Notes: generated by a model from the letters alone, not told the origin. DNA of 64,000 nt from Actinomycetota bacterium (GCA_030841035.1 JAVEDI010000063.1:1-64000); one strand, 5' to 3'; positions 1 to 64,000 are shown, counted from the stretch's first letter. Numbers and translations: made by a program.

Positions 1-1069
1 AGAGCATCGGGGTCTCGAAGGTCAGCGACCCGCGCCACATCGTGCCGATCCAGTTGAAGAACTTCACACCGGTCGGCACAGCGATCAGGAACGTCATGAA
101 GCTGAAGAACGGCAGCAGCACCGCGCCGGTCGGGAACATGTGGTGAGCCCACACGGTCATCGACAACGCGGAGATGGTCAGCGTGGCGAACACCAGGCCG
201 CGGTAGCCGAAGATCGGCTTGCGGCTGAAGACCGGGATGATCTCGGTGATGATGCCGAAGAACGGCAGCGCCACGATGTAGACCTCGGGGTGGCCGAAGA
301 ACCAGAACAGGTGCTGCCACAGGATCGGTCCGTAGTTCGCGGTGTCGAAGACGTGCGCGCCGAACCGCCGGTCGGCCTCGAGCGCCAGCAGCGCCGCCGC
401 GAACTCCGGGAAGGCCATCAGCACCAGCACGCTGGTGAGCAGGATGTTCCAGGTGAAGATCGGCATCCGGAACATCGTCATCCCGGGCGCGCGCATGCAG
501 AAGATCGTGGTGACGAAGTTGACCGCGCCCAGGATCGTTCCGAACCCGCTCAGTGCGAGACCCATCGCCCACAGGTCGCCGCCCTGACCGGGCGAGAAGG
601 CCTCCGTCGACAGCGGGGTGTAGGCGTACCAGCCGAAGTCAGCCGCTCCCTGGGGGGTGAGGAACCCCGACACGGTCATCAAGCCGCCGAACAGGAACAG
701 CCAGAAGCTGAGCATGTTCAGGCGCGGGAACGCCACGTCGGGAGACCCGATCTGCAGCGGCATGACAAGGTTGGCGAACCCCACGAACATCGGCGTCGCG
801 AACAACAGCATCATCAGCGTGCCGTGCATGGTGACCAGCTGGTTGTACTGCTCCCCGTTGAGGAACTGCGTTCCGGGGCGGCCCAGCTCGGCACGCATCA
901 CCATCGCCATCAGCCCTGCGAGCAGGAAGAACCCGAACGCCGTGACGACATACATCGCTCCGATCACCTTGTGATCGGTGCTGCTGAGCCACGAGACGAC
1001 CTTGCGGCCTCCCCGGGGACGTGGGGTCAGCGGACTCGCCGTACGGGGCGGGGCGATGGTCTGAGTCAT
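1..1069 (-). CDS. ctaD: Cytochrome c oxidase subunit I (partial, 3' end outside window)
   Basis: Catalytic subunit of the aa3-type terminal oxidase in the cytoplasmic membrane, reducing O2 to water and pumping protons. Translating the minus strand from the ATG at 1069 gives an open frame of 356 codons running off the left edge. It has the family hallmarks: TMHGTLMM (heme a histidine), WFFGHPEVY (CuB histidine and the cross-linked tyrosine) and WAHHMFPTG (the paired CuB histidines), with many hydrophobic helices between. The N-terminal cytoplasmic stretch is rich in Pro, Arg and Thr, as in other actinobacterial CtaD proteins. No strong Shine-Dalgarno is visible before the ATG. The C-terminal third is missing only because the window ends. 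Confidence 0.97.
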
Positions 1070-1332
1070 GCAAGGGACCCCCGGGTCGGGCACGCGCGCG
1101 GACTCCGCCTGCGCAGCAGGCCGTTGCGCAGGCCGGGTGGCTTCCCCTCGGGTCCAGGCTCAAACGTCAGGATCTGCCCGGCCGGATCCCGCCGGGATGC
1201 ACGGTGCCCGGGTGCTGGCACTGTCCCCCATCGAGGCGATGCCCCGAGCCACGGCGCTTGTCACGCTGGCGGCGGACGCAGCCGTCGAGGCGCTTCCTCG
1301 ACACCCGGGACCTGTGCCCGACGAAGGGACTC

Positions 1333-2553
1333 ATGAAGATCGCGATGGTGTCCGAGCAGGTGAACCCCCGTGCCATCGCGGGTGGGACGGACGGCGGGGG
1401 CCGGGGCCGATGTGTGACGGGCCTGGCTCGCGCTCTCGCCCGGGCCGGCCATGACGTGGTCGTGCACACCCGTCGCGAGGACCCGCAGGCGCCGCACCGC
1501 ACACCGCTGTGCGACGGTCTCACGGTAGAGCAGGTGCCTGCCGGTCCGCCGCGGCCGATCCCGCGGGACACCCTGCTGCGCCACGCGGGCGCTTTCGGTG
1601 GTAGCCTCGCCGAGAGCTGGTCGCAGGAGCGACCGGACGTCGTCCACGCGCACGCCTGGATGAGCGGTCTGGCGGCGATGGTGGGCGCCCGCGGCCTGGA
1701 CCTGCCGGTGGTGCAGACCTTCCATGCCCTGGGCACGGTCGAGCGCCGCCACCAGGGCAGAGCCGACACCAGCCCCCCGGAGCGGTCGAGGCTCGAGGCA
1801 GCCATCGGGCGCAGCGTCCGGTGCGTGATCGCCACCTGCCACGACGAGGCGGAAGAACTGGTCCACATGGGCGTGCCCCGCCGCCGCATCTCGGTCGTGC
1901 CGGTCGGCGTCGACGTGGACCACCTGGCCGAAGAGGGCCCGACACTGGCGCGATCGTCATCCAAGAGGCTCGTCACGATCGGGCGCCTCGTCCGGCACAG
2001 GGGGATCGAGACGATCATCGAGGCGCTACCCCGACTGCCCGACGTCGAGCTGCTCGTGGCGGGCGGCTCGACCGGCGAGGACCTCGGCGAGGATCCCGAC
2101 GTACGGCGGCTGCGTCGGTGCGCCTTCGACCGGGGGGTCTCCGACCGCGTGCAGCTGCTGGGGTGGGTGCCGCACAGCGACGTACCGCGGCTGCTCCGTT
2201 CCGCCGATGTGTTCGTGACCATGCCGTGGTACGAGCCGTCCGGCACGACGGCGCTCGAGGCGATGGCCTGTGGCCGGCCGGTGGTGGCCGCAGCCGTCGG
2301 CGGCCTGCTGGACACCGTCCTGGACGGCGCGAGCGGCCTGCTGGTGCCACCGCGACGACCCGACCTGCTGGTGAGCGCGCTGCGGATGCTGCTGGGCGAC
2401 ACCCTGCGCCGGGAGGAGATGGGCATGTTCGCCGGCGTGCACGCGCGGGCCCGCTACAGCTGGCCGCGGATCGCCGCCGAGACGCTGCAGTGCTACACGT
2501 CCGTCCTCACCGAGCAGCCCCGCGCGATGGCCTCCATGAGCCCGCCGCGGTAG
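1333..2553 (+). CDS. Glycosyltransferase family 4 (GT-B fold)
   Basis: Predicted 406-residue retaining glycosyltransferase transferring a sugar from a nucleotide-sugar donor. The N-terminal acceptor domain starts with a glycine-rich loop near residues 16-25. The C-terminal donor domain begins near the RLVTIGRLVRHRG stretch and carries the EX7E motif (E301 and E309 in EPSGTTALE) followed by a typical GRPVVAAAVGGL segment. The ATG at 1333 is chosen because GAAGGGA lies a few bases upstream and the family conservation begins there; the open frame extends further upstream without similarity. It is divergent from ctaD and convergent with the next glycosyltransferase. The acceptor is unknown; trehalose, glycogen or surface-glycan roles are all possible. 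Confidence 0.9.
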   Translation: MKIAMVSEQVNPRAIAGGTDGGGRGRCVTGLARALARAGHDVVVHTRREDPQAPHRTPLCDGLTVEQVPAGPPRPIPRDTLLRHAGAFGGSLAESWSQERPDVVHAHAWMSGLAAMVGARGLDLPVVQTFHALGTVERRHQGRADTSPPERSRLEAAIGRSVRCVIATCHDEAEELVHMGVPRRRISVVPVGVDVDHLAEEGPTLARSSSKRLVTIGRLVRHRGIETIIEALPRLPDVELLVAGGSTGEDLGEDPDVRRLRRCAFDRGVSDRVQLLGWVPHSDVPRLLRSADVFVTMPWYEPSGTTALEAMACGRPVVAAAVGGLLDTVLDGASGLLVPPRRPDLLVSALRMLLGDTLRREEMGMFAGVHARARYSWPRIAAETLQCYTSVLTEQPRAMASMSPPR

Positions 2554-2559
2554 CAGCCG

Positions 2560-3477
2560 TCAGTGTCGGGGCGGGCCCAGGCGCTCGGCACGCTGGACCG
2601 CCTCCAGTCGTCGGAGCCGTCTTTCCAGGTCGACGGGCACGCGTCGACGTCGGGCCAGCGCCGCAGGCATCCTGGGCACCGCGGCTCGGACACCGGCACG
2701 TCCGTCGCGGCCGCTGCGAGCGGCGGCGATGGTGCGACCGAGCGCGACCGTGACAGGACGACGCATCCACGCGGTCAGGACGGCGTTGCGGGCGAGAAGT
2801 GTCTGGCGAGTCGAGGAGTCGGCCGACGGTGGCGGCACGTGGTGGGCCACGACGTCCTCGACGTAGGCGAGCCCCCAGCCCGCGCTGAGCAGATCGAGAC
2901 AGACCCGCTCCTCCTCACCGGGGAAGAAGACGACGGGGTCGAACCCACCAGCGGCCAGGAACGCGGTCCTGCGGACCACGGCCCCGCACGCGAGGAATCC
3001 CGCGATGTTCGGACCGGGCAGGTCGCTGTCGCGACCGAAGGGCGCGCGCGACATAGCCTCGCTGACGGCATCGAGCCGGTGCTCGGGCCCGACCAGCACC
3101 CGGCCGGCCAGCACGGCGAGGCGGGGGTGCGCGTCCAGCACGGCGACGGCCCGGGCGAGGGAACCAGGGGCCCACCACGAGTCGTCGTCGGCGAAGGCGG
3201 CGTACGTCGTCGAGGCACGACGCACGCCCAGGTTGCGCGCCACCGCACCGAGGTTGCGCGGCAGGCGTAGGCACACGGCGTCTGGACGAACCTGCGCCAC
3301 GACAGGCCCCAGGGGCGGTGAGGAGCCGTTGTCGACCACGATGACGGCCGCCTCGTGGTGACCCAGCGACACCCGCAGGTCCTCGGTCCGGTTCATGGTC
3401 ATCACGACCACCGTGACGTCCTGGGCACGCTCGACCACAGGGGGGCCAGGCTCCTGCTCCTGCTCCTGCAACGACAT
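2560..3477 (-). CDS. Glycosyltransferase family 2
   Basis: Predicted 305-residue inverting GT-A glycosyltransferase. After about 20 residues rich in Glu and Gln, the Rossmann-like nucleotide-binding core begins with VTVVVMTMNR. VVDNGS follows near residue 48 and the metal/nucleotide-binding acidic cluster DDD is at 97-99 (AFADDDSWW), as in rhamnosyl- and mycofactocin-type GT2 enzymes. A later FFPGEEERVCLDLL segment corresponds to the usual catalytic-base region. A GGGAG ribosome site precedes the ATG at 3477. It is convergent with the GT4 gene, with only a few bases between the stops. It has no transmembrane anchor, so it is probably cytosolic or membrane-peripheral. The donor and acceptor cannot be inferred. 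Confidence 0.9.
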   Translation of the reverse strand: MSLQEQEQEPGPPVVERAQDVTVVVMTMNRTEDLRVSLGHHEAAVIVVDNGSSPPLGPVVAQVRPDAVCLRLPRNLGAVARNLGVRRASTTYAAFADDDSWWAPGSLARAVAVLDAHPRLAVLAGRVLVGPEHRLDAVSEAMSRAPFGRDSDLPGPNIAGFLACGAVVRRTAFLAAGGFDPVVFFPGEEERVCLDLLSAGWGLAYVEDVVAHHVPPPSADSSTRQTLLARNAVLTAWMRRPVTVALGRTIAAARSGRDGRAGVRAAVPRMPAALARRRRVPVDLERRLRRLEAVQRAERLGPPRH

Positions 3478-3602
3478 CGCGGCACTCCCTGTCCGTCACG
3501 CGCGACGCGGGTCGGGACGCCACCTCTTCCCCCCCGGCTGACCTGGAGGACCCGATGAGCGTCCTTGGCTCCCCGCTCTCCGCCTAGCCGACCGGTCGCC
3601 GC

Positions 3603-3971
3603 TCAGCTGTTCCTGGCCGTGTTCACCAGCTCTTCGAGCATGCCGTGCAGGTGAGCGGCCGCAAGCTCGATGTCGATGTACTGGCGCTGCCCGGCGCGCG
3701 ACTCGGCCGCCAGGACACCGCAGCGGTGCACCTTCTCGAAGTCTCCGTACGGGAACCCGTAGTGGGACTTGGTGTTCTCGTCGGTCTGGTCGTCGACACC
3801 GAGGTACCAGCGGCCGTAGTCGGCCATGCCGTGCTCCTCGATGTAGCTGTTCTCCCGCTGCGCGGACGGCCGATGCTCGCTCCATCCCTCGCGTTCATCG
3901 AGTACGACATGCCCCTGCTGGACCAGCCGGCGGGCGTGCTCGTACGCCCGCCGGTTGAGTGTCAGTGCCAT
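3603..3971 (-). CDS. Conserved hypothetical protein downstream of Hsp20
   Basis: 122-residue soluble protein, rich in charged and aromatic residues, with no signal peptide or membrane segment. I recognise it only as a conserved small protein of unknown function. The central part has a compact conserved-looking block (YGRWYLGVDD, then YGFPYGDFEKVHRCGV) followed by an alpha-helical C terminus with IELAAAHLHGMLEEL. The ATG at 3971 is preceded by AGGAGG at ideal spacing; the open frame extends upstream, but that part overlaps the leader of the gene. It lies about 43 bp behind the Hsp20 gene on the same strand, so the two are probably co-transcribed and this protein may be stress-related. Confidence 0.8.
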   Translation of the reverse strand: MALTLNRRAYEHARRLVQQGHVVLDEREGWSEHRPSAQRENSYIEEHGMADYGRWYLGVDDQTDENTKSHYGFPYGDFEKVHRCGVLAAESRAGQRQYIDIELAAAHLHGMLEELVNTARNS

Positions 3972-4014
3972 GCCTGCGCCTCCTGCCTGTTCCCGGCACC
4001 CGTATGCGGGACCG

Positions 4015-4461
4015 TCAGGACACCTTGATCTGACGGCGGTTGGTACTGGTGGCCTTCGGGATGCGCAGACGCAGCACACCCTCGTCGAGACTCGCCTCGA
4101 CGTGCTCCTCGTCGATGGGGTCCGGGAGATTGATCTCGTAGAGGAACCGTCCCCAGGAGCGTGTCCGGCGGCGCAGCAGCCCGACCCGCTCCTTCTCCTG
4201 GCGTTCCCCGCTGACGACCACCCGCTGCTCCGCGACCTCTACGTCGATGTTGTCCTTCTTCACCCCTGGGAGCTCGATGTCCACGAGATAGGCGTCATCG
4301 GTCTCCTCCACGTCTGCCACCGGCGTGAACACCTCGCTGATCCCCATCTCGGGCCACTGCTCGTCGAACCATCGACTCAGCTGGTGGCTGAGGTCGTTGA
4401 ACTGCTCCATCGCGCCGGGACGGTCCTGCACGGTCTCTCGTCGCCGCAAGGACATTGCCAT
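4015..4461 (-). CDS. Hsp20 / alpha-crystallin family small heat-shock protein
   Basis: 148-residue ATP-independent chaperone that holds unfolding proteins. The alpha-crystallin domain covers about residues 45-140: it opens with FTPVADVEETDDAYLVDIELPGV and includes the characteristic VVVSGERQ strand and a GRFLYEINLPDPID stretch. The C-terminal tail ends in IKVS. The ATG at 4461 follows GGAAGGAGGT; a second ATG two codons later is less well placed. Promoter DNA should lie in 4462-4602. No CIRCE or HAIR repeat was recognised there, so regulation is not evident. Confidence 0.95.
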   Translation of the reverse strand: MAMSLRRRETVQDRPGAMEQFNDLSHQLSRWFDEQWPEMGISEVFTPVADVEETDDAYLVDIELPGVKKDNIDVEVAEQRVVVSGERQEKERVGLLRRRTRSWGRFLYEINLPDPIDEEHVEASLDEGVLRLRIPKATSTNRRQIKVS

Positions 4462-4602
4462 GGCGCACCTCCTTCCGCCACGGCGGCGGAGCGCTGGCCG
4501 CGCCGCACTGCGACCATGGCAGCCCTCAGCGTCGGGGCCCGCACGGCGTCCCCGCATCCCGCACATCGGTGCAACTTGGCAGGCGGCGCGACCGCAGGGC
4601 CG

Positions 4603-6054
4603 CTAGGCCGGCGCGTCCTCCGGCGGGGTCCCGGTCGCCGGGACCACCAGCACCTCGTCCTGCTTGCTGCGCTGCAGCCGGAACAACGCCACGTAGAGGA
4701 CGACGCTGATCAAGAAGCCGACCTCGAAGGTCAGGTCGCCGAACGAGGGATGGGCCTTGGGCACGACGCCGACGTACTTGGACTGGTTGGAGAAGAGCCA
4801 CACCGAGACGACCACGCCGACCAGCATCGCCACGAACCCGGCAACCGGGTTGTGCGAGCGGTCGAAGAGGAAGCCGTCCACGCGGTGGCGGCGCCGCAGC
4901 ACCCAGTCGGCGAGGTAGACGGCCAGCCACGGACCGATCCAGTAGGAGATGATCAAGAGGAAGTTCTCGTACTTCGCCCCCGCATCGTCGAGGCCGGTCC
5001 AGGCCACGACGCTGCCGACGACCCCGAACACGACGGCGACGATGGCCCGCCGCAGCCGCATGGGCAGCCGGACCCCCATGGCCAGGAACGACATGGTGCC
5101 GGAGTAGATGTTGATGACGTTCGCCGAGATGGCGCCGATCGCGATGGCCAGCAGCGTGAGGTGGGCGACGACGCCGGGCAGGTGCCCGGTGAAGGCGGCC
5201 GTCGGGTTGTCCGAGGTCTGCCCGGGGATGCTCACGGAGGCGGCGCCGACGATCTCGAGCACCACGCAGGACACGAAGACGCCGAGCCCGGCGTAGATCC
5301 CTGCGGGGCGGCCGGTGCCCGGTGGCAGGTAGCGCGTGTAGTCGGTGGCATACGGGTTCCACCCGGCGGCGTAGCCGAAGGTGGCCCCGACCGTCAGCAG
5401 GAAGCCGCCGAGGCCACCCTTCCCGCCTGCGACGGAAGAGGGGTCCGCCTTGCTCAGGATCACGACCGACGCCACGAGGAAGATGACCGCCAGCAGAGGG
5501 AGCACGTAGCGCTCGAAGCTCTGGATCAGGTTGTGACCGAAGAAGGCGATCACGATCTGCGCCGCAACGACGATCAGCAGGCACAGTCCCTTGGAGAGAT
5601 CCGTCAACGACGCCAGGGCGAGTGCCCCGCTGACACTGTTGACCGCGAACCATCCGACGCCGGCCACCACCGCGTTGAGTCCTGCGGGCAGCAGGTTGCC
5701 CAGGTGGCCGAACGCGATACGGCTCAGGATCATCTGGGGTACGCCGAACTCGGGGCCGCGCGAGGAGAGGATCGCGTGCGTCAGCGAGCCCAGCGCCGTA
5801 CCGAGGAGGATGGCCGCGACCGCCTGCCAGAACGTCTGACCGAAGAAGGCGATGGAGATCACGCCGACGAAGATCGTGGCGAACTCCAGGTTCGGGGACA
5901 TCCACGTCCACAGCAGGCTCCTGGGTCGCCCGTGTCGGTCCGCCAGCGGGATGAGCTCGGCGCCGCCGGGCTCCACCGCCACGACCCGTGCCCCGTACTC
6001 GCCTTCCCGGACTTCGGCGACGATGCCGCCGCTCTCGGTCCCGACTCCACCCAT
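4603..6054 (-). CDS. NCS1-family nucleobase/cytosine-purine permease
   Basis: 483-residue integral membrane transporter of the nucleobase:cation symporter-1 family, which takes up cytosine, purines, allantoin, hydantoins or thiamin-type compounds with H+ or Na+. About twelve hydrophobic segments are visible, starting after the family-typical LWTWMSPNLEFATIFVGV sequence near residue 50. The start is set at the ATG at 6054 because AAGGAGGTC lies just upstream. An in-frame ATG eight codons earlier would translate the ribosome-binding site itself. The C-terminal 25 residues are hydrophilic. It lies 139 bp behind aroE on the same strand. The substrate is unknown; a nucleobase or hydantoin would fit the dihydropyrimidinase-type enzymes at 30-47 kb, but that link is only inference. 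Confidence 0.92.
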   Translation of the reverse strand: MGGVGTESGGIVAEVREGEYGARVVAVEPGGAELIPLADRHGRPRSLLWTWMSPNLEFATIFVGVISIAFFGQTFWQAVAAILLGTALGSLTHAILSSRGPEFGVPQMILSRIAFGHLGNLLPAGLNAVVAGVGWFAVNSVSGALALASLTDLSKGLCLLIVVAAQIVIAFFGHNLIQSFERYVLPLLAVIFLVASVVILSKADPSSVAGGKGGLGGFLLTVGATFGYAAGWNPYATDYTRYLPPGTGRPAGIYAGLGVFVSCVVLEIVGAASVSIPGQTSDNPTAAFTGHLPGVVAHLTLLAIAIGAISANVINIYSGTMSFLAMGVRLPMRLRRAIVAVVFGVVGSVVAWTGLDDAGAKYENFLLIISYWIGPWLAVYLADWVLRRRHRVDGFLFDRSHNPVAGFVAMLVGVVVSVWLFSNQSKYVGVVPKAHPSFGDLTFEVGFLISVVLYVALFRLQRSKQDEVLVVPATGTPPEDAPA

Positions 6055-6193
6055 CAGAGAGACCTCCTTCTGCGCCACCGCGGACTGACCCTAGCGATCA
6101 ACGCGGGATCCGGCGAGCAGGACTTTAGGAGCGGTAGAGGCACGGCGGATGACCGCGGTGTTTCGGGCTTGTTGCCCCGCCCCGGTCGGGGGT

Positions 6194-7036
6194 CTACCCG
6201 GCGGCGTCGCGGGCCGCCAACGCCCGTTGACCGCCCTCGCGCAGCACGCCGAGCGGGACCTCCGTGCCGGTCATCAGCAGGACCTGCAGGACGGCCTGGT
6301 GCACCAGGAGGTCGAGCCCGTCGACCACCGGGCCGCCGGCTGCGCCCCATGCCGTGCCCAACGGTGTGGCGCCGGAGTCGTAGACCACGTCCAGCAAGGT
6401 GCCCGGCGCGTCCGGCACGGCGGCGGCGAGGTCGTCGCTTACCCCGACGGGCGTCGTCACGATCACGACGGGGGCCGCGAGGCCTTCGCGCCGCTCGTCC
6501 CACGGGCGCACGGTGCACGGCAGTCCCAGTGACGCCGCGCTCGCCAGCAGCTGCTCGGCCCGCGCCGGCGTCCGCACGTATGCCGTCGCGGCGTCCGCGA
6601 TCTCACCCAGCGCCGCCAGCGCGGAGCGGGCAGTGGCGCCCCCGCCGAGCACCGCGCCGGCCGGCACGCGACGTACGCCGCGTTCGCGCAGACCGTTCAC
6701 CATCCCGGCCACGTCGGTGTTGTCACCGCGGCGGCGTCCGTCGGGCTCGAGCACGACGGTGTTCACCGCTTCGACGACCCGGGCCGTGTGCGAGACCTCG
6801 TCCATGCACGCGAGCGCTGCCTGCTTGAGCGGCATGGTCAACGAGAGGCCGCGCCACGAAGAGTCCAGTCCGGCGAGGAAGCCGGGCAGCCCCGCCTGGT
6901 CGACGTCGTGCCTGCCGTAGTGCCAGTTCAACCCGAGGTGTTCGTACGCCGCTCGGTGCAGCGCAGGAGAGAGGGAGTGCGCGATCGGCGAACCCAGCAC
7001 GGCGCAACGCCGACGCGCCAGCTGGTCGCCCGACAT
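6194..7036 (-). CDS. aroE: Shikimate dehydrogenase
   Basis: 280-residue NADP-dependent enzyme reducing 3-dehydroshikimate to shikimate in aromatic amino-acid synthesis. The shikimate-binding N-terminal motif SPIAHSLSP is at residues 16-24, the catalytic lysine is K71 in LTMPLK, and the catalytic aspartate is D108 in GDNTD. A glycine-rich nucleotide-binding segment (GAVLGGGATARSALAAL) starts the second domain. The ATG at 7036 is preceded by GAGGAGGTAGC. It is an orphan aroE; no other shikimate gene is adjacent. Quinate/shikimate dehydrogenase activity is the main alternative, because the family is hard to separate by sequence alone. Confidence 0.93.
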   Translation of the reverse strand: MSGDQLARRRCAVLGSPIAHSLSPALHRAAYEHLGLNWHYGRHDVDQAGLPGFLAGLDSSWRGLSLTMPLKQAALACMDEVSHTARVVEAVNTVVLEPDGRRRGDNTDVAGMVNGLRERGVRRVPAGAVLGGGATARSALAALGEIADAATAYVRTPARAEQLLASAASLGLPCTVRPWDERREGLAAPVVIVTTPVGVSDDLAAAVPDAPGTLLDVVYDSGATPLGTAWGAAGGPVVDGLDLLVHQAVLQVLLMTGTEVPLGVLREGGQRALAARDAAG

Positions 7037-7451
7037 TTCGCTACCTCCTCGTGAGCCGGTCAGCGGCGGCCCGCGAAAGAGTAGCCCGTGGCAGCCGCCG
7101 CCTCTCAGGCCGCACACGGCCCGGCCCGGCCGGTCAGCTCCCGTGCGCGACGGCGCGCAGCCGTGCTCGGACCAGCGTCTCCCCCCGCACGGTCAGCCGC
7201 CCGCCTGAAGATCCAGTTGAGAGGTTCTCAAGAGGCGGCCCGGCCATCCTCGGTCACATGAGTCCTCTCCTGGCCCGCTACCGGGAGCGCCTGGCCGGCG
7301 CCCACCCCACCAGCGAGTTCCGGGCGCGGCTCGCGGCCGCCCGCGCGAGCGGCTAGGTCGTCCCGGCCGGCCTCTCGCACGGACACCGCTCGTCATCAGA
7401 CGCTTCTTCCGGTCTGACCTGCACGTTGTGAACGACCAGGGGAGGGACGCC

Positions 7452-7844
7452 GTGTATCGCGGGCCAGGCACGCCACAGGCGCTACGGCGGCTGCGGTCGG
7501 CACGCCTGGTCCTGGCCATCCTCGGCGCCCTCTCGTGCGTCCTGCTCACCGCCGGACCGTCCTCGGCGCTCGACCGCGCCGGCGCGCCAGCCTGCTCCGC
7601 AGTGCGCCCGTGCGCGAGCCCTCACGTGCCCGGCCATCACGCCCACCGGAGGGCGACGCCGCAGGCCGTCCACGGCGGACACCAGCTGCGCGCGCGAGCC
7701 TCGCACCCGTCGATCGCCGGTTTCCACCCTGCCACCGTGGCGGCCGGACAGCCGGCGCTCGTCACGGCCGGGTCTGCCGGCCGGTCGAGGCCGCACCGCG
7801 CGGCTCCCGCGGCCGCCGCTCCCCGCGCGCCACCCGCCGTCTGA
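7452..7844 (+). CDS. Small secreted or membrane-anchored protein, unknown function
   Basis: 130-residue protein with an N-terminal signal segment: basic residues, then a hydrophobic run LVLAILGALSCVLLTAG and a possible AxA-type cleavage site at PSSA. The mature part is low in complexity, rich in Ala, Pro, His, Arg and Ser, and shows no recognised domain. GTG at 7452 is chosen because GGGGAGGG precedes it at good spacing; an in-frame GTG 24 bp upstream lacks this. The composition is typical of poorly conserved actinobacterial exported proteins. It lies 226 bp upstream of another secreted-protein gene on the same strand. It could be a fortuitous high-GC frame, so confidence is moderate. Confidence 0.5.
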   Translation: MYRGPGTPQALRRLRSARLVLAILGALSCVLLTAGPSSALDRAGAPACSAVRPCASPHVPGHHAHRRATPQAVHGGHQLRARASHPSIAGFHPATVAAGQPALVTAGSAGRSRPHRAAPAAAAPRAPPAV

Positions 7845-8070
7845 CGGCGTCGACCCCCAGACCCACCGGGTCCGGCGCACCGCGTTGCGCCCGTTGACCG
7901 GTGCGCCCTGTCCCCTGCAACCGCCTCGCCGTCCTGGTGACCACCCGACGTGCCGGCAATGCGGCCCCAGCCTCACCCGGCTGCGGGCCGACCACCTCAC
8001 GCGTACGCCACCGCCTGACGTCCTCCCGTCCCGGGAGCGCGGCGTCGGTCACCACTCAAGGAGCTTCCCC

Positions 8071-10392
8071 ATGTTCGGTCCGTCCTTCCCGCGCCCGCGA
8101 CGCACCCGCGTTCGCGGCCCGGTCAACAGCCGCGCCGTGCGCGCGGCGCTTGTCGGCACCCTCGCCGTCAGCCTGTCCGCCACCGCCGTCATCGGCGCCA
8201 CGAGCGCCGCCGCGGCCATCCCTACCTTCCCCGACAACCTGATGGTCTTCCCCAACCGCGACTTCGTGACCGTGGAGGGCTACCAGAACCACATCGGCGA
8301 GACCGCCACGGTGGAGATCGTCCGACCGGGCGTAGGGATCGTCGGCTCCGCCCAGGGCGTCGTTGCCGAGGGCGATGTCGCGTTCGAGATCAACCACCCC
8401 GGCGGCTACTGCTGGGGAGCCGGGACCGGCCTGCAGGTCACCCCCGACATCCAGCCGGGCGACGTCGCGTCCATCCGCTTCGGCGACGTCAAGGCCGGTG
8501 AGACGCGAGTGCAGGACGGCTTCGTCACCGCCGACGCATCCCTGAGCACCACGACCCTCGACGGGGACACGGTGACCGTTCACGGGCACCTGGGCGCCGA
8601 CGTCATCAAGGAGAACACCGAGCAGCGGATCATCGAACCCGGCCTCACCGACACCGCCATCGGTCGACGTGACATCCGCGCCGTCCCCGGTCCCCTGACC
8701 GCCGCTGCGAAGGGCGGCTACTCCTCCAGCCTGGAGTTCAACGACGCCGACCACACGTTCACCGCCACCTACCTCTTCGACGACCCGGCCGTGGCCAAGA
8801 TCGCCGCCAACGCCGGGCTGGGCGAGCGGCTGATGGCCTGGGAGCTCACCGACGCGGACGCCAACCGGCAAGGCATGACGATCGCGGAGTTCGGTGAGCC
8901 CGGCGGTCCGGGGCTCGGCGGCTGCCCCAACGGACCCCTCCAGTCCGGACCTCCCGGACCGACCGACGTGCGCGCGGCGAACGTCTCCGGTGGTCTGAGG
9001 CTCACCTGGACCCCGGCCGTCGCCCTGCCCGGCACACCAGCCGTCACCGGTTACCGCGCCACCGCCGTCGCCCAGACCAGCTCCAACGGCGAGCGGGCCG
9101 AGATCGGCCGGCGCATCACCGGGCAGGCGGCGAAGGGGACCACCATCACCGGCCTGGTCAGCGGCGAGACGTACGACGTCGAGGTCGTCGCCGTGTCGAG
9201 CGTCGGGACGACCTTCCCGCCCGTCACCGCCGCCCCCGAGGCCGACGTGACACCGCCGACGGTGTCCGCCTCGCCGGCCGGCGGCTCGTTCCCGCTCCCG
9301 CAGAAGGTGACCCTGAAGGCGAGCGAGTCCGGTTCGGACATCTACTACACGACCGATGGCACCGACCCGGTTCAGGGCGACGTGCTCGACGTCGCTGCGC
9401 TGACCTACACCGAGCCGTTCGTGGTGAGCGAGACGTCGACGGTGAAGTTCGTCGCGTTCGACCCGTCGGGCAACGTGTCGGCGATCGGCGAGCAGACCAT
9501 CACCATCACCAACGACCCCACGCCCGACGCGCCCACGTTCGGCAACCCGGTCATCGGCCAGGGCACCATCACGTTGAGCTGGACCACCGGCGCCGGCACC
9601 ACGCCCATCACCGGGTACCGCGTCCAGGTCTACGACAAGGACGCGGAGCCGGTCGGCGGGCCGCTGGACACGACAGAGACGACGCTGGCTGTGGGCGACC
9701 TGGTCGAAGGCCGCGACTACCTCTTCGGCGTCCGGGCCGGCAACGCGAACGGCTACGGACCCGAGTCCGCAAGGCTGGGTCCGCTCACCCCCAAGGGCGC
9801 GGTCCTCGCCAACGCCGGAGCCGACCAGGTCGGCGTGGTACGCGGCACCAACGTGACGCTCAGCGGGGCCGGTTCCAGCAGCGCCCTTACCTACCGGTGG
9901 ACGCAGCTGCAGACCGGCACGACCGTGCCGGTCGGGGCGTTCGACCCGGACAAGGTCACGGTGCTCAACAGCGACACGCTCACCGCCGGCTTCGTCATGC
10001 CGTTCTACGCGTACCCGATGACCAACAAGCCGCTGACCTTCCAGCTCTCGGTCACCGACGGCACCACCACACGGGTCGACGAGGTCGTGGTCACACCACG
10101 CTCGGACGTCGTCACCATCGGCACGGCGAAGTGGAAGAACAACGACTTCCGGATCACCGGCACCGCCAGCACGGTCGGCAGCGTCATCACTGTCCGCTCC
10201 GCTCCTGACGCCACCGGCAGGGTCAGGGTCTTCGGGACGGTCGCGGTGACCGCGGCTGCTGCTCCGGCGGTCGGCGGAGTGTGGGACCTGCGCATCAAGG
10301 CGGGCCCCGGCCTGCCGACGGCCAATCCCGGCAAGGTGTTCGCCGATTCCAAGCTCGGTGGCACCGCGGGACCGTTCACCGTCAGCGGTTAG
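8071..10392 (+). CDS. Large secreted protein with fibronectin III, chitobiase C-terminal-like and PKD-like domains
   Basis: 773-residue exported protein. A twin-arginine-poor Sec signal runs from the basic N terminus through a hydrophobic stretch (LVGTLAVSLSATAVIGA) to an alanine-rich cleavage region near residue 48. Domains in order: a beta-rich N-terminal region of unknown type (about 50-290), a first fibronectin type III module (starting PGPTDVRAANVSGG), a chitobiase/hexosaminidase C-terminal-like module (ASPAGGSFPLPQKVTL and YYTTDGTDP), a second Fn3 module, and a PKD-like module (NAGADQVGVVRGTNVTLSG). No catalytic domain is recognised. The ATG at 8071 follows AAGGAGC. The frame is open further upstream, but the signal peptide fixes the start. 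A role in surface or polysaccharide binding is plausible. Confidence 0.9.
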   Translation: MFGPSFPRPRRTRVRGPVNSRAVRAALVGTLAVSLSATAVIGATSAAAAIPTFPDNLMVFPNRDFVTVEGYQNHIGETATVEIVRPGVGIVGSAQGVVAEGDVAFEINHPGGYCWGAGTGLQVTPDIQPGDVASIRFGDVKAGETRVQDGFVTADASLSTTTLDGDTVTVHGHLGADVIKENTEQRIIEPGLTDTAIGRRDIRAVPGPLTAAAKGGYSSSLEFNDADHTFTATYLFDDPAVAKIAANAGLGERLMAWELTDADANRQGMTIAEFGEPGGPGLGGCPNGPLQSGPPGPTDVRAANVSGGLRLTWTPAVALPGTPAVTGYRATAVAQTSSNGERAEIGRRITGQAAKGTTITGLVSGETYDVEVVAVSSVGTTFPPVTAAPEADVTPPTVSASPAGGSFPLPQKVTLKASESGSDIYYTTDGTDPVQGDVLDVAALTYTEPFVVSETSTVKFVAFDPSGNVSAIGEQTITITNDPTPDAPTFGNPVIGQGTITLSWTTGAGTTPITGYRVQVYDKDAEPVGGPLDTTETTLAVGDLVEGRDYLFGVRAGNANGYGPESARLGPLTPKGAVLANAGADQVGVVRGTNVTLSGAGSSSALTYRWTQLQTGTTVPVGAFDPDKVTVLNSDTLTAGFVMPFYAYPMTNKPLTFQLSVTDGTTTRVDEVVVTPRSDVVTIGTAKWKNNDFRITGTASTVGSVITVRSAPDATGRVRVFGTVAVTAAAAPAVGGVWDLRIKAGPGLPTANPGKVFADSKLGGTAGPFTVSG

Positions 10393-10415
10393 GACCGTTC
10401 GCCGTCAGCGGTCAG
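10371..10415. repeat. Imperfect 23-bp tandem duplication across a gene 3' end
   Basis: The last codons and stop of the secreted-protein gene (ACCGTTCACCGTCAGCGGTT and following bases) are repeated immediately downstream as ACCGTTCGCCGTCAGCGGTC, with a unit of 23 bp and two or three mismatches. The second copy is non-coding and would read another VSG-type end. Confidence 0.75.
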
Positions 10416-10433
10416 GCCCGTCGACGTAGCAGG

Positions 10434-10467
10434 GTGGGTCGGCGCACCAGCAGGTGCGCCGGCCCAC
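10434..10467. terminator. Bidirectional hairpin terminator between convergent genes
   Basis: A 15-bp inverted repeat with a 4-base loop (AGCA) and a single G/T wobble position: left arm GTGGGTCGGCGCACC, right arm GGTGCGCCGGCCCAC. It lies between the stops of two convergent genes (10392 on plus, 10476 on minus). No T-run follows, as is common in high-GC actinobacteria. Confidence 0.8.
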
Positions 10468-10475
10468 TCTCGGCT

Positions 10476-11402
10476 CTACAGGCTGCGCACCCAGTTCTGG
10501 CCGACCAGGTCATGACCGAAGCTGTGGTGCGGCTCCTCCTCTACGAGGGTGAAGCCGGCCGCCACGTAGATGCGCCGCGCGGCACTCAGTACGTCGTTGG
10601 TCCACAGCGTGATCGACGAGTATCCCGCCCGCGTGGCGAAGCGGAGACACTCCTGCACGAGACGAGTCCCGATGCCCAGGCCCCGCGCGGACGGCTCCAC
10701 CAGCAGGATGCGCAGCTGCGCGGTGGTGGCATCCTTGCTCACGCAGAACACACACCCGACCGGCTCGCCGTCGACCTCGGCGATCCATGCCGCCTCGCGT
10801 GCCGGGTCGTGCCCGGCCACGTGGTCGGACACGATGCGGGCCACCAGGCCCTCGAAGGTCGCGTCCCAGCCGTACTCCGCGGCGTAGATGGCGCCGTGGC
10901 GCGCCACGACCCACCCGTAGTCGCCCGGCTCGGGGGCGCGCAGCACCACCGCCCGCGGCGGCGGCTGCTGCCGCCCGAGCAGCGTGCGGACGGTGTCCAT
11001 CGCCGCCACCAGTCGCTGCTGATCGGCCACTGGGAGCTCGGCCAGCATCCCGGCGACCTGCTCGGCGGAGCGGGCGTCCAGGGTCGCGAAAGCCGCGCGT
11101 CCCTGCTGCGTGAGCCGAAGCACCTGTCGCCGGGCGTCAGCGCTGGACCGCTCCCGGGTGATCAACCCAGCGTCCTCGAACCGGCCGGTGATCCGGCTCA
11201 GATAGGCGGCGTCGACCCGCAGGCTGCGACGCAGCTCCGCGGCAGCGGTCGCCGGCCGCTGCGCCAGCTCGAAGAGCACCCGCGCCTCGGTCAGCGAGTA
11301 CGGCGTGTGCAGCAGCCCTTCGTCGAGCACTCCCAGCACCGAGGTGTAGAAGCGGGTGAACGCCCGCACCGCGGCAACGCGAGCGGCGTCCGACCTCGCC
11401 AT
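10476..11402 (-). CDS. MarR-family regulator fused to a GNAT N-acetyltransferase
   Basis: 308-residue two-domain protein. Residues about 5-145 form a MarR-type winged helix (LTEARVLFELAQRP, then LRVDAAYLSRITGRFEDAGLITRE as recognition helix and wing). Residues about 150-308 form a GNAT domain with the acetyl-CoA-binding RGLGIGTRLVQE loop near residue 240 and a C-terminal RRIYVAAGF segment. This bifunctional architecture is known in bacteria, but its substrate is generally undefined. ATG at 11402 begins the MarR domain; the open frame extends upstream without support. It is divergent from a cyclase/TPP-enzyme pair 156 bp away, which makes that pair the obvious regulatory target. The acetyltransferase could modify the inducing compound. 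Confidence 0.92.
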   Translation of the reverse strand: MARSDAARVAAVRAFTRFYTSVLGVLDEGLLHTPYSLTEARVLFELAQRPATAAAELRRSLRVDAAYLSRITGRFEDAGLITRERSSADARRQVLRLTQQGRAAFATLDARSAEQVAGMLAELPVADQQRLVAAMDTVRTLLGRQQPPPRAVVLRAPEPGDYGWVVARHGAIYAAEYGWDATFEGLVARIVSDHVAGHDPAREAAWIAEVDGEPVGCVFCVSKDATTAQLRILLVEPSARGLGIGTRLVQECLRFATRAGYSSITLWTNDVLSAARRIYVAAGFTLVEEEPHHSFGHDLVGQNWVRSL

Positions 11403-11558
11403 CGTGGCTCCAGTCCGATGATTCTTTGACTCCGTCCGACAATACGCGGCTCTCCCCCGGCCGTCCAGGCTCGCGCGCGGGGCGCAGGTCCCCCTACGGT
11501 GACGTGTCCACGTGCACACGGCCGCCGGAGCGGCCCGAGCGTGACCCCTAGGAGAGCC
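11403..11558. promoter_or_regulatory. Divergent promoter region of MarR-GNAT and cyclase genes
   Basis: 156-bp intergenic region between divergent starts. A loosely palindromic TTG-N11-CAA element at 11426-11442 (TTGACTCCGTCCGACAA) is a candidate MarR-type operator overlapping a possible -35 box for either direction. The assignment rests on position and weak symmetry only. Confidence 0.35.
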
Positions 11559-12332
11559 ATGGTCGCCCTTCTCGACTTCATGAACGCGCTGTCCAGCGGA
11601 GCCATCAGCGTCATCGATCTGACCTCACCGCTCTCGTCCGAGACGCCGATCCTCGAGCTGCCACCCGACCTGGGCCAGACCCAACGCTTCGAGCTGCAGG
11701 AGATCAGCCGGTACGACGACCGCGGCCCCGCCTGGTACTGGAACAACTTCCGCACCGGTGAGCACACCGGCACCCACTTCGACGCCCCTAACCACTGGGT
11801 CACCGGCCGGGACAAGGACGACATCGCGTCGGTGCCGGTCCGTCGACTGATCGGCCCGGCCGCCGTGCTCGACTTCTCCGCCCAGGTGGCCGACGATCCC
11901 GACTTCCTCATCGAGATCGACGACGTCCGGGCCTGGGAGGCCGACCATGGGCCGCTGCCCGAGGGGGGATGGCTGCTCGTCCGGACCGGCTGGGATGCGC
12001 GGACCTCCCAACGCGACGCCATCAACGCCGACGGGGCCGGCCCACACAGCCCAGGGATGTCGGCCGAGTGCGCCCGATGGGTCGCCGAGGAGTCACCGGT
12101 GGTGGGCCTGGGCGTGGAGACGGTCGGCACCGACGCCGGCGCGGCACACTCCTTCGACCCGCCGTTCCCGTGCCACTCCTACCTGATGGGCAGCGACAAG
12201 TACGGCCTGACCCAGCTGCGCAACCTGGCGCAGCTGCCCGCGACGGGAGCCGTGGTCATCGCCAGCCCGCTGCCCATCGTCAGCGGATCCGGGTCACCGG
12301 CCCGGGTGCTGGCCCTCGTGCAACGCCAGTGA
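11559..12332 (+). CDS. Cyclase family (kynurenine formamidase-like) metal-dependent hydrolase
   Basis: 257-residue enzyme of the cyclase family, which includes kynurenine formamidase, isatin hydrolase and polyketide-cyclase-like proteins. Members hydrolyse amide or lactam/ester bonds using Zn or Mn. The signature HTGTHFDAPNH is at residues 69-79 and supplies the metal-binding His and Asp residues. The C-terminal region has the usual GVETVGTD and HSYLMG segments. ATG at 11559 follows AGGAGAG. The stop overlaps the start of the downstream TPP enzyme by 4 bp (GTGA), so the two products are translationally coupled and probably act in one pathway. Confidence 0.9.
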   Translation: MVALLDFMNALSSGAISVIDLTSPLSSETPILELPPDLGQTQRFELQEISRYDDRGPAWYWNNFRTGEHTGTHFDAPNHWVTGRDKDDIASVPVRRLIGPAAVLDFSAQVADDPDFLIEIDDVRAWEADHGPLPEGGWLLVRTGWDARTSQRDAINADGAGPHSPGMSAECARWVAEESPVVGLGVETVGTDAGAAHSFDPPFPCHSYLMGSDKYGLTQLRNLAQLPATGAVVIASPLPIVSGSGSPARVLALVQRQ

Positions 12333-13990
12333 ACGTCGCGCGGGCCGTCGGCCGGGCGCTCGCGGCCGCCGGCGTAGACCATGTCTTCGGCGTCGTCGGC
12401 TCCGGCAACTTCCACGTCACGGATGCCCTCACGCAGGGCGGGGCGCGTTTCGTGGCCGCCCGGCACGAGGGCGGCGCAGCCACCATGGCCGACGCCTACG
12501 CACGGATGACCGGTCGGGTGACGGCCCTCACCGTGCACCAGGGGTGCGGGCTGACCAACGCCATGACCGGCATCACCGAGGCGGCCAAGAGTCGCTCACC
12601 GCTGCTCGTCCTGGCGGCGGAGGCGACGCACCGGTCGTCCAACTTCCACGTCGACCAGGAGGCTCTCGCGCGCGCGGTCGGTGCAGTCCCGGCCCGCATC
12701 ACCTCAGCGGAGACCGCCGTCGAGGAGGCTCTCGCTGCAGCCGGCACCGCCTTGCACGAGCGCCGCGCCGTCCTGCTCAACCTGCCCCTGGACGTGCAGG
12801 CTCTGGACGCGCCGGAGTGGTCGCAGCAACCGCAGCTACCCGGTGGCCCGGCCGCCACGTCGCCGGCCGAGGCGGACGTGGACCGCCTGGTGCTCGCGCT
12901 GCTGCAGGCCCAGCGGCCGGTCTTCGTGGCGGGCCGCGGCGCCCGTGACCCCGCAGCTGCTGCGGCCGTGGCCGAGCTTGCTGCCCGCTGTGGCGCCCTC
13001 CTGGCGACGTCGGCGGTGGCGAAGGGCCTCTACCACGACCACCCGTGGTCGCTGGACGTGTCCGGCGGCTTCTCCTCACCCACGAGCGCCGACCTCATCC
13101 GTGGCGCCGACCTCATCATCGGCTGGGGCTGCAGCCTGAACATGTGGACCATGCGTCACGGCGGGCTGATCGCCGAAGGCGCCGAGGTCGTGCAGGTCGA
13201 CGACACCCCGGCCGCGCTCGGTGCACAGCGAGAGCTGACCTTCGGGGTGCTCGGGGACGTCGCCCAGACCGCCGAGGCTGCCCTTGCCTGCTTGGGTGAG
13301 GCGACGTCCGACGACACGCAGCGGACCGCGACCGGCTACCGCAGCGAGGCGGTGCGGCACCGGATCGCGGCGTCCGGCCGGTGGCGGGACGTGCCCTACG
13401 CCGACAACAGCGGGGACGGTCTGCTCGACCCACGAACCTTGACCCTGCGGCTGGACGAGATCCTGCCGCGCGAGCGGGTCGTCGCCGTCGACTCGGGCAA
13501 CTTCATGGGCTACCCGAGCATGTTCCTGTCCGTCCCCGACGAGCAGGGGTTCTGCTTCACGCAGGCCTACCAGTCCATCGGACTCGGCCTCGCGACAGCC
13601 ATCGGCGCCGCTCTCGCCCGCCCCGACCGGCTGCCGGTCGCAGCGCTCGGTGACGGCGGCTGCCTGATGGCCGCCGCGGAGCTCGACACGGTCGTGCGGC
13701 TGGGCATCCCGATGGTCGTCGTCGTCTACAACGACGACGCATACGGCGCAGAGGTCCACCACTTCGGGCCCGAGGGGTTCGCGCTCGACAGCGTGCAGTT
13801 CCCCTCGACCGACATCGCCGCCATCGCGCGCGGCCACGGGTTCACCGGGGTCACCGCGACCGAGGAGGCCGACCTCGCGCCGGTCGAGCAGTGGCTGGCC
13901 GGTGACCGGGCCACTCCCCTGCTCATCGACGCCAAGGTCACCAGGACCGAGCCCGCCTGGTGGCTGGAGGAAGCCTTCCGCGGTCACTAG
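12329..13990 (+). CDS. Thiamine pyrophosphate-dependent enzyme (acetolactate synthase/decarboxylase-like)
   Basis: 553-residue protein of the TPP superfamily with the usual three domains: the N-terminal pyrimidine-binding domain holding the catalytic glutamate (E47 in ARHEGG), a central domain around 190-320, and the C-terminal diphosphate-binding domain with GDGG at 441 and the trailing VYNDDAYG asparagine motif. Known relatives include acetolactate synthase, benzoylformate decarboxylase and sulfopyruvate decarboxylase; the sequence alone does not separate these. The GTG start overlaps the cyclase stop. Coupling with a cyclase hydrolase and a divergent MarR-GNAT gene suggests breakdown of a 2-oxo acid formed after ring or amide opening; that step order is inference. 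Confidence 0.9.
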   Translation: MNVARAVGRALAAAGVDHVFGVVGSGNFHVTDALTQGGARFVAARHEGGAATMADAYARMTGRVTALTVHQGCGLTNAMTGITEAAKSRSPLLVLAAEATHRSSNFHVDQEALARAVGAVPARITSAETAVEEALAAAGTALHERRAVLLNLPLDVQALDAPEWSQQPQLPGGPAATSPAEADVDRLVLALLQAQRPVFVAGRGARDPAAAAAVAELAARCGALLATSAVAKGLYHDHPWSLDVSGGFSSPTSADLIRGADLIIGWGCSLNMWTMRHGGLIAEGAEVVQVDDTPAALGAQRELTFGVLGDVAQTAEAALACLGEATSDDTQRTATGYRSEAVRHRIAASGRWRDVPYADNSGDGLLDPRTLTLRLDEILPRERVVAVDSGNFMGYPSMFLSVPDEQGFCFTQAYQSIGLGLATAIGAALARPDRLPVAALGDGGCLMAAAELDTVVRLGIPMVVVVYNDDAYGAEVHHFGPEGFALDSVQFPSTDIAAIARGHGFTGVTATEEADLAPVEQWLAGDRATPLLIDAKVTRTEPAWWLEEAFRGH

Positions 13991-14036
13991 CGGCGCGCGC
14001 TGTGTTTGCCCGTGGGCGGGGCGGGCACCGGCTCGC

Positions 14037-14747
14037 ATGGCCTCCCTGACGCCCGAGGAGCAGATCGGTCTGCCGGTGCTCGAGTGCCAGTGGCAGTCGG
14101 TGGCCTTCATCCACTGGCCGGTCGAGACATCGGTCGTCCAGGCGCTCCTTCCGGCCGGCCTGGTCGCCGATGAGCACGACGGCTCGGCGTGGCTCACCCT
14201 CACCCCCTTGCGGATGGCCGACGTCCAGCCGCCAGGAGGTCTGACGTGGCCTCGGCTGTCGTTCCCAGAGATCAACTTCCGCACCTACGTGCAGGCGCCG
14301 AACGGGCACGACGGCATCGTCTTCCTGGCCATCGAGGCGTCCAGCGAGCTCTTCACCAAGGCAGCCCGAGCCCTGGTGGGAGCGCCGTACCAGCTCGGTG
14401 ACCTGAGCCTGACCGAGCACGGCGGCAAGACGACCTACGCGGGCGCGCGGCGGGACGGCCAGGGGTCCTACCTCATCACCCTGCGACCCGGAGCGCCGAT
14501 CGAGGAGCCCAGCGAACGAGACGTCTGGCTGACCGGGCGGTGGCGGCTCTACACCCGGCACATGGGCATGCTGCTGGAGACCCCGGTCGAGCACGAGCCG
14601 TGGCCGCTCGCGTCCGCAACGGTCGACGAGCTGCACGAGACGATCAGCAGCCTTGTCGGCCTACCGGGGCCCGGCGCAGAGCCGCTCATCCACTACGCAG
14701 CCGCCGTGCGCGACGTGCGCATCGGCATGAGCCGGCGGGTGGGCTAG
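14037..14747 (+). CDS. DUF2071 family protein (YqjF-like)
   Basis: 236-residue soluble protein recognised as DUF2071, a family with an acetoacetate-decarboxylase-like fold and no firmly established reaction. Typical features are the N-terminal WQSVAFIHWPVE segment, a central PEINFRTYV strand and the YGARR-like end (here YAGARRDGQG). The ATG at 14037 starts the conserved region, but the ribosome site is weak (GGGCGGGGCGGGC upstream). The gene lies 46 bp after the TPP-enzyme gene on the same strand and might be read through from it. It is convergent with the next gene, with a 17-bp gap. Confidence 0.85.
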   Translation: MASLTPEEQIGLPVLECQWQSVAFIHWPVETSVVQALLPAGLVADEHDGSAWLTLTPLRMADVQPPGGLTWPRLSFPEINFRTYVQAPNGHDGIVFLAIEASSELFTKAARALVGAPYQLGDLSLTEHGGKTTYAGARRDGQGSYLITLRPGAPIEEPSERDVWLTGRWRLYTRHMGMLLETPVEHEPWPLASATVDELHETISSLVGLPGPGAEPLIHYAAAVRDVRIGMSRRVG

Positions 14748-14764
14748 GTCGGTGGACGCCGCGG

Positions 14765-15016
14765 TCAGGTGATGTCGACCGGGACCTCGTAGACCTCGGT
14801 CGTGGGATGCCCGGCCCGCTCGTGAACGCGCTGGACACTCTCCTTCGACGGGCCGGTGGACAGGCAGAACACCTTGCCCGACTCCGGGTCGAGCCAAGCC
14901 CGCTCGAAGTGGACCCCTTCCTCGCCCTCGAGGGCCAGGTCTCGCTCGTGAGCCTCGCGCAGCTGCTCCTCGGTCACGCCGACGAAACCGCTGTGCACGT
15001 CCATGAACTTGGCCAT
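14765..15016 (-). CDS. DUF4242 family protein (SCO4226-like)
   Basis: 83-residue protein resembling the Streptomyces nickel-responsive protein SCO4226 and the DUF4242 family, a ferredoxin-like fold. Visible hallmarks are the AKFMDVHSGFVGVT start, EGVHFERAW and VFCLSTGPSKESVQRVHERAGHP segments split by short loops. A GTG one codon earlier is also possible, but ATG at 15016 has better spacing from GGGAG. It is divergent from a LAL-type regulator gene 126 bp away and convergent with DUF2071. Metal binding is inferred from the family only. Confidence 0.88.
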   Translation of the reverse strand: MAKFMDVHSGFVGVTEEQLREAHERDLALEGEEGVHFERAWLDPESGKVFCLSTGPSKESVQRVHERAGHPTTEVYEVPVDIT

Positions 15017-15142
15017 CACTTTGCTCCCTGCTGCATGCGGGTGAACCGGACCGCCTCAGGTTCGTGGAGGAGGCCGCCACCGCGCATCGGTCAACTGACC
15101 TAACTGCGGCCTGCCCGCTACCGTGTGGACCGGGAGGTTGGG

Positions 15143-18016
15143 GTGCCTGCTGAGACCGTGGTCGCGTCGCCCGTCCTGGTCGGTCGCGACGAGTTCCTCG
15201 CCCTCGCGGATCGTCGCCTCGAGGAGAGCGCAGCCGGTCGGGGCCGGCTGCTGTTCGTGTCGGGTGAGGCGGGCATCGGCAAGACCCGGCTGCTGTCCTC
15301 CATCAGCCGGCGTGCCGAACGGCTGGGTTTCGCGATCATCCGCGCGGCAGCCTTCCCCGGCGACACGGAGGCCACCGGCGGTGTGCTGCTCGACCTGGCC
15401 GGCGACCTGCGGGCAGCTTCCGACCCGAGCTCGCAGGTGGTCGGCCGTGCGCTGTCGGACCGGTTTCGGGCTCCCCTTGCCGAAGAAGGCGACCCCCACC
15501 GGCAGCGCCGTCTGCTCGTGCAGGACCTCGTCGACGCCCTGTCGCAACTGGACCGCGACCGGCGCCTGCTCATCGTGCTGGAGGACCTGCACTGGGCGGA
15601 CCAGCTCAGCCTCGAGGTCATCGGGCGGGTGGCAGCGCGGCTCAGGGCCCATGCGACTCTCGTCGTCGGCGCCTACCGCAGCGACGAGCTCTTCCCCCAG
15701 GTGCCGATGCGCCGGTGGCGGGGGCGGCTGGTCTCCCAGCGCGTGGCCGAAGAGATCCGGCTTCCGCGGTTGAGCGTCACCCAGACGGCCACGCTGACGA
15801 GCGCGGTGCTGGGCCGACCCGCGCCCGCCCACATCGTGTCGGCGGTCCACGACCGCAGCGACGGCATCCCCCTGCACGTCGAAGAGCTGCTCGCCGCAGC
15901 CGGCGACGCAGCGATGGCGCCGCACCTCGCTGGCGGCGTGCAGGGTCTCGGGGTCCCTGACACCCTCGCGGATGCGGTGCTTGCTCGCGCGCAGGCCCTG
16001 GATGATCCGGTTCGGGCCGTCGCGGCCGCGGCCGCAGTCATCGGTCGGTCCTTCGACTTCGACCTGCTCACCGCGGTGACGCAACAACCCCCCGAGTCCG
16101 TCGACCGGTGTCTGCGCCAGCTCCAGTCGGTCTACCTGGTAGAGGCAGGCGCGGACGAGGTGAGCTTCGACTTCCGGCACGCGCTGATCCGGGACGTCCT
16201 GTACGCCGACATCGCGCTGCCCCGCCGCCGACAGCTGCACGAGCGCGTCGCGCTCGTCGGTGTCGAGCGCGGCTATCGCGACGCTTTCGTGTCGGCACAC
16301 TTCGACCAGGCGGACCTGCGGGCATCGGCGCACCGGCACGCCCTGCTCGGCGCACGCGAGGCGACAGCTGCCTCCGCGCACCGTGAGGCGCTGGGGCTCT
16401 ACCGGCGTGCGTTGCGCAACCTGCCCCCTTCGACCAGTCCCCACGACCACGCCACGCTGCTGGCGGCAATAGGGGCCGAGGCCGCCGCAGTCGACGACAA
16501 CGTGGCCGCCGCCGAGGCCTACACGCAGGCGCACACCGTGTGGACGCGGTGCGGTGATCGCCTCGCAGCAGCGACGGTGGTGCCACCGCTCGTCGCGGTC
16601 AGCCACCTGCTCGGTGAGGCACTGGAGCGCCGGGTACGCCGCCTGGAGAGCTCCCTGGCCAGCCTCGACGACGTACCGGACGCGGAGAGGGTGAAGGCGC
16701 ACCTGTTGAGTGCACTCGCAGCGGCGTACATGCTGGACCGTCGCCTCGACGAGGCAATCTCCTACGGCGAGCAGAGCCGCGCAGTCAGCGACCTGGCCCG
16801 TGACGGACGCCCGAGCCTGAACACGGCTGCAACGCTCGGCTCGGTGCTGCTCTTCGCCGGTGAGATGGACAGCGGATGGGCACTGCTCGAGGACGCCGTC
16901 GCCCGGTCCGTCGACAGCCGACTCGAGGCCGAGGCTGCACGCAGCTATCGCATGATCGGGTCGTGTGCGTCGGTACTCGTCGAGTACGACCGCGCCGAGC
17001 ACTGGCTCTCGCGCGGCATCAGCTACGCCGAGACGGTCGAGCTGCTCAATCACCGCAACTACCTGACAGCACACCTGGCGCACGTCGAATGGGCGTGCGG
17101 CACCTGGAGCAGCGCGCAGCAGACAGCGGAACGCGCTCTCGTCGACGGGCACGGCGGCACGACGACCCAGATCACCGCCCAGTACGTCCTGGGCTACCTC
17201 GCGATGGGTCGTGGCGAGTGGACCAGGGCGACCGAGCTCCTGGACGAGGCGCTGCAGCACGCCGAAGCGATGGGCGAGCTCCAACGCATCTCTCCGGCGC
17301 TATGGGGGCTGGCCGAGACCGCTCTGCTGCGCGGTGACCACGACACGGCTGTCGCCTTGTGTGATCGCGGGTACGCCGCCTCGGACCAGGTCGCCGACGC
17401 CGCCTACCTGTTTCCCTTCCTGCTCACCGGGACCCGCGCCCGGTTGGCCCGACACGACCACGACGGCGCCGCCCAATGGCTCGACCAGGTCGAGAAAGCC
17501 TTGACGCGCCGGGAGATCCCCGGCACCCTGCCCGCGATCGAGCACGGCCGGGGGCTGCTCCAGCTGGCCGGCGGCAAGCACGACGCGGCACGTGCGACGC
17601 TGCACCGCGCCGCCGAGGCATGGCGGGGACGACGGCGCTTCTGGGAGGGCAGCTGGGCGGTGCTCGACGAGGCGCGCGCGGCGATGACCTCCAAGCGGTA
17701 CGCCGAAGGTCGCGCGCTGGCAGCCATGGCCGCAACCGCCGCGCAGCACGCCGAGGCCACGACCCTCCTGGCGGCGGCCGACGAGCTGCTCCACGAGACC
17801 CCGGGCAGCCGCCCGGCTCAACCGTGGCACCCGTTGACGGCCCGCGAGTTCTCGGTCGCGAGGCTCGTCGCCGACGGCCTGACCAACCGTCAGATCGCCG
17901 AAAGACTGGTCCTGTCACCGAAAACCGTCTCCGCGCACATCGAGCACATCCTGAGCAAGCTCGGTGCCGCGCGCCGGGCCGAGATCGCCGCATGGGCCGC
18001 CAGAGTCGGCGTCTGA
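15143..18016 (+). CDS. LuxR-family transcriptional regulator with N-terminal AAA ATPase (LAL type)
   Basis: 957-residue regulator of the large ATP-binding LuxR type. Walker A GEAGIGKT is at residues 41-48 and Walker B with LLIVLEDLHWAD lies near 150. A long TPR-like helical middle region (about 380-850) probably senses a ligand or partner, and a C-terminal LuxR helix-turn-helix holds LTNRQIAERLVLSPKTVSAHI. GTG at 15143 is preceded by GGGAGG at good spacing; an in-frame GTG 18 bp upstream is weaker. Members typically control secondary metabolism or carbohydrate genes. The neighbouring galactoside locus is a possible target but nothing links them directly. It is convergent with the VOC gene, 4 bp apart. 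Confidence 0.95.
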   Translation: MPAETVVASPVLVGRDEFLALADRRLEESAAGRGRLLFVSGEAGIGKTRLLSSISRRAERLGFAIIRAAAFPGDTEATGGVLLDLAGDLRAASDPSSQVVGRALSDRFRAPLAEEGDPHRQRRLLVQDLVDALSQLDRDRRLLIVLEDLHWADQLSLEVIGRVAARLRAHATLVVGAYRSDELFPQVPMRRWRGRLVSQRVAEEIRLPRLSVTQTATLTSAVLGRPAPAHIVSAVHDRSDGIPLHVEELLAAAGDAAMAPHLAGGVQGLGVPDTLADAVLARAQALDDPVRAVAAAAAVIGRSFDFDLLTAVTQQPPESVDRCLRQLQSVYLVEAGADEVSFDFRHALIRDVLYADIALPRRRQLHERVALVGVERGYRDAFVSAHFDQADLRASAHRHALLGAREATAASAHREALGLYRRALRNLPPSTSPHDHATLLAAIGAEAAAVDDNVAAAEAYTQAHTVWTRCGDRLAAATVVPPLVAVSHLLGEALERRVRRLESSLASLDDVPDAERVKAHLLSALAAAYMLDRRLDEAISYGEQSRAVSDLARDGRPSLNTAATLGSVLLFAGEMDSGWALLEDAVARSVDSRLEAEAARSYRMIGSCASVLVEYDRAEHWLSRGISYAETVELLNHRNYLTAHLAHVEWACGTWSSAQQTAERALVDGHGGTTTQITAQYVLGYLAMGRGEWTRATELLDEALQHAEAMGELQRISPALWGLAETALLRGDHDTAVALCDRGYAASDQVADAAYLFPFLLTGTRARLARHDHDGAAQWLDQVEKALTRREIPGTLPAIEHGRGLLQLAGGKHDAARATLHRAAEAWRGRRRFWEGSWAVLDEARAAMTSKRYAEGRALAAMAATAAQHAEATTLLAAADELLHETPGSRPAQPWHPLTAREFSVARLVADGLTNRQIAERLVLSPKTVSAHIEHILSKLGAARRAEIAAWAARVGV

Positions 18017-18020
18017 GCGG

Positions 18021-18506
18021 TCAGGTCGTCGGTCGGCCGTCGGCCGCGTTGCGCAGGGCAGCGACGTCGAGCTTGCTCATGGCGAGCATCGCCTGCATCG
18101 CCCGCTGGACCCGTTGAGGGTCCGGGTCGTTGAACAGCTCCACCATCGCCGTGGGGACGACCTGCCAGGACAGACCGTAGCGGTCCTTGAGCCAGCCGCA
18201 GGGTCCTTCCTCGCCTCCCTCGGACAGCCGGTCCCAGAAGTAGTCGACCTCCTGCTGGTCCGCGCAGCTGATCTGGAAGGAGACGGCCTCGTCGAACGCG
18301 AACTGGGGGCCGCCGTTGATGCCGACGAACCGCTCACCGTCCAGCTCGAACTCCACCGTCATCACCGTGCCGGCGGGTCCCGCACCGCCCTCGGGGTAAC
18401 GCGCGACGTGCACGATGCGCGAGTTGTCGAAGACGGAGATGTAGAAGTCGGCGGCCTGCTCGGCCTGCGTGTCGAACCACAGGTTCGGGATGATCTTCTG
18501 CGGCAT
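18021..18506 (-). CDS. VOC superfamily protein (PhnB / 3-demethylubiquinone methyltransferase-like)
   Basis: 161-residue protein of the vicinal oxygen chelate fold, subgroup often named PhnB-like or 3-demethylubiquinone-9 3-methyltransferase domain. It opens with PQKIIPNLWFDTQAEQAADFY and contains a central MTVEFELDGERFVGINGGP stretch followed by WDRLSEGG and LKDRYGLSWQVVP, all family hallmarks. The true reaction of this subgroup is mostly unknown, and the methyltransferase name should not be taken literally. ATG at 18506 follows GAGAGGA. It stands alone between the beta-galactosidase 3' end (81 bp away) and the LAL gene. Confidence 0.9.
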   Translation of the reverse strand: MPQKIIPNLWFDTQAEQAADFYISVFDNSRIVHVARYPEGGAGPAGTVMTVEFELDGERFVGINGGPQFAFDEAVSFQISCADQQEVDYFWDRLSEGGEEGPCGWLKDRYGLSWQVVPTAMVELFNDPDPQRVQRAMQAMLAMSKLDVAALRNAADGRPTT

Positions 18507-18587
18507 GGCGCCGGGTCCTCTCGGGCGGTGGCAGCGGGAGCTCCCCGCGACGGATACTGCACTCTCGGACGTCCTCGCGGAAGGCAC

Positions 18588-23433
<4,846 letters not shown>

Positions 23434-23489
23434 CCCGTCACCTCTCCTAGCGCCGCCGGGCCGTCCCGACATCAAGGGGCAGTGCTGCG

Positions 23490-23523
23490 CGGGCGCGGAC
23501 CGTCCTACGACGATCCGCGCCCG
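23490..23523 (-). terminator. Intra-operon hairpin between binding-protein and permease genes
   Basis: Perfect 10-bp inverted repeat (CGGGCGCGGA / TCCGCGCCCG) with a 14-base loop, between the stop of the solute-binding protein gene and the first permease gene. No T-run follows. Partial termination or 3' mRNA protection would raise binding-protein levels above permease levels, a common arrangement in ABC operons. Confidence 0.65.
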
Positions 23524-23545
23524 GGAGCCACCTGGTCAACGATCA

Positions 23546-24904
23546 TCACGCGACGAAGATGGACTTCTTCTGCTTCTCGATGCTCGACGTCAGGCCGTCG
23601 ATGTCGCTCGGGTTCTTGATGAAGTCCTGCAACGCCGGGATGATGACCGTCGACGCGAAGTCGGGCCGGGTGTCGCGGTCGAGGAACTGCGCGATGTTCT
23701 TGGTCGAGCCGATGATCTCGGCCGACTTCTTCTGGACCGCGTTGTACTTGCTCGTGTCCACGTTCTTGTTGGCCCCGACGTCCCCATGGTCGGTCTTCAG
23801 GTAGATGTTCTCCGCTTCGGCGGAGGCGACGTACGTCAGCAGCGCCTTGGCGCCCGCCTCGTTCTTCGGGCTCTTGGACATCATGAGCCCGTCGATCGGC
23901 GCATCGATCGAGTCCTGCCCGTGCTCGGAGGCGACTTCGGGGAAGGCGACGAAGTCGAGGTCGTCGAGGTCGGCTCCGGTGAACTGCTGTGAGGCAAAGG
24001 TCCCGAGCAGATACATCCCGCTCTGCTTCTTCACCAGACCCTGGGCGGCCTCTTGCCAGGTCCGGCCCAGCGAGCCCTCCTGGTGGTAGGGCAGCAGCCC
24101 CTTCCAGGTGTCGAAGACCTGCTTCACCTTCGCGTCCTGCCACGACTCCTTGCCCGCCATCAGGCTGACGTGGAAGTCGTAGCCGTTCGTGCGCATGTTG
24201 AGGATGTCGAACGTGCCCATCGCCGGCCAGCCGTCCTTGTCGGCGAAGGCGATGGGCGACAGGCCGTCCTTCTTCATCGTGGTGGCAAGTGTGGTCAGCT
24301 CGTCCATCGTCTTCGGGGGCTGGTAGCCGCGGTCGGCCCACAGGCTCTTCCGGTACATCAGCACCCAGGGGTAGTTGTAGATCGGCACGAAGTACTGCTT
24401 GCCGTCGTCGCCGGTCGAGGCCTGCTTGAACGAGTCGGAGAAGTCCGGGCCGATGGTCTTCCATACGTCGCTGATGTCGCCCACGAGGCCCTGGGCTGCG
24501 AAGAACCGCATCCGGTAGCCGGCGAACCAGGTGAAGACGTCGTCCGGGTTGCCCTGGAGGTAGTTGTTGATCTGCTCCTGGAAGGTGTTGTGGTCGACCG
24601 TGTTCACCTTGGTCTTGACCTTCTTCGCCGCCGTGAAGGCCGCGAAGACCTCGGCGAACGCCTTCTTCGGCGGGGCGTCCGAGGCGTTGGAGCCGAACGT
24701 CACGGTACCCGTGGGCTTGCCGCCCGCGCTCCCGCCGGCTCCGCTGCTGCTCCCGCCGCCGCATGCCGACAGCAGTCCCGACATGGACAGCGCTGCGCCG
24801 GTCCCGGCCGCCCCCTTGAGGAGGCCGCGACGGGTCACCCCGGCGCGCGCCGAGGGAGGAACGAGGCTCGCGAGGTAATGCTCCTGGGACTCGGGCTTGG
24901 GCAT
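23546..24904 (-). CDS. Extracellular sugar-binding lipoprotein of ABC transporter
   Basis: 452-residue solute-binding protein of the carbohydrate family (bacterial SBP family 1). The N terminus has a twin-arginine-like RRGLLKG at 25-31 and a lipobox LLSAC with the lipidated cysteine at 48, so it is exported and anchored to the outer face of the membrane. A Gly/Ser linker follows the cysteine. ATG at 24904 is preceded by GGAGGGGATAG. It is the first gene of the operon that leads through two permeases to the beta-galactosidase, so its ligand is probably a galactoside such as lactose or a galacto-oligosaccharide. Confidence 0.95.
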   Translation of the reverse strand: MPKPESQEHYLASLVPPSARAGVTRRGLLKGAAGTGAALSMSGLLSACGGGSSSGAGGSAGGKPTGTVTFGSNASDAPPKKAFAEVFAAFTAAKKVKTKVNTVDHNTFQEQINNYLQGNPDDVFTWFAGYRMRFFAAQGLVGDISDVWKTIGPDFSDSFKQASTGDDGKQYFVPIYNYPWVLMYRKSLWADRGYQPPKTMDELTTLATTMKKDGLSPIAFADKDGWPAMGTFDILNMRTNGYDFHVSLMAGKESWQDAKVKQVFDTWKGLLPYHQEGSLGRTWQEAAQGLVKKQSGMYLLGTFASQQFTGADLDDLDFVAFPEVASEHGQDSIDAPIDGLMMSKSPKNEAGAKALLTYVASAEAENIYLKTDHGDVGANKNVDTSKYNAVQKKSAEIIGSTKNIAQFLDRDTRPDFASTVIIPALQDFIKNPSDIDGLTSSIEKQKKSIFVA

Positions 24905-25292
24905 CTATCCCCTCCGAAGGGAGATCGGTGGAGGAAACGGCAGGGGCCGTTTCCGGGCGGGCCGGGCCGTCCGATCGGGAACACGATCGAACACAGTTCA
25001 ACAGTGAACACACGGTGAACCCCACCGCTCGGGCTGTCAAGGGGTCCACTTCACGATCTGGTAACAGTGCGGGAACGGCAGCGGAACGCGCGCGCCGAGC
25101 GCGCGCGGTCCCCGACGTACGGCGGTGGTGGCAGTGCAACGTTTCCGGCCAGCGTTCCCACCAGACGTTTCTTTCTGTTGACTTTTCTGGCGCGGACCAT
25201 CAGAGTGCCGTGCATGCACGCGTGCCCGCGGACCGCGCAGCACCGGCCGTCTCGGGGCCGCGGCGCGGTCGGGAGTGGGGAGGTGACCTGAG
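24905..25292. promoter_or_regulatory. 388-bp divergent control region of galactoside genes
   Basis: Intergenic region between the divergent binding-protein and DeoR genes. For the leftward operon a perfect TTGACA (-35) lies on the minus strand at 25040-25035, with no clear -10 consensus after it. For the rightward operon TTGACT at 25178-25183 is a candidate -35. A perfect 12-bp palindrome CGTGCATGCACG is at 25209-25220. No further gene was found in this stretch. Confidence 0.6.
24979..25022. promoter_or_regulatory. Candidate DeoR-family operator: repeated GAACAC boxes
   Basis: GAACAC occurs at 24979-24984, 24989-24994 and 25006-25011, and GAACCC at 25017-25022. An inverted pair GTTCA-ACAG-TGAAC sits at 24996-25009. 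The boxes cover the expected -10 and transcription start region downstream of the minus-strand TTGACA, the right place for repression by the divergently encoded DeoR protein. Binding is inferred from position and repetition. Confidence 0.5.
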
Positions 25293-26093
25293 GTGCTCGC
25301 GAGGGAGCGGCAGTCCTACATCCTCGAGCGCGTCCGCGAGCGGGGCGCGGTGCGGGTGAGCGACCTGACCCGGCTGCTCGACGTCTCGGACATGACGGTC
25401 CGGCGTGACCTGGGAATCCTCGCCGAGCAGGGCCTGGTCGAGAAGGTCCACGGCGGTGCGACGGCCCCGGCGCACAACAGCACCGACGAGCCGGGCTTCG
25501 AGACCAAGTCGGCTCGCGAGCGTCCCGAGAAGGACGCGATCGCGCGGGTCGCGGTCGGCCTGGTCCGGCCGGGCTTCGCGGTCGGCCTCTCGGCGGGCAC
25601 CACCACCTGGACCCTGGCGCAGCGTCTGCGCGACGTCGCGAACATCACCGTGGTCACGAACTCGGTGCAGATCGCCACGGTCTTCTACCAGTCCCCCCGG
25701 TCCGACCAGACCGTCGTGCTCACCGGCGGTGTCCGCACCCCGTCCGACGCGCTGGTCGGGCCGGTTGCCGTGGCCGCGCTGCGCTCGCTCAACCTCGACA
25801 TCGTCTTCCTCGGCGTGCACGGCATGGATGAGCGCACCGGCTTCACGAGTCCCAACCTGCTGGAGGCCGAGACCAACCGGGCGCTGGCCCGGTCGGCCCG
25901 CCACCTTGCCGTGGTCGCCGACCATGCCAAGTGGGGGGTGATCGGCATCAGCACCATCGCCTCCCTGGCCGAGGCAGACACCCTCATCACCGACGCCGGG
26001 CTGCACCGCGATGCGCACAGCGTGCTGACCGAGCACGTGACCGACGTGCTGGTAGCGCCGCTCGATGTGCCGGCGCCGCCGAGGACGGCGTAG
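25293..26093 (+). CDS. DeoR/GlpR-family transcriptional regulator of sugar metabolism
   Basis: 266-residue repressor. The N-terminal winged helix (ERQSYILERV to the VSDMTVRRDLGILAEQGLV recognition helix) covers residues 5-60. The C-terminal sugar-phosphate-sensing DeoRC domain follows, with a GLSAGTTTW phosphate-binding loop and LGVHGMDERTGFT near residue 175. GTG at 25293 has GGGGAGG upstream. It heads a plus-strand operon with galT and galK and faces the divergent transporter/beta-galactosidase operon, so it probably represses both until a galactose-derived phosphate is present. Confidence 0.94.
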   Translation: MLARERQSYILERVRERGAVRVSDLTRLLDVSDMTVRRDLGILAEQGLVEKVHGGATAPAHNSTDEPGFETKSARERPEKDAIARVAVGLVRPGFAVGLSAGTTTWTLAQRLRDVANITVVTNSVQIATVFYQSPRSDQTVVLTGGVRTPSDALVGPVAVAALRSLNLDIVFLGVHGMDERTGFTSPNLLEAETNRALARSARHLAVVADHAKWGVIGISTIASLAEADTLITDAGLHRDAHSVLTEHVTDVLVAPLDVPAPPRTA

Positions 26094-26095
26094 TA

Positions 26096-27187
26096 GTGAG
26101 ACGCATCTCCACCCGGCTCGCCGACGGGCGTGAGCTCCTCTACTTCGACAGCGAAGTGACTGCGGCCAGTACCGATCGTTCGACCGTCTTCGACAGCCGC
26201 GACCTCGAGGTCACCGCCACCGCCTCAGAGATCCGGCACGACGCACTGCTCGACGAGTGGGTGGCCATCGCCTCCCATCGGCAGGGGCGAACCCATCTTC
26301 CGCCGGCCGACCAGTGCCCGCTGTGCCCGTCCGGCGGCGGTCGCCAGACAGAGGTCCCCGCCGAGGACTACGACGTCGTGGTCTTTGAGAACCGCTTTCC
26401 CTCCTTCGCCTCCCGGGTCGACCCCGCGGCAGAGCTGCCTGAGACCGACGAGCGGCGACCGGGTCTCGGACGCTGCGAGGTCGTCTGCTTCACGAGCGAC
26501 CACGACACCCCGATGAGCCGGCTGCCGCCCGAGCGCATCCGGCTGGTGCTCGATGCCTGGGTCGACCGTTCGGCCGACCTGGCCGCGCTGCCGTTCGTGG
26601 AGCAGGTCTTCGTGTTCGAGAACCGGGGTGAGGAGATCGGCGTCACGCTGGGGCATCCGCACGGGCAGATCTACGGCTATCCGTTCGTCACGCCACGGAC
26701 CCAGCTGATGGCTCAGGCCGCCAGGCGGCATCGTGAGCGCACCGGCCGCGACCTCTACGCCGACCAGCTGGCCCGGGAGCTCGCCGACGGCTGCCGCATC
26801 GTCACGAGCTCGCAGCACTGGGTTGCCTACGTGCCCTTCGCTGCGCGCTGGCCGGTCGAGGTGCACCTGCAGCCCCGACGCGCCGTACCCGACCTGCCCT
26901 CCCTCGACGCAGCTGTCCGCGACGACTTCCCGCACGTCTATCTCGATGTCCTGCGCGCCATGGACTCCCTGTACGACGCCCCGCTGCCCTACATCTCGGC
27001 CTGGCACCAGGCCCCTGTCCGGGTCGACCGGGACCTCGTGTCGCTGCACCTGGAAGTCTTCTCGATCAAGCGTGCCGCGAGCAAGCTGAAGTTCCTTGCC
27101 GGATCGGAGTCGGGCATGGGTGCCTTCGTCAACGACATCGCGCCCGAACAGATCGCCGCAACCCTGCGTGCCGCGCTGCCGCGATGA
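26096..27187 (+). CDS. galT: Galactose-1-phosphate uridylyltransferase
   Basis: 363-residue Leloir-pathway enzyme exchanging UMP between UDP-glucose and galactose-1-phosphate through a uridylyl-histidine intermediate. The zinc-type CPLC motif is near residue 78, and the active-site HPHGQ lies in the GHPHGQIYGYPFVTPR segment near residue 186. The GTG at 26096 begins 2 bp after the stop of the DeoR gene, and GAGGA lies upstream. Its stop overlaps the galK start by 4 bp, giving tight coupling. No galE is in the window, so UDP-galactose must be recycled by an epimerase elsewhere. Confidence 0.96.
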   Translation: MRRISTRLADGRELLYFDSEVTAASTDRSTVFDSRDLEVTATASEIRHDALLDEWVAIASHRQGRTHLPPADQCPLCPSGGGRQTEVPAEDYDVVVFENRFPSFASRVDPAAELPETDERRPGLGRCEVVCFTSDHDTPMSRLPPERIRLVLDAWVDRSADLAALPFVEQVFVFENRGEEIGVTLGHPHGQIYGYPFVTPRTQLMAQAARRHRERTGRDLYADQLARELADGCRIVTSSQHWVAYVPFAARWPVEVHLQPRRAVPDLPSLDAAVRDDFPHVYLDVLRAMDSLYDAPLPYISAWHQAPVRVDRDLVSLHLEVFSIKRAASKLKFLAGSESGMGAFVNDIAPEQIAATLRAALPR

Positions 27188-28326
27188 GCCCCACCGAGAT
27201 CTTCCGACAGCTCACCGGCCACGACCCGCAGGGAGTCTGGGCCGCGCCGGGGCGGGTCAACCTGATCGGCGAGCACACCGACTACAACGAGGGTCTGGTG
27301 CTGCCGTTCGCCATCGAGGCACGCTCCGAGGTGGCGGCCGGTCGCCGCGATGACGGCGTCGTACGCGTGCTGTCGCTGCAGAAACCCGGCGACCTCGTCG
27401 AGGCCGACGCTGCCGGGGTAGGGCCCGGCCAGGCGGTCGGTTGGTCGGCGTACGTGCTGGGGGTCGTGTGGGCCCTGCGCCAGGCCGGCCACGACGTCGG
27501 GGGTGCCGACCTCGTGCTCGACGGCCGCGTGCCCTCGGGGTCGGGCCTGTCGTCCTCGGCGTCGGTGGAGTGTGCCGCCGCTCTGGCGCTCGCGGAGCTG
27601 TACGGGCTCGACCTGCCCGGCGAGCGGCTCGCCACCCTTGCCCAGCAAGCCGAGAACGACGTCGTCGGCGCGCCGACCGGACCGATGGACCAGCGGGCGT
27701 CGATGCTGTGCACCGAAGGGCACGCACTGCTGCTGGACACCCGCGACATGTCCACCGAGCAGGTGCCCCTCAACCCCGCCGCCTCCGGTCTGGCGCTGCT
27801 CGTCGTCGACTCACGGGTGCACCACGAGCACACCGACAACGCGTACGGCGACCGACGGCGCTCGTGCGAGCAGGCGACGAGCGAGCTCGGCCTGCGTGCC
27901 CTTCGCGACGTACCCCTTGACGGTCTTGAGGAGACGTTGCGACGGCTGTCCACCGACGAGCTGCGCAGCCGGGTCCGGCATGTCGTGACCGACAACGCTC
28001 GTACTCGGACCGTCTCCGAAGCTCTGTGCCGCGGTGACTGGACGACCGTGGGCCAGGCCATGACCGCCTCGCACGCGTCGATGCGCGACGACTACGAGAT
28101 CAGCTGTCCCGAGCTCGACCTGCTGGTCGACGCCGCCCTGGACGCCGGCGCCTCCGGCGCGCGGATGACGGGCGGCGGCTTCGGCGGCTGCGCAGTCGTG
28201 CTCACCCGGGCGGACCTGGTGGACACGGTGTCCGCGAACGTGCAGAAGGCCTTTGCCCGGGCCGGGTACGACGAGCCCCGGCCGTTCGTGGTGCGCCCCT
28301 CCGCGGGCGCACGCCGGCTGTCCTGA
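27184..28326 (+). CDS. galK: Galactokinase
   Basis: 380-residue GHMP-family kinase phosphorylating galactose at C1 with ATP. The galactose-binding signature GRVNLIGEHTDYNEG is near residue 24, the ATP-binding PSGSGLSSSAS near residue 118, and the third GHMP motif MTGGGFGGCAV near residue 329. ATG at 27184 overlaps the galT stop (ATGA). It completes the regulator-galT-galK operon opposite the importer and beta-galactosidase. Confidence 0.97.
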   Translation: MSPTEIFRQLTGHDPQGVWAAPGRVNLIGEHTDYNEGLVLPFAIEARSEVAAGRRDDGVVRVLSLQKPGDLVEADAAGVGPGQAVGWSAYVLGVVWALRQAGHDVGGADLVLDGRVPSGSGLSSSASVECAAALALAELYGLDLPGERLATLAQQAENDVVGAPTGPMDQRASMLCTEGHALLLDTRDMSTEQVPLNPAASGLALLVVDSRVHHEHTDNAYGDRRRSCEQATSELGLRALRDVPLDGLEETLRRLSTDELRSRVRHVVTDNARTRTVSEALCRGDWTTVGQAMTASHASMRDDYEISCPELDLLVDAALDAGASGARMTGGGFGGCAVVLTRADLVDTVSANVQKAFARAGYDEPRPFVVRPSAGARRLS

Positions 28327-28370
28327 CAGGAAGGTGGCCACGGCGGCCGGTCCGGCGGCAGACTCCACAC

Positions 28371-28874
28371 ATGGACGCCGAGCAGCTGCGCGAGACACAG
28401 GGGCCACTCAAGAAGCAGTACCGTGACGACCCGGCAGCGGCCCGCACGCCCCTGCGTGCGCACGGTTCGTTCCGCGACGGTGGCATCACCGCCACCGTCG
28501 GGACGTGGGCGGGCGACGTACGCGCCGGCCTGCACCGGGCGACCGGGGGCGACGGCACCGATGCCTGCTCGGGTGACATGCTCATGGAGGCGCTGTTGGC
28601 CTGCGCCGGCGTGACCTTGCGCAGTGTCGCTACCGCTCTAGGAGTCGATATCCGCGCCGCGAGCCTGCGGGCCGACTGCGTCTTCGACGCACGCGGCACC
28701 CTGGGGGTCGATCGGTCGGCTCCGGTCGGCGTCACCGACGTGGTGCTGACCGCCGAGGTGGACACTGATGCCGATGACGTGACGCTGCAGAAGCTGGCGT
28801 CGCTCACGGAGCGGTACTGCGTCGTAGGCCAGAGCCTCAAGGACCCGCCGCGGCTGGTCGTACGCCGCAGCTGA
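28371..28874 (+). CDS. OsmC family protein
   Basis: 167-residue protein of the OsmC/Ohr superfamily, cytosolic thiol peroxidases that reduce organic hydroperoxides in the well-studied members. Two cysteines are in the expected places: one in the LLACAGVTLR helix near residue 83 and one in ERYCVVGQSL near residue 146. A Gly-rich first half, with GDGTDACSGDMLMEALL, is also typical. ATG at 28371 lies 44 bp after galK on the same strand, but functional linkage to galactose use is not evident. The precise peroxidase or thiol role is unproven. Confidence 0.88.
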   Translation: MDAEQLRETQGPLKKQYRDDPAAARTPLRAHGSFRDGGITATVGTWAGDVRAGLHRATGGDGTDACSGDMLMEALLACAGVTLRSVATALGVDIRAASLRADCVFDARGTLGVDRSAPVGVTDVVLTAEVDTDADDVTLQKLASLTERYCVVGQSLKDPPRLVVRRS

Positions 28875-28972
28875 GCGCCACCGGGCGACGTCTCCTTCTC
28901 CTACCGCCCGCCGCGACCTAGATTGGTCGAGGGATACGACCGGGCCATGGTCCTGCCGAGGGGGAAGCCGGG

Positions 28973-29362
28973 ATGCACATCAAGATCGCGGGGCTGTGCG
29001 TGACCGGGCTCGTCCTGCTGGTGGCCTGCGGCGGCGGCGGTCCGGCCGCGGGCCATGTCGACTACCGGTCGGGCATGGCCATCGGGCAGGCACTGGCCAG
29101 GCACGGCTTCGCCTGCTCTCACCTGAGGCAGGAGAAGGAGACGATCGGTGCGTCTGAGGAATGGATCTGCGACCACTCCGGCGACGCCGACCTGGTGATC
29201 GACACCTACCGCACCGAGGGCCAGCGCAAGGCGGTGTCCAACACAGTCGGCGGGCTCACGACCGGTTACGAGGTCGTGGGGGACGTCTGGACCGTCTCGG
29301 GGATCCGCAGCACGAAGGACGCGAAGAAGGTCACCGAGCTGCTCGGCGGCGCAGTCAGCTAG
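28973..29362 (+). CDS. Small putative lipoprotein
   Basis: 129-residue exported protein with a short hydrophobic signal and lipobox LVAC (cysteine at 19), followed by a Gly run, so it is probably lipid-anchored on the outer membrane face. The mature part (about 105 residues) has two further cysteines (ACSHL and WICDHS) that could form a disulfide. No family is recognised. ATG at 28973 follows GAGGGGGAAG. A strong terminator begins inside its last codons. Confidence 0.8.
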   Translation: MHIKIAGLCVTGLVLLVACGGGGPAAGHVDYRSGMAIGQALARHGFACSHLRQEKETIGASEEWICDHSGDADLVIDTYRTEGQRKAVSNTVGGLTTGYEVVGDVWTVSGIRSTKDAKKVTELLGGAVS

Positions 29363-29401
29363 CGCACGCCCCGCCTGGAGGCCGGGCGGGGCGTGCGCTA
29401 G
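29359..29401 (+). terminator. Strong hairpin terminator overlapping a stop codon
   Basis: Perfect 17-bp inverted repeat (left arm CTAGCGCACGCCCCGCC, right arm its exact complement at 29385-29401) with a short inner loop. The left arm contains the TAG stop of the lipoprotein gene. It separates the plus-strand block to the left from the minus-strand catabolic block to the right. Confidence 0.85.
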
Positions 29402-29531
29402 CCGGCACGCGCTGTATTTCTCTGGTCGCCCCCACGCGCTACATCGGCACTATGTGGCCACTGCGCTTCATCCGCCATCCGCGAGAACGAGCGGACCACG
29501 ATGAGCACGAAGAACCGACGCCGGCTGCCCT

Positions 29532-30524
29532 TCACTCCACGGCGTCCCCGTATCTGAACGGACGCGTGACCTTGTCGAGGTGATCCAGCACTGCGGGGTC
29601 GAGCGTGAGCTCCGCCGCACCTAGTGTCGCGTCCAGCTGCGCCGGCCCGCTGGCCCCGACGATGGCAGCGGTGATCACCGGGTTGCTGAGCACCCAGGCC
29701 ACCGCAAGCGTCGCGACCGGAAGGCCGATGTGACGCGCTGTCTCTGCGATGCGAGCCACTGCGTCGAAGGACTCAGGGCTCCAATAGCGATCCTGATACA
29801 TGGCGGCTGCGCTGCCGAGGGTGAAGCGTGTCCCGGGCGTCGGACCCCTCGACTGCTCGTGCTTCCCGGACAACAGACCTCCAGCAAGCAGGTTGAAGGG
29901 CAGCACGGCCAGACCTTCTTCCTCGGCCAGTGGCAGCAGCTCTCGCTCGTACTGCCGGAACAGCAGGTTGTAGCAGGGCTGGACCGACACGAAGGACACC
30001 AGCCGCCGTGCCTCGCTGCGGCCTAAGGCCAATGCCACCTGGTAGGCAAGGAAGTTCGAGCAGCCGACATACCGAACCTTGCCGGACTGCACGAGGTGGT
30101 CCAGCGTTTCCAGCGTCTCGAGGATGGGCGTCTCGGGATCGGGACGATGGAGCTGGTAGAGGTCGATGTAGTCGGTGTCGAGCCGGCGCAGCGAAGCCTC
30201 GACGGCGCTGAGGATGTGCTTGCGACTGTTTCCCGCATCCCAGGCGGACCCGCCCATCCGACCGTGCACCTTCGTCGCGACGATGAACTGGTCGCGACGT
30301 CCCTTGAGCCAGCGACCGAGGATCTCCTCGCTGCGACCGTTGGTCTCCAGCGACCCACCGAGGGGGTACTTGTCGGCCGTATCGAGAAACGTCACGCCGA
30401 GCTCGCTGGCCCGGTCGAGGATGCGGTGCGAGGTCGGCTCGTCGCACTGCACGCCGAAGGTGGCCGTGCCGAGACACAGCCGTGAGACCTTCAGCCCGGC
30501 CTTTCCGAGGCGCACGTGCTGCAT
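29532..30524 (-). CDS. Aldo/keto reductase
   Basis: 330-residue NADPH-dependent TIM-barrel oxidoreductase, of the type close to YajO/Tas and potassium-channel beta-subunit-like AKRs. The catalytic tetrad residues are visible: Asp in FLDTADKY (with its Tyr), Lys in ATKVHGR and His in QLHRPD. The NADP-binding C terminus contains ITAAIVGASGPAQLDATL. It is the last of three genes on the minus strand, 11 bp behind the hydantoinase and asparaginase, suggesting it reduces a carbonyl intermediate of that pathway. Its substrate is unknown. Confidence 0.93.
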   Translation of the reverse strand: MQHVRLGKAGLKVSRLCLGTATFGVQCDEPTSHRILDRASELGVTFLDTADKYPLGGSLETNGRSEEILGRWLKGRRDQFIVATKVHGRMGGSAWDAGNSRKHILSAVEASLRRLDTDYIDLYQLHRPDPETPILETLETLDHLVQSGKVRYVGCSNFLAYQVALALGRSEARRLVSFVSVQPCYNLLFRQYERELLPLAEEEGLAVLPFNLLAGGLLSGKHEQSRGPTPGTRFTLGSAAAMYQDRYWSPESFDAVARIAETARHIGLPVATLAVAWVLSNPVITAAIVGASGPAQLDATLGAAELTLDPAVLDHLDKVTRPFRYGDAVE

Positions 30525-30535
30525 GGCGAACGCTC

Positions 30536-31933
30536 TCAGTCGAAGGTCAGCGGTTCAGCGGGCAGGAACTCACCCACGGGGCCCGGGTCGATCAGCTTTC
30601 CCTCGTCGAGAACCAGCCGCCCACGGGCAATGACCGTCGACGGCCAACCGGTCACGTCTCTGCCTTCGTAGGGCGTGTAGTCGGTCTGCATGTGCAGGTC
30701 CTGCACCCGGACGGGACGGGATTCGCTCGGGTCGAGGATCACCAGGTCGGCGTCCGAGCCGGGCGCGATGGTGCCCTTGCGCGGGAAGAGACCGTTCAAC
30801 CGGGCCGGATTGGTCGCCATGACCTCCACGAAACGCTGAGCGCTCATCCGCTCGCTGGCGACAAAGGCGTCCCACACGACCGGCCATCGCGTCTCCACAC
30901 CCGGAAGGCCGTTCGGCATCGCGCGGACATCTGCTGCTCGCAGTGCTTTCTGCGAAGAGTCATAGCAGCAGTGGTCGCTCCCCACCGTGTGCAGGAAGCC
31001 GTCCACGAGGCGGCTGACGAGCCCATCGACCGTGACCCGATCGCGAATGGGCGGGCAGCAGACATACCGCTCCGGGCGGTCTCCTGCGTAGACCGAGTCA
31101 TCCAGGATCAGGTAGTGCGGACAGGACTCGGAGAAGGCCCGAACCCCACGTTGCCGGGCTCGCACGACCTGGTCGACCACGTCGGGCGTCGACTGGTGCA
31201 CGAAGTAGACGGGCGCGCCCGTGCGCTCCGCCGCCGCCAACACCTCCGCGACCGCTCGCTCCTCGGCCGCAGCGGGGCGGGTGCCCGCCATGCCGGCGGC
31301 ATCGATGTGTCCCGTCCGGACAGCCTCGTCCTGTGCGGCTTCGACCAGGCTGTTGTCTTCCGCGTGCACATACGTCAGGCCCGATGCCACGGCGAGTGCC
31401 GTCATGACGGCCTCGATGGTCTCGGTCCCGACCATGAGCAGGTCTCGGTACGTCGTGAACAGCTTGACCGTCCGCACGCCGGCGGCTACGAAGTCGCGGA
31501 CGATGCCCGGAATGTCACTCGGCGTACCGGCGACGCAGCCGTGCAAGGCATAGTCGCAGCGCGAGGACCGCCCCATCTCGAGCTTCGCCTCCAGCGCCTC
31601 CATCGGATGCTCGTCGGGCGTCGGTATCGCGAAGTCCACGATGGTCGTGGTTCCACCGGCCAACGCGGCGAGGCTGGCGGTCTGGAAGTCGTCGAGGGTG
31701 ACGAACTCACCGAGGGGCACCGCGATGTGGCAGTGCGGATCGACGGCGCCCGGCAGGACCAGCCGACCCGTGGCATCGATCGTGCGAGCGGCTCCGAGAG
31801 AACTGGTCGACACGTTCGGCGACAGGAGCGAGAGCACCCGTCCGTCGCGGACCACGATGGTCGCGGGCCCGGCCCACGACTCGGTGACTACTGTCCCACC
31901 CTCGATGACGAGGTCGGCCGGTTCTGGCTTCAT
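30536..31933 (-). CDS. Dihydropyrimidinase/allantoinase-type cyclic amidohydrolase (first of three)
   Basis: 465-residue metal-dependent amidohydrolase opening cyclic amides such as hydantoins, dihydropyrimidines or allantoin. Metal ligands are seen as DPHCH, the carbamylated-lysine position VKLFTTYR, YVHAED, YFVHQS and the aspartate in GSDHCC. The C terminus returns to the composite beta sandwich with NGLFPRKGTIAPGSDADLVI, a clear family signature. It sits 33 bp behind an asparaginase gene and 11 bp before the aldo/keto reductase, in one operon. It differs in sequence from the two related genes at 36-37.5 and 45-47 kb, so these are probably not recent duplicates. Confidence 0.93.
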   Translation of the reverse strand: MKPEPADLVIEGGTVVTESWAGPATIVVRDGRVLSLLSPNVSTSSLGAARTIDATGRLVLPGAVDPHCHIAVPLGEFVTLDDFQTASLAALAGGTTTIVDFAIPTPDEHPMEALEAKLEMGRSSRCDYALHGCVAGTPSDIPGIVRDFVAAGVRTVKLFTTYRDLLMVGTETIEAVMTALAVASGLTYVHAEDNSLVEAAQDEAVRTGHIDAAGMAGTRPAAAEERAVAEVLAAAERTGAPVYFVHQSTPDVVDQVVRARQRGVRAFSESCPHYLILDDSVYAGDRPERYVCCPPIRDRVTVDGLVSRLVDGFLHTVGSDHCCYDSSQKALRAADVRAMPNGLPGVETRWPVVWDAFVASERMSAQRFVEVMATNPARLNGLFPRKGTIAPGSDADLVILDPSESRPVRVQDLHMQTDYTPYEGRDVTGWPSTVIARGRLVLDEGKLIDPGPVGEFLPAEPLTFD

Positions 31934-31966
31934 GTACGTACTCCGATCATCAGCTGCGGCACTGTG

Positions 31967-32983
31967 TCATCCTCGGGTGGCGGAGCGGTCGAGCGTCCCC
32001 ATGTCGCTCATCGTCCGGTGAATGTCTGGTCGCTGTGTCCCGGCAGCGAGCAGCAGGGCCAGCAGAACTCGCGCCTTGAGCCCGTCGAGCGTTCCGCCCG
32101 GAATGACACCGCCGGAGACCAACGTCGTCTCCGAGCCGGGAAAGCCCCCATAGGTGTGGGTGAGGACCTCTCCCCCACCCGTGCGGGACGTCAGCACAAC
32201 AGGCACACGTTGTGCGATCTCGAGGACCTCGCCGGACAGCCATCCGGGTACGTGGCCTCCGCCCATGGCCTCGATCACCAGTCCCGGTGGGTTCATCTCC
32301 CGGATCGCAGCCAGCCACCAGCCGTCGTCATCCATGGTCATCCGGATCAGCGGCGGGAGCGGCACCTCGACGTCCTCAGGCACCGACAGAGTGATCCGCG
32401 GATATGGCCGGTCGCGAAGATGAGCCGTCCCTTCCGCGATCCAGCCCAGCGGTCCCACCTCCCCGGAGTTGAATGCCGAGGGCGAGGACGTGTGCAGCTT
32501 GCGGACGGCACGAGCCGAGTGGATCTGCTCGTTCATCACGACAAGGCATCCCAGTCCGACCGCGTCGGGACTGATGACCGTTCTGACCGCATCCAACAGG
32601 TTTGCGGCGCCATCCGAGCCAGGAAGACCCGGATGCCGCATGGCGCCCACCACTGCGAGCGGCGTGTCCACCCCGACAAGCAGGTCGAGGCAGAAGGACA
32701 TCTCCTCGATCGTGTCGGTCCCCTGGGTCACGACGATGCCGTCGCTGCCGCGCTCGACAGCGTCGGCTATCTCCGCGGCCACCTCGCGCGCGAGCCGGAA
32801 CGACACGTCGCACGAGGGCAGTCGGGCCACGTCGCGGACCTCGACGTGTGCGAGCTCGCCAAGGCGGGGAATGGCCGATGCGAGCTCGGCTGCCGACAAT
32901 CGAGGGCCGGCCAGGCCGGTCTCGTCGGGGACGGACGCGATCGTTCCACCGAGGGAGATGATCGTGACAACCGGTTGGCTCAT
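31967..32983 (-). CDS. L-asparaginase family amidohydrolase
   Basis: 338-residue asparaginase/glutaminase type I/II enzyme releasing ammonia from a primary amide. First catalytic motif LGGTIAS at residues 11-17 and second motif VVTQGTDTIEEM near residue 84 supply the two threonines, Asp and downstream Lys of the catalytic triads. No signal peptide is visible, so it is cytosolic. It is the first gene of a three-gene operon with the hydantoinase and aldo/keto reductase, and is divergent from an IclR regulator 53 bp away. In this setting it may act on the open-chain amide made by a hydantoinase rather than on asparagine. Confidence 0.93.
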   Translation of the reverse strand: MSQPVVTIISLGGTIASVPDETGLAGPRLSAAELASAIPRLGELAHVEVRDVARLPSCDVSFRLAREVAAEIADAVERGSDGIVVTQGTDTIEEMSFCLDLLVGVDTPLAVVGAMRHPGLPGSDGAANLLDAVRTVISPDAVGLGCLVVMNEQIHSARAVRKLHTSSPSAFNSGEVGPLGWIAEGTAHLRDRPYPRITLSVPEDVEVPLPPLIRMTMDDDGWWLAAIREMNPPGLVIEAMGGGHVPGWLSGEVLEIAQRVPVVLTSRTGGGEVLTHTYGGFPGSETTLVSGGVIPGGTLDGLKARVLLALLLAAGTQRPDIHRTMSDMGTLDRSATRG

Positions 32984-33000
32984 CGTGGGCCCCGTAAGTC

Positions 33001-33029
33001 GTTCCAGGTCGGGCTCGCTGCACTAGCAT
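33001..33029 (+). promoter_or_regulatory. Candidate promoter for IclR gene, probably leaderless mRNA
   Basis: GTTCCA (-35) at 33001-33006 and TAGCAT (-10) at 33024-33029 are 17 bp apart. The GTG start at 33037 falls about 7 bp after the -10, where transcription should begin, and no Shine-Dalgarno is present, so the transcript would be leaderless. Confidence 0.45.
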
Positions 33030-33036
33030 TCGGTCT

Positions 33037-33678
33037 GTGGACTACGTCGTCAGCGGGGTCGGCGTGCTCGACAAGGCCATGTTCCTTCTCAACGTGGTCG
33101 AGTACCGCCAGCCGGTGACCTTCGTGGAGCTCACCGAGGCCATCAACTTTCCCAAGACGACGACCCACCGGCTCGTGGCGGCGCTGGAGGCCCACGGCTT
33201 CCTGCATCGGGATGAGACGGGCGCCTTGGTGACGGGCAGTCGCTTCGCCACGGCCACCCTGGCGCAGTTCGCTCACCCGATCCTCGCGCAGCTCTCCGAG
33301 GAGACCGGCGAGAGCAGCCAGCTGTTCGTTCGCCGAGGCATCCAGCGCCTCGTGATCGTCTCGATCGAGTCCCGCCATGAGCTTCGCACGACCGTCCCGG
33401 TCGGAGCCCTGCTGACGATCGAGCGGGGGTCTGCCGGCCAGCTGCTGGCGGGCGACCCGAGCGCGTTGCGCCGGGGTTGGGCGGAGAGCGTCGGCGAACG
33501 GGCCGCGGGCATCGCCTCGGTCAGCGCCCCCGTGCTGGACGGCGGCAAGGTCGTCGCGGCCGTCTGCCTGTCGGGTCCGATCGAGCGCCTCGGGGCCCAC
33601 CCCGCGCGCCGCTACGCGAAACGCGTCGTCGCGGCCGCGCAGGAGATCCATACCGCCCTGGCCACGTCTCATCAATGA
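33037..33678 (+). CDS. IclR-family transcriptional regulator
   Basis: 213-residue regulator. The N-terminal winged helix covers residues 1-65, with the recognition helix FPKTTTHRLVAALEAHGFL. The C-terminal effector domain includes HPILAQLSEETGESSQLFVRRG and VSAPVLDGGKVVAAVCLSGP. The protein is shorter than the usual 250 because the linker is compact. IclR proteins often control catabolic operons and respond to small carboxylates. It is divergent from the asparaginase-hydantoinase operon and convergent with the tartrate-type dehydrogenase, so either may be under its control. It is the only obvious catabolic regulator in the right half. Confidence 0.92.
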   Translation: MDYVVSGVGVLDKAMFLLNVVEYRQPVTFVELTEAINFPKTTTHRLVAALEAHGFLHRDETGALVTGSRFATATLAQFAHPILAQLSEETGESSQLFVRRGIQRLVIVSIESRHELRTTVPVGALLTIERGSAGQLLAGDPSALRRGWAESVGERAAGIASVSAPVLDGGKVVAAVCLSGPIERLGAHPARRYAKRVVAAAQEIHTALATSHQ

Positions 33679-33686
33679 GCAACGCT

Positions 33687-34754
33687 TCAAGATCGGCTGC
33701 TCGCTGTCAACCTCGTGACCAGCTCGTCGCCGACCTCGGTCGTCGAGCAGGTCCCGCCTAGGTCGGCAGTCGCCACACCGGCTGTCAGGCAGTCGTCGAC
33801 CGCGGCACGCACGGATTCAGCTGCTGCCTCTTCGCCGATGAAGTCCAACAGCATCGCGGCAGAGGATACCGACCCGAAGGGGTTGGCGATGCCCTTCCCT
33901 GCAATGTCCGGCGCGCTCCCGTGAATGGGTTCGAAGATGCCTATCTTCTGTTCGGGGTTGATGTTGCCGCTGGCGGCGAGCCCAAGGCTGCCCTGCAGTC
34001 CCGCGCCCACGTCGCTGAGGATGTCGCCGAAGAGGTTCGACGCGACGAGGACGTCGAAACGCTGTGGAGCGCGGACCATCTGATACGCGGCTGCGTCGAC
34101 GTGCATCCGCTCCCACCGCTGCTCCGGGTAGCGACCGGCGACATCCTCCGATACCTCGTCCCACAGTCCCATCGTGTGGGGCAGAGCATTGGACTTGGTC
34201 ACACTCGTCAGTAGCCCTCGCGGAGGCACCGCGCGGAAGGCATAGTCCACAGCCCGGTCGATCGAGTGTCGAGTAAAGACCGACACCTGCGACGCCATTT
34301 CACGGTCGGTGCCACCGTACAAGCGGCCACCGAGGCCGACGTACTCGCCTTCGGTGTTCTCCCGCACGATGAGCATGTCGTACGGCTCCTGGTAGCGCGG
34401 ACCGACGTGCGTCTCTGTCACTGGGAAGCTGCGGATAGGACGAAGGTTCAGGTACAGGTCCAGCTTCTGCCGCGTGGAGAGAATGAGACCCCATGCGGTG
34501 ATCGTGTCCGGAACCTCCAACGAGCCAACCGCGCCGAACAGGGTTGCTTCGGAGTTCGCCAGCACCTCGTGGCCGTTCTCCGGCATCATCCGCCCGTCGC
34601 GGAGGTAGTACTCCGAACCCCAAGGCAGCACATCGAGGCCGAGTTCGAAGCCGAAGCTGGAAGCGGCAGCCTCGAGAACGCGCACGGCCTCGGGGGTCAC
34701 CTCCTTGCCGATGCCGTCACCGGGGATGACGCAGATTCGGTAGGCGCGGGACAT
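33687..34754 (-). CDS. Tartrate/D-malate dehydrogenase-type enzyme (isocitrate/isopropylmalate dehydrogenase family)
   Basis: 355-residue NAD(P)-dependent oxidative decarboxylase. The N-terminal nucleotide region YRICVIPGDGIGKEV is followed by PYDMLIVRENTEGEYVGLGG and the SNLFGDILSDVGAGL metal site, the pattern of tartrate dehydrogenase/D-malate dehydrogenase rather than LeuB. The C-terminal GIFEPIHGSAPDIAGKGIANP segment is also typical. ATG at 34754 follows GAAAGGACG. It is the last gene of a minus-strand operon after CoA-transferase, HMG-CoA-lyase-like, hydantoinase and MFS genes. It probably oxidises a hydroxy-dicarboxylate formed late in the pathway. Confidence 0.93.
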   Translation of the reverse strand: MSRAYRICVIPGDGIGKEVTPEAVRVLEAAASSFGFELGLDVLPWGSEYYLRDGRMMPENGHEVLANSEATLFGAVGSLEVPDTITAWGLILSTRQKLDLYLNLRPIRSFPVTETHVGPRYQEPYDMLIVRENTEGEYVGLGGRLYGGTDREMASQVSVFTRHSIDRAVDYAFRAVPPRGLLTSVTKSNALPHTMGLWDEVSEDVAGRYPEQRWERMHVDAAAYQMVRAPQRFDVLVASNLFGDILSDVGAGLQGSLGLAASGNINPEQKIGIFEPIHGSAPDIAGKGIANPFGSVSSAAMLLDFIGEEAAAESVRAAVDDCLTAGVATADLGGTCSTTEVGDELVTRLTASSRS

Positions 34755-34819
34755 GCGACGTCCTTTCGTTGCGCTTTCGCGGGATGAGCTGGTGTGCTCC
34801 ACGGATGTCCGGCGGCCCG

Positions 34820-36067
34820 TCAAGCGACCCCTCCCCCAAGGGCACCGCGAATCGGGGGTGTGGCTCGGCTGAGCTGGAGAAGGCAGAGTGACACCAGCGT
34901 CAAGGCGCCGCACATGCTCCACCCCAGGATCCAGCCGTGTGACCCCCGGACCAGCAGCCCGAAGGTGGGCGGCACGAGGACGGCACCGAGGTTCACCAGC
35001 GTCATCGAGCGGCCGCTGACCACCCCGGTCAGCCCGGGGCTCGTCGCTTCCGTGACAGAAGCTATGTACACGCCGTTCCAGCCCACCGAGCACATCCCGA
35101 TCAGCATCAGCACAAGGGGCAGTGCCCACGATCCGACGACCGGCAGCAGCAGGAGTGCCGTTGCCGAGATCAACGAGATGAGCTGCAAGATCCTGGTGCG
35201 GTCGCGATGCAGGCGGTCGGACACCCACCCCCAGCCGATACGTCCGACCAAGCCGGCGAACAAGAGGAGTGCGAGACGGGAACCCGCTCCTTCGGGGCTC
35301 ATGGACTTCTCGTCGACGAGGTACAGAGCCAGGAAGGTGAAGATCGTGACCTGCACGCCGCCCATCAAGAATCCGAAGGCGTAGGCGTGCGGCAGCTTGA
35401 GACGAACGGACACGTCAGCCGGCTGCTGCAGAAGATCGACGGCCGTCGGCGGCGCGGGCCTGAGCCATGCCACGACGAGGGCGAGCAGCAGGCACAGTGC
35501 GATCGGCATGAGAAGCGACGCCCGCCACCCGTACGTGACCGCTACGACCGGCACGAGCAGAGCAGCAAGTGATCCGCCGAGTGGTATCCCGGACTGCTTG
35601 ATGCTGATGGCGAGCCCGCGCCGACGAGGTGTCCTCGGGTTGGCGAGCACATTGGTCGGTGGGTTCACGGCGCCATAGCCCAGTCCCGCGATCAGGACGC
35701 CACCGAAGAGCAGCCAGGCGGACGTCGCAACGGCGGCAAGGCATTCGCCCACGGCAAGCAAGACGCACGCAAGGACGAGCACCGGACCAGGACCCCAGCC
35801 GTCGGTCAGTCTACCGCTGGTCGACGAGCTCGTCGCCGCGCCGACGTAGATGCACGAGGCGATCACTCCGACCTCGAGCTCCGACATCGCGAACGCGTCC
35901 CGGATCAGCGCGGCATCCGCCGACAAGGCGACCGCGACCGCACTCGCCACCGCCACGACGGCCAGCGGCAGGAAGAGGCCGGACAGGACAGCGAACGGCG
36001 GCCCGGCAGGGGATGCGCCCCCGTGCCGGGACTGCCAAGGAGCTGCGTGGAACGTACCCGACGGCAT
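34820..36067 (-). CDS. MFS transporter
   Basis: 415-residue major facilitator with about twelve predicted membrane segments and a central hydrophilic loop near residues 195-220. The loop after helix 2 has the common GRLTDGWGP motif. No signal peptide. The ATG at 36067 begins only 2 bp after the stop of the upstream hydantoinase gene, so it is in the same operon and a good candidate for uptake of the pathway substrate (a hydantoin, dicarboxylate or related acid). The substrate is not predictable from sequence alone; the upstream extension of the open frame lies inside the hydantoinase gene and is not used. Confidence 0.92.
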   Translation of the reverse strand: MPSGTFHAAPWQSRHGGASPAGPPFAVLSGLFLPLAVVAVASAVAVALSADAALIRDAFAMSELEVGVIASCIYVGAATSSSTSGRLTDGWGPGPVLVLACVLLAVGECLAAVATSAWLLFGGVLIAGLGYGAVNPPTNVLANPRTPRRRGLAISIKQSGIPLGGSLAALLVPVVAVTYGWRASLLMPIALCLLLALVVAWLRPAPPTAVDLLQQPADVSVRLKLPHAYAFGFLMGGVQVTIFTFLALYLVDEKSMSPEGAGSRLALLLFAGLVGRIGWGWVSDRLHRDRTRILQLISLISATALLLLPVVGSWALPLVLMLIGMCSVGWNGVYIASVTEATSPGLTGVVSGRSMTLVNLGAVLVPPTFGLLVRGSHGWILGWSMCGALTLVSLCLLQLSRATPPIRGALGGGVA

Positions 36068-36069
36068 CC

Positions 36070-37491
36070 TCAGGACTGCGGCACATGTCGGCCGGTAGGC
36101 GACGTGGACACGATGGCACCGTTGTCGAAGACGAGGTTGCCTCGTACGAAGGTCTTCTCCGGCCACCCGGTCAGCGTCTCCCCGTCGTAGAGCGAGTAAC
36201 CGGCCGCGCTCTGCAGGGATGAAGCCGCGACCTCTCGTCGCTCGGTCGGATCGAAGATGATGACATCGGCGTCAGAGCCCGGCGCCAGCTGACCCTTCTG
36301 CGGGTAGAGGTCGAAGCGCCGAGCAGTGTTCTCGGACAGCACGCGGCTGAGCTCTTCGATCGTGCAGCGTCCGGAGAGGACACCGGCCGTGTACACCGCG
36401 GGCAGCAACGTGCCCATGCCTGGGCCGAGGCCCACCTGCGCATCCCAGAAGTCGACGTCGGTCCGGGTCGCGTGCGGATACATCTGACAGTCGGTTCCAA
36501 GGCTGGTGATGGTGCCGTCCAGGACGCCCTTCCAGAGCGCGTCGCGGTCGCGGTCGAGGCGGATCGGCGGCTGGATCTTCGCCACCGCGCCCCTGTCCTT
36601 CGCATCGGCTTCCGGGGCGGTCCAGTAGAGAAAGGCGGCGAGCGTCTCGCCGAAGACCGGCCAACCACGCTCCTTCAGGTCTCGGATGAGGTCCACGCTC
36701 TGCCACGCGCTCGTGTGCACGACGTACACCGGCGTCCCCACCTCGTGGGCCACCAGGGCGGCCGGGTAGATCTGCATCGGCTCGAGGATGTTCGGGCTGG
36801 TCTCCAACCAGCGCTGCAGCTGTCGGTTGGCTCCCGAGCCTCGCATCCGTTCGGTCAGGAAGTCTCGGACGTAGGGGTCCTCGGCATGGATCGTCGGGAA
36901 CGCACGGGCGCCCGCAGCACCCAGGGCCTCGCAAGCCTCGTAGAAGAAGTCCCAGGAGATGCCGTTGGCATTCATCCCGAAGCTCTCTGCCTGGGCACCC
37001 TTGTAGCCGAGGAAGAACTTGAACGAACGGATCCCGAGCTTGACCAGGTCAGCCGACTCCCGAAGATGTTCCCGGGTGGTCACGACTGCAGTGAGGCGGT
37101 AGTCGACGAGCGAGTGCTCGTCACCGAGCTTGATGGCCAGCTCCGCGACTTCTCCGCGCGACTCGGCACCGAAGAGCGTCGTCGTGATCATGGTCGTCAC
37201 GCCACCGGCGGCGGCGTCGGCCGACTCGGTCGCGAAGTCGCGCTGCAGCTTCTCCGGGCCGCCGCCGACGCCGATACCCAGATGCACGTGAGGGTCGATG
37301 ATGCCCGGCAGCAGGTACTTGCCGCCGGCATCGACGTTCCTCGAAGCCTCCGGTAGCTCGTGATCGGCTCCGATCTTGACGATCACGCCGTCAGTCGCGC
37401 TCAATCCGCCTCGGATCAGACCGCTGGGCGTCACGACGATGCCGTTGCGAATGGTCAGATCTGCCACGTGGATTCCGCCTTCCGTTGCCAT
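36070..37491 (-). CDS. Dihydropyrimidinase/D-hydantoinase-type cyclic amidohydrolase (second of three)
   Basis: 473-residue amidohydrolase. Metal and catalytic landmarks: DPHVH, carbamylated-lysine site SFKFFLGYKG, IHAED, VYVVHTS and the final aspartate in LGTDCQMY. The LYPQKGQLAPGSDADVIIF end is typical of dihydropyrimidinases. Its ATG at 37491 lacks a ribosome site; a GTG at 37467 has GGCGGA upstream and matches the usual N terminus (VADLTIRNG), so the true protein may be 465 residues. It sits between the HMG-CoA-lyase-like gene (6 bp) and the MFS carrier (2 bp). Confidence 0.93.
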   Translation of the reverse strand: MATEGGIHVADLTIRNGIVVTPSGLIRGGLSATDGVIVKIGADHELPEASRNVDAGGKYLLPGIIDPHVHLGIGVGGGPEKLQRDFATESADAAAGGVTTMITTTLFGAESRGEVAELAIKLGDEHSLVDYRLTAVVTTREHLRESADLVKLGIRSFKFFLGYKGAQAESFGMNANGISWDFFYEACEALGAAGARAFPTIHAEDPYVRDFLTERMRGSGANRQLQRWLETSPNILEPMQIYPAALVAHEVGTPVYVVHTSAWQSVDLIRDLKERGWPVFGETLAAFLYWTAPEADAKDRGAVAKIQPPIRLDRDRDALWKGVLDGTITSLGTDCQMYPHATRTDVDFWDAQVGLGPGMGTLLPAVYTAGVLSGRCTIEELSRVLSENTARRFDLYPQKGQLAPGSDADVIIFDPTERREVAASSLQSAAGYSLYDGETLTGWPEKTFVRGNLVFDNGAIVSTSPTGRHVPQS

Positions 37492-37497
37492 AGCGAG

Positions 37498-38403
37498 CTA
37501 CGCGGCCCAGCCGAGGGCGCGAGAGACCGCTGAGTCCAAAGGTGTACCGAGGGCTCTCTGCAAGTCAGCGGCAGCGAGCGAGAGAGCCACCATGTCGATG
37601 CCGGTCTCGATGCCCATCGACTGCAGCATGAACACGACGTCTTCCGTCGCTATGTTGCCGGCCGCACCCGGGGCGAACGGGCAGCCACCGATGCCGCCCA
37701 GTGCGGCGTCGAACTGGGCGATGCCTTGTCGGAGACCGGCCAGCACGTTGGCAAGACCCATCCCGTAGGTGTTGTGCAGGTGCAAGCCGAAGGTGATGTC
37801 GGGGTACCTGTCCTGCATCGCCGTCACCACCTTTTCGACGTGTGCAGGATCGGCCTTGCCCAGAGTGTCGGACAGGCTGATGTCATTCAAGCCCATGTCG
37901 ACGAGCGCGCCGACGACGCGGTCGACCTGCTCCACCGGAACGATGCCGTCGAAAGGGCACACGAACACGGTGGCCAATGCACCGGTCAGCCGGACGTCTC
38001 CCGCTTCCCGCAGCTTCTCGACGACCGCCCGTGTCTCCGCGATTCCTTCGGAGACGCTTCGGTTGGTGTTGGCGCGGCTGTGCCCTTCACTGCACGAGAG
38101 CACGATCCGGACGCTCTTCACCCCAGCCGCGAGGGCTCGCTCGGCCCCGCGAAGGTTAGGCACCAGGGCCATCAGACTTGCCTCCGGCGCGGTGGGCAGC
38201 CGGCTGAAGATGTCATCGGCGTCGGCCATCTGCGGAACCAGACCCGGGTGGACGAAGGACCCGGCCTCGAGCGTGGTGACCCCAGCGGCCAGCAGCCGGG
38301 CGAGGAGGTCCAGCTTCACGTCTGTGGGCACGGTGTGCGGATGATTTTGCAGCCCGTCCCTGAGCGCCACGTCTGTGATGGTCACGACCTCTGGCATCGC
38401 CAC
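37498..38403 (-). CDS. Hydroxymethylglutaryl-CoA lyase-like enzyme
   Basis: 301-residue TIM-barrel lyase of the HMG-CoA lyase group. The DxxLRDGxQ-type start is TDVALRDGLQN at 10-20, the metal histidines are in LHLHNTYGMG, and the diagnostic cysteine loop GGIGGCPFAPGAAGNIATED is present. It cleaves 3-hydroxy-3-methylglutaryl-CoA or a related 3-hydroxyacyl-CoA to acetyl-CoA and an oxo acid. The GTG at 38403 is near the CoA-transferase stop, and GAAGGAAGG upstream could serve it or the ATG two codons on. With the CoA-transferase it probably forms an activate-then-cleave pair. Confidence 0.92.
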   Translation of the reverse strand: MAMPEVVTITDVALRDGLQNHPHTVPTDVKLDLLARLLAAGVTTLEAGSFVHPGLVPQMADADDIFSRLPTAPEASLMALVPNLRGAERALAAGVKSVRIVLSCSEGHSRANTNRSVSEGIAETRAVVEKLREAGDVRLTGALATVFVCPFDGIVPVEQVDRVVGALVDMGLNDISLSDTLGKADPAHVEKVVTAMQDRYPDITFGLHLHNTYGMGLANVLAGLRQGIAQFDAALGGIGGCPFAPGAAGNIATEDVVFMLQSMGIETGIDMVALSLAAADLQRALGTPLDSAVSRALGWAA

Positions 38404-38405
38404 GG

Positions 38406-39635
38406 CTACACGATCCTTCCTTCTCGAAGTTCGGCAATCTCGCGCTCGTCGAGGTTCAACAAGCCGCTCAGGATCTGGTGCGTGTGCTCGCCCAGCTCCG
38501 GCCCGAGCCAGTTCACGCGCCCTGGCAGCCGGTCGAGCTTGGGCACGATGCCGGGGAAGGTGACCGGCTCTGGTTTGCCTTCCTCCACCTCGACCTCCAT
38601 CTCGAGCAACATTCCTCGATCACGGAAGTGTGGATCGCGGGTGATGTCCGCGGCCGAGTAGATCGGCCCCGCCGGCACGGAAGCGGCAACCATTACCTCC
38701 ATGACGTCCGACAGCGTCCGTTCGGAGGTCCACGAAGCGATCGCGTCGTCGAGCAGCTTGCTGTTGGTCGCACGCCCGGAGTTGTCGTGGAACCTCTTGT
38801 CGGCAGCGAGGTCAGTGCGACCGATCGCCGTCATGAGCCGGTGGAAGATGCCGTCGGCGTTGCCACCGATGACGACCCATTCCCCGTCGCCGCATGGATA
38901 CGTGTTCGACGGTGCGACGCCTGGCATCTCGTTGCCGGTGCGAGAGCGGATGTTCCCGTATGCCGTGTACTCGGGGATGAAGGACTCCATCACGGAGTAG
39001 ACAGCCTCGGTCAGAGCCACATCGACGGTCTCCCCCGCGTCCAACAGCCCACGGTCGCGAGACTGCAGACCCATCAGCGCACCGATGACCGCATAGAGCC
39101 CGGCCAGCGTGTCGCCGATGCTCGCACCGAGGCGCGTGGGCGGGCGGTCCGGATAGCCGGTGATGAAGCGAAGCCCGCCCATCGCTTCCGCGACTCCTCC
39201 GAAGCCAGGTCGGTCCCGGTAGGGACCGGTCTGGCCGTAACCGGAGATGCGGACGACGACGAGCTGCGCGTTGTCGCGACGGAGCTCGTCCGGCGAGAGG
39301 TGCCACGACTCGAGCTTGCCCGGCCGGTAGTTCTCCAGGACCACATCGACCTGGCCGGCCAACAGCCGGACGAGCTCCTGGCCTTGTTCGGTGCGGACGT
39401 CGATGGTGATGGACTTCTTGTTCCGACCGAGGGTCCGCCACATCATCGAGGTCTCGCCGCGGAAAAGCCGCCAGTCCCGCACCTGGTCGCCCGTGCCGGG
39501 TTCCTCGACCTTGATCACCTCTGCCCCGAACTCGGCGAGCAGCCGACCGGCCGAGGGAGCCGCGATGAAGTTGCCCAGCTCCAGGACCCGGATGCCCTCG
39601 AGCGGCGTACGCACAGGTTGTTGCTGCGTCTCCAC
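38406..39635 (-). CDS. CoA-transferase family III (CaiB/BaiF)
   Basis: 409-residue CoA-transferase moving CoA from a donor such as succinyl-CoA to a carboxylic acid. The typical start LEGIRVLELGNFIAAPSAGRLLAEFGAEVIKVE is broken only by conservative changes, and the catalytic aspartate is D175 in ASIGDTLAG. GTG at 39635 follows GGAGGGTT. It is the first gene of a five-gene minus-strand operon. Upstream DNA at 39678-39691 carries a GATCC-N6-TGG element shared with two other promoters in the window. Confidence 0.93.
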   Translation of the reverse strand: METQQQPVRTPLEGIRVLELGNFIAAPSAGRLLAEFGAEVIKVEEPGTGDQVRDWRLFRGETSMMWRTLGRNKKSITIDVRTEQGQELVRLLAGQVDVVLENYRPGKLESWHLSPDELRRDNAQLVVVRISGYGQTGPYRDRPGFGGVAEAMGGLRFITGYPDRPPTRLGASIGDTLAGLYAVIGALMGLQSRDRGLLDAGETVDVALTEAVYSVMESFIPEYTAYGNIRSRTGNEMPGVAPSNTYPCGDGEWVVIGGNADGIFHRLMTAIGRTDLAADKRFHDNSGRATNSKLLDDAIASWTSERTLSDVMEVMVAASVPAGPIYSAADITRDPHFRDRGMLLEMEVEVEEGKPEPVTFPGIVPKLDRLPGRVNWLGPELGEHTHQILSGLLNLDEREIAELREGRIV

Positions 39636-39677
39636 GGACCAACCCTCCTATGCGCTCCCCACTATGTGGGACTTAGC

Positions 39678-39691
39678 GATCCGAAGTATGG
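39678..39691 (-). promoter_or_regulatory. GATCC-N6-TGG element, copy A (before CoA-transferase gene)
   Basis: GATCCGAAGTATGG lies 43 bp upstream of the CoA-transferase GTG, in the 118-bp gap behind the hydratase gene. The same pattern with the same 6-base spacer occurs before the binding-protein gene (44393) and the third hydantoinase gene (46833). Confidence 0.45.
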
Positions 39692-39753
39692 AACAGCGTA
39701 GTCGCGATGATCTCCACTGCGCAACCGGCGTCCCGTTTCTCACGAAGGGATCT

Positions 39754-40455
39754 TCAGGTGAACCCGAGGACCAGGGTTGCCAGGCCGCGGAAGTCGAACT
39801 CCCAGACGCCCGGCAGCGCCGGGAACATCGGCGTCATCGCCCCGGTGGCGACGTAGACCGTCTCGCCGTGGACGTCGGGCAGCACGGACAGGCGTCGTAC
39901 GGCGTCACTCCACGTCGCTCTGCCGGACCCGACCGGGACTCCGTCGTGGCTGACGTCCACGTGAATCTCGTCGACCGGAGCTGTGCCGCAACCGAACACC
40001 ATCGCTCCTTGGAGCCCGAAGTCGGCCACCGCGGCGAACGGGGGAAGCGCCCAGTCGGCGAATCGGCAGTCCGCCACCTCGACACAGGGCACCAGAGTGG
40101 GGCGGCCGTCGTCCGTACGGATGCCCACCTCGGCCTCGAGCTTGGGCTGGGCGAAGTCGCGCAGGCGCAGCGACACCGTGCTCGCGCCTACGTGCATCCG
40201 ATCACTCAACACCGGCGCAACGAGCGGCCCGGCCAGACCCAGTCGGAGCTGGGTCTCCTCGTCGAACGCTCCCATCTTCCACGCCGGGGGAGCGATCGGG
40301 CCCAGCCGTTGGTAGAGAGCGGTGCTGACGTCATCGGCGCGCTCGCGAGAAAGGTCGCTCCACGCCTGAGCGGAGCTCACCGTCACACCTCGTTCCCGAG
40401 CGTCCCACAGCGCCTTCGCCAGCGGATCAGCAAAGGAGTCGACGGAGGTCCCCAT
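39754..40455 (-). CDS. 2-keto-4-pentenoate hydratase-like protein (fumarylacetoacetate hydrolase superfamily)
   Basis: 233-residue protein resembling MhpD-type hydratases, which add water to 2-oxo-pent-4-enoate in meta-cleavage pathways. The metal site region KLEAEVGIR and the GAMVFGCG segment are visible. It is at the short end for the family (usually 250-265 residues). The ATG lies 3 bp after the stop of the ABC permease gene, so it is the last gene of the importer operon. This places a hydratase with the uptake system and suggests that the imported compound is or becomes an unsaturated oxo acid. Confidence 0.8.
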   Translation of the reverse strand: MGTSVDSFADPLAKALWDARERGVTVSSAQAWSDLSRERADDVSTALYQRLGPIAPPAWKMGAFDEETQLRLGLAGPLVAPVLSDRMHVGASTVSLRLRDFAQPKLEAEVGIRTDDGRPTLVPCVEVADCRFADWALPPFAAVADFGLQGAMVFGCGTAPVDEIHVDVSHDGVPVGSGRATWSDAVRRLSVLPDVHGETVYVATGAMTPMFPALPGVWEFDFRGLATLVLGFT

Positions 40456-40458
40456 GTC

Positions 40459-41487
40459 CTACTGGGTTCCTGCGGCGCGGCGGCGACGCACTACCTGCGA
40501 GAAGGAGACGGCCGCAATCAGCGCGGCTCCGTAGAACAGGTTCTGGACGAAGGACTGGGCGCCGAGCAGCTGCAGACCGGTGATACCGGTGACGAGGAAG
40601 TACACCGCGATCACCGTGCCCCATGCGTTGAAGCGGCCCGGGTTGATGGTGGTGGCCCCGAGGAAGGCGGCGGCGAATGCAGGAAGCAACAGCTCCAGGC
40701 CGGAGGTCGGACCCGCGGCGCCGGATGTACCGACGTACAGCACGCCGCCGAAGGCTGCGATGAGGCCGGAGACCATCAACGCCCCCCAACGGACGGCGCC
40801 TACTCGGATGCCGCTGAGCCTGGACACTTCCCGGTTCCGACCGACGACAAGGAGCCTTCGGCCCAGCGGCATGAAACGGAAGACGTACCACACGCCCAGC
40901 GCGATGATCATCGCGTAGTAGAACTCCAGCGGGACGCCGAGGATGCGCCAGACGATGACCGGTTGGACCAGGTCCGGCGAGATCCCGCTGATCGTGTTGG
41001 AGTCGCTGATCCACAGCACCACGCCGGAGACAAACGTGCTCATGCCGAGTGTCACGATGAGGCTGTCGATCTCCAGCAGCACCACGAAGAGCCCGTTGAC
41101 GAATCCGACCAGCAGGCCCGCAGCCAGCGCAACCAGGATCGCCACGCCGATGGGCACGCCGTGGTTGACGTTCAGAATGGCGATCAGCATCCCCGAGAGA
41201 CCGACGACCGACGCCACGGAGAGGTCATAGTCGCCGCAGGTCAGCACGACGACCAGCGCGAGCGTCACCACTACGAGCACGGCCTGTGACGCCAGGATGG
41301 ACGACATGTTGGCCGTCGTCAGGAAGGTGCTCGGCCGGAGGACGCCGAAGAGGATCACCACGGCCAGCCAGGCGATGGGCAGCGCCAGCGCCTCGAGCGA
41401 CTTGCCGTTCACGAATCGCTTGCGGTGCGCGACGTCCGCCGCCTGAGAACTGTCGGCAGGCTCTCGTACCTGCTGATCGGAGGACAC
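40459..41487 (-). CDS. ABC transporter permease (RbsC type)
   Basis: 342-residue membrane protein of the ribose/xylose/branched permease family (BPD_transp_2), with about ten hydrophobic segments. The conserved FLGATTINPGRFNAWGTV stretch near residue 275 is characteristic of RbsC-like permeases. GTG at 41487 follows AAGGGCGAGAG. It lies 14 bp after the ATPase gene and 3 bp before the hydratase gene in one operon. Systems of this type import sugars but also purine nucleosides, autoinducer-2 and other compounds; here the surrounding genes argue against a plain sugar role. Confidence 0.94.
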   Translation of the reverse strand: MSSDQQVREPADSSQAADVAHRKRFVNGKSLEALALPIAWLAVVILFGVLRPSTFLTTANMSSILASQAVLVVVTLALVVVLTCGDYDLSVASVVGLSGMLIAILNVNHGVPIGVAILVALAAGLLVGFVNGLFVVLLEIDSLIVTLGMSTFVSGVVLWISDSNTISGISPDLVQPVIVWRILGVPLEFYYAMIIALGVWYVFRFMPLGRRLLVVGRNREVSRLSGIRVGAVRWGALMVSGLIAAFGGVLYVGTSGAAGPTSGLELLLPAFAAAFLGATTINPGRFNAWGTVIAVYFLVTGITGLQLLGAQSFVQNLFYGAALIAAVSFSQVVRRRRAAGTQ

Positions 41488-41501
41488 GTAGCTCTCGCCC
41501 T

Positions 41502-43091
41502 TCAGTGATTGGTGAGTGGGTTGAAATCGAGATCGCTCGACACCACGTCGGCCGTAACGCCCGCGGAGCTCCGCAGGCAGAAGTCCGCGATCCGATCCTT
41601 GGACACGTCGCTACCCGTCAGGAAACCGACCAGACGACCCCGTGCCACGACACCGACACGGTCACAGATGGCCGCCAGTTGTTCATAGTCCGAACTCGCG
41701 CAGATCGTGGAGCTCTCGGCGGTCGCATCCCGGATCATCCGCCAGATCTGTTGACGCGCCCCGACATCCACGCCCTGCGTCGGTTCATGGAGCAGCAGGA
41801 CCTTGGGGGCCACCTGCTGCCACTTCGCCATCATCGCCTTCTGCTGGTTGCCTCCCGAGAACGAGCCGTATTCCAGGGCTGGCTGCGGTGGGCGCACGTC
41901 GAACGTGGTCATGAGCGACTGAGCATTGTCGTCCAGGTCTCGTTGGCGGAGGCGCATGTTCTGGAAGTAACGGTCAAGCACGAGGAGGTTGACGTTCTCC
42001 GCCGCTGACAAGGAGGGGATGCTTCCGTTGCGCTGACGGTCGCCGGGCACGAAGGCGACGCCGGCCGCCATGGCCGTACGAGGTGTCAGCGAGCCGGCGG
42101 AGACAAGCTCACCGGCGAAGCTGACGGAACCCGAGTGGGCGGGGATCGCGCCGAACAGCGCGTAGACGACGTCTTCGTATCCCGAACCGACGAGGCCGGT
42201 GAAGCCCAGCACCTCTCCGGCGTGCAGGTCGAAGGACATGTCGTCCAGCCACCTCGTGGTCAGGTGACTCACCTGGAGAACCACGGGGCGATCCAGCACC
42301 TGCTGCTCCGCGGTCGGCGCCATGGCAGTCAGGTCGTGGCCGATGATGAGGTGAACCAGCTCTGCCGATGTCGTCTCTGCGGTGGCCACCACGCCGGCGA
42401 CCCGACCGTCGCGCAGGACCGTGACCCGGTCCGTGATCTGTCGGACCTCATCAAGGTCATGCGAGACGAACAGCACGCTGGACCCGCTCTGTGCGATCTG
42501 GCGCACGAAGTCGAACAGCAGGCCGATCTCGTGCTGCGGCAGGAAGACGGTGGGTTCGTCGAGCACGAGCAGCGTGGGCCCGGCGCCTGCCGTCCGGCGC
42601 AGTCCTTCGAGCGCTCGGACGATCGCGAGCAGCGCGCGCTCGACGGGACGGAGGCTCTCGACGGTCGCGTTCTGGTCGAGACTCAGTCCGTAGCGCTCGA
42701 AGATCTGCCGTGCCTCCCGTTGCGCACGCGACCACGACATGAAGAACTTGTTACGCGGCTTGACGATCTCACCCATGAACAAGTTCTCTGCGACACTCAG
42801 GGCAGGAACGAGCCCTAGGTCCTGGTGGACGAACTCGAAGCCTAGGGCCCGCGACTCCCCCGGTGGGAGCGGCAGCGGAACTTCTTCGCCGTTCACCGTC
42901 AATGTCCCGCCCTCGGGCTGGTGATAGCCCGCCAGGATCTTGATCAGGGTTGACTTACCCGACCCGTTCTCCCCGAGGAGTCCGTGTACCTCCCCGGGGA
43001 GAACTGTCAGGTCGACGTCGTCAAGGGCGAGCGCACCACCGAAGGACTTGGACAGACCACGTGCCCGTAACAGGGGTTGAGGCTCGGTCAT
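41502..43091 (-). CDS. ABC transporter ATP-binding protein with two ATPase domains (RbsA type)
   Basis: 529-residue ATPase with tandem nucleotide-binding domains. The first has a canonical Walker A (GENGSGKST, near residue 40) and Walker B (LVLDEPTVF) but a degenerate signature loop. The second has a degenerate Walker A (GLVGSGYED) and a good signature (FSGGNQQK), the usual asymmetry of RbsA/MglA proteins. In the second Walker B the expected DEPT reads LHEPTQGVDVG, with His for Asp. ATG at 43091 is preceded by GAGGAG. It energises the RbsC-type permease and the lipoprotein binding protein next door. Confidence 0.94.
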   Translation of the reverse strand: MTEPQPLLRARGLSKSFGGALALDDVDLTVLPGEVHGLLGENGSGKSTLIKILAGYHQPEGGTLTVNGEEVPLPLPPGESRALGFEFVHQDLGLVPALSVAENLFMGEIVKPRNKFFMSWSRAQREARQIFERYGLSLDQNATVESLRPVERALLAIVRALEGLRRTAGAGPTLLVLDEPTVFLPQHEIGLLFDFVRQIAQSGSSVLFVSHDLDEVRQITDRVTVLRDGRVAGVVATAETTSAELVHLIIGHDLTAMAPTAEQQVLDRPVVLQVSHLTTRWLDDMSFDLHAGEVLGFTGLVGSGYEDVVYALFGAIPAHSGSVSFAGELVSAGSLTPRTAMAAGVAFVPGDRQRNGSIPSLSAAENVNLLVLDRYFQNMRLRQRDLDDNAQSLMTTFDVRPPQPALEYGSFSGGNQQKAMMAKWQQVAPKVLLLHEPTQGVDVGARQQIWRMIRDATAESSTICASSDYEQLAAICDRVGVVARGRLVGFLTGSDVSKDRIADFCLRSSAGVTADVVSSDLDFNPLTNH

Positions 43092-43137
43092 GTCACTCCT
43101 CGGCGGCGATCCACGTGTTCCTGCTGGTCGGTCGGGC

Positions 43138-44310
43138 CTAGCCCATGCCCCACAGCTTGGAGTATCCGGAGGAAAGGGCCGTCCCGTAACCCTTTCCGAC
43201 CTCGGGAGGGGTTCCGGCGTCGGCCACGTTGGTGTCGTCCCAGATCCGGATCGGCGTGCGCTGGTCGACCGTAGGCTTGCCGAGGAGGATCCGGAAGGCC
43301 TGGTCCATCGAGGCGTAGGCGATGCCGACGGTGTCTTCGCCGACGTTCATCGCGACGATGTTCCCGTCCTGGATGAACTTGAGCGCGTACGGCGACCCGT
43401 TGTAGCTCACCACCTTGACCTTGCCGGCCTTCCCGACGGTCTGGACTGCCGGGACCGCGCCGGCCACCATCGCGTCGTACAGCGGGTAGACGTAGTTGAT
43501 GTTCGGATCCTTGTTCAAGGCCGCCTGCACCTCACCCTGAACCTTGGTGTTCCAGTCCGCGACGGGGATGTTGATGACGGTGGACTTGCAGCCGGGGCAT
43601 GCCTCGCTCAGTTCGGTCGTCACGACCTTGACCGTCGCCGGGCTGGGCAGGATGTCGGCTGCGCCGATGACGAGGACGTTGCCCTTGCCGTTGGAGTCCT
43701 GGATGATCCAGTCGGCCGCGGCCTTCCCGGCGACGTTGAACGGGGCAGTCACCAGGGCGGTGACTCCGGCCGCACAGCCGTCGCATGCCGGCGGGTTCTC
43801 CGACGCATCGTCGTAGAAGTGGGTGACGAGAACCGGGATACCCGCCTTCTTCGCCGCCTCGAGCTGTGGCTGCAGGACGCGGGGGTCCGGCGCCGTGGAG
43901 AGCACGATGATGTCCGGCTTGGCGGTGACAGCGGCGTTCATGCCCTGCACCCACTCCGACGCCTTGCCCTGGTTCGGGTACAGCGTGAACTTCATGCCGA
44001 CCTTGTCGGCGATCGACTTCATCGTGTCCTGAATGTTCTGGTTGAACGGATTGGGCACGAGGGGGATGAGGAACATGCTCTTCCCCTTGAGGGAAGAGGG
44101 ATCGATGGCCTCACCCGGTGGTGTGAACGTCGGCAGCGCCTTGTACTTCTCGACGTTCGCCTTCACCTCGGCCGACACGTCGCTTCCAGCCGCCTGGTCG
44201 GTAGTCCCGGACGACGACGTGTCGCCAGTGGAACCGGTGCTGCATCCAGCCAGTACGAGGACTGCGGCCATGCCGGCCAGCCCCCACCGCGTGACGCGCC
44301 TGCTACCCAT
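43138..44310 (-). CDS. Periplasmic-type substrate-binding lipoprotein (RbsB-like)
   Basis: 390-residue binding protein of the sugar-binding type 1 periplasmic family. Signal peptide with lipobox LAGC (cysteine 23), then a Ser/Thr/Gly linker and the two-lobed core with IPLVPNPFNQNIQDTMKSIA and VLSTAPDPRVLQPQLEAAKKAG. It carries a four-cysteine insert (PPACDGCAAG and ACPGCK), unusual for this family, which may hold a disulfide or metal. ATG at 44310 follows AGGAGG; the GTG one codon before it is less well placed. It is the first gene of an importer operon with ATPase, permease and hydratase. Copy B of the shared promoter element lies 83 bp upstream. Confidence 0.93.
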   Translation of the reverse strand: MGSRRVTRWGLAGMAAVLVLAGCSTGSTGDTSSSGTTDQAAGSDVSAEVKANVEKYKALPTFTPPGEAIDPSSLKGKSMFLIPLVPNPFNQNIQDTMKSIADKVGMKFTLYPNQGKASEWVQGMNAAVTAKPDIIVLSTAPDPRVLQPQLEAAKKAGIPVLVTHFYDDASENPPACDGCAAGVTALVTAPFNVAGKAAADWIIQDSNGKGNVLVIGAADILPSPATVKVVTTELSEACPGCKSTVINIPVADWNTKVQGEVQAALNKDPNINYVYPLYDAMVAGAVPAVQTVGKAGKVKVVSYNGSPYALKFIQDGNIVAMNVGEDTVGIAYASMDQAFRILLGKPTVDQRTPIRIWDDTNVADAGTPPEVGKGYGTALSSGYSKLWGMG

Positions 44311-44392
44311 CACAACTCCTCCTATGAGTCGAACACCCGCTTGGCGGGAAGCCCAATAGCCCGTGACGAAACGAGGTCGAATCCGTAGGAAC

Positions 44393-44406
44393 GATCCATA
44401 TAATGG
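44393..44406 (-). promoter_or_regulatory. GATCC-N6-TGG element, copy B (before binding-protein gene)
   Basis: GATCCATATAATGG, preceded by GGAAC (giving GGAACGATCC), lies in the 203-bp gap upstream of the binding-protein gene. The 9-mer GGAACGATC is also present at copy C. Likely an operator for a common regulator. Confidence 0.45.
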
Positions 44407-44513
44407 GTCAGACCGTCCCGGATTCTGGTCAGGCTAGCCTCATGGATCATCGGAGGCAAGCACCTTCGCATCACGTTTGCGGGCCGCACCGGAGGTTGCT
44501 CGCAACTGTGCCC

Positions 44514-45371
44514 TCATCCCCACGAACTGGGCTCTCCGCGGGCAGACAGTTGCTGGTTGCGCCACGTATTGAGCCCGTCGGTGTCCGCGACGTAGTCGCT
44601 CAACATGCCCGCCAGGCCCTCGAGATCAGTCGCGGACGACAGTTGCGGCAGCAAGTTGCGACCGACGGTCTCGAAGGTGCTCACGCCGCCGAGCACTGCG
44701 GAGGCGAACGGACCGGTCAAGGACCAGCGACGCGCCAGGCCCTGTTCGACCACGAGGTCTATCTCGCGTGCCGTGACGACACCCTGCGCCACCAGCGACA
44801 TCGCCTCGCGAAGGACGGCAACCACGAGGCGGTTCCACACGAAGCCGGGGAGGTCCCGTTGCAACCGGATGGGGACCTTCCCATGCTCGGCCAGGATCCG
44901 GGCGCCGCGATCGAGAGTGTCGTCGGTCGTCTCGCTGCCAGGGACCAGCTCTACGAGGGGCATGAGCGGTGCCGGGTACCAGAAGTGCATGCCGGCCACC
45001 CGATCAGGCCGAGCGGTGTCCGCGGCGATCGCGGTGATGCTCAGCGACGACGTGTTCGAGCAGAGAAGGGCATCAGGCTGGGCCCTCGACAGCTCGGCCA
45101 ACAGCGGGACCTTCAACGCCAGGTCCTCGGGGACCGACTCGATGATCAGTTGGCTTGACGGCAGGTCGTCGATCTCCGTGCAGAAGTCGAGGGCTTCGCC
45201 TCTCTGCCGGTCCACGGCACCGATGGCGACGAACTCTGCAGCCACCCGCGCAACCGCATCGCGAGCCCGCGATGAGTCCCGCGTCAAATACGTGACGGCG
45301 GCGCCGTGCTGCGCGAACCCGAGCCCGATGCCGGCACCCATGCGGCCGGTGCCAACGACGACTATCTGCAT
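44514..45371 (-). CDS. 3-hydroxyacyl-CoA dehydrogenase family protein
   Basis: 285-residue NAD-dependent dehydrogenase. The Rossmann motif VVVGTGRMGAGIGLGFAQHG starts at residue 4, LIIESVPEDLALK and SNTSSLSIT follow, and the catalytic His/Glu region reads MHFWYPAPLMPLVEL near residue 140, where FF is usual. The C-terminal 3HCDH domain follows. It is similar to 3-hydroxybutyryl-CoA dehydrogenase, but HFWYP suggests a non-standard substrate. ATG at 45371 is 34 bp behind the third hydantoinase gene, so the pair is one operon. Confidence 0.9.
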   Translation of the reverse strand: MQIVVVGTGRMGAGIGLGFAQHGAAVTYLTRDSSRARDAVARVAAEFVAIGAVDRQRGEALDFCTEIDDLPSSQLIIESVPEDLALKVPLLAELSRAQPDALLCSNTSSLSITAIAADTARPDRVAGMHFWYPAPLMPLVELVPGSETTDDTLDRGARILAEHGKVPIRLQRDLPGFVWNRLVVAVLREAMSLVAQGVVTAREIDLVVEQGLARRWSLTGPFASAVLGGVSTFETVGRNLLPQLSSATDLEGLAGMLSDYVADTDGLNTWRNQQLSARGEPSSWG

Positions 45372-45405
45372 CTGTTGTTCACCGTTCCCGGTCTGGCGCA
45401 CGTGG

Positions 45406-46806
45406 CTAGGGCTGTGCGACTGAGGCGCCTGCGACGAACTGCCCAGCGTGCTCAGGACCCAGCCAATGACCATCTTGGGTGAGGACTGACCCACGGAGCA
45501 CGGTGGAGTGCACCTTGCCGTGCAGCTGCCATCCGTCCCACAGGCTGTAGTCGCAGTCCGAGTGCAGCTCGGGGAGCCGCAGGGTGTGCTGCGCGCTCGG
45601 GTCGATGACGGCGAAGTCGGCATCGCTGCCGATCGCGACCGTGCCCTTGCGCGGGAAGAGACCGAACAGCTTTGCCGGCGCCTCGGAGGTGAGTCGGACG
45701 AACTGTTCCAACGACAGGCGGCCCTTGCTGACGCCCTCGGAGAAGAGCACGTCGAGCCGGGTCTCCACACCGTTGTGCCCCCCCGGGACGTTGTCCACGA
45801 CCTTTCCGGAGAGCTTCGAGCTCTTAGGGATGGTGAAGTCGTCCGAGGCGACCGTGTCGAGGTCGCCGGAAGTGATCGCCGACCACAGCGCCTCCTGGTC
45901 GCGGCCGGACTTCAGGGGCGGGTAGTTGTGATAGAGGGTGCCCTCCTCCCCGGCGTAGTTGTCGGAGGTGAAGGTCAGGTAGTTGTGCAGCACCTCGCCG
46001 AAGACAGGAACCCGACGCTGCCGCGCCTCCCGGATCGCCGCCACGCCCGAACCCGAGGACACATGCACGATGTAAAGCGGGCACTCGCTGCGCTCGGCGA
46101 GCAGGATCATCCGCCGGATGGCCGCTTCTTCCGCGAGCGGAGGCCGGGCAAGATGGATGTTGCGGCCGTCCTGCTGACCGGCGGCGTACATCCGCCGCAC
46201 GTTGTAGTCGATGATGCAGTTGTCCTCAGCGTGGACCATTGTCATCCCGCCGTGGGACCTCAGCTTCTCCATCACCCCCCAGATCCGGCCGTCGTCGGAG
46301 AACAGGTCGCCGGAGGCGGAGTTGCCCGCGAACGTGGTGAACATCTTGAAGGAGGGCACGCCTCCCGAGATCACCTCGGGTAGCTCCCCGATCGCCTCGA
46401 AGCTCACTGCGCCCGTGAGCATCAGGTGCAGGGCGTAGTCGATGTGCGGCTTCTGCACGCCGAGCTCGTCGACCTTGGCCTGGATGGCCTTGACCGGGCT
46501 GCCGTCCCCCGCCTGGAGTCCGAAGTCGATGAAGGTGGTCGTACCGCCGAAGGCCGCCGCACGTGAGCCATCCAGGGCTGACTGAGCGCGCATCGCGTCG
46601 GTGACGCCGAGGTTGAAGTGCACGTGCGCATCGATGCCACCAGGGACGACGTACATCGACGTCGCATCGAGTCGACGAGCAGCGTCCTCCGTCAGAGTGC
46701 CCGGAGCCGCAAGGACGACGACGCGTCCGTCGCGGACACCGATGTCGGCCTGGACCGTCGATGCACCGGTCACCACCGTCCCGCCGACCACAGCCAGGTC
46801 CAACAC
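45406..46806 (-). CDS. Dihydropyrimidinase/hydantoinase-type cyclic amidohydrolase (third of three)
   Basis: 466-residue amidohydrolase. DAHVH, carbamylated-lysine site SFKMFTTFAG, VHAED, IVHVSSG and final aspartate in VASDDFTI are all present, and the GLFPRKGTVAIGSDADFAVID end is typical. GTG at 46806 follows GGAGGCGCC. It is the first gene of a two-gene minus-strand operon with the 3-hydroxyacyl-CoA dehydrogenase, and is divergent from the amidase-HyuA operon across a 144-bp control region with a strong inverted repeat. Confidence 0.93.
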   Translation of the reverse strand: MLDLAVVGGTVVTGASTVQADIGVRDGRVVVLAAPGTLTEDAARRLDATSMYVVPGGIDAHVHFNLGVTDAMRAQSALDGSRAAAFGGTTTFIDFGLQAGDGSPVKAIQAKVDELGVQKPHIDYALHLMLTGAVSFEAIGELPEVISGGVPSFKMFTTFAGNSASGDLFSDDGRIWGVMEKLRSHGGMTMVHAEDNCIIDYNVRRMYAAGQQDGRNIHLARPPLAEEAAIRRMILLAERSECPLYIVHVSSGSGVAAIREARQRRVPVFGEVLHNYLTFTSDNYAGEEGTLYHNYPPLKSGRDQEALWSAITSGDLDTVASDDFTIPKSSKLSGKVVDNVPGGHNGVETRLDVLFSEGVSKGRLSLEQFVRLTSEAPAKLFGLFPRKGTVAIGSDADFAVIDPSAQHTLRLPELHSDCDYSLWDGWQLHGKVHSTVLRGSVLTQDGHWLGPEHAGQFVAGASVAQP

Positions 46807-46950
46807 GGCGCCTCCACAATACGGAACGATCTGATCCGTATATTGGTGCAGAATAGTGGCTCACCCCAGATCGAACAAGATCGGAGGAGCAGCTCCGCCC
46901 CCGCGGTGACGCTTCTGCCACTACCCACGACAGCTCGAGACCGGGAGGGC
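46807..46950. promoter_or_regulatory. Divergent control region of hydantoinase and amidase operons
   Basis: 144-bp region. A perfect inverted repeat ATACGGA-N9-TCCGTAT sits at 46819-46841, and TATATT at 46839-46844 could be a -10 box for the rightward operon. A single regulator dimer here could control both directions. Confidence 0.55.
46833..46846 (-). promoter_or_regulatory. GATCC-N6-TGG element, copy C (before third hydantoinase gene)
   Basis: GATCCGTATATTGG overlaps the right half of the inverted repeat at 46819-46841. It matches copies A and B in the fixed bases and spacer length, with GGAACGATC eleven bases to its left. Confidence 0.45.
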
Positions 46951-47163
46951 ATGGTGAAGATCACGAGCGTTCCGGATGAGCCGTCGATTGCCGAGCTCGA
47001 CTCGATCCGGAGGCTTGCGGCGCTCGTGTCGCTGCCGCTCATGGAGGAAGACATCGCTCCCCTCGCATCATCGATGCGGCGGTTGGTGGCCTCGGTCGAA
47101 CCGCTGCTGGCTGCCGATTGCGCGTCGGTTCCGGAGCCGACGTTGTTCGATCCGCGCCGGTAG
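46951..47163 (+). CDS. GatC-like small subunit (AtzG-like) of an amidase complex
   Basis: 70-residue helical protein resembling the GatC subunit of tRNA amidotransferase and AtzG, the small partner of the amidase AtzE in cyanuric-acid degradation. Pattern: SIAELDSIRRLAALVSLPL with a second helix after MEEDIAPLASSMRRL, then a short C-terminal tail. ATG at 46951 follows GGGAGGG closely; a GTG one codon later is equally possible. Its stop is 2 bp before the amidase ATG. No tRNA-amidotransferase B subunit is nearby, so a metabolic amidase complex is the better reading. Confidence 0.75.
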   Translation: MVKITSVPDEPSIAELDSIRRLAALVSLPLMEEDIAPLASSMRRLVASVEPLLAADCASVPEPTLFDPRR

Positions 47164-47165
47164 CG

Positions 47166-48548
47166 ATGCCGACCTCCACGCCGCCGTCGATCGCCCGTTA
47201 CGGCGATCTGATGAGGTCCGGTGAGCTCACGTCAACGGGGCTCATCCAGTCAGTCCTCGACCGCATAGCCGAGACGGAACCGCTGGTGTCGGCGTACGCG
47301 TTCGTCGACCGGTCCGGTGCGCTAGCCGCCGCGCACCGCGCAGACGACGAGCTGCGTCACGGCACGGACCGGGGACCACTGCACGGCATCCCGATCGCGA
47401 TCAAAGACGTCATCGCCACCGCGGACATGCCGACGCTCGCCGGCTCGCGCGTACCGCTCGGCGCTCTCACAGAGGCAGACGCAACAGTCGTCGGGCTGCT
47501 TCGCGCGGCGGGAGCCGTGATCCTCGGGAAGCATGTCACGCACGAGTTCGCGTGTGGCCAGAACGTCCCACCTACACGGAACGCTTGGGACCACGACTGC
47601 TACCCGGGCGGCTCCAGCGCTGGCGCCGGCGTCTCGGTTGCGGTTGGTTCCTGCGTCGCGGCTATCGGCACCGATGCAGGGGGGTCCGTCCGCAAGCCGG
47701 CTGCGCTGAACGGAGTCGTGGGGCTGAAGCCGACCTATGGGCGGGTGAGCCGCGCGGGTGTCATCCAGCCGTCGGGATCGATGGACCATGTCGGGCTGGT
47801 CACTCGCTATGTCGCAGACGCAGCCGTGATCCTGCAGGCCATCGCCGGGGCGGTGCCCGGCGACCCGTCGACGATTGCCGAGCCGGTCCCCCATTTCGGC
47901 GCATACCTCAGCGAGCCAGTCGCGGGCAGACGCGTCGGGGTCGTCTCCCGGTCGTTCCTCGGCGGCGACGATCCCGCCGTGACCGCTGCCACCCAGGCGG
48001 CACTCACCGTGCTGGGTGGGCTGGGCGCTGACCTGATCGAGGTGGACATGCCGTCGCTGCCCCTCGTCGACGCGACCACCACGGTGATCCTGGCCGCCGA
48101 AGCCGGCTACTCCCACCTCGCGCTGCTGCGCGCCTATGCAGCGAGCTACGGCCCGGCGACCCGTCGGTACCTGCAACTCGGAGCGCTCGTCCCGGCGCCG
48201 TTCCTCCAAGCGGCGTACAAGGCACGAGCCACGATCGCACGGGACGTCAGCCATGTGTTCGACACCGAAGGAGTGGATGTGCTCGTGACCCCGACGACAC
48301 CGCTTCGCGCTCTCCCTCTCGCGGAGATGAGCATCGAGCGAGACCTCGTTCGCTACGTCCGCCATACGGCGCTCGCGAACCTGACCGGGCGCCCCGCGGT
48401 CACGGTTCCCTGCGGCTTCGGTGACGGGCTGCCCATCGGGTTGCAGCTCATGGGACGTCCCTTCCGGGAGGCAGAGCTGCTCGGCATGGCCGCCGCCTAC
48501 GAGGCCGCGGCGCCGTGGGCTGCCGCTACGCCAGCGATCTCGTCATGA
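47166..48548 (+). CDS. Amidase signature family protein (AtzE/GatA-like)
   Basis: 460-residue Ser-cisSer-Lys amidase. Catalytic Lys is K80 (IAIKD), the cis-serine lies in GGSS (150/151), and the nucleophile is S174 in GTDAGGSVRKP. The protein carries the C-terminal GRPAVTVPCGF and GLPIGLQLMGRPF segments typical of the family. It hydrolyses an amide to acid plus ammonia. Together with the GatC-like gene immediately upstream it resembles the AtzG-AtzE pair (1-carboxybiuret hydrolase). It overlaps the GAF gene by 4 bp (ATGA). Confidence 0.93.
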   Translation: MPTSTPPSIARYGDLMRSGELTSTGLIQSVLDRIAETEPLVSAYAFVDRSGALAAAHRADDELRHGTDRGPLHGIPIAIKDVIATADMPTLAGSRVPLGALTEADATVVGLLRAAGAVILGKHVTHEFACGQNVPPTRNAWDHDCYPGGSSAGAGVSVAVGSCVAAIGTDAGGSVRKPAALNGVVGLKPTYGRVSRAGVIQPSGSMDHVGLVTRYVADAAVILQAIAGAVPGDPSTIAEPVPHFGAYLSEPVAGRRVGVVSRSFLGGDDPAVTAATQAALTVLGGLGADLIEVDMPSLPLVDATTTVILAAEAGYSHLALLRAYAASYGPATRRYLQLGALVPAPFLQAAYKARATIARDVSHVFDTEGVDVLVTPTTPLRALPLAEMSIERDLVRYVRHTALANLTGRPAVTVPCGFGDGLPIGLQLMGRPFREAELLGMAAAYEAAAPWAAATPAISS

Positions 48549-49063
48549 CCGACGGCGGACGCAGCGCTATCGCAGTGCCCCTGGACATCAGCCGTTCCCT
48601 GCGTGACCTGCTGGCGGAGACCCAGGCCAGTCGCGTGACGCTCCGGCTGGACGTCGTCGGCATGAACTTCCCCGTCGTCGGAGAGGCGGTCGACTCCGTA
48701 GCCGCGTTGAGCGGCAACCACTCCCTCGACCAGCGCAACCTGGCCACCGTCCGGCATCTCATGCGCACCCGAGACCTGCTCATCCAGGACGACTGCCGTA
48801 CGTCGTCGCCGGCGCCCCCGGCGGCACTGATCGGTGCGTACGGCGTCAAGGCACAGATGCTGGCGCCGGTGCTGCACGGCGATCGTGTCCTCGGCTGGGT
48901 TTCGGTCCACGACTGCGTCCGAAGCAGGTCATGGCGCGGTTCCGACGTGCAGGCGCTACGCGACACGGTCCACCGCATCCGTGAGTCTTTTCTCGGCCCC
49001 GACCTCACTCCGACCGAGCCATCGGTCGCCGCGCGACAAGACACGGGAGGCAACCCACGATGA
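48545..49063 (+). CDS. GAF-domain protein
   Basis: 172-residue protein with one GAF-like domain (about residues 10-155): [18 protein letters not shown] at the start, LIQDDCRT in the middle and [25 protein letters not shown] as the last strands. No DNA-binding or enzymatic domain is attached. In catabolic operons such free GAF proteins may bind a small ligand, but no role is established. It is embedded by 4-bp overlaps between amidase and deacetylase genes, so it is made in step with them. Confidence 0.75.
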
Positions 49064-49953
49064 CCAAGAACATCCGCGCCATCTTCGGCGTCGACGTCGA
49101 TGCGGTCGCCGGTTGGCTGGGCTCCTATGGCGGCCAGGACTCCCCCTCCGACATCCAACGAGGGCTCTTCGCCGGCGAGATCGGAGTGCCCCGGCTGCTC
49201 GACCTGTTCGAGCGCTACGGGATCCGCGCCAGCTGGTTCGTTCCGGGTCACTCCATCGAGACCTTTCCCCGGCAGATCGAGGCGGTCATGGCGGCCGGTC
49301 ACGAGATCGGCGCCCACGGCTACTCCCACGAGAACCCGATACAGATGTCCGAGAGTCAGGAAGCGGACGTGTTGGGGCGGTCCGTCGAGCTCATCGAGCA
49401 GGTCAGCGGCCGGCGCCCCCGGGGGTACGTCGCGCCGTGGTGGGAGATGTCGGGCAGCACGGCGCGCCTACTCCTCGAGCACGGCTTCACCTACGACCAC
49501 AGCCAGCTGTACGGCGACTTCCTCCCGTCCTACGCACGGGTGGGCGACAGCTGGACGAACATCGACTACACCAAGCAGGCAGCGGAGTGGATGCGACCGC
49601 TCGTTCGCGGTCAGCACATCGATGTCGTCGAGATAGCCGCGAACTGGTACCTGGACGACCTGCCTCCGATGCTCTTCGTCAAGACGTCGCCCAACAGCCA
49701 TGGCTTCGTCAACCCGCGCGACATCGAGAGCATGTGGCGCGACCAGTTCGACTGGGTCTACCGCGAGCTGGACTACGGCGTCTTCCCTCTCACGATCCAC
49801 CCGGACGTCAGCGGTCGTCCGCAGGTGCTCCTGATGCTGGAGCGGATCATCGACTACATCAACCGGCATGCCGGCGTCACCTGGGTCACGATGGAGGAAG
49901 CTGCCGACGAGTTCCGTGCGATGCGGCCCTTCTCGACGCTCGACACCGCATGA
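49060..49953 (+). CDS. Polysaccharide deacetylase (NodB-type) family hydrolase
   Basis: 297-residue NodB-homology protein, of the branch that also includes PuuE-type allantoinases and peptidoglycan deacetylases. IFGVDVDAV supplies the catalytic aspartate, the metal histidines are in [10 protein letters not shown] near residue 85-90, and PWWEMSG and [10 protein letters not shown] hold other active-site residues. No signal peptide, so it is cytosolic and unlikely to act on cell wall. The setting next to an amidase and HyuA suggests hydrolysis of a cyclic ureide or amide, as in allantoinase-like relatives. Starts and ends in 4-bp overlaps. Confidence 0.88.
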
Positions 49954-51058
49954 GGGAGCTGCACCGCGAGGCGCTCGGTGACCTGGCGCGCGGTGCCGCG
50001 ATCCTCGGCACGGGTGGTGGCGGCGACCCCTATCTGGGAGAGCTCGCCGCCGTCCAGGCGCTCGAGACCTATGGTCCTGCGGTCCTCGCAGAGGTCGACG
50101 AGCTGCCCGACGACGGCCTGGTCGTCCTCGCCATCATGGTGGGCGCGCCCGTCCCGCTGGTCGAGAAGCTGTCCTTCGGCGACGAGCTCGTCACTGCCTA
50201 CGAGGCCGTCGCCGCAGGGCTGAGCAGCCCTCCGGTTGCGCTCATGTCGCCCGAGATCGGCGGCATCAACTCCATCCTGCCGGTCGCGCTGGGCGCGCGG
50301 CTCGGCCTGCCCGTCCTGGACGCCGACGCGATGGGCCGGGCCTACCCGGAGATCCATCAGGTCACGCTGACCCTGTTCGGTCTGTCGGCAAGTCCGTTCG
50401 CACTCGCGGACGAACACGGTAGCCACGTCGTCATCCATGGAGCGACCAACGAGTCGACCGAGCGCATCGCTCGAGCCGCGGTGATGGAGTTCGGGGCCAT
50501 CTGCCCGGGCGTCGGCTACGCGCAACCGGTCGCACGCATCCGGGAGGCAGCGATTCTCGGCAGCGTCTCCCGAGCCGAGTGCATCGGCCGCGCCATCCGG
50601 CTCGCACAGCAGGAGAAGACCTCGGCCATCGACGCCGTCCTCGCACTGACCAGGGGGTTCGGCTGTTCACAGGCAAGATCATCGACATCGACCGTCAGAC
50701 GCGTCGTGGGTGGTCGATGGGGGAGGCACGGTTGGAAGGTTCCGACAGCTTCCGCGGGCAGCGCATGACAGTGCGATTCCAGAACGAGAACCTGATCGCG
50801 TTCCGGGACGACGACGTGGTGGCGATGGTCCCGGACCTCATCACGATCGTCGAACGCGACTCGGGCATGGCCATCACCACCGAGCGGCTTCGATACGGCT
50901 TGCGGGTCGTCGTGCTCGGTATGCCGTGCGATGAGAAGTGGCGAACACCGGAGGGGATCGCGCTCGGCGGTCCGCGGCACTTCGGCTACGACCTCGACTT
51001 CGTCGCTGTCGAGCACCTCGTCGCGGACGTCGCCGGGTCCACGACGCCGAGTCACTGA
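49950..51058 (+). pseudogene. DUF917 family protein, split by a frameshift in a G5 run
   Basis: DUF917 proteins (about 360 residues) accompany hydantoinase/oxoprolinase genes. Here the N-terminal part (ATG 49950, with AAILGTGGGGDPY, PEIGGINSILP and IGRAIRLAQQ) is in one frame, which past 50657 reads an unrelated tail to a stop at 50766-50768. The C-terminal part (LFTGKIIDIDRQ, RFQNENLIAF, DLITIVERD, RTPEGIALGGPRHFGYDLDF) is in the -1 frame and ends at 51058. The break is at GGGGG, 50653-50657: one extra G would restore a 369-residue protein. Causes could be a real mutation, -1 slippage in translation, or a sequencing error. Confidence 0.85.
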
Positions 51059-51078
51059 CCATCGTCCTGGAGGCCTTG

Positions 51079-52623
51079 ATGCGCATCGGCGTAGATGTCG
51101 GGGGCACGAACACCGACGCAGTGGTGATCGAGGACGGACGGCTCATCGCGTGGCACAAGTCTCCGACCACCGAGGACGTCACCGAGGGCATCGTGACAGC
51201 TGTGGCGGAGGTGCTGAAGGCGAGCGGGCGCGGAGCAGATCACGTCTCGGCCGTCATGATCGGCACGACTCATTTCATCAATGCGCTCACCGAGAACCGT
51301 CGGCTGCTGAAGGTGGCCGTGGTGCGGCTCGCACTGCCAGCGACCGGCGTGCTGCCGCCGATGACCGGCTGGCCCGAGGGGCTGCGGACCAGACTGGGCA
51401 ATCACGTCTACCTCGCGCACGGGGGCTACAACTTCGATGGCCGCGAGATCGCACCGCTCGACATCGATGAGCTGTCGACGATCGCCGCCGACATTCGCGC
51501 CCAAGGCATCCGGTCACTCGCGATCAGCTCGGTGTTCTCTCCCGTGAACAGCGACATGGAGCAGCGAGCGGCCGCCTTGTTCCGCACGGAGTGCCCCGAG
51601 CTGTTCGTGAGCCTGTCGAGCGACGTCGGACGCATCGGCCTGCTCGAGAGGGAGAACGCCACGATCCTGAACGCCGCGTTGCGCGACATCGCCGCAACCG
51701 TGGTCCGGTCCCTGCGTAGGGCCCTCGACCAGCTTGGTATCCAAGCTCCGTTCTTCGTGACGCAGAACGACGGCACGTTGATGAACGCCGAGTACGCGGA
51801 GGAGCACCCGATACTCACCTTCGCTTCGGGTCCGACAAACAGCATGCGCGGCGCCGCCTTCCTCTCCGGAGTGCGCGACGCCGTGATCGTCGACATCGGC
51901 GGCACCACCACCGACGTCGGCATCCTCGTCGACGGATACCCCCGGGAAGCGCCGGCCGAGGTTCAGGTTGCCGGAGTGCGCACCAGCTTCAGAATGCCGG
52001 ACGTCATCTCGATCGGGCTCGGCGGCGGAAGCCTGGTGCGCTCGACTGACGACGGTTGCGTCCGCATCGGTCCGGAATCCGTCGGCTATCGCCTCGTCGA
52101 GGAGGCCCTGACCTTCGGCGGCTCCACACTGACCGCCACGGACGTCGCTGTCGCCGCCGGCTACGAGCTGGGCGACCCCTGCGCTGTCGCGGCTCTCGCA
52201 CCCGCGCTGGTGGAGAGCTGCCTGCTGGAGGTACGTCGGATGATCGGGGAGGCTGTGGACCGGGTGAAGATCAGCAGTGCGCCCACGGCGGTCATCCTCG
52301 TCGGTGGCGGCGCCATCCTCGCGACGGACGACATCGAAGGCGCATCGTCGGTGACCCGTCCCGATGGTTGGGCCGTCGCGAACGCCATCGGGGCGGCGAT
52401 CGCACACGTCGGGTCCGAGGTCGACCGCGTCTTCTCGCTGGAGGGAACCTCCCGGTCAGCCATCTTGCAGCTGGCTCGTGGCGACGCGGTCCGCCGGGCG
52501 GTCGCCGCCGGAGCCGCGGCTGACTCCGTCGAGATCGTCGACGTCGAGGAGATCGCGCTGAGCTACCTTCCCGGCAACGCCACACGTGTGCGCGTCAAAG
52601 CGGTCGGCGACCTACCGAGCTGA
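51079..52623 (+). CDS. Hydantoinase/oxoprolinase family protein (HyuA-like)
   Basis: 514-residue ATP-dependent hydrolase-like protein of the hydantoinase/oxoprolinase family. MRIGVDVGGTNTDAVV is the actin-like nucleotide-binding N terminus, the ISIGLGGGSLVR and LVGGGAILATDD loops are other nucleotide contacts, and VIVDIGGTTTDVGIL is the second phosphate motif. It is the short type (about 515 residues) that commonly travels with DUF917. ATG at 51079 follows GGAGG. It ends the six-gene plus-strand operon and is convergent with the MetE-like gene. Confidence 0.92.
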   Translation: MRIGVDVGGTNTDAVVIEDGRLIAWHKSPTTEDVTEGIVTAVAEVLKASGRGADHVSAVMIGTTHFINALTENRRLLKVAVVRLALPATGVLPPMTGWPEGLRTRLGNHVYLAHGGYNFDGREIAPLDIDELSTIAADIRAQGIRSLAISSVFSPVNSDMEQRAAALFRTECPELFVSLSSDVGRIGLLERENATILNAALRDIAATVVRSLRRALDQLGIQAPFFVTQNDGTLMNAEYAEEHPILTFASGPTNSMRGAAFLSGVRDAVIVDIGGTTTDVGILVDGYPREAPAEVQVAGVRTSFRMPDVISIGLGGGSLVRSTDDGCVRIGPESVGYRLVEEALTFGGSTLTATDVAVAAGYELGDPCAVAALAPALVESCLLEVRRMIGEAVDRVKISSAPTAVILVGGGAILATDDIEGASSVTRPDGWAVANAIGAAIAHVGSEVDRVFSLEGTSRSAILQLARGDAVRRAVAAGAAADSVEIVDVEEIALSYLPGNATRVRVKAVGDLPS

Positions 52624-52641
52624 CTCTTCACGTGTGAGTCT

Positions 52642-52658
52642 TGCGGCACTGCGCCGCA
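52642..52658. terminator. Hairpin between convergent HyuA and MetE-like genes
   Basis: Perfect 6-bp stem TGCGGC / GCCGCA with the loop ACTGC, in the 57-bp gap between convergent stops. Small but in the right place for a bidirectional terminator. Confidence 0.45.
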
Positions 52659-52680
52659 CAACGACGGCCGCCCGGTTGTC

Positions 52681-53715
52681 CTAGGCCTCGGCGCGCAGCG
52701 TCTGCGCGGCCGCGACCATGCTGCGCAGCTTCCCTTCGGCCGCCTCGCGCGGGAGGTACTTCATGCCGCAGTCGGGGGCGAGAACCATCCGACCGGCAGG
52801 TACGACGTCGAGCACGCGGCGCGCCCGATCGGCGATCACCTCGGGCGACTCGACGGTCGGCGTCGAGAGGTCGAGGACGCCGGTGATGATCGTCTTGCCG
52901 GTGAGGTGCTTGAGAACTGTCGGGTCGAGGTTCGACTGCGCGGTCTCGATGGACACCTGGTCGCATGAGCAGTCGGCCAGCTCCGGGAGGAACGAGTATC
53001 CGGACGGACGCTCGTGGATGATGGCGGCGTACCCGAAGCAGATGTGCACGGCCGTCGTCCCGGTGGCGCCGTCCAGAGCACGGTTGAGCGCCTCGAGACC
53101 GTACTCGCGCGCCGCGTCGGGGCGGGCCTGCATGTACGGCTCGTCGAGCTGGACCACGTCCGCGCCCGCCGCGAACAGGTCGTGCACCTCCTCGTTGACC
53201 GCATCGGCGTAGGCGAGTGCGGCGGAGCGCGGGTTGCCGTAGTGGTCGTCCTGCGCCTGCTGCGACATGGTGAACGGCCCGGGGACGGTCACCTTCACCT
53301 TCCGGTCCGTGTTGGCCTTGAGGAATTCGAGGTCACCGCGCTGCACCGGACCGGGCCGGCGGATGTCGCCGGCGATGCGCGGCACCGGGTTGGGATGGCC
53401 GCTACGGTCGAGCGCTTCGCCCGGGTTGTCGATGTCGACTCCCTCGAGCGCGGTCGCGAAGTGGTTGGAGTAGCTCTCGCGGCGGATCTCGCCGTCGGTC
53501 AGCAGGTCGAGGCCGGCCCGCTCCTGCGCACGGATCGCCAACACGGTGGCGTCGTTCTGCGCCTGCGCGAGGTCGTCCTGCCCGATACGCCACAGCTCGC
53601 GGGCGCGCACGCGCGGGGGGAAACGGCCGGCCAGCCTGGCCCGGTCGATCAACCATTCCGGCTGCGGGTAGCTGCCCACCAGAGACGTCGGAAACATCGG
53701 CAAATCGGTCGTCAT
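52681..53715 (-). CDS. MetE-like zinc methyl/thiol-transferase family protein
   Basis: 344-residue TIM-barrel protein similar to the C-terminal catalytic half of cobalamin-independent methionine synthase. The zinc site is visible as H224-x-C226 (AVHICFGY) and C316 (APDCGMKY). The same His-x-Cys...Cys site is used by epoxyalkane:coenzyme M transferases, and UroD-fold methyltransferases are related. ATG at 53715 follows GGAGGAC. It is the last gene after Rieske, dehydrogenase and DUF4177-like genes. Methionine synthesis, removal of a methyl group from a substrate, or thiol addition are all possible. Confidence 0.88.
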   Translation of the reverse strand: MTTDLPMFPTSLVGSYPQPEWLIDRARLAGRFPPRVRARELWRIGQDDLAQAQNDATVLAIRAQERAGLDLLTDGEIRRESYSNHFATALEGVDIDNPGEALDRSGHPNPVPRIAGDIRRPGPVQRGDLEFLKANTDRKVKVTVPGPFTMSQQAQDDHYGNPRSAALAYADAVNEEVHDLFAAGADVVQLDEPYMQARPDAAREYGLEALNRALDGATGTTAVHICFGYAAIIHERPSGYSFLPELADCSCDQVSIETAQSNLDPTVLKHLTGKTIITGVLDLSTPTVESPEVIADRARRVLDVVPAGRMVLAPDCGMKYLPREAAEGKLRSMVAAAQTLRAEA

Positions 53716-53882
53716 CGACGTCCTCCTCAGGGTCGTTGGGTTGGGACGGTAGCCGAGTCGGGCGTCGCAGCGGGACCTCGAGGACACGTTCCTCCCCCTG
53801 GGCGGCCCGTCGCGAGGCATCGGCGACGTCGTCGAGGGCGACGACGAGGTGATTCCGCTTCTCTCGCGTTGGCCTCCTGTTA

Positions 53883-54071
53883 TCACGCGATCTCACGTTG
53901 AAAGATCAACAAGAAGTAGCCCGTCGTGGCGGAGTTGTAGATCACCGGTTGAATGCTCTGCAGCACCCACCCATCCTGTGACGCCGAGGAGAGTGCGCGC
54001 TCCATCTCCTCGGCCACCACGCCGGGCACCACTCCCGTAGCTCGAATCTCCGTCACCTTGTGCTCGATCAC
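53883..54071 (-). CDS. Small DUF4177-like protein
   Basis: 62-residue alpha/beta protein. HKVTEIRA, then EEMERALSSASQDGWVLQSI and TGYFLLIFQRE form the pattern of DUF4177-type single-domain proteins of unknown function. ATG at 54071 follows CAGGAGGA. It lies 56 bp behind the dehydrogenase gene and 167 bp before the MetE-like gene, on the same strand. The 167-bp gap shows no other gene. Confidence 0.75.
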   Translation of the reverse strand: MIEHKVTEIRATGVVPGVVAEEMERALSSASQDGWVLQSIQPVIYNSATTGYFLLIFQREIA

Positions 54072-54127
54072 GCTTCATCCTCCTGCTTGACTCTCGCGGC
54101 CCGGTGTCGCGACCGAGTGCCCGGCGC

Positions 54128-55237
54128 CTACAACCAGGGGTCGACGCTCACGTGCAAGGTCTCAGCGTCGACGGTGCCAGCGACAGCATCAAGGGCGTCC
54201 GCCATCCTGTCGAGACTCAATGGCGCGCCTGCGAGAAGCCCGAGCCTTGTCCCGCCCCTGCCGATCACCTGGAGTGCGCGTTCGACGGCCGCGAAGCTGT
54301 GACCACGGACACCACGAAGGGTCACTCGCTTCTTGCGGATCAGAGCCAGGTCGAGTTCGTCCCATCCCGGCCCACACTTGGGCCCACCCGAGGCGATCAC
54401 AATGGTGCCACCCGTGCGGACGGCTCTCAGCGCCGTCATCAAGGTCACGGCGCCGCCGCCGCTGACATCGATCACTACGTCGGCCATCTCTCCTGCCGTC
54501 AGATCCCGGATGACCTCGACCGGGTCGCGCTCCTGCGAGACGACCGTGTCGGTCGCACCGACCTGCCGCGCGATGTCGAGCCGTCGAGCGTCCCGAGCAA
54601 GCCCCGCGACCACCACGAGGGCGGCGCCAGCCTCCTCACAGGCAATGGTGCACGCCGCGCCCTGCTGTCCGGGGCCGATGATGAGCACCGCGTCTCCGGG
54701 GCGGACACCACCGTCGAGCTGCGCCCACTGGATGCCGTTGCTCAGGGGGATCCCGAAGGTCGCATGGCTGGCCGGGACGTCGTCCGGAACGACGTGCAGG
54801 ACAGAGTTCGGGTGCAAGTACTGATGCCTGCTGTAACCGCCCCACAAGGAAGGAGGGACGTCCAACGGCGTCGACCCGTACCTCAGTGCCCCCGCGCGGG
54901 TGTTGTCCGTGGTGCGACACGATCGGAACTCGCCCCCGCGGCAGTACCTGCAGTGTCCGCAGGGCAGGTACTCCTCCAAGAGCACGCGAGTCCCCTCGAC
55001 AACTCCCCATCGTTGCTGCGCGCTACTGCCGACCCGCGTCACTACCCCGACAGTCTCATGCCCAAGGATCGTCGGCGGCATGGAGGCGGGAGCATACTTC
55101 TTGACGTCACTGCCGCACACTCCGCAAGCCTCCACCTGCAGGAGTCCGTCTTCGCGACCGGTGGCCGGGATGTCGAGGTCCCGCACGACGAAGCGCTTGC
55201 CGCCTACGGCAACTGCCGACCGTGTCTTGTGGCTCAT
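54128..55237 (-). CDS. Zinc-dependent alcohol dehydrogenase (MDR family)
   Basis: 369-residue medium-chain dehydrogenase. Catalytic zinc residues: C41, H60, E61 (CGVCGSD, GHE). Structural zinc cysteines: C93, C96, C99, C107 (CGHCRYC). The NAD-binding VLIIGPGQQGAACTIACEEAG is near residue 180. Substrate unknown; formaldehyde or aryl alcohol oxidation after a Rieske oxygenase would make sense. It lies 43 bp behind the Rieske gene on the same strand. Confidence 0.93.
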   Translation of the reverse strand: MSHKTRSAVAVGGKRFVVRDLDIPATGREDGLLQVEACGVCGSDVKKYAPASMPPTILGHETVGVVTRVGSSAQQRWGVVEGTRVLLEEYLPCGHCRYCRGGEFRSCRTTDNTRAGALRYGSTPLDVPPSLWGGYSRHQYLHPNSVLHVVPDDVPASHATFGIPLSNGIQWAQLDGGVRPGDAVLIIGPGQQGAACTIACEEAGAALVVVAGLARDARRLDIARQVGATDTVVSQERDPVEVIRDLTAGEMADVVIDVSGGGAVTLMTALRAVRTGGTIVIASGGPKCGPGWDELDLALIRKKRVTLRGVRGHSFAAVERALQVIGRGGTRLGLLAGAPLSLDRMADALDAVAGTVDAETLHVSVDPWL

Positions 55238-55280
55238 GATGACCTCTGTACGGCGGAAGCCACGAAACCCGCAGCCACCT

Positions 55281-56552
55281 TCACCATTGCGCCATCAAGA
55301 GGTCCTTCATCGCTTCCTGCCAAGGGAGCGAGCCTTCCAGGATCGCCTCGGCTGGCCTGACCAACCGGAGCTCCTCGGTGTCCGTTCCCAACGGTCGACG
55401 CCCATCGGCTACATCGTCCAACGCCTCACGGAGCATTCTCCTCGCGGCGATGATCGCCTTGTCCGAGGTGCCGAGATGCTCCTGGGACCGATCGCAGACC
55501 GGGCCCATTCCTTCCTGCACCGCGAAGTCCTGGGTGTTGAGGCCGACAATGCCCGTGTACGTACGCGCGCGCTGCATCTCGCGATCGATGAGGAAGTCGT
55601 TCGAGAGGTTGCGCTTGAGGCGATAGGTGCCAGGGATGAAGTCGTCCTCTCCCCTACCGGCCGCCTTTTCGTGGCGTTCCCACATCTTGTCGGAGATGGG
55701 CGTGTCGGCCGTGGCGGAGCACACCCAGTTGTAGACCATCGTCCATTGATCGTCGATGGGAACCCAGATATGGCCACGCAGCGTCGGTGTTTCGCGCGGC
55801 TCCCCCGAGCCGTCGAGGAAGGCCGCTCGCATCTGCATGGCCGGCATGAAGAACTGGTACGCACGAACGTAGGTTCGGTCCTGCCCCAGTGACCGGATGC
55901 CGGCATATCGGAAGCCGTATCGAGTCGGCTCGACATCGAGTCGGGGGTGGGTGTTGCGGCTTTTCAATCTGCCGCTGTCACCGAGATCGTTGTTGTGTAC
56001 GAACGAGGAGTGGGTGGTGTCGATGCCGCCCTCGAGGGCTTGGAGGTAGTTGGCATTCTCGAGAGTCTTGGATACTCGACGATGGCTGTCCGGCGCTCGC
56101 AGCCACTCGTAGGCAGGCAACGGTGGGAGCTCCGCACGGGGCCCGAGGAACGCCCAGACAACGCCACCGCCCTCCCACGTCGGGTACGCCGCGATGTTGA
56201 CCTTTGCGCGAAAGACACTGTCCGGTGGTTCCGACGGCAGGTCGACGCAGTTGCCGCCCACGTCGAACTTCCAGCCGTGATAGACGCACCGCAGACCGCA
56301 CTCCTCGTTCCTCGCGAAGAACATCGGTGCGCGGCGATGGGGGCAGTGGGCATCTAGCAGTCCAACCTGGCCGGCGCTGTCGCGGAAGGCGACCAGGTCC
56401 TCGCCGAGCAGCCGCACCCGCACGGGGGGTCCATCTGGCTCGCTGATCTCCTCGCTCAAGACCGCCGGCAGCCAGTAGCGACGGAACAGATCGCCCATCC
56501 TTGTACCCGGGCCGACCCGGGTCAGGAGTTCGTTCATCTCGCGCGAGAGCAT
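55281..56552 (-). CDS. Rieske [2Fe-2S] aromatic-ring oxygenase (phthalate 4,5-dioxygenase-like)
   Basis: 423-residue alpha-type terminal oxygenase. The Rieske centre is C70-P-H72 and C89-V-Y-H92 (YHGW). The mononuclear iron ligands lie in EGGIDTTHSSFVH: D178, H181 and H186. The fold resembles phthalate 4,5-dioxygenase and related mono- or demethylating oxygenases. No ferredoxin reductase gene is in the window, so electrons must come from a reductase elsewhere. ATG at 56552 is preceded by GGAGTAG. It follows a RraA-family gene by 59 bp and leads into the dehydrogenase gene. Confidence 0.94.
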   Translation of the reverse strand: MLSREMNELLTRVGPGTRMGDLFRRYWLPAVLSEEISEPDGPPVRVRLLGEDLVAFRDSAGQVGLLDAHCPHRRAPMFFARNEECGLRCVYHGWKFDVGGNCVDLPSEPPDSVFRAKVNIAAYPTWEGGGVVWAFLGPRAELPPLPAYEWLRAPDSHRRVSKTLENANYLQALEGGIDTTHSSFVHNNDLGDSGRLKSRNTHPRLDVEPTRYGFRYAGIRSLGQDRTYVRAYQFFMPAMQMRAAFLDGSGEPRETPTLRGHIWVPIDDQWTMVYNWVCSATADTPISDKMWERHEKAAGRGEDDFIPGTYRLKRNLSNDFLIDREMQRARTYTGIVGLNTQDFAVQEGMGPVCDRSQEHLGTSDKAIIAARRMLREALDDVADGRRPLGTDTEELRLVRPAEAILEGSLPWQEAMKDLLMAQW

Positions 56553-56611
56553 CTTCTACTCCTTGCATCCATGGCCGGCCAAGCGGCTCTCGTGAGACGA
56601 CAACCGAGTCA

Positions 56612-57406
56612 TCACGTCTTCCTGACCGCGCGCGCCGCTTGGCGGGACTGGGAAGCCGTGGTCATCGACTCGTAACGGCTGTCCATCACTCGCGAGACCG
56701 GGTCGCCAGCCAGGATCGAGTTGCGCATGTGCCGTTCGCTGGCGGACATCTCCTCCGCACGGGCAATCACGCGCTCCACCTCCGCCGCAGCAATCATGAC
56801 CACACCGCTGCGGTCGGCGACGATGAAGTCCCCAGGGTTGATGGTGCGCCCGCTCAGCACGATCGGCTCCTCGACCGCGTCCTCCACGGTGCGACCTCGC
56901 GCACTGACGGGTGTCACGGAACGCGCGAAGACCGGCAAGCCGAGTTCCTCGGCCTCCTCGACGTCACGACAGGCGCCGTCGACGATGACCGCGCGGACCC
57001 CTCGCACCGAAGCAGCCGCGCTGAGCAGCCCACCCCAGCCGGCCGAGTCACAGCGTCCCTGGTGCGCGACGGCGATGATGTCGCCTGGCGCGCTGCGCTC
57101 GATAGCACGGCATCCCAAGTGCACCTTCGACGCCGGCGCAGGCTCGTCGAAGTTGAGGCGCCGCAACTGCATCGTGCGGACGCGGCCGGCGACCCGGCCG
57201 CAGGCCCATAGCGGGGCGATACCGGGCAAGGCTCCGAACAGGCCCAGTTGGTCGACGGCATCCGAGACGACACAGGTGTCCAAGGCCTCCAGGCGGGACG
57301 CCACCGACCGTTTCAGCACGTCGTCGACCCTTCCTTCGCGCGGGGTGTACCACAGGTCTCGCGCCACCGGATCGCTACGAGGTCCACCGGCCGAACGCCA
57401 TTCCAC
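56612..57406 (-). CDS. RraA-family protein (aldolase-like), third copy
   Basis: 264-residue protein of the RraA/4-carboxy-4-hydroxy-2-oxoadipate aldolase family. The family active-site pattern is present as VIVDGACRDVEE (Arg and metal-binding Asp), but the usual Trp-Gly-Glu/Asp before it reads WGGLL here, a change that may alter catalysis. The N terminus is extended by about 40 residues. GTG at 57406 follows AGGAGG; the open frame reaches 57442. It overlaps the 3' end of the dioxygenase gene by 32 bp, so it is coupled to it. The LigK/GalC-type aldolase splits the hydrated ring-fission product. Confidence 0.85.
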   Translation of the reverse strand: MEWRSAGGPRSDPVARDLWYTPREGRVDDVLKRSVASRLEALDTCVVSDAVDQLGLFGALPGIAPLWACGRVAGRVRTMQLRRLNFDEPAPASKVHLGCRAIERSAPGDIIAVAHQGRCDSAGWGGLLSAAASVRGVRAVIVDGACRDVEEAEELGLPVFARSVTPVSARGRTVEDAVEEPIVLSGRTINPGDFIVADRSGVVMIAAAEVERVIARAEEMSASERHMRNSILAGDPVSRVMDSRYESMTTASQSRQAARAVRKT

Positions 57407-58331
57407 ATCCAGTGCCTCCTGCCGACCGGTAGCCCGGGACATAGTCGACCAACTCGAAGCTGAGATCGGTCAGCGCGCCCGCCGCAACGAGCCAGTTCTT
57501 GATCTCGGACGATCCCGACTGGAGCCTGGCCTCGGGAATGGCGCCGAGACTGTCGGCATCCCTCGCCTCGATGGCCTTGATCACGGACCTGTCCAGCTCC
57601 TCGTCCACGACGAAGTGACTGAGACCGCCCGATGCGATCACTCCGACCCGCATGTCCGCCGGCCACGAGGCCACCGCATCGCGTACCGCCTGACCTAGGG
57701 CATAGCAGCGGGCGGCGGTCGGCTGATTGGGCGGGAAGTAGGTGTTCAGCATGATCGGCACGACGGGGATGATGCGGTCGCCCATGAGCCTGAGCCGGAC
57801 AAACGTGAACGCATGACCGAGCGAGCGAGCTTCGGGCTGCTTGTTCATCTGGGCGACGTCGAAGTCACTGGCAACCAACTGCTCGATGAGGTGCTTGGCG
57901 AGGGGCGCTGCGACGGGATAGTCCTCGCGTTGCGCTGCGTGCTTGGCCCACATCGCCGCCGCCCGTGACTCCGGGACATCGGTCATGTCTCGGGGAATGT
58001 CCGTGATCTTGTCGCCCCAGTAGATCGCGACCGCAGGCATGCTTTCCTCGCTGAAGAGCTCCGCCTGGTCGTCGCCCACCACGATCACAGCATCCAGGTT
58101 GGCGGCCTGAAGCTCCAGACCGACAACCCGAACCGCTTCCTGGACAGCGTCATACTTCCGTTGCCAGACATCCGGTGTCAGCTCATGGGCGAGCCCGTCG
58201 CCGACCTCCTTGACCAGCTCCTCGTACCTTGTTCGCTTGCGGTCGAGCTCGCCGTGCTTTCCCCACCACTGCGGCGTCAGGCTCACTTGTGAGCCATGCG
58301 AGGTACCCAGCCCTAGAACGATGGTCGCCAT
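57375..58331 (-). CDS. LigB-type extradiol aromatic-ring dioxygenase
   Basis: 318-residue class III (LigB superfamily) extradiol dioxygenase, which opens catechol-type rings next to the hydroxyls using Fe(II). The N-terminal iron-site LGLGTSHG has H12, and SGGLSHFVVDEELD with a second catalytic His is near residue 245. PVVPIMLNTYFPPNQP is also typical. No LigA alpha subunit was found nearby, and the usual LigA part is absent. ATG at 58331 follows AGGGAGACAG. It comes 82 bp after a LigJ-like gene and overlaps the RraA gene. Confidence 0.88.
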   Translation of the reverse strand: MATIVLGLGTSHGSQVSLTPQWWGKHGELDRKRTRYEELVKEVGDGLAHELTPDVWQRKYDAVQEAVRVVGLELQAANLDAVIVVGDDQAELFSEESMPAVAIYWGDKITDIPRDMTDVPESRAAAMWAKHAAQREDYPVAAPLAKHLIEQLVASDFDVAQMNKQPEARSLGHAFTFVRLRLMGDRIIPVVPIMLNTYFPPNQPTAARCYALGQAVRDAVASWPADMRVGVIASGGLSHFVVDEELDRSVIKAIEARDADSLGAIPEARLQSGSSEIKNWLVAAGALTDLSFELVDYVPGYRSAGGTGCGMAFGRWTS

Positions 58332-58413
58332 CGCTGTCTCCCTGCAGTCGTAACCGTCCTGCTGCGCGCAGCGTCTCGGTGGTGCCGTCGGCGCCGCCCA
58401 TCGGACATCGGTC

Positions 58414-59394
58414 TCATGCGAATGCTCGTCGGTAAAGGCGCTTGGCGTTCGTCTCGTACACCTGACGGCGGTCCTCGTCGGTGAGGATGTCGAGCGCGTC
58501 GATGACCGGCTTGAGATCGTCCAGTGACTGACCGGTCCGCGGGTCGACGACCGCACCGGTCCCCGGTCTCTCCGTGCCGAACAGGCAGTTGCCAGGTCCG
58601 ACCACCCTGAACAACAACTCGAGCGCCTCGGAGGAGTAGAGAACTGTGTCGAAGTGGAGCTTGCGTAGCCGATCGGTGAAGTCCTCGCCGCCCGTCTTGA
58701 GGTTCCTCGCGCGGAACCGGCCCAGCTGGTAGGGGATCGCTCCGCCGCCGTGCGCCACGACGATCTTCAGTTCGGGAAAGTCCTCGAAGACCCGCGACTG
58801 GAGGAGGCCGATGACCGCGATGCTCTCCTCGTTGATGAAGTGCAACGAGTACGACTCGCGTGGGGAGCTGCAGCTCGCGGAATGGATCATTGCTGGGACG
58901 TCCAGCTCACAGAGCTTCTCGTACAGCGGATACCAGTACCCATCCCCCAGACCAGGCTGAGGCGTACCATCCGCCTCGCAGGGATCCGGGTTGAGCAGGC
59001 ATCCCACGAAACCCAACTCAAGGACACACCGCTCGAGCTCCGCCACGACCGGCGCCAGATCCGTAACACGGAACTGGGGAAGACCGGCGACACCACGGAA
59101 GTGTTCGGGGAACAAGCCACATTGCCGCTGGATGATGTCGTTGACGTACCTCGTCCAGACGTTCACCACGCCCGTGCCGAAGAGGGAGTGCATCATCGTG
59201 TAGGGACGAGGCGAGATGAACTGGACATCGATCCCCCCCGACGTCAAGACGTTGAGATGGTCAGCGAGCTTGGATCGCAGCAGATCGTCGGACAGTGAGG
59301 GGCCCTTGAAGGGTGATCTCCGGGCGAAGAGCTTGGCTTGGTACTCGTACATCTGTGGCGGCGCCACCAGGTGTCCGTGGATATCGATGATCAA
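58414..59394 (-). CDS. LigJ-like amidohydrolase (4-oxalomesaconate hydratase type)
   Basis: 326-residue metal-dependent amidohydrolase of the ACMSD superfamily. The N-terminal IDIHGH gives H6 and H8. PAMIHSAS and IVVAHGGGAIPY hold later metal histidines, and NCLFGTERPG is near the end. LigJ in protocatechuate and gallate 4,5-cleavage has the same layout, including FVGCLLNPDPCE. It probably hydrates 4-oxalomesaconate. ACMSD-type decarboxylation is the main alternative. ATG overlaps the RidA stop by 4 bp. Confidence 0.87.
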   Translation of the reverse strand: MIIDIHGHLVAPPQMYEYQAKLFARRSPFKGPSLSDDLLRSKLADHLNVLTSGGIDVQFISPRPYTMMHSLFGTGVVNVWTRYVNDIIQRQCGLFPEHFRGVAGLPQFRVTDLAPVVAELERCVLELGFVGCLLNPDPCEADGTPQPGLGDGYWYPLYEKLCELDVPAMIHSASCSSPRESYSLHFINEESIAVIGLLQSRVFEDFPELKIVVAHGGGAIPYQLGRFRARNLKTGGEDFTDRLRKLHFDTVLYSSEALELLFRVVGPGNCLFGTERPGTGAVVDPRTGQSLDDLKPVIDALDILTDEDRRQVYETNAKRLYRRAFA

Positions 59395-59789
59395 TTCAGG
59401 TCACCGCCTCCGAGCACGGCGATGACCTGCAGCTGCACGCGCATCGGGCCGTCGGCCCGCGCGTCCATTGCGTGCCGCGCTGGCCGGTCGTCGGGGTCCG
59501 GATACATGGCCAGCCAGCAGTCGTCGACCAACTGTCGGTCCCGACGGTCCCGGAGGAAGACCGTCACCAGGCCGATGCCCGAGAGGTCACCCCCCGCGTG
59601 GCGAACCAGCGCTGCCATGTTCTCGAAGGCCACCCGAATCTCATCCTTGGCGTCCTGCGGATAAGACCCGGTCTCGGGATCCTTTCCGTTGATGGCCGAG
59701 GAGAAGAACAAGTCCCCGATCCTGGCACCGTTGGGAATTGGTGCCTTGTGTCCCACACCTGGCAGATGAATCGCCTTCCGCTTGCTCAC
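59391..59789 (-). CDS. RidA/YjgF family protein
   Basis: 132-residue protein of the RidA family, trimers that hydrolyse enamines/imines or, in relatives such as 2-aminomuconate deaminase, deaminate ring-opening products. GDLFFSSAINGKDPETGSYP and FENMAALVRHAGGDLSGI are typical, and the C-terminal RVQLQVIAVLG strand lies near the site of the usual ligand arginine. Its start and stop overlap neighbours by 4 bp. A deaminase role would fit if the substrate has ring nitrogen. Confidence 0.88.
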   Translation of the reverse strand: MSKRKAIHLPGVGHKAPIPNGARIGDLFFSSAINGKDPETGSYPQDAKDEIRVAFENMAALVRHAGGDLSGIGLVTVFLRDRRDRQLVDDCWLAMYPDPDDRPARHAMDARADGPMRVQLQVIAVLGGGDLN

Positions 59790-60460
59790 GGGGCTCCCTG
59801 GTCGCTCGTCTCGCCTGAGACGAGGTCGGTGGACTCTTGTTCTGTCTCGGTGAGAAGTTGCCGCCAGCCGTAGAGATCCAGGGTGTGAGCGCCGGCGCGG
59901 ATCGCTTCGATCATGGCGGCCTCCTTGACCTGCCGGGCTTTGGCCTCAACAAGCACGCGCCCGACATCTGCCCTCGGGAGGCAGATGACGCCGTCTCGGT
60001 CCGCGACCACGAGGTCGCCTGCCGCGACGACCACGCCACCCACATCGGTCGGCCCGCCGAGGGTGCCCACACCCGCCTTGTAGGTGCCCAACATTGATAC
60101 GCCCCGGGCAAAGACCGGGAACCCCAGCATCTCCAGCGAGTCGATGTCGCGGACACCCCCGTCGATCACGAGCCCGGCGATTCCCTGGCGCTGTGCAGCG
60201 CGGGTGAGAACTTCACCCCAGTAGCCGACGAGCAGGCCTCCGCCGTCAACCACGAGGATCGAACCAGCCGGCGCGAGCTCGACCGCTGTGTGCAGGGCCA
60301 GGTTGTCGCCGGGCAGGCAGCCGACGGGGTACGCCGGCGCGCAAGCCTCCGCGCCGGACCACGCCGGGCGCAGCCGCGGATCGAGTGCGCACGGCAACTT
60401 CGATGCCTCGTAGATCGTCGAAGTGCCCAGCGCCAGCCAGACCTCGGCAGCGACGTTCAA
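59786..60460 (-). CDS. RraA-family protein (aldolase-like), second copy
   Basis: 224-residue RraA-family protein. ILVVDGGGLLVGYWGEVLTRAA and LVIDGGVRDIDSLEMLGFPVF carry the WGE and Arg-Asp active-site residues expected for 4-hydroxy-4-methyl-2-oxoglutarate/4-carboxy-4-hydroxy-2-oxoadipate aldolases. The start codon is TTG at 60460, overlapping the previous stop (TTGA) with GAAGGAG upstream, so translation is coupled. A non-aldolase role cannot be excluded, since some RraA proteins only bind RNase E. Confidence 0.88.
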   Translation of the reverse strand: MNVAAEVWLALGTSTIYEASKLPCALDPRLRPAWSGAEACAPAYPVGCLPGDNLALHTAVELAPAGSILVVDGGGLLVGYWGEVLTRAAQRQGIAGLVIDGGVRDIDSLEMLGFPVFARGVSMLGTYKAGVGTLGGPTDVGGVVVAAGDLVVADRDGVICLPRADVGRVLVEAKARQVKEAAMIEAIRAGAHTLDLYGWRQLLTETEQESTDLVSGETSDQGAP

Positions 60461-61149
60461 CGGGCTCCTTCACTGTCCGCGCGCCGCTGAAGCTCGTGGT
60501 ATCCGGTGAGTCCCCGAGCTACGGCAAGGGTCACGCCATTGCGCACCGACTGCACGACGCGAGTCTCGGCCGCAACGATCTCCTTGGCGACCGCGGCCAC
60601 CTCCTCCGCCTTGTCCCAGGCGACAACAACCACACCATCGTCGTCACCGATGACCAGGTCTCCGGGCCTGACCTGCACGTCCCCGAGAGTGACGACCGCC
60701 CCTACGTCTGCGACCTCCACGCGATCCTTGCCCGTCCGCATGAACCGTCCAAGGCTGTACACGGGATAACCGAGCTCCGCGGGACGGTGCACGTCTCGGC
60801 AGACCCCGTTGATCACGGTGCCGGCGATGCCGCGACCGTGGGCCACGGTCGTGAGGATGTCTCCCCAGACGGTGCAGTCCATCCGCCCGCCGTTGTCGAG
60901 GACCACCACCTGGCCAGAGAGACAGTCATCCAGATAGTCCCCGACGGTTCCTTTGGCCGCGCCCACCGGGACATAACGGACTGTGAAGGCGGGTCCAGCC
61001 ATCCGCTGGCCGGTGAACAGAGGCGCGATCCCGAGCGCACTGCCGGGGATGCCGAGCCGGTCGAGGGCGTCCGAGACAGCGGCGGCACCTGCCGCAAGCA
61101 GCAGCTCGCACACGGTGCGCTGGGATGTCTGTCGCAATGTGTCGGTCAC
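60457..61149 (-). CDS. RraA-family protein (aldolase-like), first copy
   Basis: 230-residue RraA-family protein. VVVLDNGGRMDCTVWGDIL and TVINGVCRDVHRPAELGYPV contain the WGD and Arg-Asp active-site patterns. GTG at 61149 is chosen because GGAGG lies 7 bp upstream; the open frame runs to 61176. It follows the ABC ATPase gene and heads four genes joined by 4-bp overlaps (two RraA proteins, RidA, LigJ-like hydratase). It may make, together with the second copy, a hetero-oligomer or act on a second aldol product. Confidence 0.87.
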   Translation of the reverse strand: MTDTLRQTSQRTVCELLLAAGAAAVSDALDRLGIPGSALGIAPLFTGQRMAGPAFTVRYVPVGAAKGTVGDYLDDCLSGQVVVLDNGGRMDCTVWGDILTTVAHGRGIAGTVINGVCRDVHRPAELGYPVYSLGRFMRTGKDRVEVADVGAVVTLGDVQVRPGDLVIGDDDGVVVVAWDKAEEVAAVAKEIVAAETRVVQSVRNGVTLAVARGLTGYHELQRRADSEGAR

Positions 61150-61219
61150 CACAGGACCTCCACGTCTGTACTCCACACTCCGACCAGGTGATGTGTCACG
61201 TCGGTGACCCTCTCGAAGC

Positions 61220-62437
61220 TCATGCGGACCCCAGAGCGCTCAACGGCGAGTCGTCCATGCGAGCCTCACTCTCATCATCGGGTTCATGCTGGGTCTCGGG
61301 GGTCGTGCCGTGTTCGTCGGAGACGACGATGCAGTGCTCAGTCGGAAACTCGACGAAGATCTCCTGCCGGCGCCGAAGCTCGACGTCTGGATGCTGGCGG
61401 CTGATCAACAGCTGCTTTCCCACTGAGACGTGGTACTCGGCGCTCTCGCCCAAGAACAGGACGTAGTCGATCGTGCCGGGCAGGACGTTGGCCGTGCCGC
61501 TCGACGGCTCCTGAGCATGGAGCCGGAGGTTCTCCGGCCTGATGGAAAGGGAAGCCTGGTCGTGCTCACGGATCGCCGTAGGGCAGATGGCCTCGAGCAC
61601 CCCTGCCGGGGTGTCCAGTCTGAGGGTCTCGCCACGACCCTTGCCGAGAATGGTTGCGTCGAGCAGATTGGTTCGGCCGACGAACGTAGCGACGAAGCGG
61701 GTAGCGGGTCGCCGGTACAGCTGACGGGGCGTGGCCTCCTGCACGATCTTCCCGTTTTCCATGACCGCCACCCGGTTCGACATGCTCAGTGCTTCTGACT
61801 GATCGTGGGTGACGTAGAGCGTGGTGACCCCGACCTGCCGTTGCAGCCGTCGCAACTCGGTTCGCATGAGCTCGCGAAGACTCGCGTCGAGGTTGGACAG
61901 CGGCTCGTCAAGCAGCAGAAGCTTCGGCTGCCGCACCAGGGCTCGCGCGAGCGCCAGACGCTGCTGCTGCCCCCCGGAGAGCTTGGTGGCGGGACGATCG
62001 GCGAAGGCCGCAAGCTGCACGGTTTCCAGCGCTTGCATCACGTGTGCTGGTATCTCGTTGCGACGCATCTTTCGCTTGCTCCGGCTCACTCCGCGCAACG
62101 GGAAAGCTACGTTGTCGAAGACGGTCATGTGTGGCCAGATCGCATAGCTCTGGAACACCATGCCGATGTCGCGCTCGTCCGGGCGAATGAAGGTGTTCGG
62201 CTGATGGCTGGAGACCACCGTGCCACCCAGGTAGATCGTGCCTGAGTCGGTACGCTCGAGCCCGGCCACGCAGCGCAGAGTGGTCGTCTTCCCGCAGCCC
62301 GACGGCCCGAGCAGGGTGTAGAACTTGCCCTCCTCGACCTCGAAGGACACTCCGTTCACGGCCCGGGCGCCGTCCTCGGCGCCCGGATAGCGCTTGCCGA
62401 GGCCTTCCACACCGAGGCTCACTTCGATGGCGCTCAC
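61220..62437 (-). CDS. ABC transporter ATP-binding protein (PotA/FbpC type)
   Basis: 405-residue ATPase. Walker A GPSGCGKT is near residue 43, the Q-loop is MVFQSYAIWPHMTV, the signature is LSGGQQQR and Walker B is LLLLDEPLSNLDA. A C-terminal TOBE-like domain follows, as in polyamine, ferric iron and sulfate importers. GTG at 62437 shares one base with the upstream cupin stop (TAGTG). No permease or binding-protein gene for this class is in the window; they may lie beyond the right edge. Its cargo could be an aromatic acid or another organic anion. Confidence 0.93.
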   Translation of the reverse strand: MSAIEVSLGVEGLGKRYPGAEDGARAVNGVSFEVEEGKFYTLLGPSGCGKTTTLRCVAGLERTDSGTIYLGGTVVSSHQPNTFIRPDERDIGMVFQSYAIWPHMTVFDNVAFPLRGVSRSKRKMRRNEIPAHVMQALETVQLAAFADRPATKLSGGQQQRLALARALVRQPKLLLLDEPLSNLDASLRELMRTELRRLQRQVGVTTLYVTHDQSEALSMSNRVAVMENGKIVQEATPRQLYRRPATRFVATFVGRTNLLDATILGKGRGETLRLDTPAGVLEAICPTAIREHDQASLSIRPENLRLHAQEPSSGTANVLPGTIDYVLFLGESAEYHVSVGKQLLISRQHPDVELRRRQEIFVEFPTEHCIVVSDEHGTTPETQHEPDDESEARMDDSPLSALGSA

Positions 62438-63021
62438 TACTGCTGACCTTCCCACTCTGCTGGGTGAAAGTTCTCCCAACCGGCAAGCGCCGAGTCCGGC
62501 GCCAGCTCGACGAACTCCTGGAAGTTCAAGCCGGCGAAGTTGTACAGAGGCTTGGACTTGATCACCAGCATTCGGGCAGGGTGCTCATCGCTGGCGTTGA
62601 AGTGCTGATGGACGACGCCGGGGGGCACGATGAGGCAGTCCCCTGCCTTCCAGTCGGTCCGCTCACCGTCGTGGACGTCGTATCCGACCCCGTTGAGCAC
62701 GTACATGAGCGCGCTGTTCTGGTGACCGTGCTTCTGGGACCTGCCACCGGGGGCAAGCTCTTCAAACGCGGCTTGGATCGTCTGCATGAGACCCATGCCG
62801 GGGTTGAGCAGGGTCTTGTTCCACTTCACGGGCCCGTTCTTCCACGGCTTCTCCGACGTCTTGTAGATGCGGGGTGCCTCTCGCTGCCGGCGCCGCTCCT
62901 CCAGGAGGCTGTACTTGCCGCTGCGGATGGCGCGGACAAATACTCGGCCACCTTCGTAGTGTCGTTCCACCTTGGCCGTCAGCTCTGCCTCGGTGGTGCG
63001 AGCCTGCTCGCTCTCAAGCAT
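62437..63021 (-). CDS. Cupin-domain protein (second)
   Basis: 194-residue single-cupin protein. The metal motif 1 is H-G-H (GGRSQKHGHQNSALMYVLNG) with the usual trailing glutamate replaced by Ser-Ala-Leu, and motif 2 is GVVHQHFNA. The N-terminal 60 residues are basic and helical. ATG at 63021 is used because no earlier start codon fits; the ribosome site GAAGGG is distant. It is preceded by another cupin gene (53 bp gap). Possible roles include a dioxygenase or isomerase; resemblance to gentisate-type bicupins is only structural. Confidence 0.8.
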   Translation of the reverse strand: MLESEQARTTEAELTAKVERHYEGGRVFVRAIRSGKYSLLEERRRQREAPRIYKTSEKPWKNGPVKWNKTLLNPGMGLMQTIQAAFEELAPGGRSQKHGHQNSALMYVLNGVGYDVHDGERTDWKAGDCLIVPPGVVHQHFNASDEHPARMLVIKSKPLYNFAGLNFQEFVELAPDSALAGWENFHPAEWEGQQ

Positions 63022-63073
63022 TTCTTGGTGCGCCCTTCGGTCGATGAACAGGGGACGTGGACGTCGGGTCCGC

Positions 63074-63631
63074 TCAGTAGCCGCGGTAGGTCGGTGCGGC
63101 TTCCAGCTGCTCGAGGTCATGACAGCCGAGCCACTTGAAGACGCGGGAGGTCGCGCTGAGCAACCGGACAGGTGCGTCGCCGTCAAGGTTGAAGTGCTGA
63201 TGGACGGTGTTTACGGGGATGAACATCCAGTCCGTTGCCTCCCAGTCGTACCGGGTGGGCGCGTCGGCTACCCGCCAGTTGAACGTTTCGCCCATCTCGG
63301 CCAGGTCCACGTCCCAGTGCAACGAGTAGCCACGACCTTCGAGGATGAAGACGAACTCCTCAGCCATGTGCCGATGCCTGCCCGACCGTCCGTCGGGAGG
63401 TAGCTCTTGCACGTACGCGTCGATGTCGAAGACGTGCGGGTTCAGGTCTGGGTGGGCGATGTGAGTCAAGAGTCCCTGAGCACAGTCCTCCGTGACCTGA
63501 TCCTCTGCTCGGATGATGTGCGGGGCGGACCGCAGACGCCGTTGTTCGCGGGCGCTGGCCAGGTCCTGCGCATAGAACGCTGCCTCTGCACGCCCGGCAG
63601 GCTGCGTGCGGGACTCGTCGTAGGGTTTCAT
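63074..63631 (-). CDS. Cupin-domain protein (first)
   Basis: 185-residue single-cupin protein. Motif 1 is GRSGRHRHMAEEFVFILEG with two His and a Glu, the classic metal triad, and motif 2 is NTVHQHFNLDG. ATG at 63631 overlaps the AAA+ ATPase stop by 4 bp. The two adjacent cupins share HQHFN but otherwise differ, suggesting two halves of a bicupin enzyme or two related metalloenzymes. Confidence 0.82.
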   Translation of the reverse strand: MKPYDESRTQPAGRAEAAFYAQDLASAREQRRLRSAPHIIRAEDQVTEDCAQGLLTHIAHPDLNPHVFDIDAYVQELPPDGRSGRHRHMAEEFVFILEGRGYSLHWDVDLAEMGETFNWRVADAPTRYDWEATDWMFIPVNTVHQHFNLDGDAPVRLLSATSRVFKWLGCHDLEQLEAAPTYRGY

Positions 63632-64000
63632 CTACCGTCCATTCCGGTGCGCATGTCGGTCAGGTGCTCCGATGTGTTCAACCGCTGACCCAGGTGCCGG
63701 GCCGCAGCTTGATCGAGATGGTTCGCCCGGACGCGGGCATGACGGGCGAAGTTGGCCTCGCGCAGAGCGGTCATCCGGGCTACGTCGCAGATGGCCGTGA
63801 GGTCAGCGCCCGTCATTCCTTCAGTACGTACCGCGACAGAGGCGACGCTGCCTTCGAGGGCCTCGCTGTCCGACCCTGAAAGGAACTGTCGGAGCTTGAC
63901 TCTCAGGATCGCGTCGCGAGCGCGGACATCCGGCAAGGGGACATGGATCTTGGTCCCGAGACGTCCGGGCCGTAGCAAGGCGGGATCGACCAGGTCGGGG
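63628..64000 (-). CDS. AAA+ ATPase, C-terminal part (5' end outside window)
   Basis: 124 codons are present. DPALLRPGRLGTKIHVPLPD is the second-region homology segment of Cdc48/FtsH-type AAA ATPases with the arginine-finger region, and EGMTGADLTAICDVARMTALRE is the sensor-2/lid helix. The Walker motifs lie beyond the right edge. It overlaps the cupin start, so it belongs to the catabolic operon. Such an ATPase could activate or unfold a metalloenzyme; this is inference. Confidence 0.85.
   Translation of the reverse strand, partial: PDLVDPALLRPGRLGTKIHVPLPDVRARDAILRVKLRQFLSGSDSEALEGSVASVAVRTEGMTGADLTAICDVARMTALREANFARHARVRANHLDQAAARHLGQRLNTSEHLTDMRTGMDGR

Follow-up and report, generated by a model that had tools for sequence, protein, structure and literature searches.

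Which ring-fission pathway is encoded by the operon found in the window, by which we mean the whole 64,000-nucleotide stretch of DNA analyzed here, from an Actinomycetota bacterium? A first-pass annotation had read its LigB, LigJ-like and RraA genes as a gallate-type cleavage module without LigA, LigC or LigI, in which a Rieske oxygenase might supply the extra hydroxyl and the substrate might be a variant one, perhaps a nitrogenous or methoxylated aromatic acid. Our analysis suggests instead that the operon is likely of the LigZ-LigY type, an actinobacterial relative of the gene set for the breakdown of two-ring lignin fragments, for which a full pathway model is proposed below.

Organization of the operon

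Pfam analysis confirmed that the LigB-type, LigJ-like and RraA genes are present as a cluster and form a tight operon, and the description of a ring-fission module made up of a dioxygenase, an amidohydrolase and an RraA-type aldolase, with no LigA, LigC or LigI, was borne out as well (Table 1). The genes lie on the minus strand from position 61176 to 55281, in the order RraA1, LigK-like RraA, RidA, Amidohydro_2, LigB-family, RraA3 and Rieske. The first four genes are joined by successive 4-base overlaps, which implied that RraA1 to the amidohydrolase gene constitute an operon and no accidental grouping; a chance gene cluster was ruled out by these overlaps and by conservation across phyla. The probable start of RraA1 is the GTG at 61149, which has a better ribosome-binding site than 61176, and the true start of RraA3 probably lies downstream of 57442. 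Upstream of the operon, genes encoding an ABC ATPase, four cupins, a CDC48-like AAA ATPase, a solute-binding protein and permeases extend out of the window as far as position 71 kb of the contig. The upstream cupins weakly resembled gentisate and 5-aminosalicylate dioxygenases and pointed to no clear substrate.

Table 1. Genes of the operon and its surroundings, with the evidence for each assignment
Position	Strand	Feature	Evidence
54128..55237	-	Zinc-type alcohol dehydrogenase, closing the conserved block	Pfam ADH_N and ADH_zinc_N; syntenic in Nocardioides
55281..56552	-	Rieske oxygenase with LigXa_C domain, not in the LigXa clade	Pfam; tree; solved relatives of the phthalate 4,5-dioxygenase type
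56612..57442	-	RraA3 subfamily	PF03737; own clade, SH-aLRT 98
57375..58331	-	LigZ-type extradiol dioxygenase, ATG at 58331	PF02900; LigZ family tree
58414..59394	-	LigY-type amidohydrolase, probably a C-C hydrolase of meta-cleavage products	Amidohydro_2; LigY clade
59391..59789	-	RidA-family protein	PF01042, TdcF-like
59786..60460	-	LigK-like RraA, probable HMG/CHA aldolase	159 bits to the NF006731 aldolase model; groups with LigK
60457..61176	-	RraA1 subfamily	PF03737; own clade, SH-aLRT 99
61220..62479	-	ABC transporter ATPase (PotA/UgpC-like)	Pfam ABC_tran and TOBE_2, NCBIfam potA-like
62437..64000	-	Cupin genes and 3' end of the CDC48-like AAA gene	Pfam Cupin_2, AAA; syntenic in Nocardioides

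Placement of the amidohydrolase in the LigY clade

The best solved relatives of the amidohydrolase were LigY (333 bits) and then LigJ (242 bits), and its identity was 49.4% to LigY versus 39.8% to SYK-6 LigJ. In a maximum-likelihood tree, a branch with 100/100 support split LigJ, represented by SYK-6 LigJ and Arthrobacter PcmC, from LigY and the window amidohydrolase, which had the LigY state at 7/7 clade-discriminating positions, the LigJ state at 0/7, and the metal ligands kept. Judged by its sequence, the enzyme is LigY-type and not LigJ, so that the earlier label "LigJ-like" was right at the superfamily level and wrong at the clade level. LigY proper falls in a different lineage of the LigY clade, and the window amidohydrolase is therefore related to it by family and not by one-to-one orthology. 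Elsewhere, on contig C44, the source genome harbors a separate LigJ-LigK locus.

LigZ-type dioxygenase with an altered iron-ligand position

In a rapidly computed tree, some of whose branches were long, the dioxygenase grouped with the LigZ family, remote from LigB and PcmA, its lineage lying beside LigZ proper and not inside it. The protein has 318 aa and consists of the LigB domain only, with no LigA-like part such as the C-terminal domain fused in gallate dioxygenases, versus 418 aa in DesB. LigAB and DesB were its best PDB sequence matches and also the best structural matches of its AlphaFold model (pLDDT 95.4; Foldseek E 9.6e-18 against LigAB), so that this confident model shows the class III (LigB) fold for the dioxygenase.

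The window dioxygenase has GDDQ where LigB has NDH, and Gln replaces the second iron-ligand His of LigB both in this protein and in SYK-6 LigZ, the LigB ligand residues being numbered as in its structure. The two-His-one-carboxylate set of iron ligands is thus incomplete in the window sequence. Among the LigZ-family rows with the motif, the second-ligand position is Gln in 91/98 and His in 7/98, the His rows falling into two distinct parts of the tree. SYK-6 LigZ, with its Gln at this position, is reported to be an active dioxygenase.

Three RraA paralogues and their association with LigY

In a tree of 92 RraA proteins, the three paralogues of the operon belonged to three different subfamilies, namely RraA1 (support 99), RraA3 (support 98) and a LigK-containing group. 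RraA1 claded with the second and RraA3 with the first RraA protein of the SYK-6 ligZ locus. When the residue numbering of HMG/CHA aldolase was transferred by motif position, the LigK-like RraA of the window was found to keep Asn71, His75, Arg123, Asp124, Lys147 and Arg195, and nearly all members of the LigK-like group have the Asn71, His75, Lys147 and Arg195 of that aldolase. RraA1 has Asp102, Arg123 and Asp124, RraA3 has Arg123 and Asp124, with Asp102 replaced by Gly and Lys147 by Arg, and both are without Asn71, His75 and Arg195. The pair thus retains the metal and enolate residues and misses the aldolase-critical Asn71. In the Pseudomonas HMG/CHA aldolase, N71A and K147A each reduced kcat more than 1000-fold (PMC5065237), which, together with the missing residues, suggested that the RraA1/RraA3 pair probably does not catalyze the aldolase reaction in the manner of the characterized enzyme. 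The HMG/CHA aldolase (LigK) that forms part of the gallate pathway is represented by 59786-60460, a feature that alone does not define a pathway.

Among genes whose available context was 8 kb or more, RraA1 and RraA3 were found near 28/28 LigY-clade genes and 0/7 LigJ-clade genes, counts that are not independent because the loci were partly picked through the dioxygenase and are mutually related. In a second sample, obtained by probing 395 genomes of the class with the amidohydrolase (LigY) as bait, the pair occurred at 3/3 LigY-type genes with enough context and at 0/5 LigJ-type genes. At twelve sphingomonad LigY-clade loci, one or both RraA genes were located within 1.5 kb.

Rieske oxygenase and RidA

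The Rieske protein resembles phthalate 4,5-dioxygenase-type enzymes. Its tree placed it outside the LigXa clade (support 100), together with Rieske proteins that are associated with LigZ in Chloroflexota and Acidimicrobiia, suggesting that the operon substrate is probably not DDVA. The operon contains a LigZ-family dioxygenase, a LigY-clade amidohydrolase and the RraA1/RraA3 pair of a LigZ-LigY (DDVA-type) module, and not the LigXa-clade O-demethylase of DDVA catabolism. The initial oxygenases vary among modules and include P450s, flavin monooxygenases and Rieske proteins. Several aryl compounds are probably substrates of the module. Flavonoid cleavage of the fde type was rejected, as an FdeC homologue is a putative glyoxalase (PMC11069340) and unrelated.

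The active-site Arg of RidA is aligned and kept in the window protein, which has Gln at the Glu120 position. RidA is encoded by a separate gene in 13/28 modules, forms one fusion protein with the LigK-like aldolase of Nocardioides agariphilus and is encoded immediately before the dioxygenase in Alicyclobacillus and Paenibacillus. The SYK-6 ligZ locus has no RidA gene, and no role for RidA is known in the SYK-6 route.

Comparison with known and related systems

With the LigY sequence from the PDB alignment as the bait, one genome with a 100% match to solved LigY was obtained. Its locus has the order dioxygenase, RraA3, RraA1, LigY, followed some 3 kb later by a Rieske gene of the LigXa type. 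The tags reported for SYK-6 are SLG_07720 for ligZ, SLG_07750 for ligY and SLG_07770 for ligXa (PMC12997858), and the LigY match together with the tag-consistent gene order led us to read this genome as that of Sphingobium lignivorans SYK-6. Like the window, its ligZ-ligY-ligXa DDVA locus clusters a LigZ-type dioxygenase, whose second ligand position is Gln, with RraA3, RraA1 and a LigY-type hydrolase, whereas it has no RidA, no LigK-like RraA and a different gene order, its LigXa belongs to a different Rieske clade, and the DDVA system uses outer-membrane transport where the window has an ABC system. A second, uncharacterized module of the SYK-6-type genome (L139) matches the window in having LigY, LigZ, RraA3, RraA1 and a LigK-like RraA, and its Rieske protein, too, falls outside the LigXa clade; it lacks RidA, and its sequences belong to sphingomonad lineages.

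A cluster in Nocardioides agariphilus KCTC 19276 is syntenic gene for gene, including the cupins, AAA, ABC ATPase, Rieske protein and ADH, with identities of 77% for the dioxygenase and 82% for the Rieske protein; it differs in encoding the LigK-like RraA and RidA as one fused protein and in having additional ferredoxins and a second Rieske protein. On the Novosphingobium plasmid pNL1, an amidohydrolase-RidA-RraA-RraA block likewise comprises a LigY-clade hydrolase, RidA, RraA3 and RraA1, but two-subunit ring-hydroxylating oxygenases take the place of an adjoining LigZ-type dioxygenase. In the Alicyclobacillus and Paenibacillus relatives, the dioxygenase gene is followed by one for an alpha/beta hydrolase, which fits C-C hydrolysis as the following step. 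A literature search that combined RraA, amidohydrolase, RidA and ring cleavage gave no match.

The gallate (DesB/GalA, LigJ, LigK) and protocatechuate 4,5-cleavage (LigAB, LigC, LigI, LigJ, LigK) pathways share the LigB fold, the amidohydrolase superfamily and a LigK-like aldolase with the window, and differ from it in the LigJ clade, in a LigA domain or subunit and in having no RraA1/RraA3 pair. A LigA gene elsewhere, which the first-pass annotation had named as counter-evidence, was not found: the LigA family (PF07746) had no match in the whole source genome, and the same search returned four in the SYK-6-type genome as a positive control. The gallate and protocatechuate 4,5-cleavage pathways were both rejected on this ground and on phylogeny and residues.

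Proposed pathway and alternative explanations

Based on gene content, phylogeny, residues and the conserved neighborhood, we infer the substrate, the reactions and the roles of the RraA pair and RidA as follows. The Rieske oxygenase, which likely acts first as had been supposed, would, by hydroxylation or O-demethylation, convert an aromatic acid with an aryl or acyl substituent into a catechol, and the ring would then be opened by the LigZ-type dioxygenase. The LigY-type amidohydrolase would hydrolyze a C-C bond to yield a carboxylic acid and a hydroxypentadienoate, which in the known case is 4-carboxy-2-hydroxypenta-2,4-dienoate (CHPD). Hydration of the dienoate to 4-hydroxy-4-methyl-2-oxoglutarate might be carried out by the RraA1/RraA3 pair, possibly as a heteromer, and the LigK-like RraA would cleave this product into two pyruvates. 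RidA may deal with a reactive intermediate that arises close to the ring-cleavage or aldolase step.

LigY is known to release CHPD (PMC6874591), and a 2025 paper proposed its hydration to 4-hydroxy-4-methyl-2-oxoglutarate followed by aldolase cleavage, with the alkene-hydration enzyme of the SYK-6 DDVA pathway listed as not identified (PMC12673573). Since the module includes no ordinary hydratase beside its LigK-like aldolase, the co-occurring RraA1/RraA3 pair is the obvious and best genomic candidate for the hydration step. More tentatively, the pair could represent a novel enzyme type with the RraA fold, namely an obligate and perhaps heteromeric hydratase of the dienoate that LigY-type hydrolases release, and could be the hydratase missing from the SYK-6 DDVA route. 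Alternatively, RraA1 and RraA3 would be redundant or heteromeric aldolase subunits and another enzyme would hydrate, in keeping with the class II aldolases of the RraA fold and with Arg123 and Asp124 retained in all members. This is rather doubtful, as the pair is without Asn71, His75 and Arg195, and RraA3 also without Lys147 and Asp102, a full aldolase is usually encoded in the same module, and the N71A and K147A mutants are severely impaired.

As to the substrate, a nitrogen-containing aromatic or heterocyclic compound, with RidA hydrolyzing an enamine or imine as in 2-aminomuconate-type pathways, would agree with the recurrence of RidA among the modules, its position before the dioxygenase in Alicyclobacillus and Paenibacillus, its fusion to the aldolase in Nocardioides and its conserved Arg. 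We consider it improbable, given the Gln at the Glu120 position, the lack of RidA at the SYK-6 ligZ locus and in many modules, and the lack of any other nitrogen-specific gene in the operon. The occurrence of RidA among the modules, including its absence from the SYK-6 ligZ locus, makes a nitrogenous substrate possible and not required; of the variant substrates suggested earlier, a methoxylated acid is also conceivable. Degradation of DDVA itself, exactly as in SYK-6, would account for the shared LigZ, LigY and RraA pair and the LigXa_C-type Rieske protein, but the upstream oxygenases differ between modules, and the placement of the Rieske protein makes this quite improbable; DDVA proper was rejected on the Rieske tree. 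Least probable is the gallate-type pathway, in which the dioxygenase would form oxalomesaconate and the LigJ-like hydratase and an RraA aldolase would complete the breakdown. The shared superfamilies, the LigAB and DesB matches and the LigK-like aldolase are compatible with it, whereas the amidohydrolase lies outside the LigJ clade with none of its discriminating residues, the shorter dioxygenase has neither the LigA-like domain of DesB/GalA nor the iron-ligand His, and the LigJ-LigK locus of the genome is a separate one. The phylogenetic outcome that the first-pass annotation had named as counter-evidence is partly borne out: the window proteins group not with LigB and LigJ but with LigZ and LigY, which are still aromatic ring-fission enzymes.

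Implications

Modules of this type occur in Actinomycetota, Bacillota, Chloroflexota (SAR202) and Pseudomonadota, and their LigZ-type dioxygenases are without one iron-binding histidine expected of the class. The neighborhood comparison offers a working criterion by which C-C hydrolases can be distinguished from the oxalomesaconate hydratases with which generic annotation merges them. It also singles out two SYK-6 genes, flanked by ligZ and ligY, whose counterparts accompany LigY-type enzymes and not LigJ-type ones.

Related modules in other genomes and in the same genome

Analysis of other genomes revealed that the SYK-6-type genome contains a second module, which is complete and carries a Rieske protein of its own, and that a SAR202 Chloroflexi genome harbors a full module with two LigZ-type dioxygenases side by side. 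On the Novosphingobium plasmid pNL1, the RraA1/RraA3 pair, RidA and a LigY-clade hydrolase are found without a LigZ-type dioxygenase, and the annotation of one RraA there as a "diguanylate cyclase" is evidently wrong. In the syntenic cluster of Nocardioides agariphilus, the LigK-like RraA and RidA are joined as a gene fusion.

Elsewhere in the window's own genome, another distant LigB-family protein has as its neighbors a Rieske protein of LigXa_C-like type and what is probably an alpha/beta hydrolase. True LigJ and LigK are encoded on contig C44, together with a zinc ADH and a further Rieske protein; LigAB is not present beside LigJ and LigK at this locus.

Features located in the related loci and on the operon's contig (C76)
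Feature	Position	Genome	Remark
CDC48-like AAA ATPase	C76 63628-66003 (= L005:3629-6004)	window's own	3' part at window 63628-64000
Distant LigB-family protein	L007:6915-8054 (contig C26)	window's own	DDQ motif
True LigJ and LigK	L158 = contig C44 42000-60000	window's own	
Second module	L139 = G205:C1:2089000-2108999	SYK-6-type	LigY-LigZ-RraA3-RraA1-LigK-like
LigK-like RraA-RidA fusion	L040:7908-8975	Nocardioides agariphilus	single open frame, 356 aa

Gene neighborhood and possible acquisition

On contig C76, the CDC48-like AAA ATPase gene is flanked by cupin genes, with overlaps of 4 and 79 bases, and the same arrangement is retained in N. agariphilus. The G+C content of this contig is 0.64-0.68 over approximately 32-72 kb, compared with 0.70-0.72 over the first 1-20 kb and 0.70 over 76-80 kb. 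The one other genome of the same genus that was searched lacks a close copy of the LigZ-type dioxygenase. The lower G+C content, together with the lack of a close copy of the dioxygenase in that congeneric genome, suggested that the region of approximately 32-72 kb is perhaps acquired DNA.
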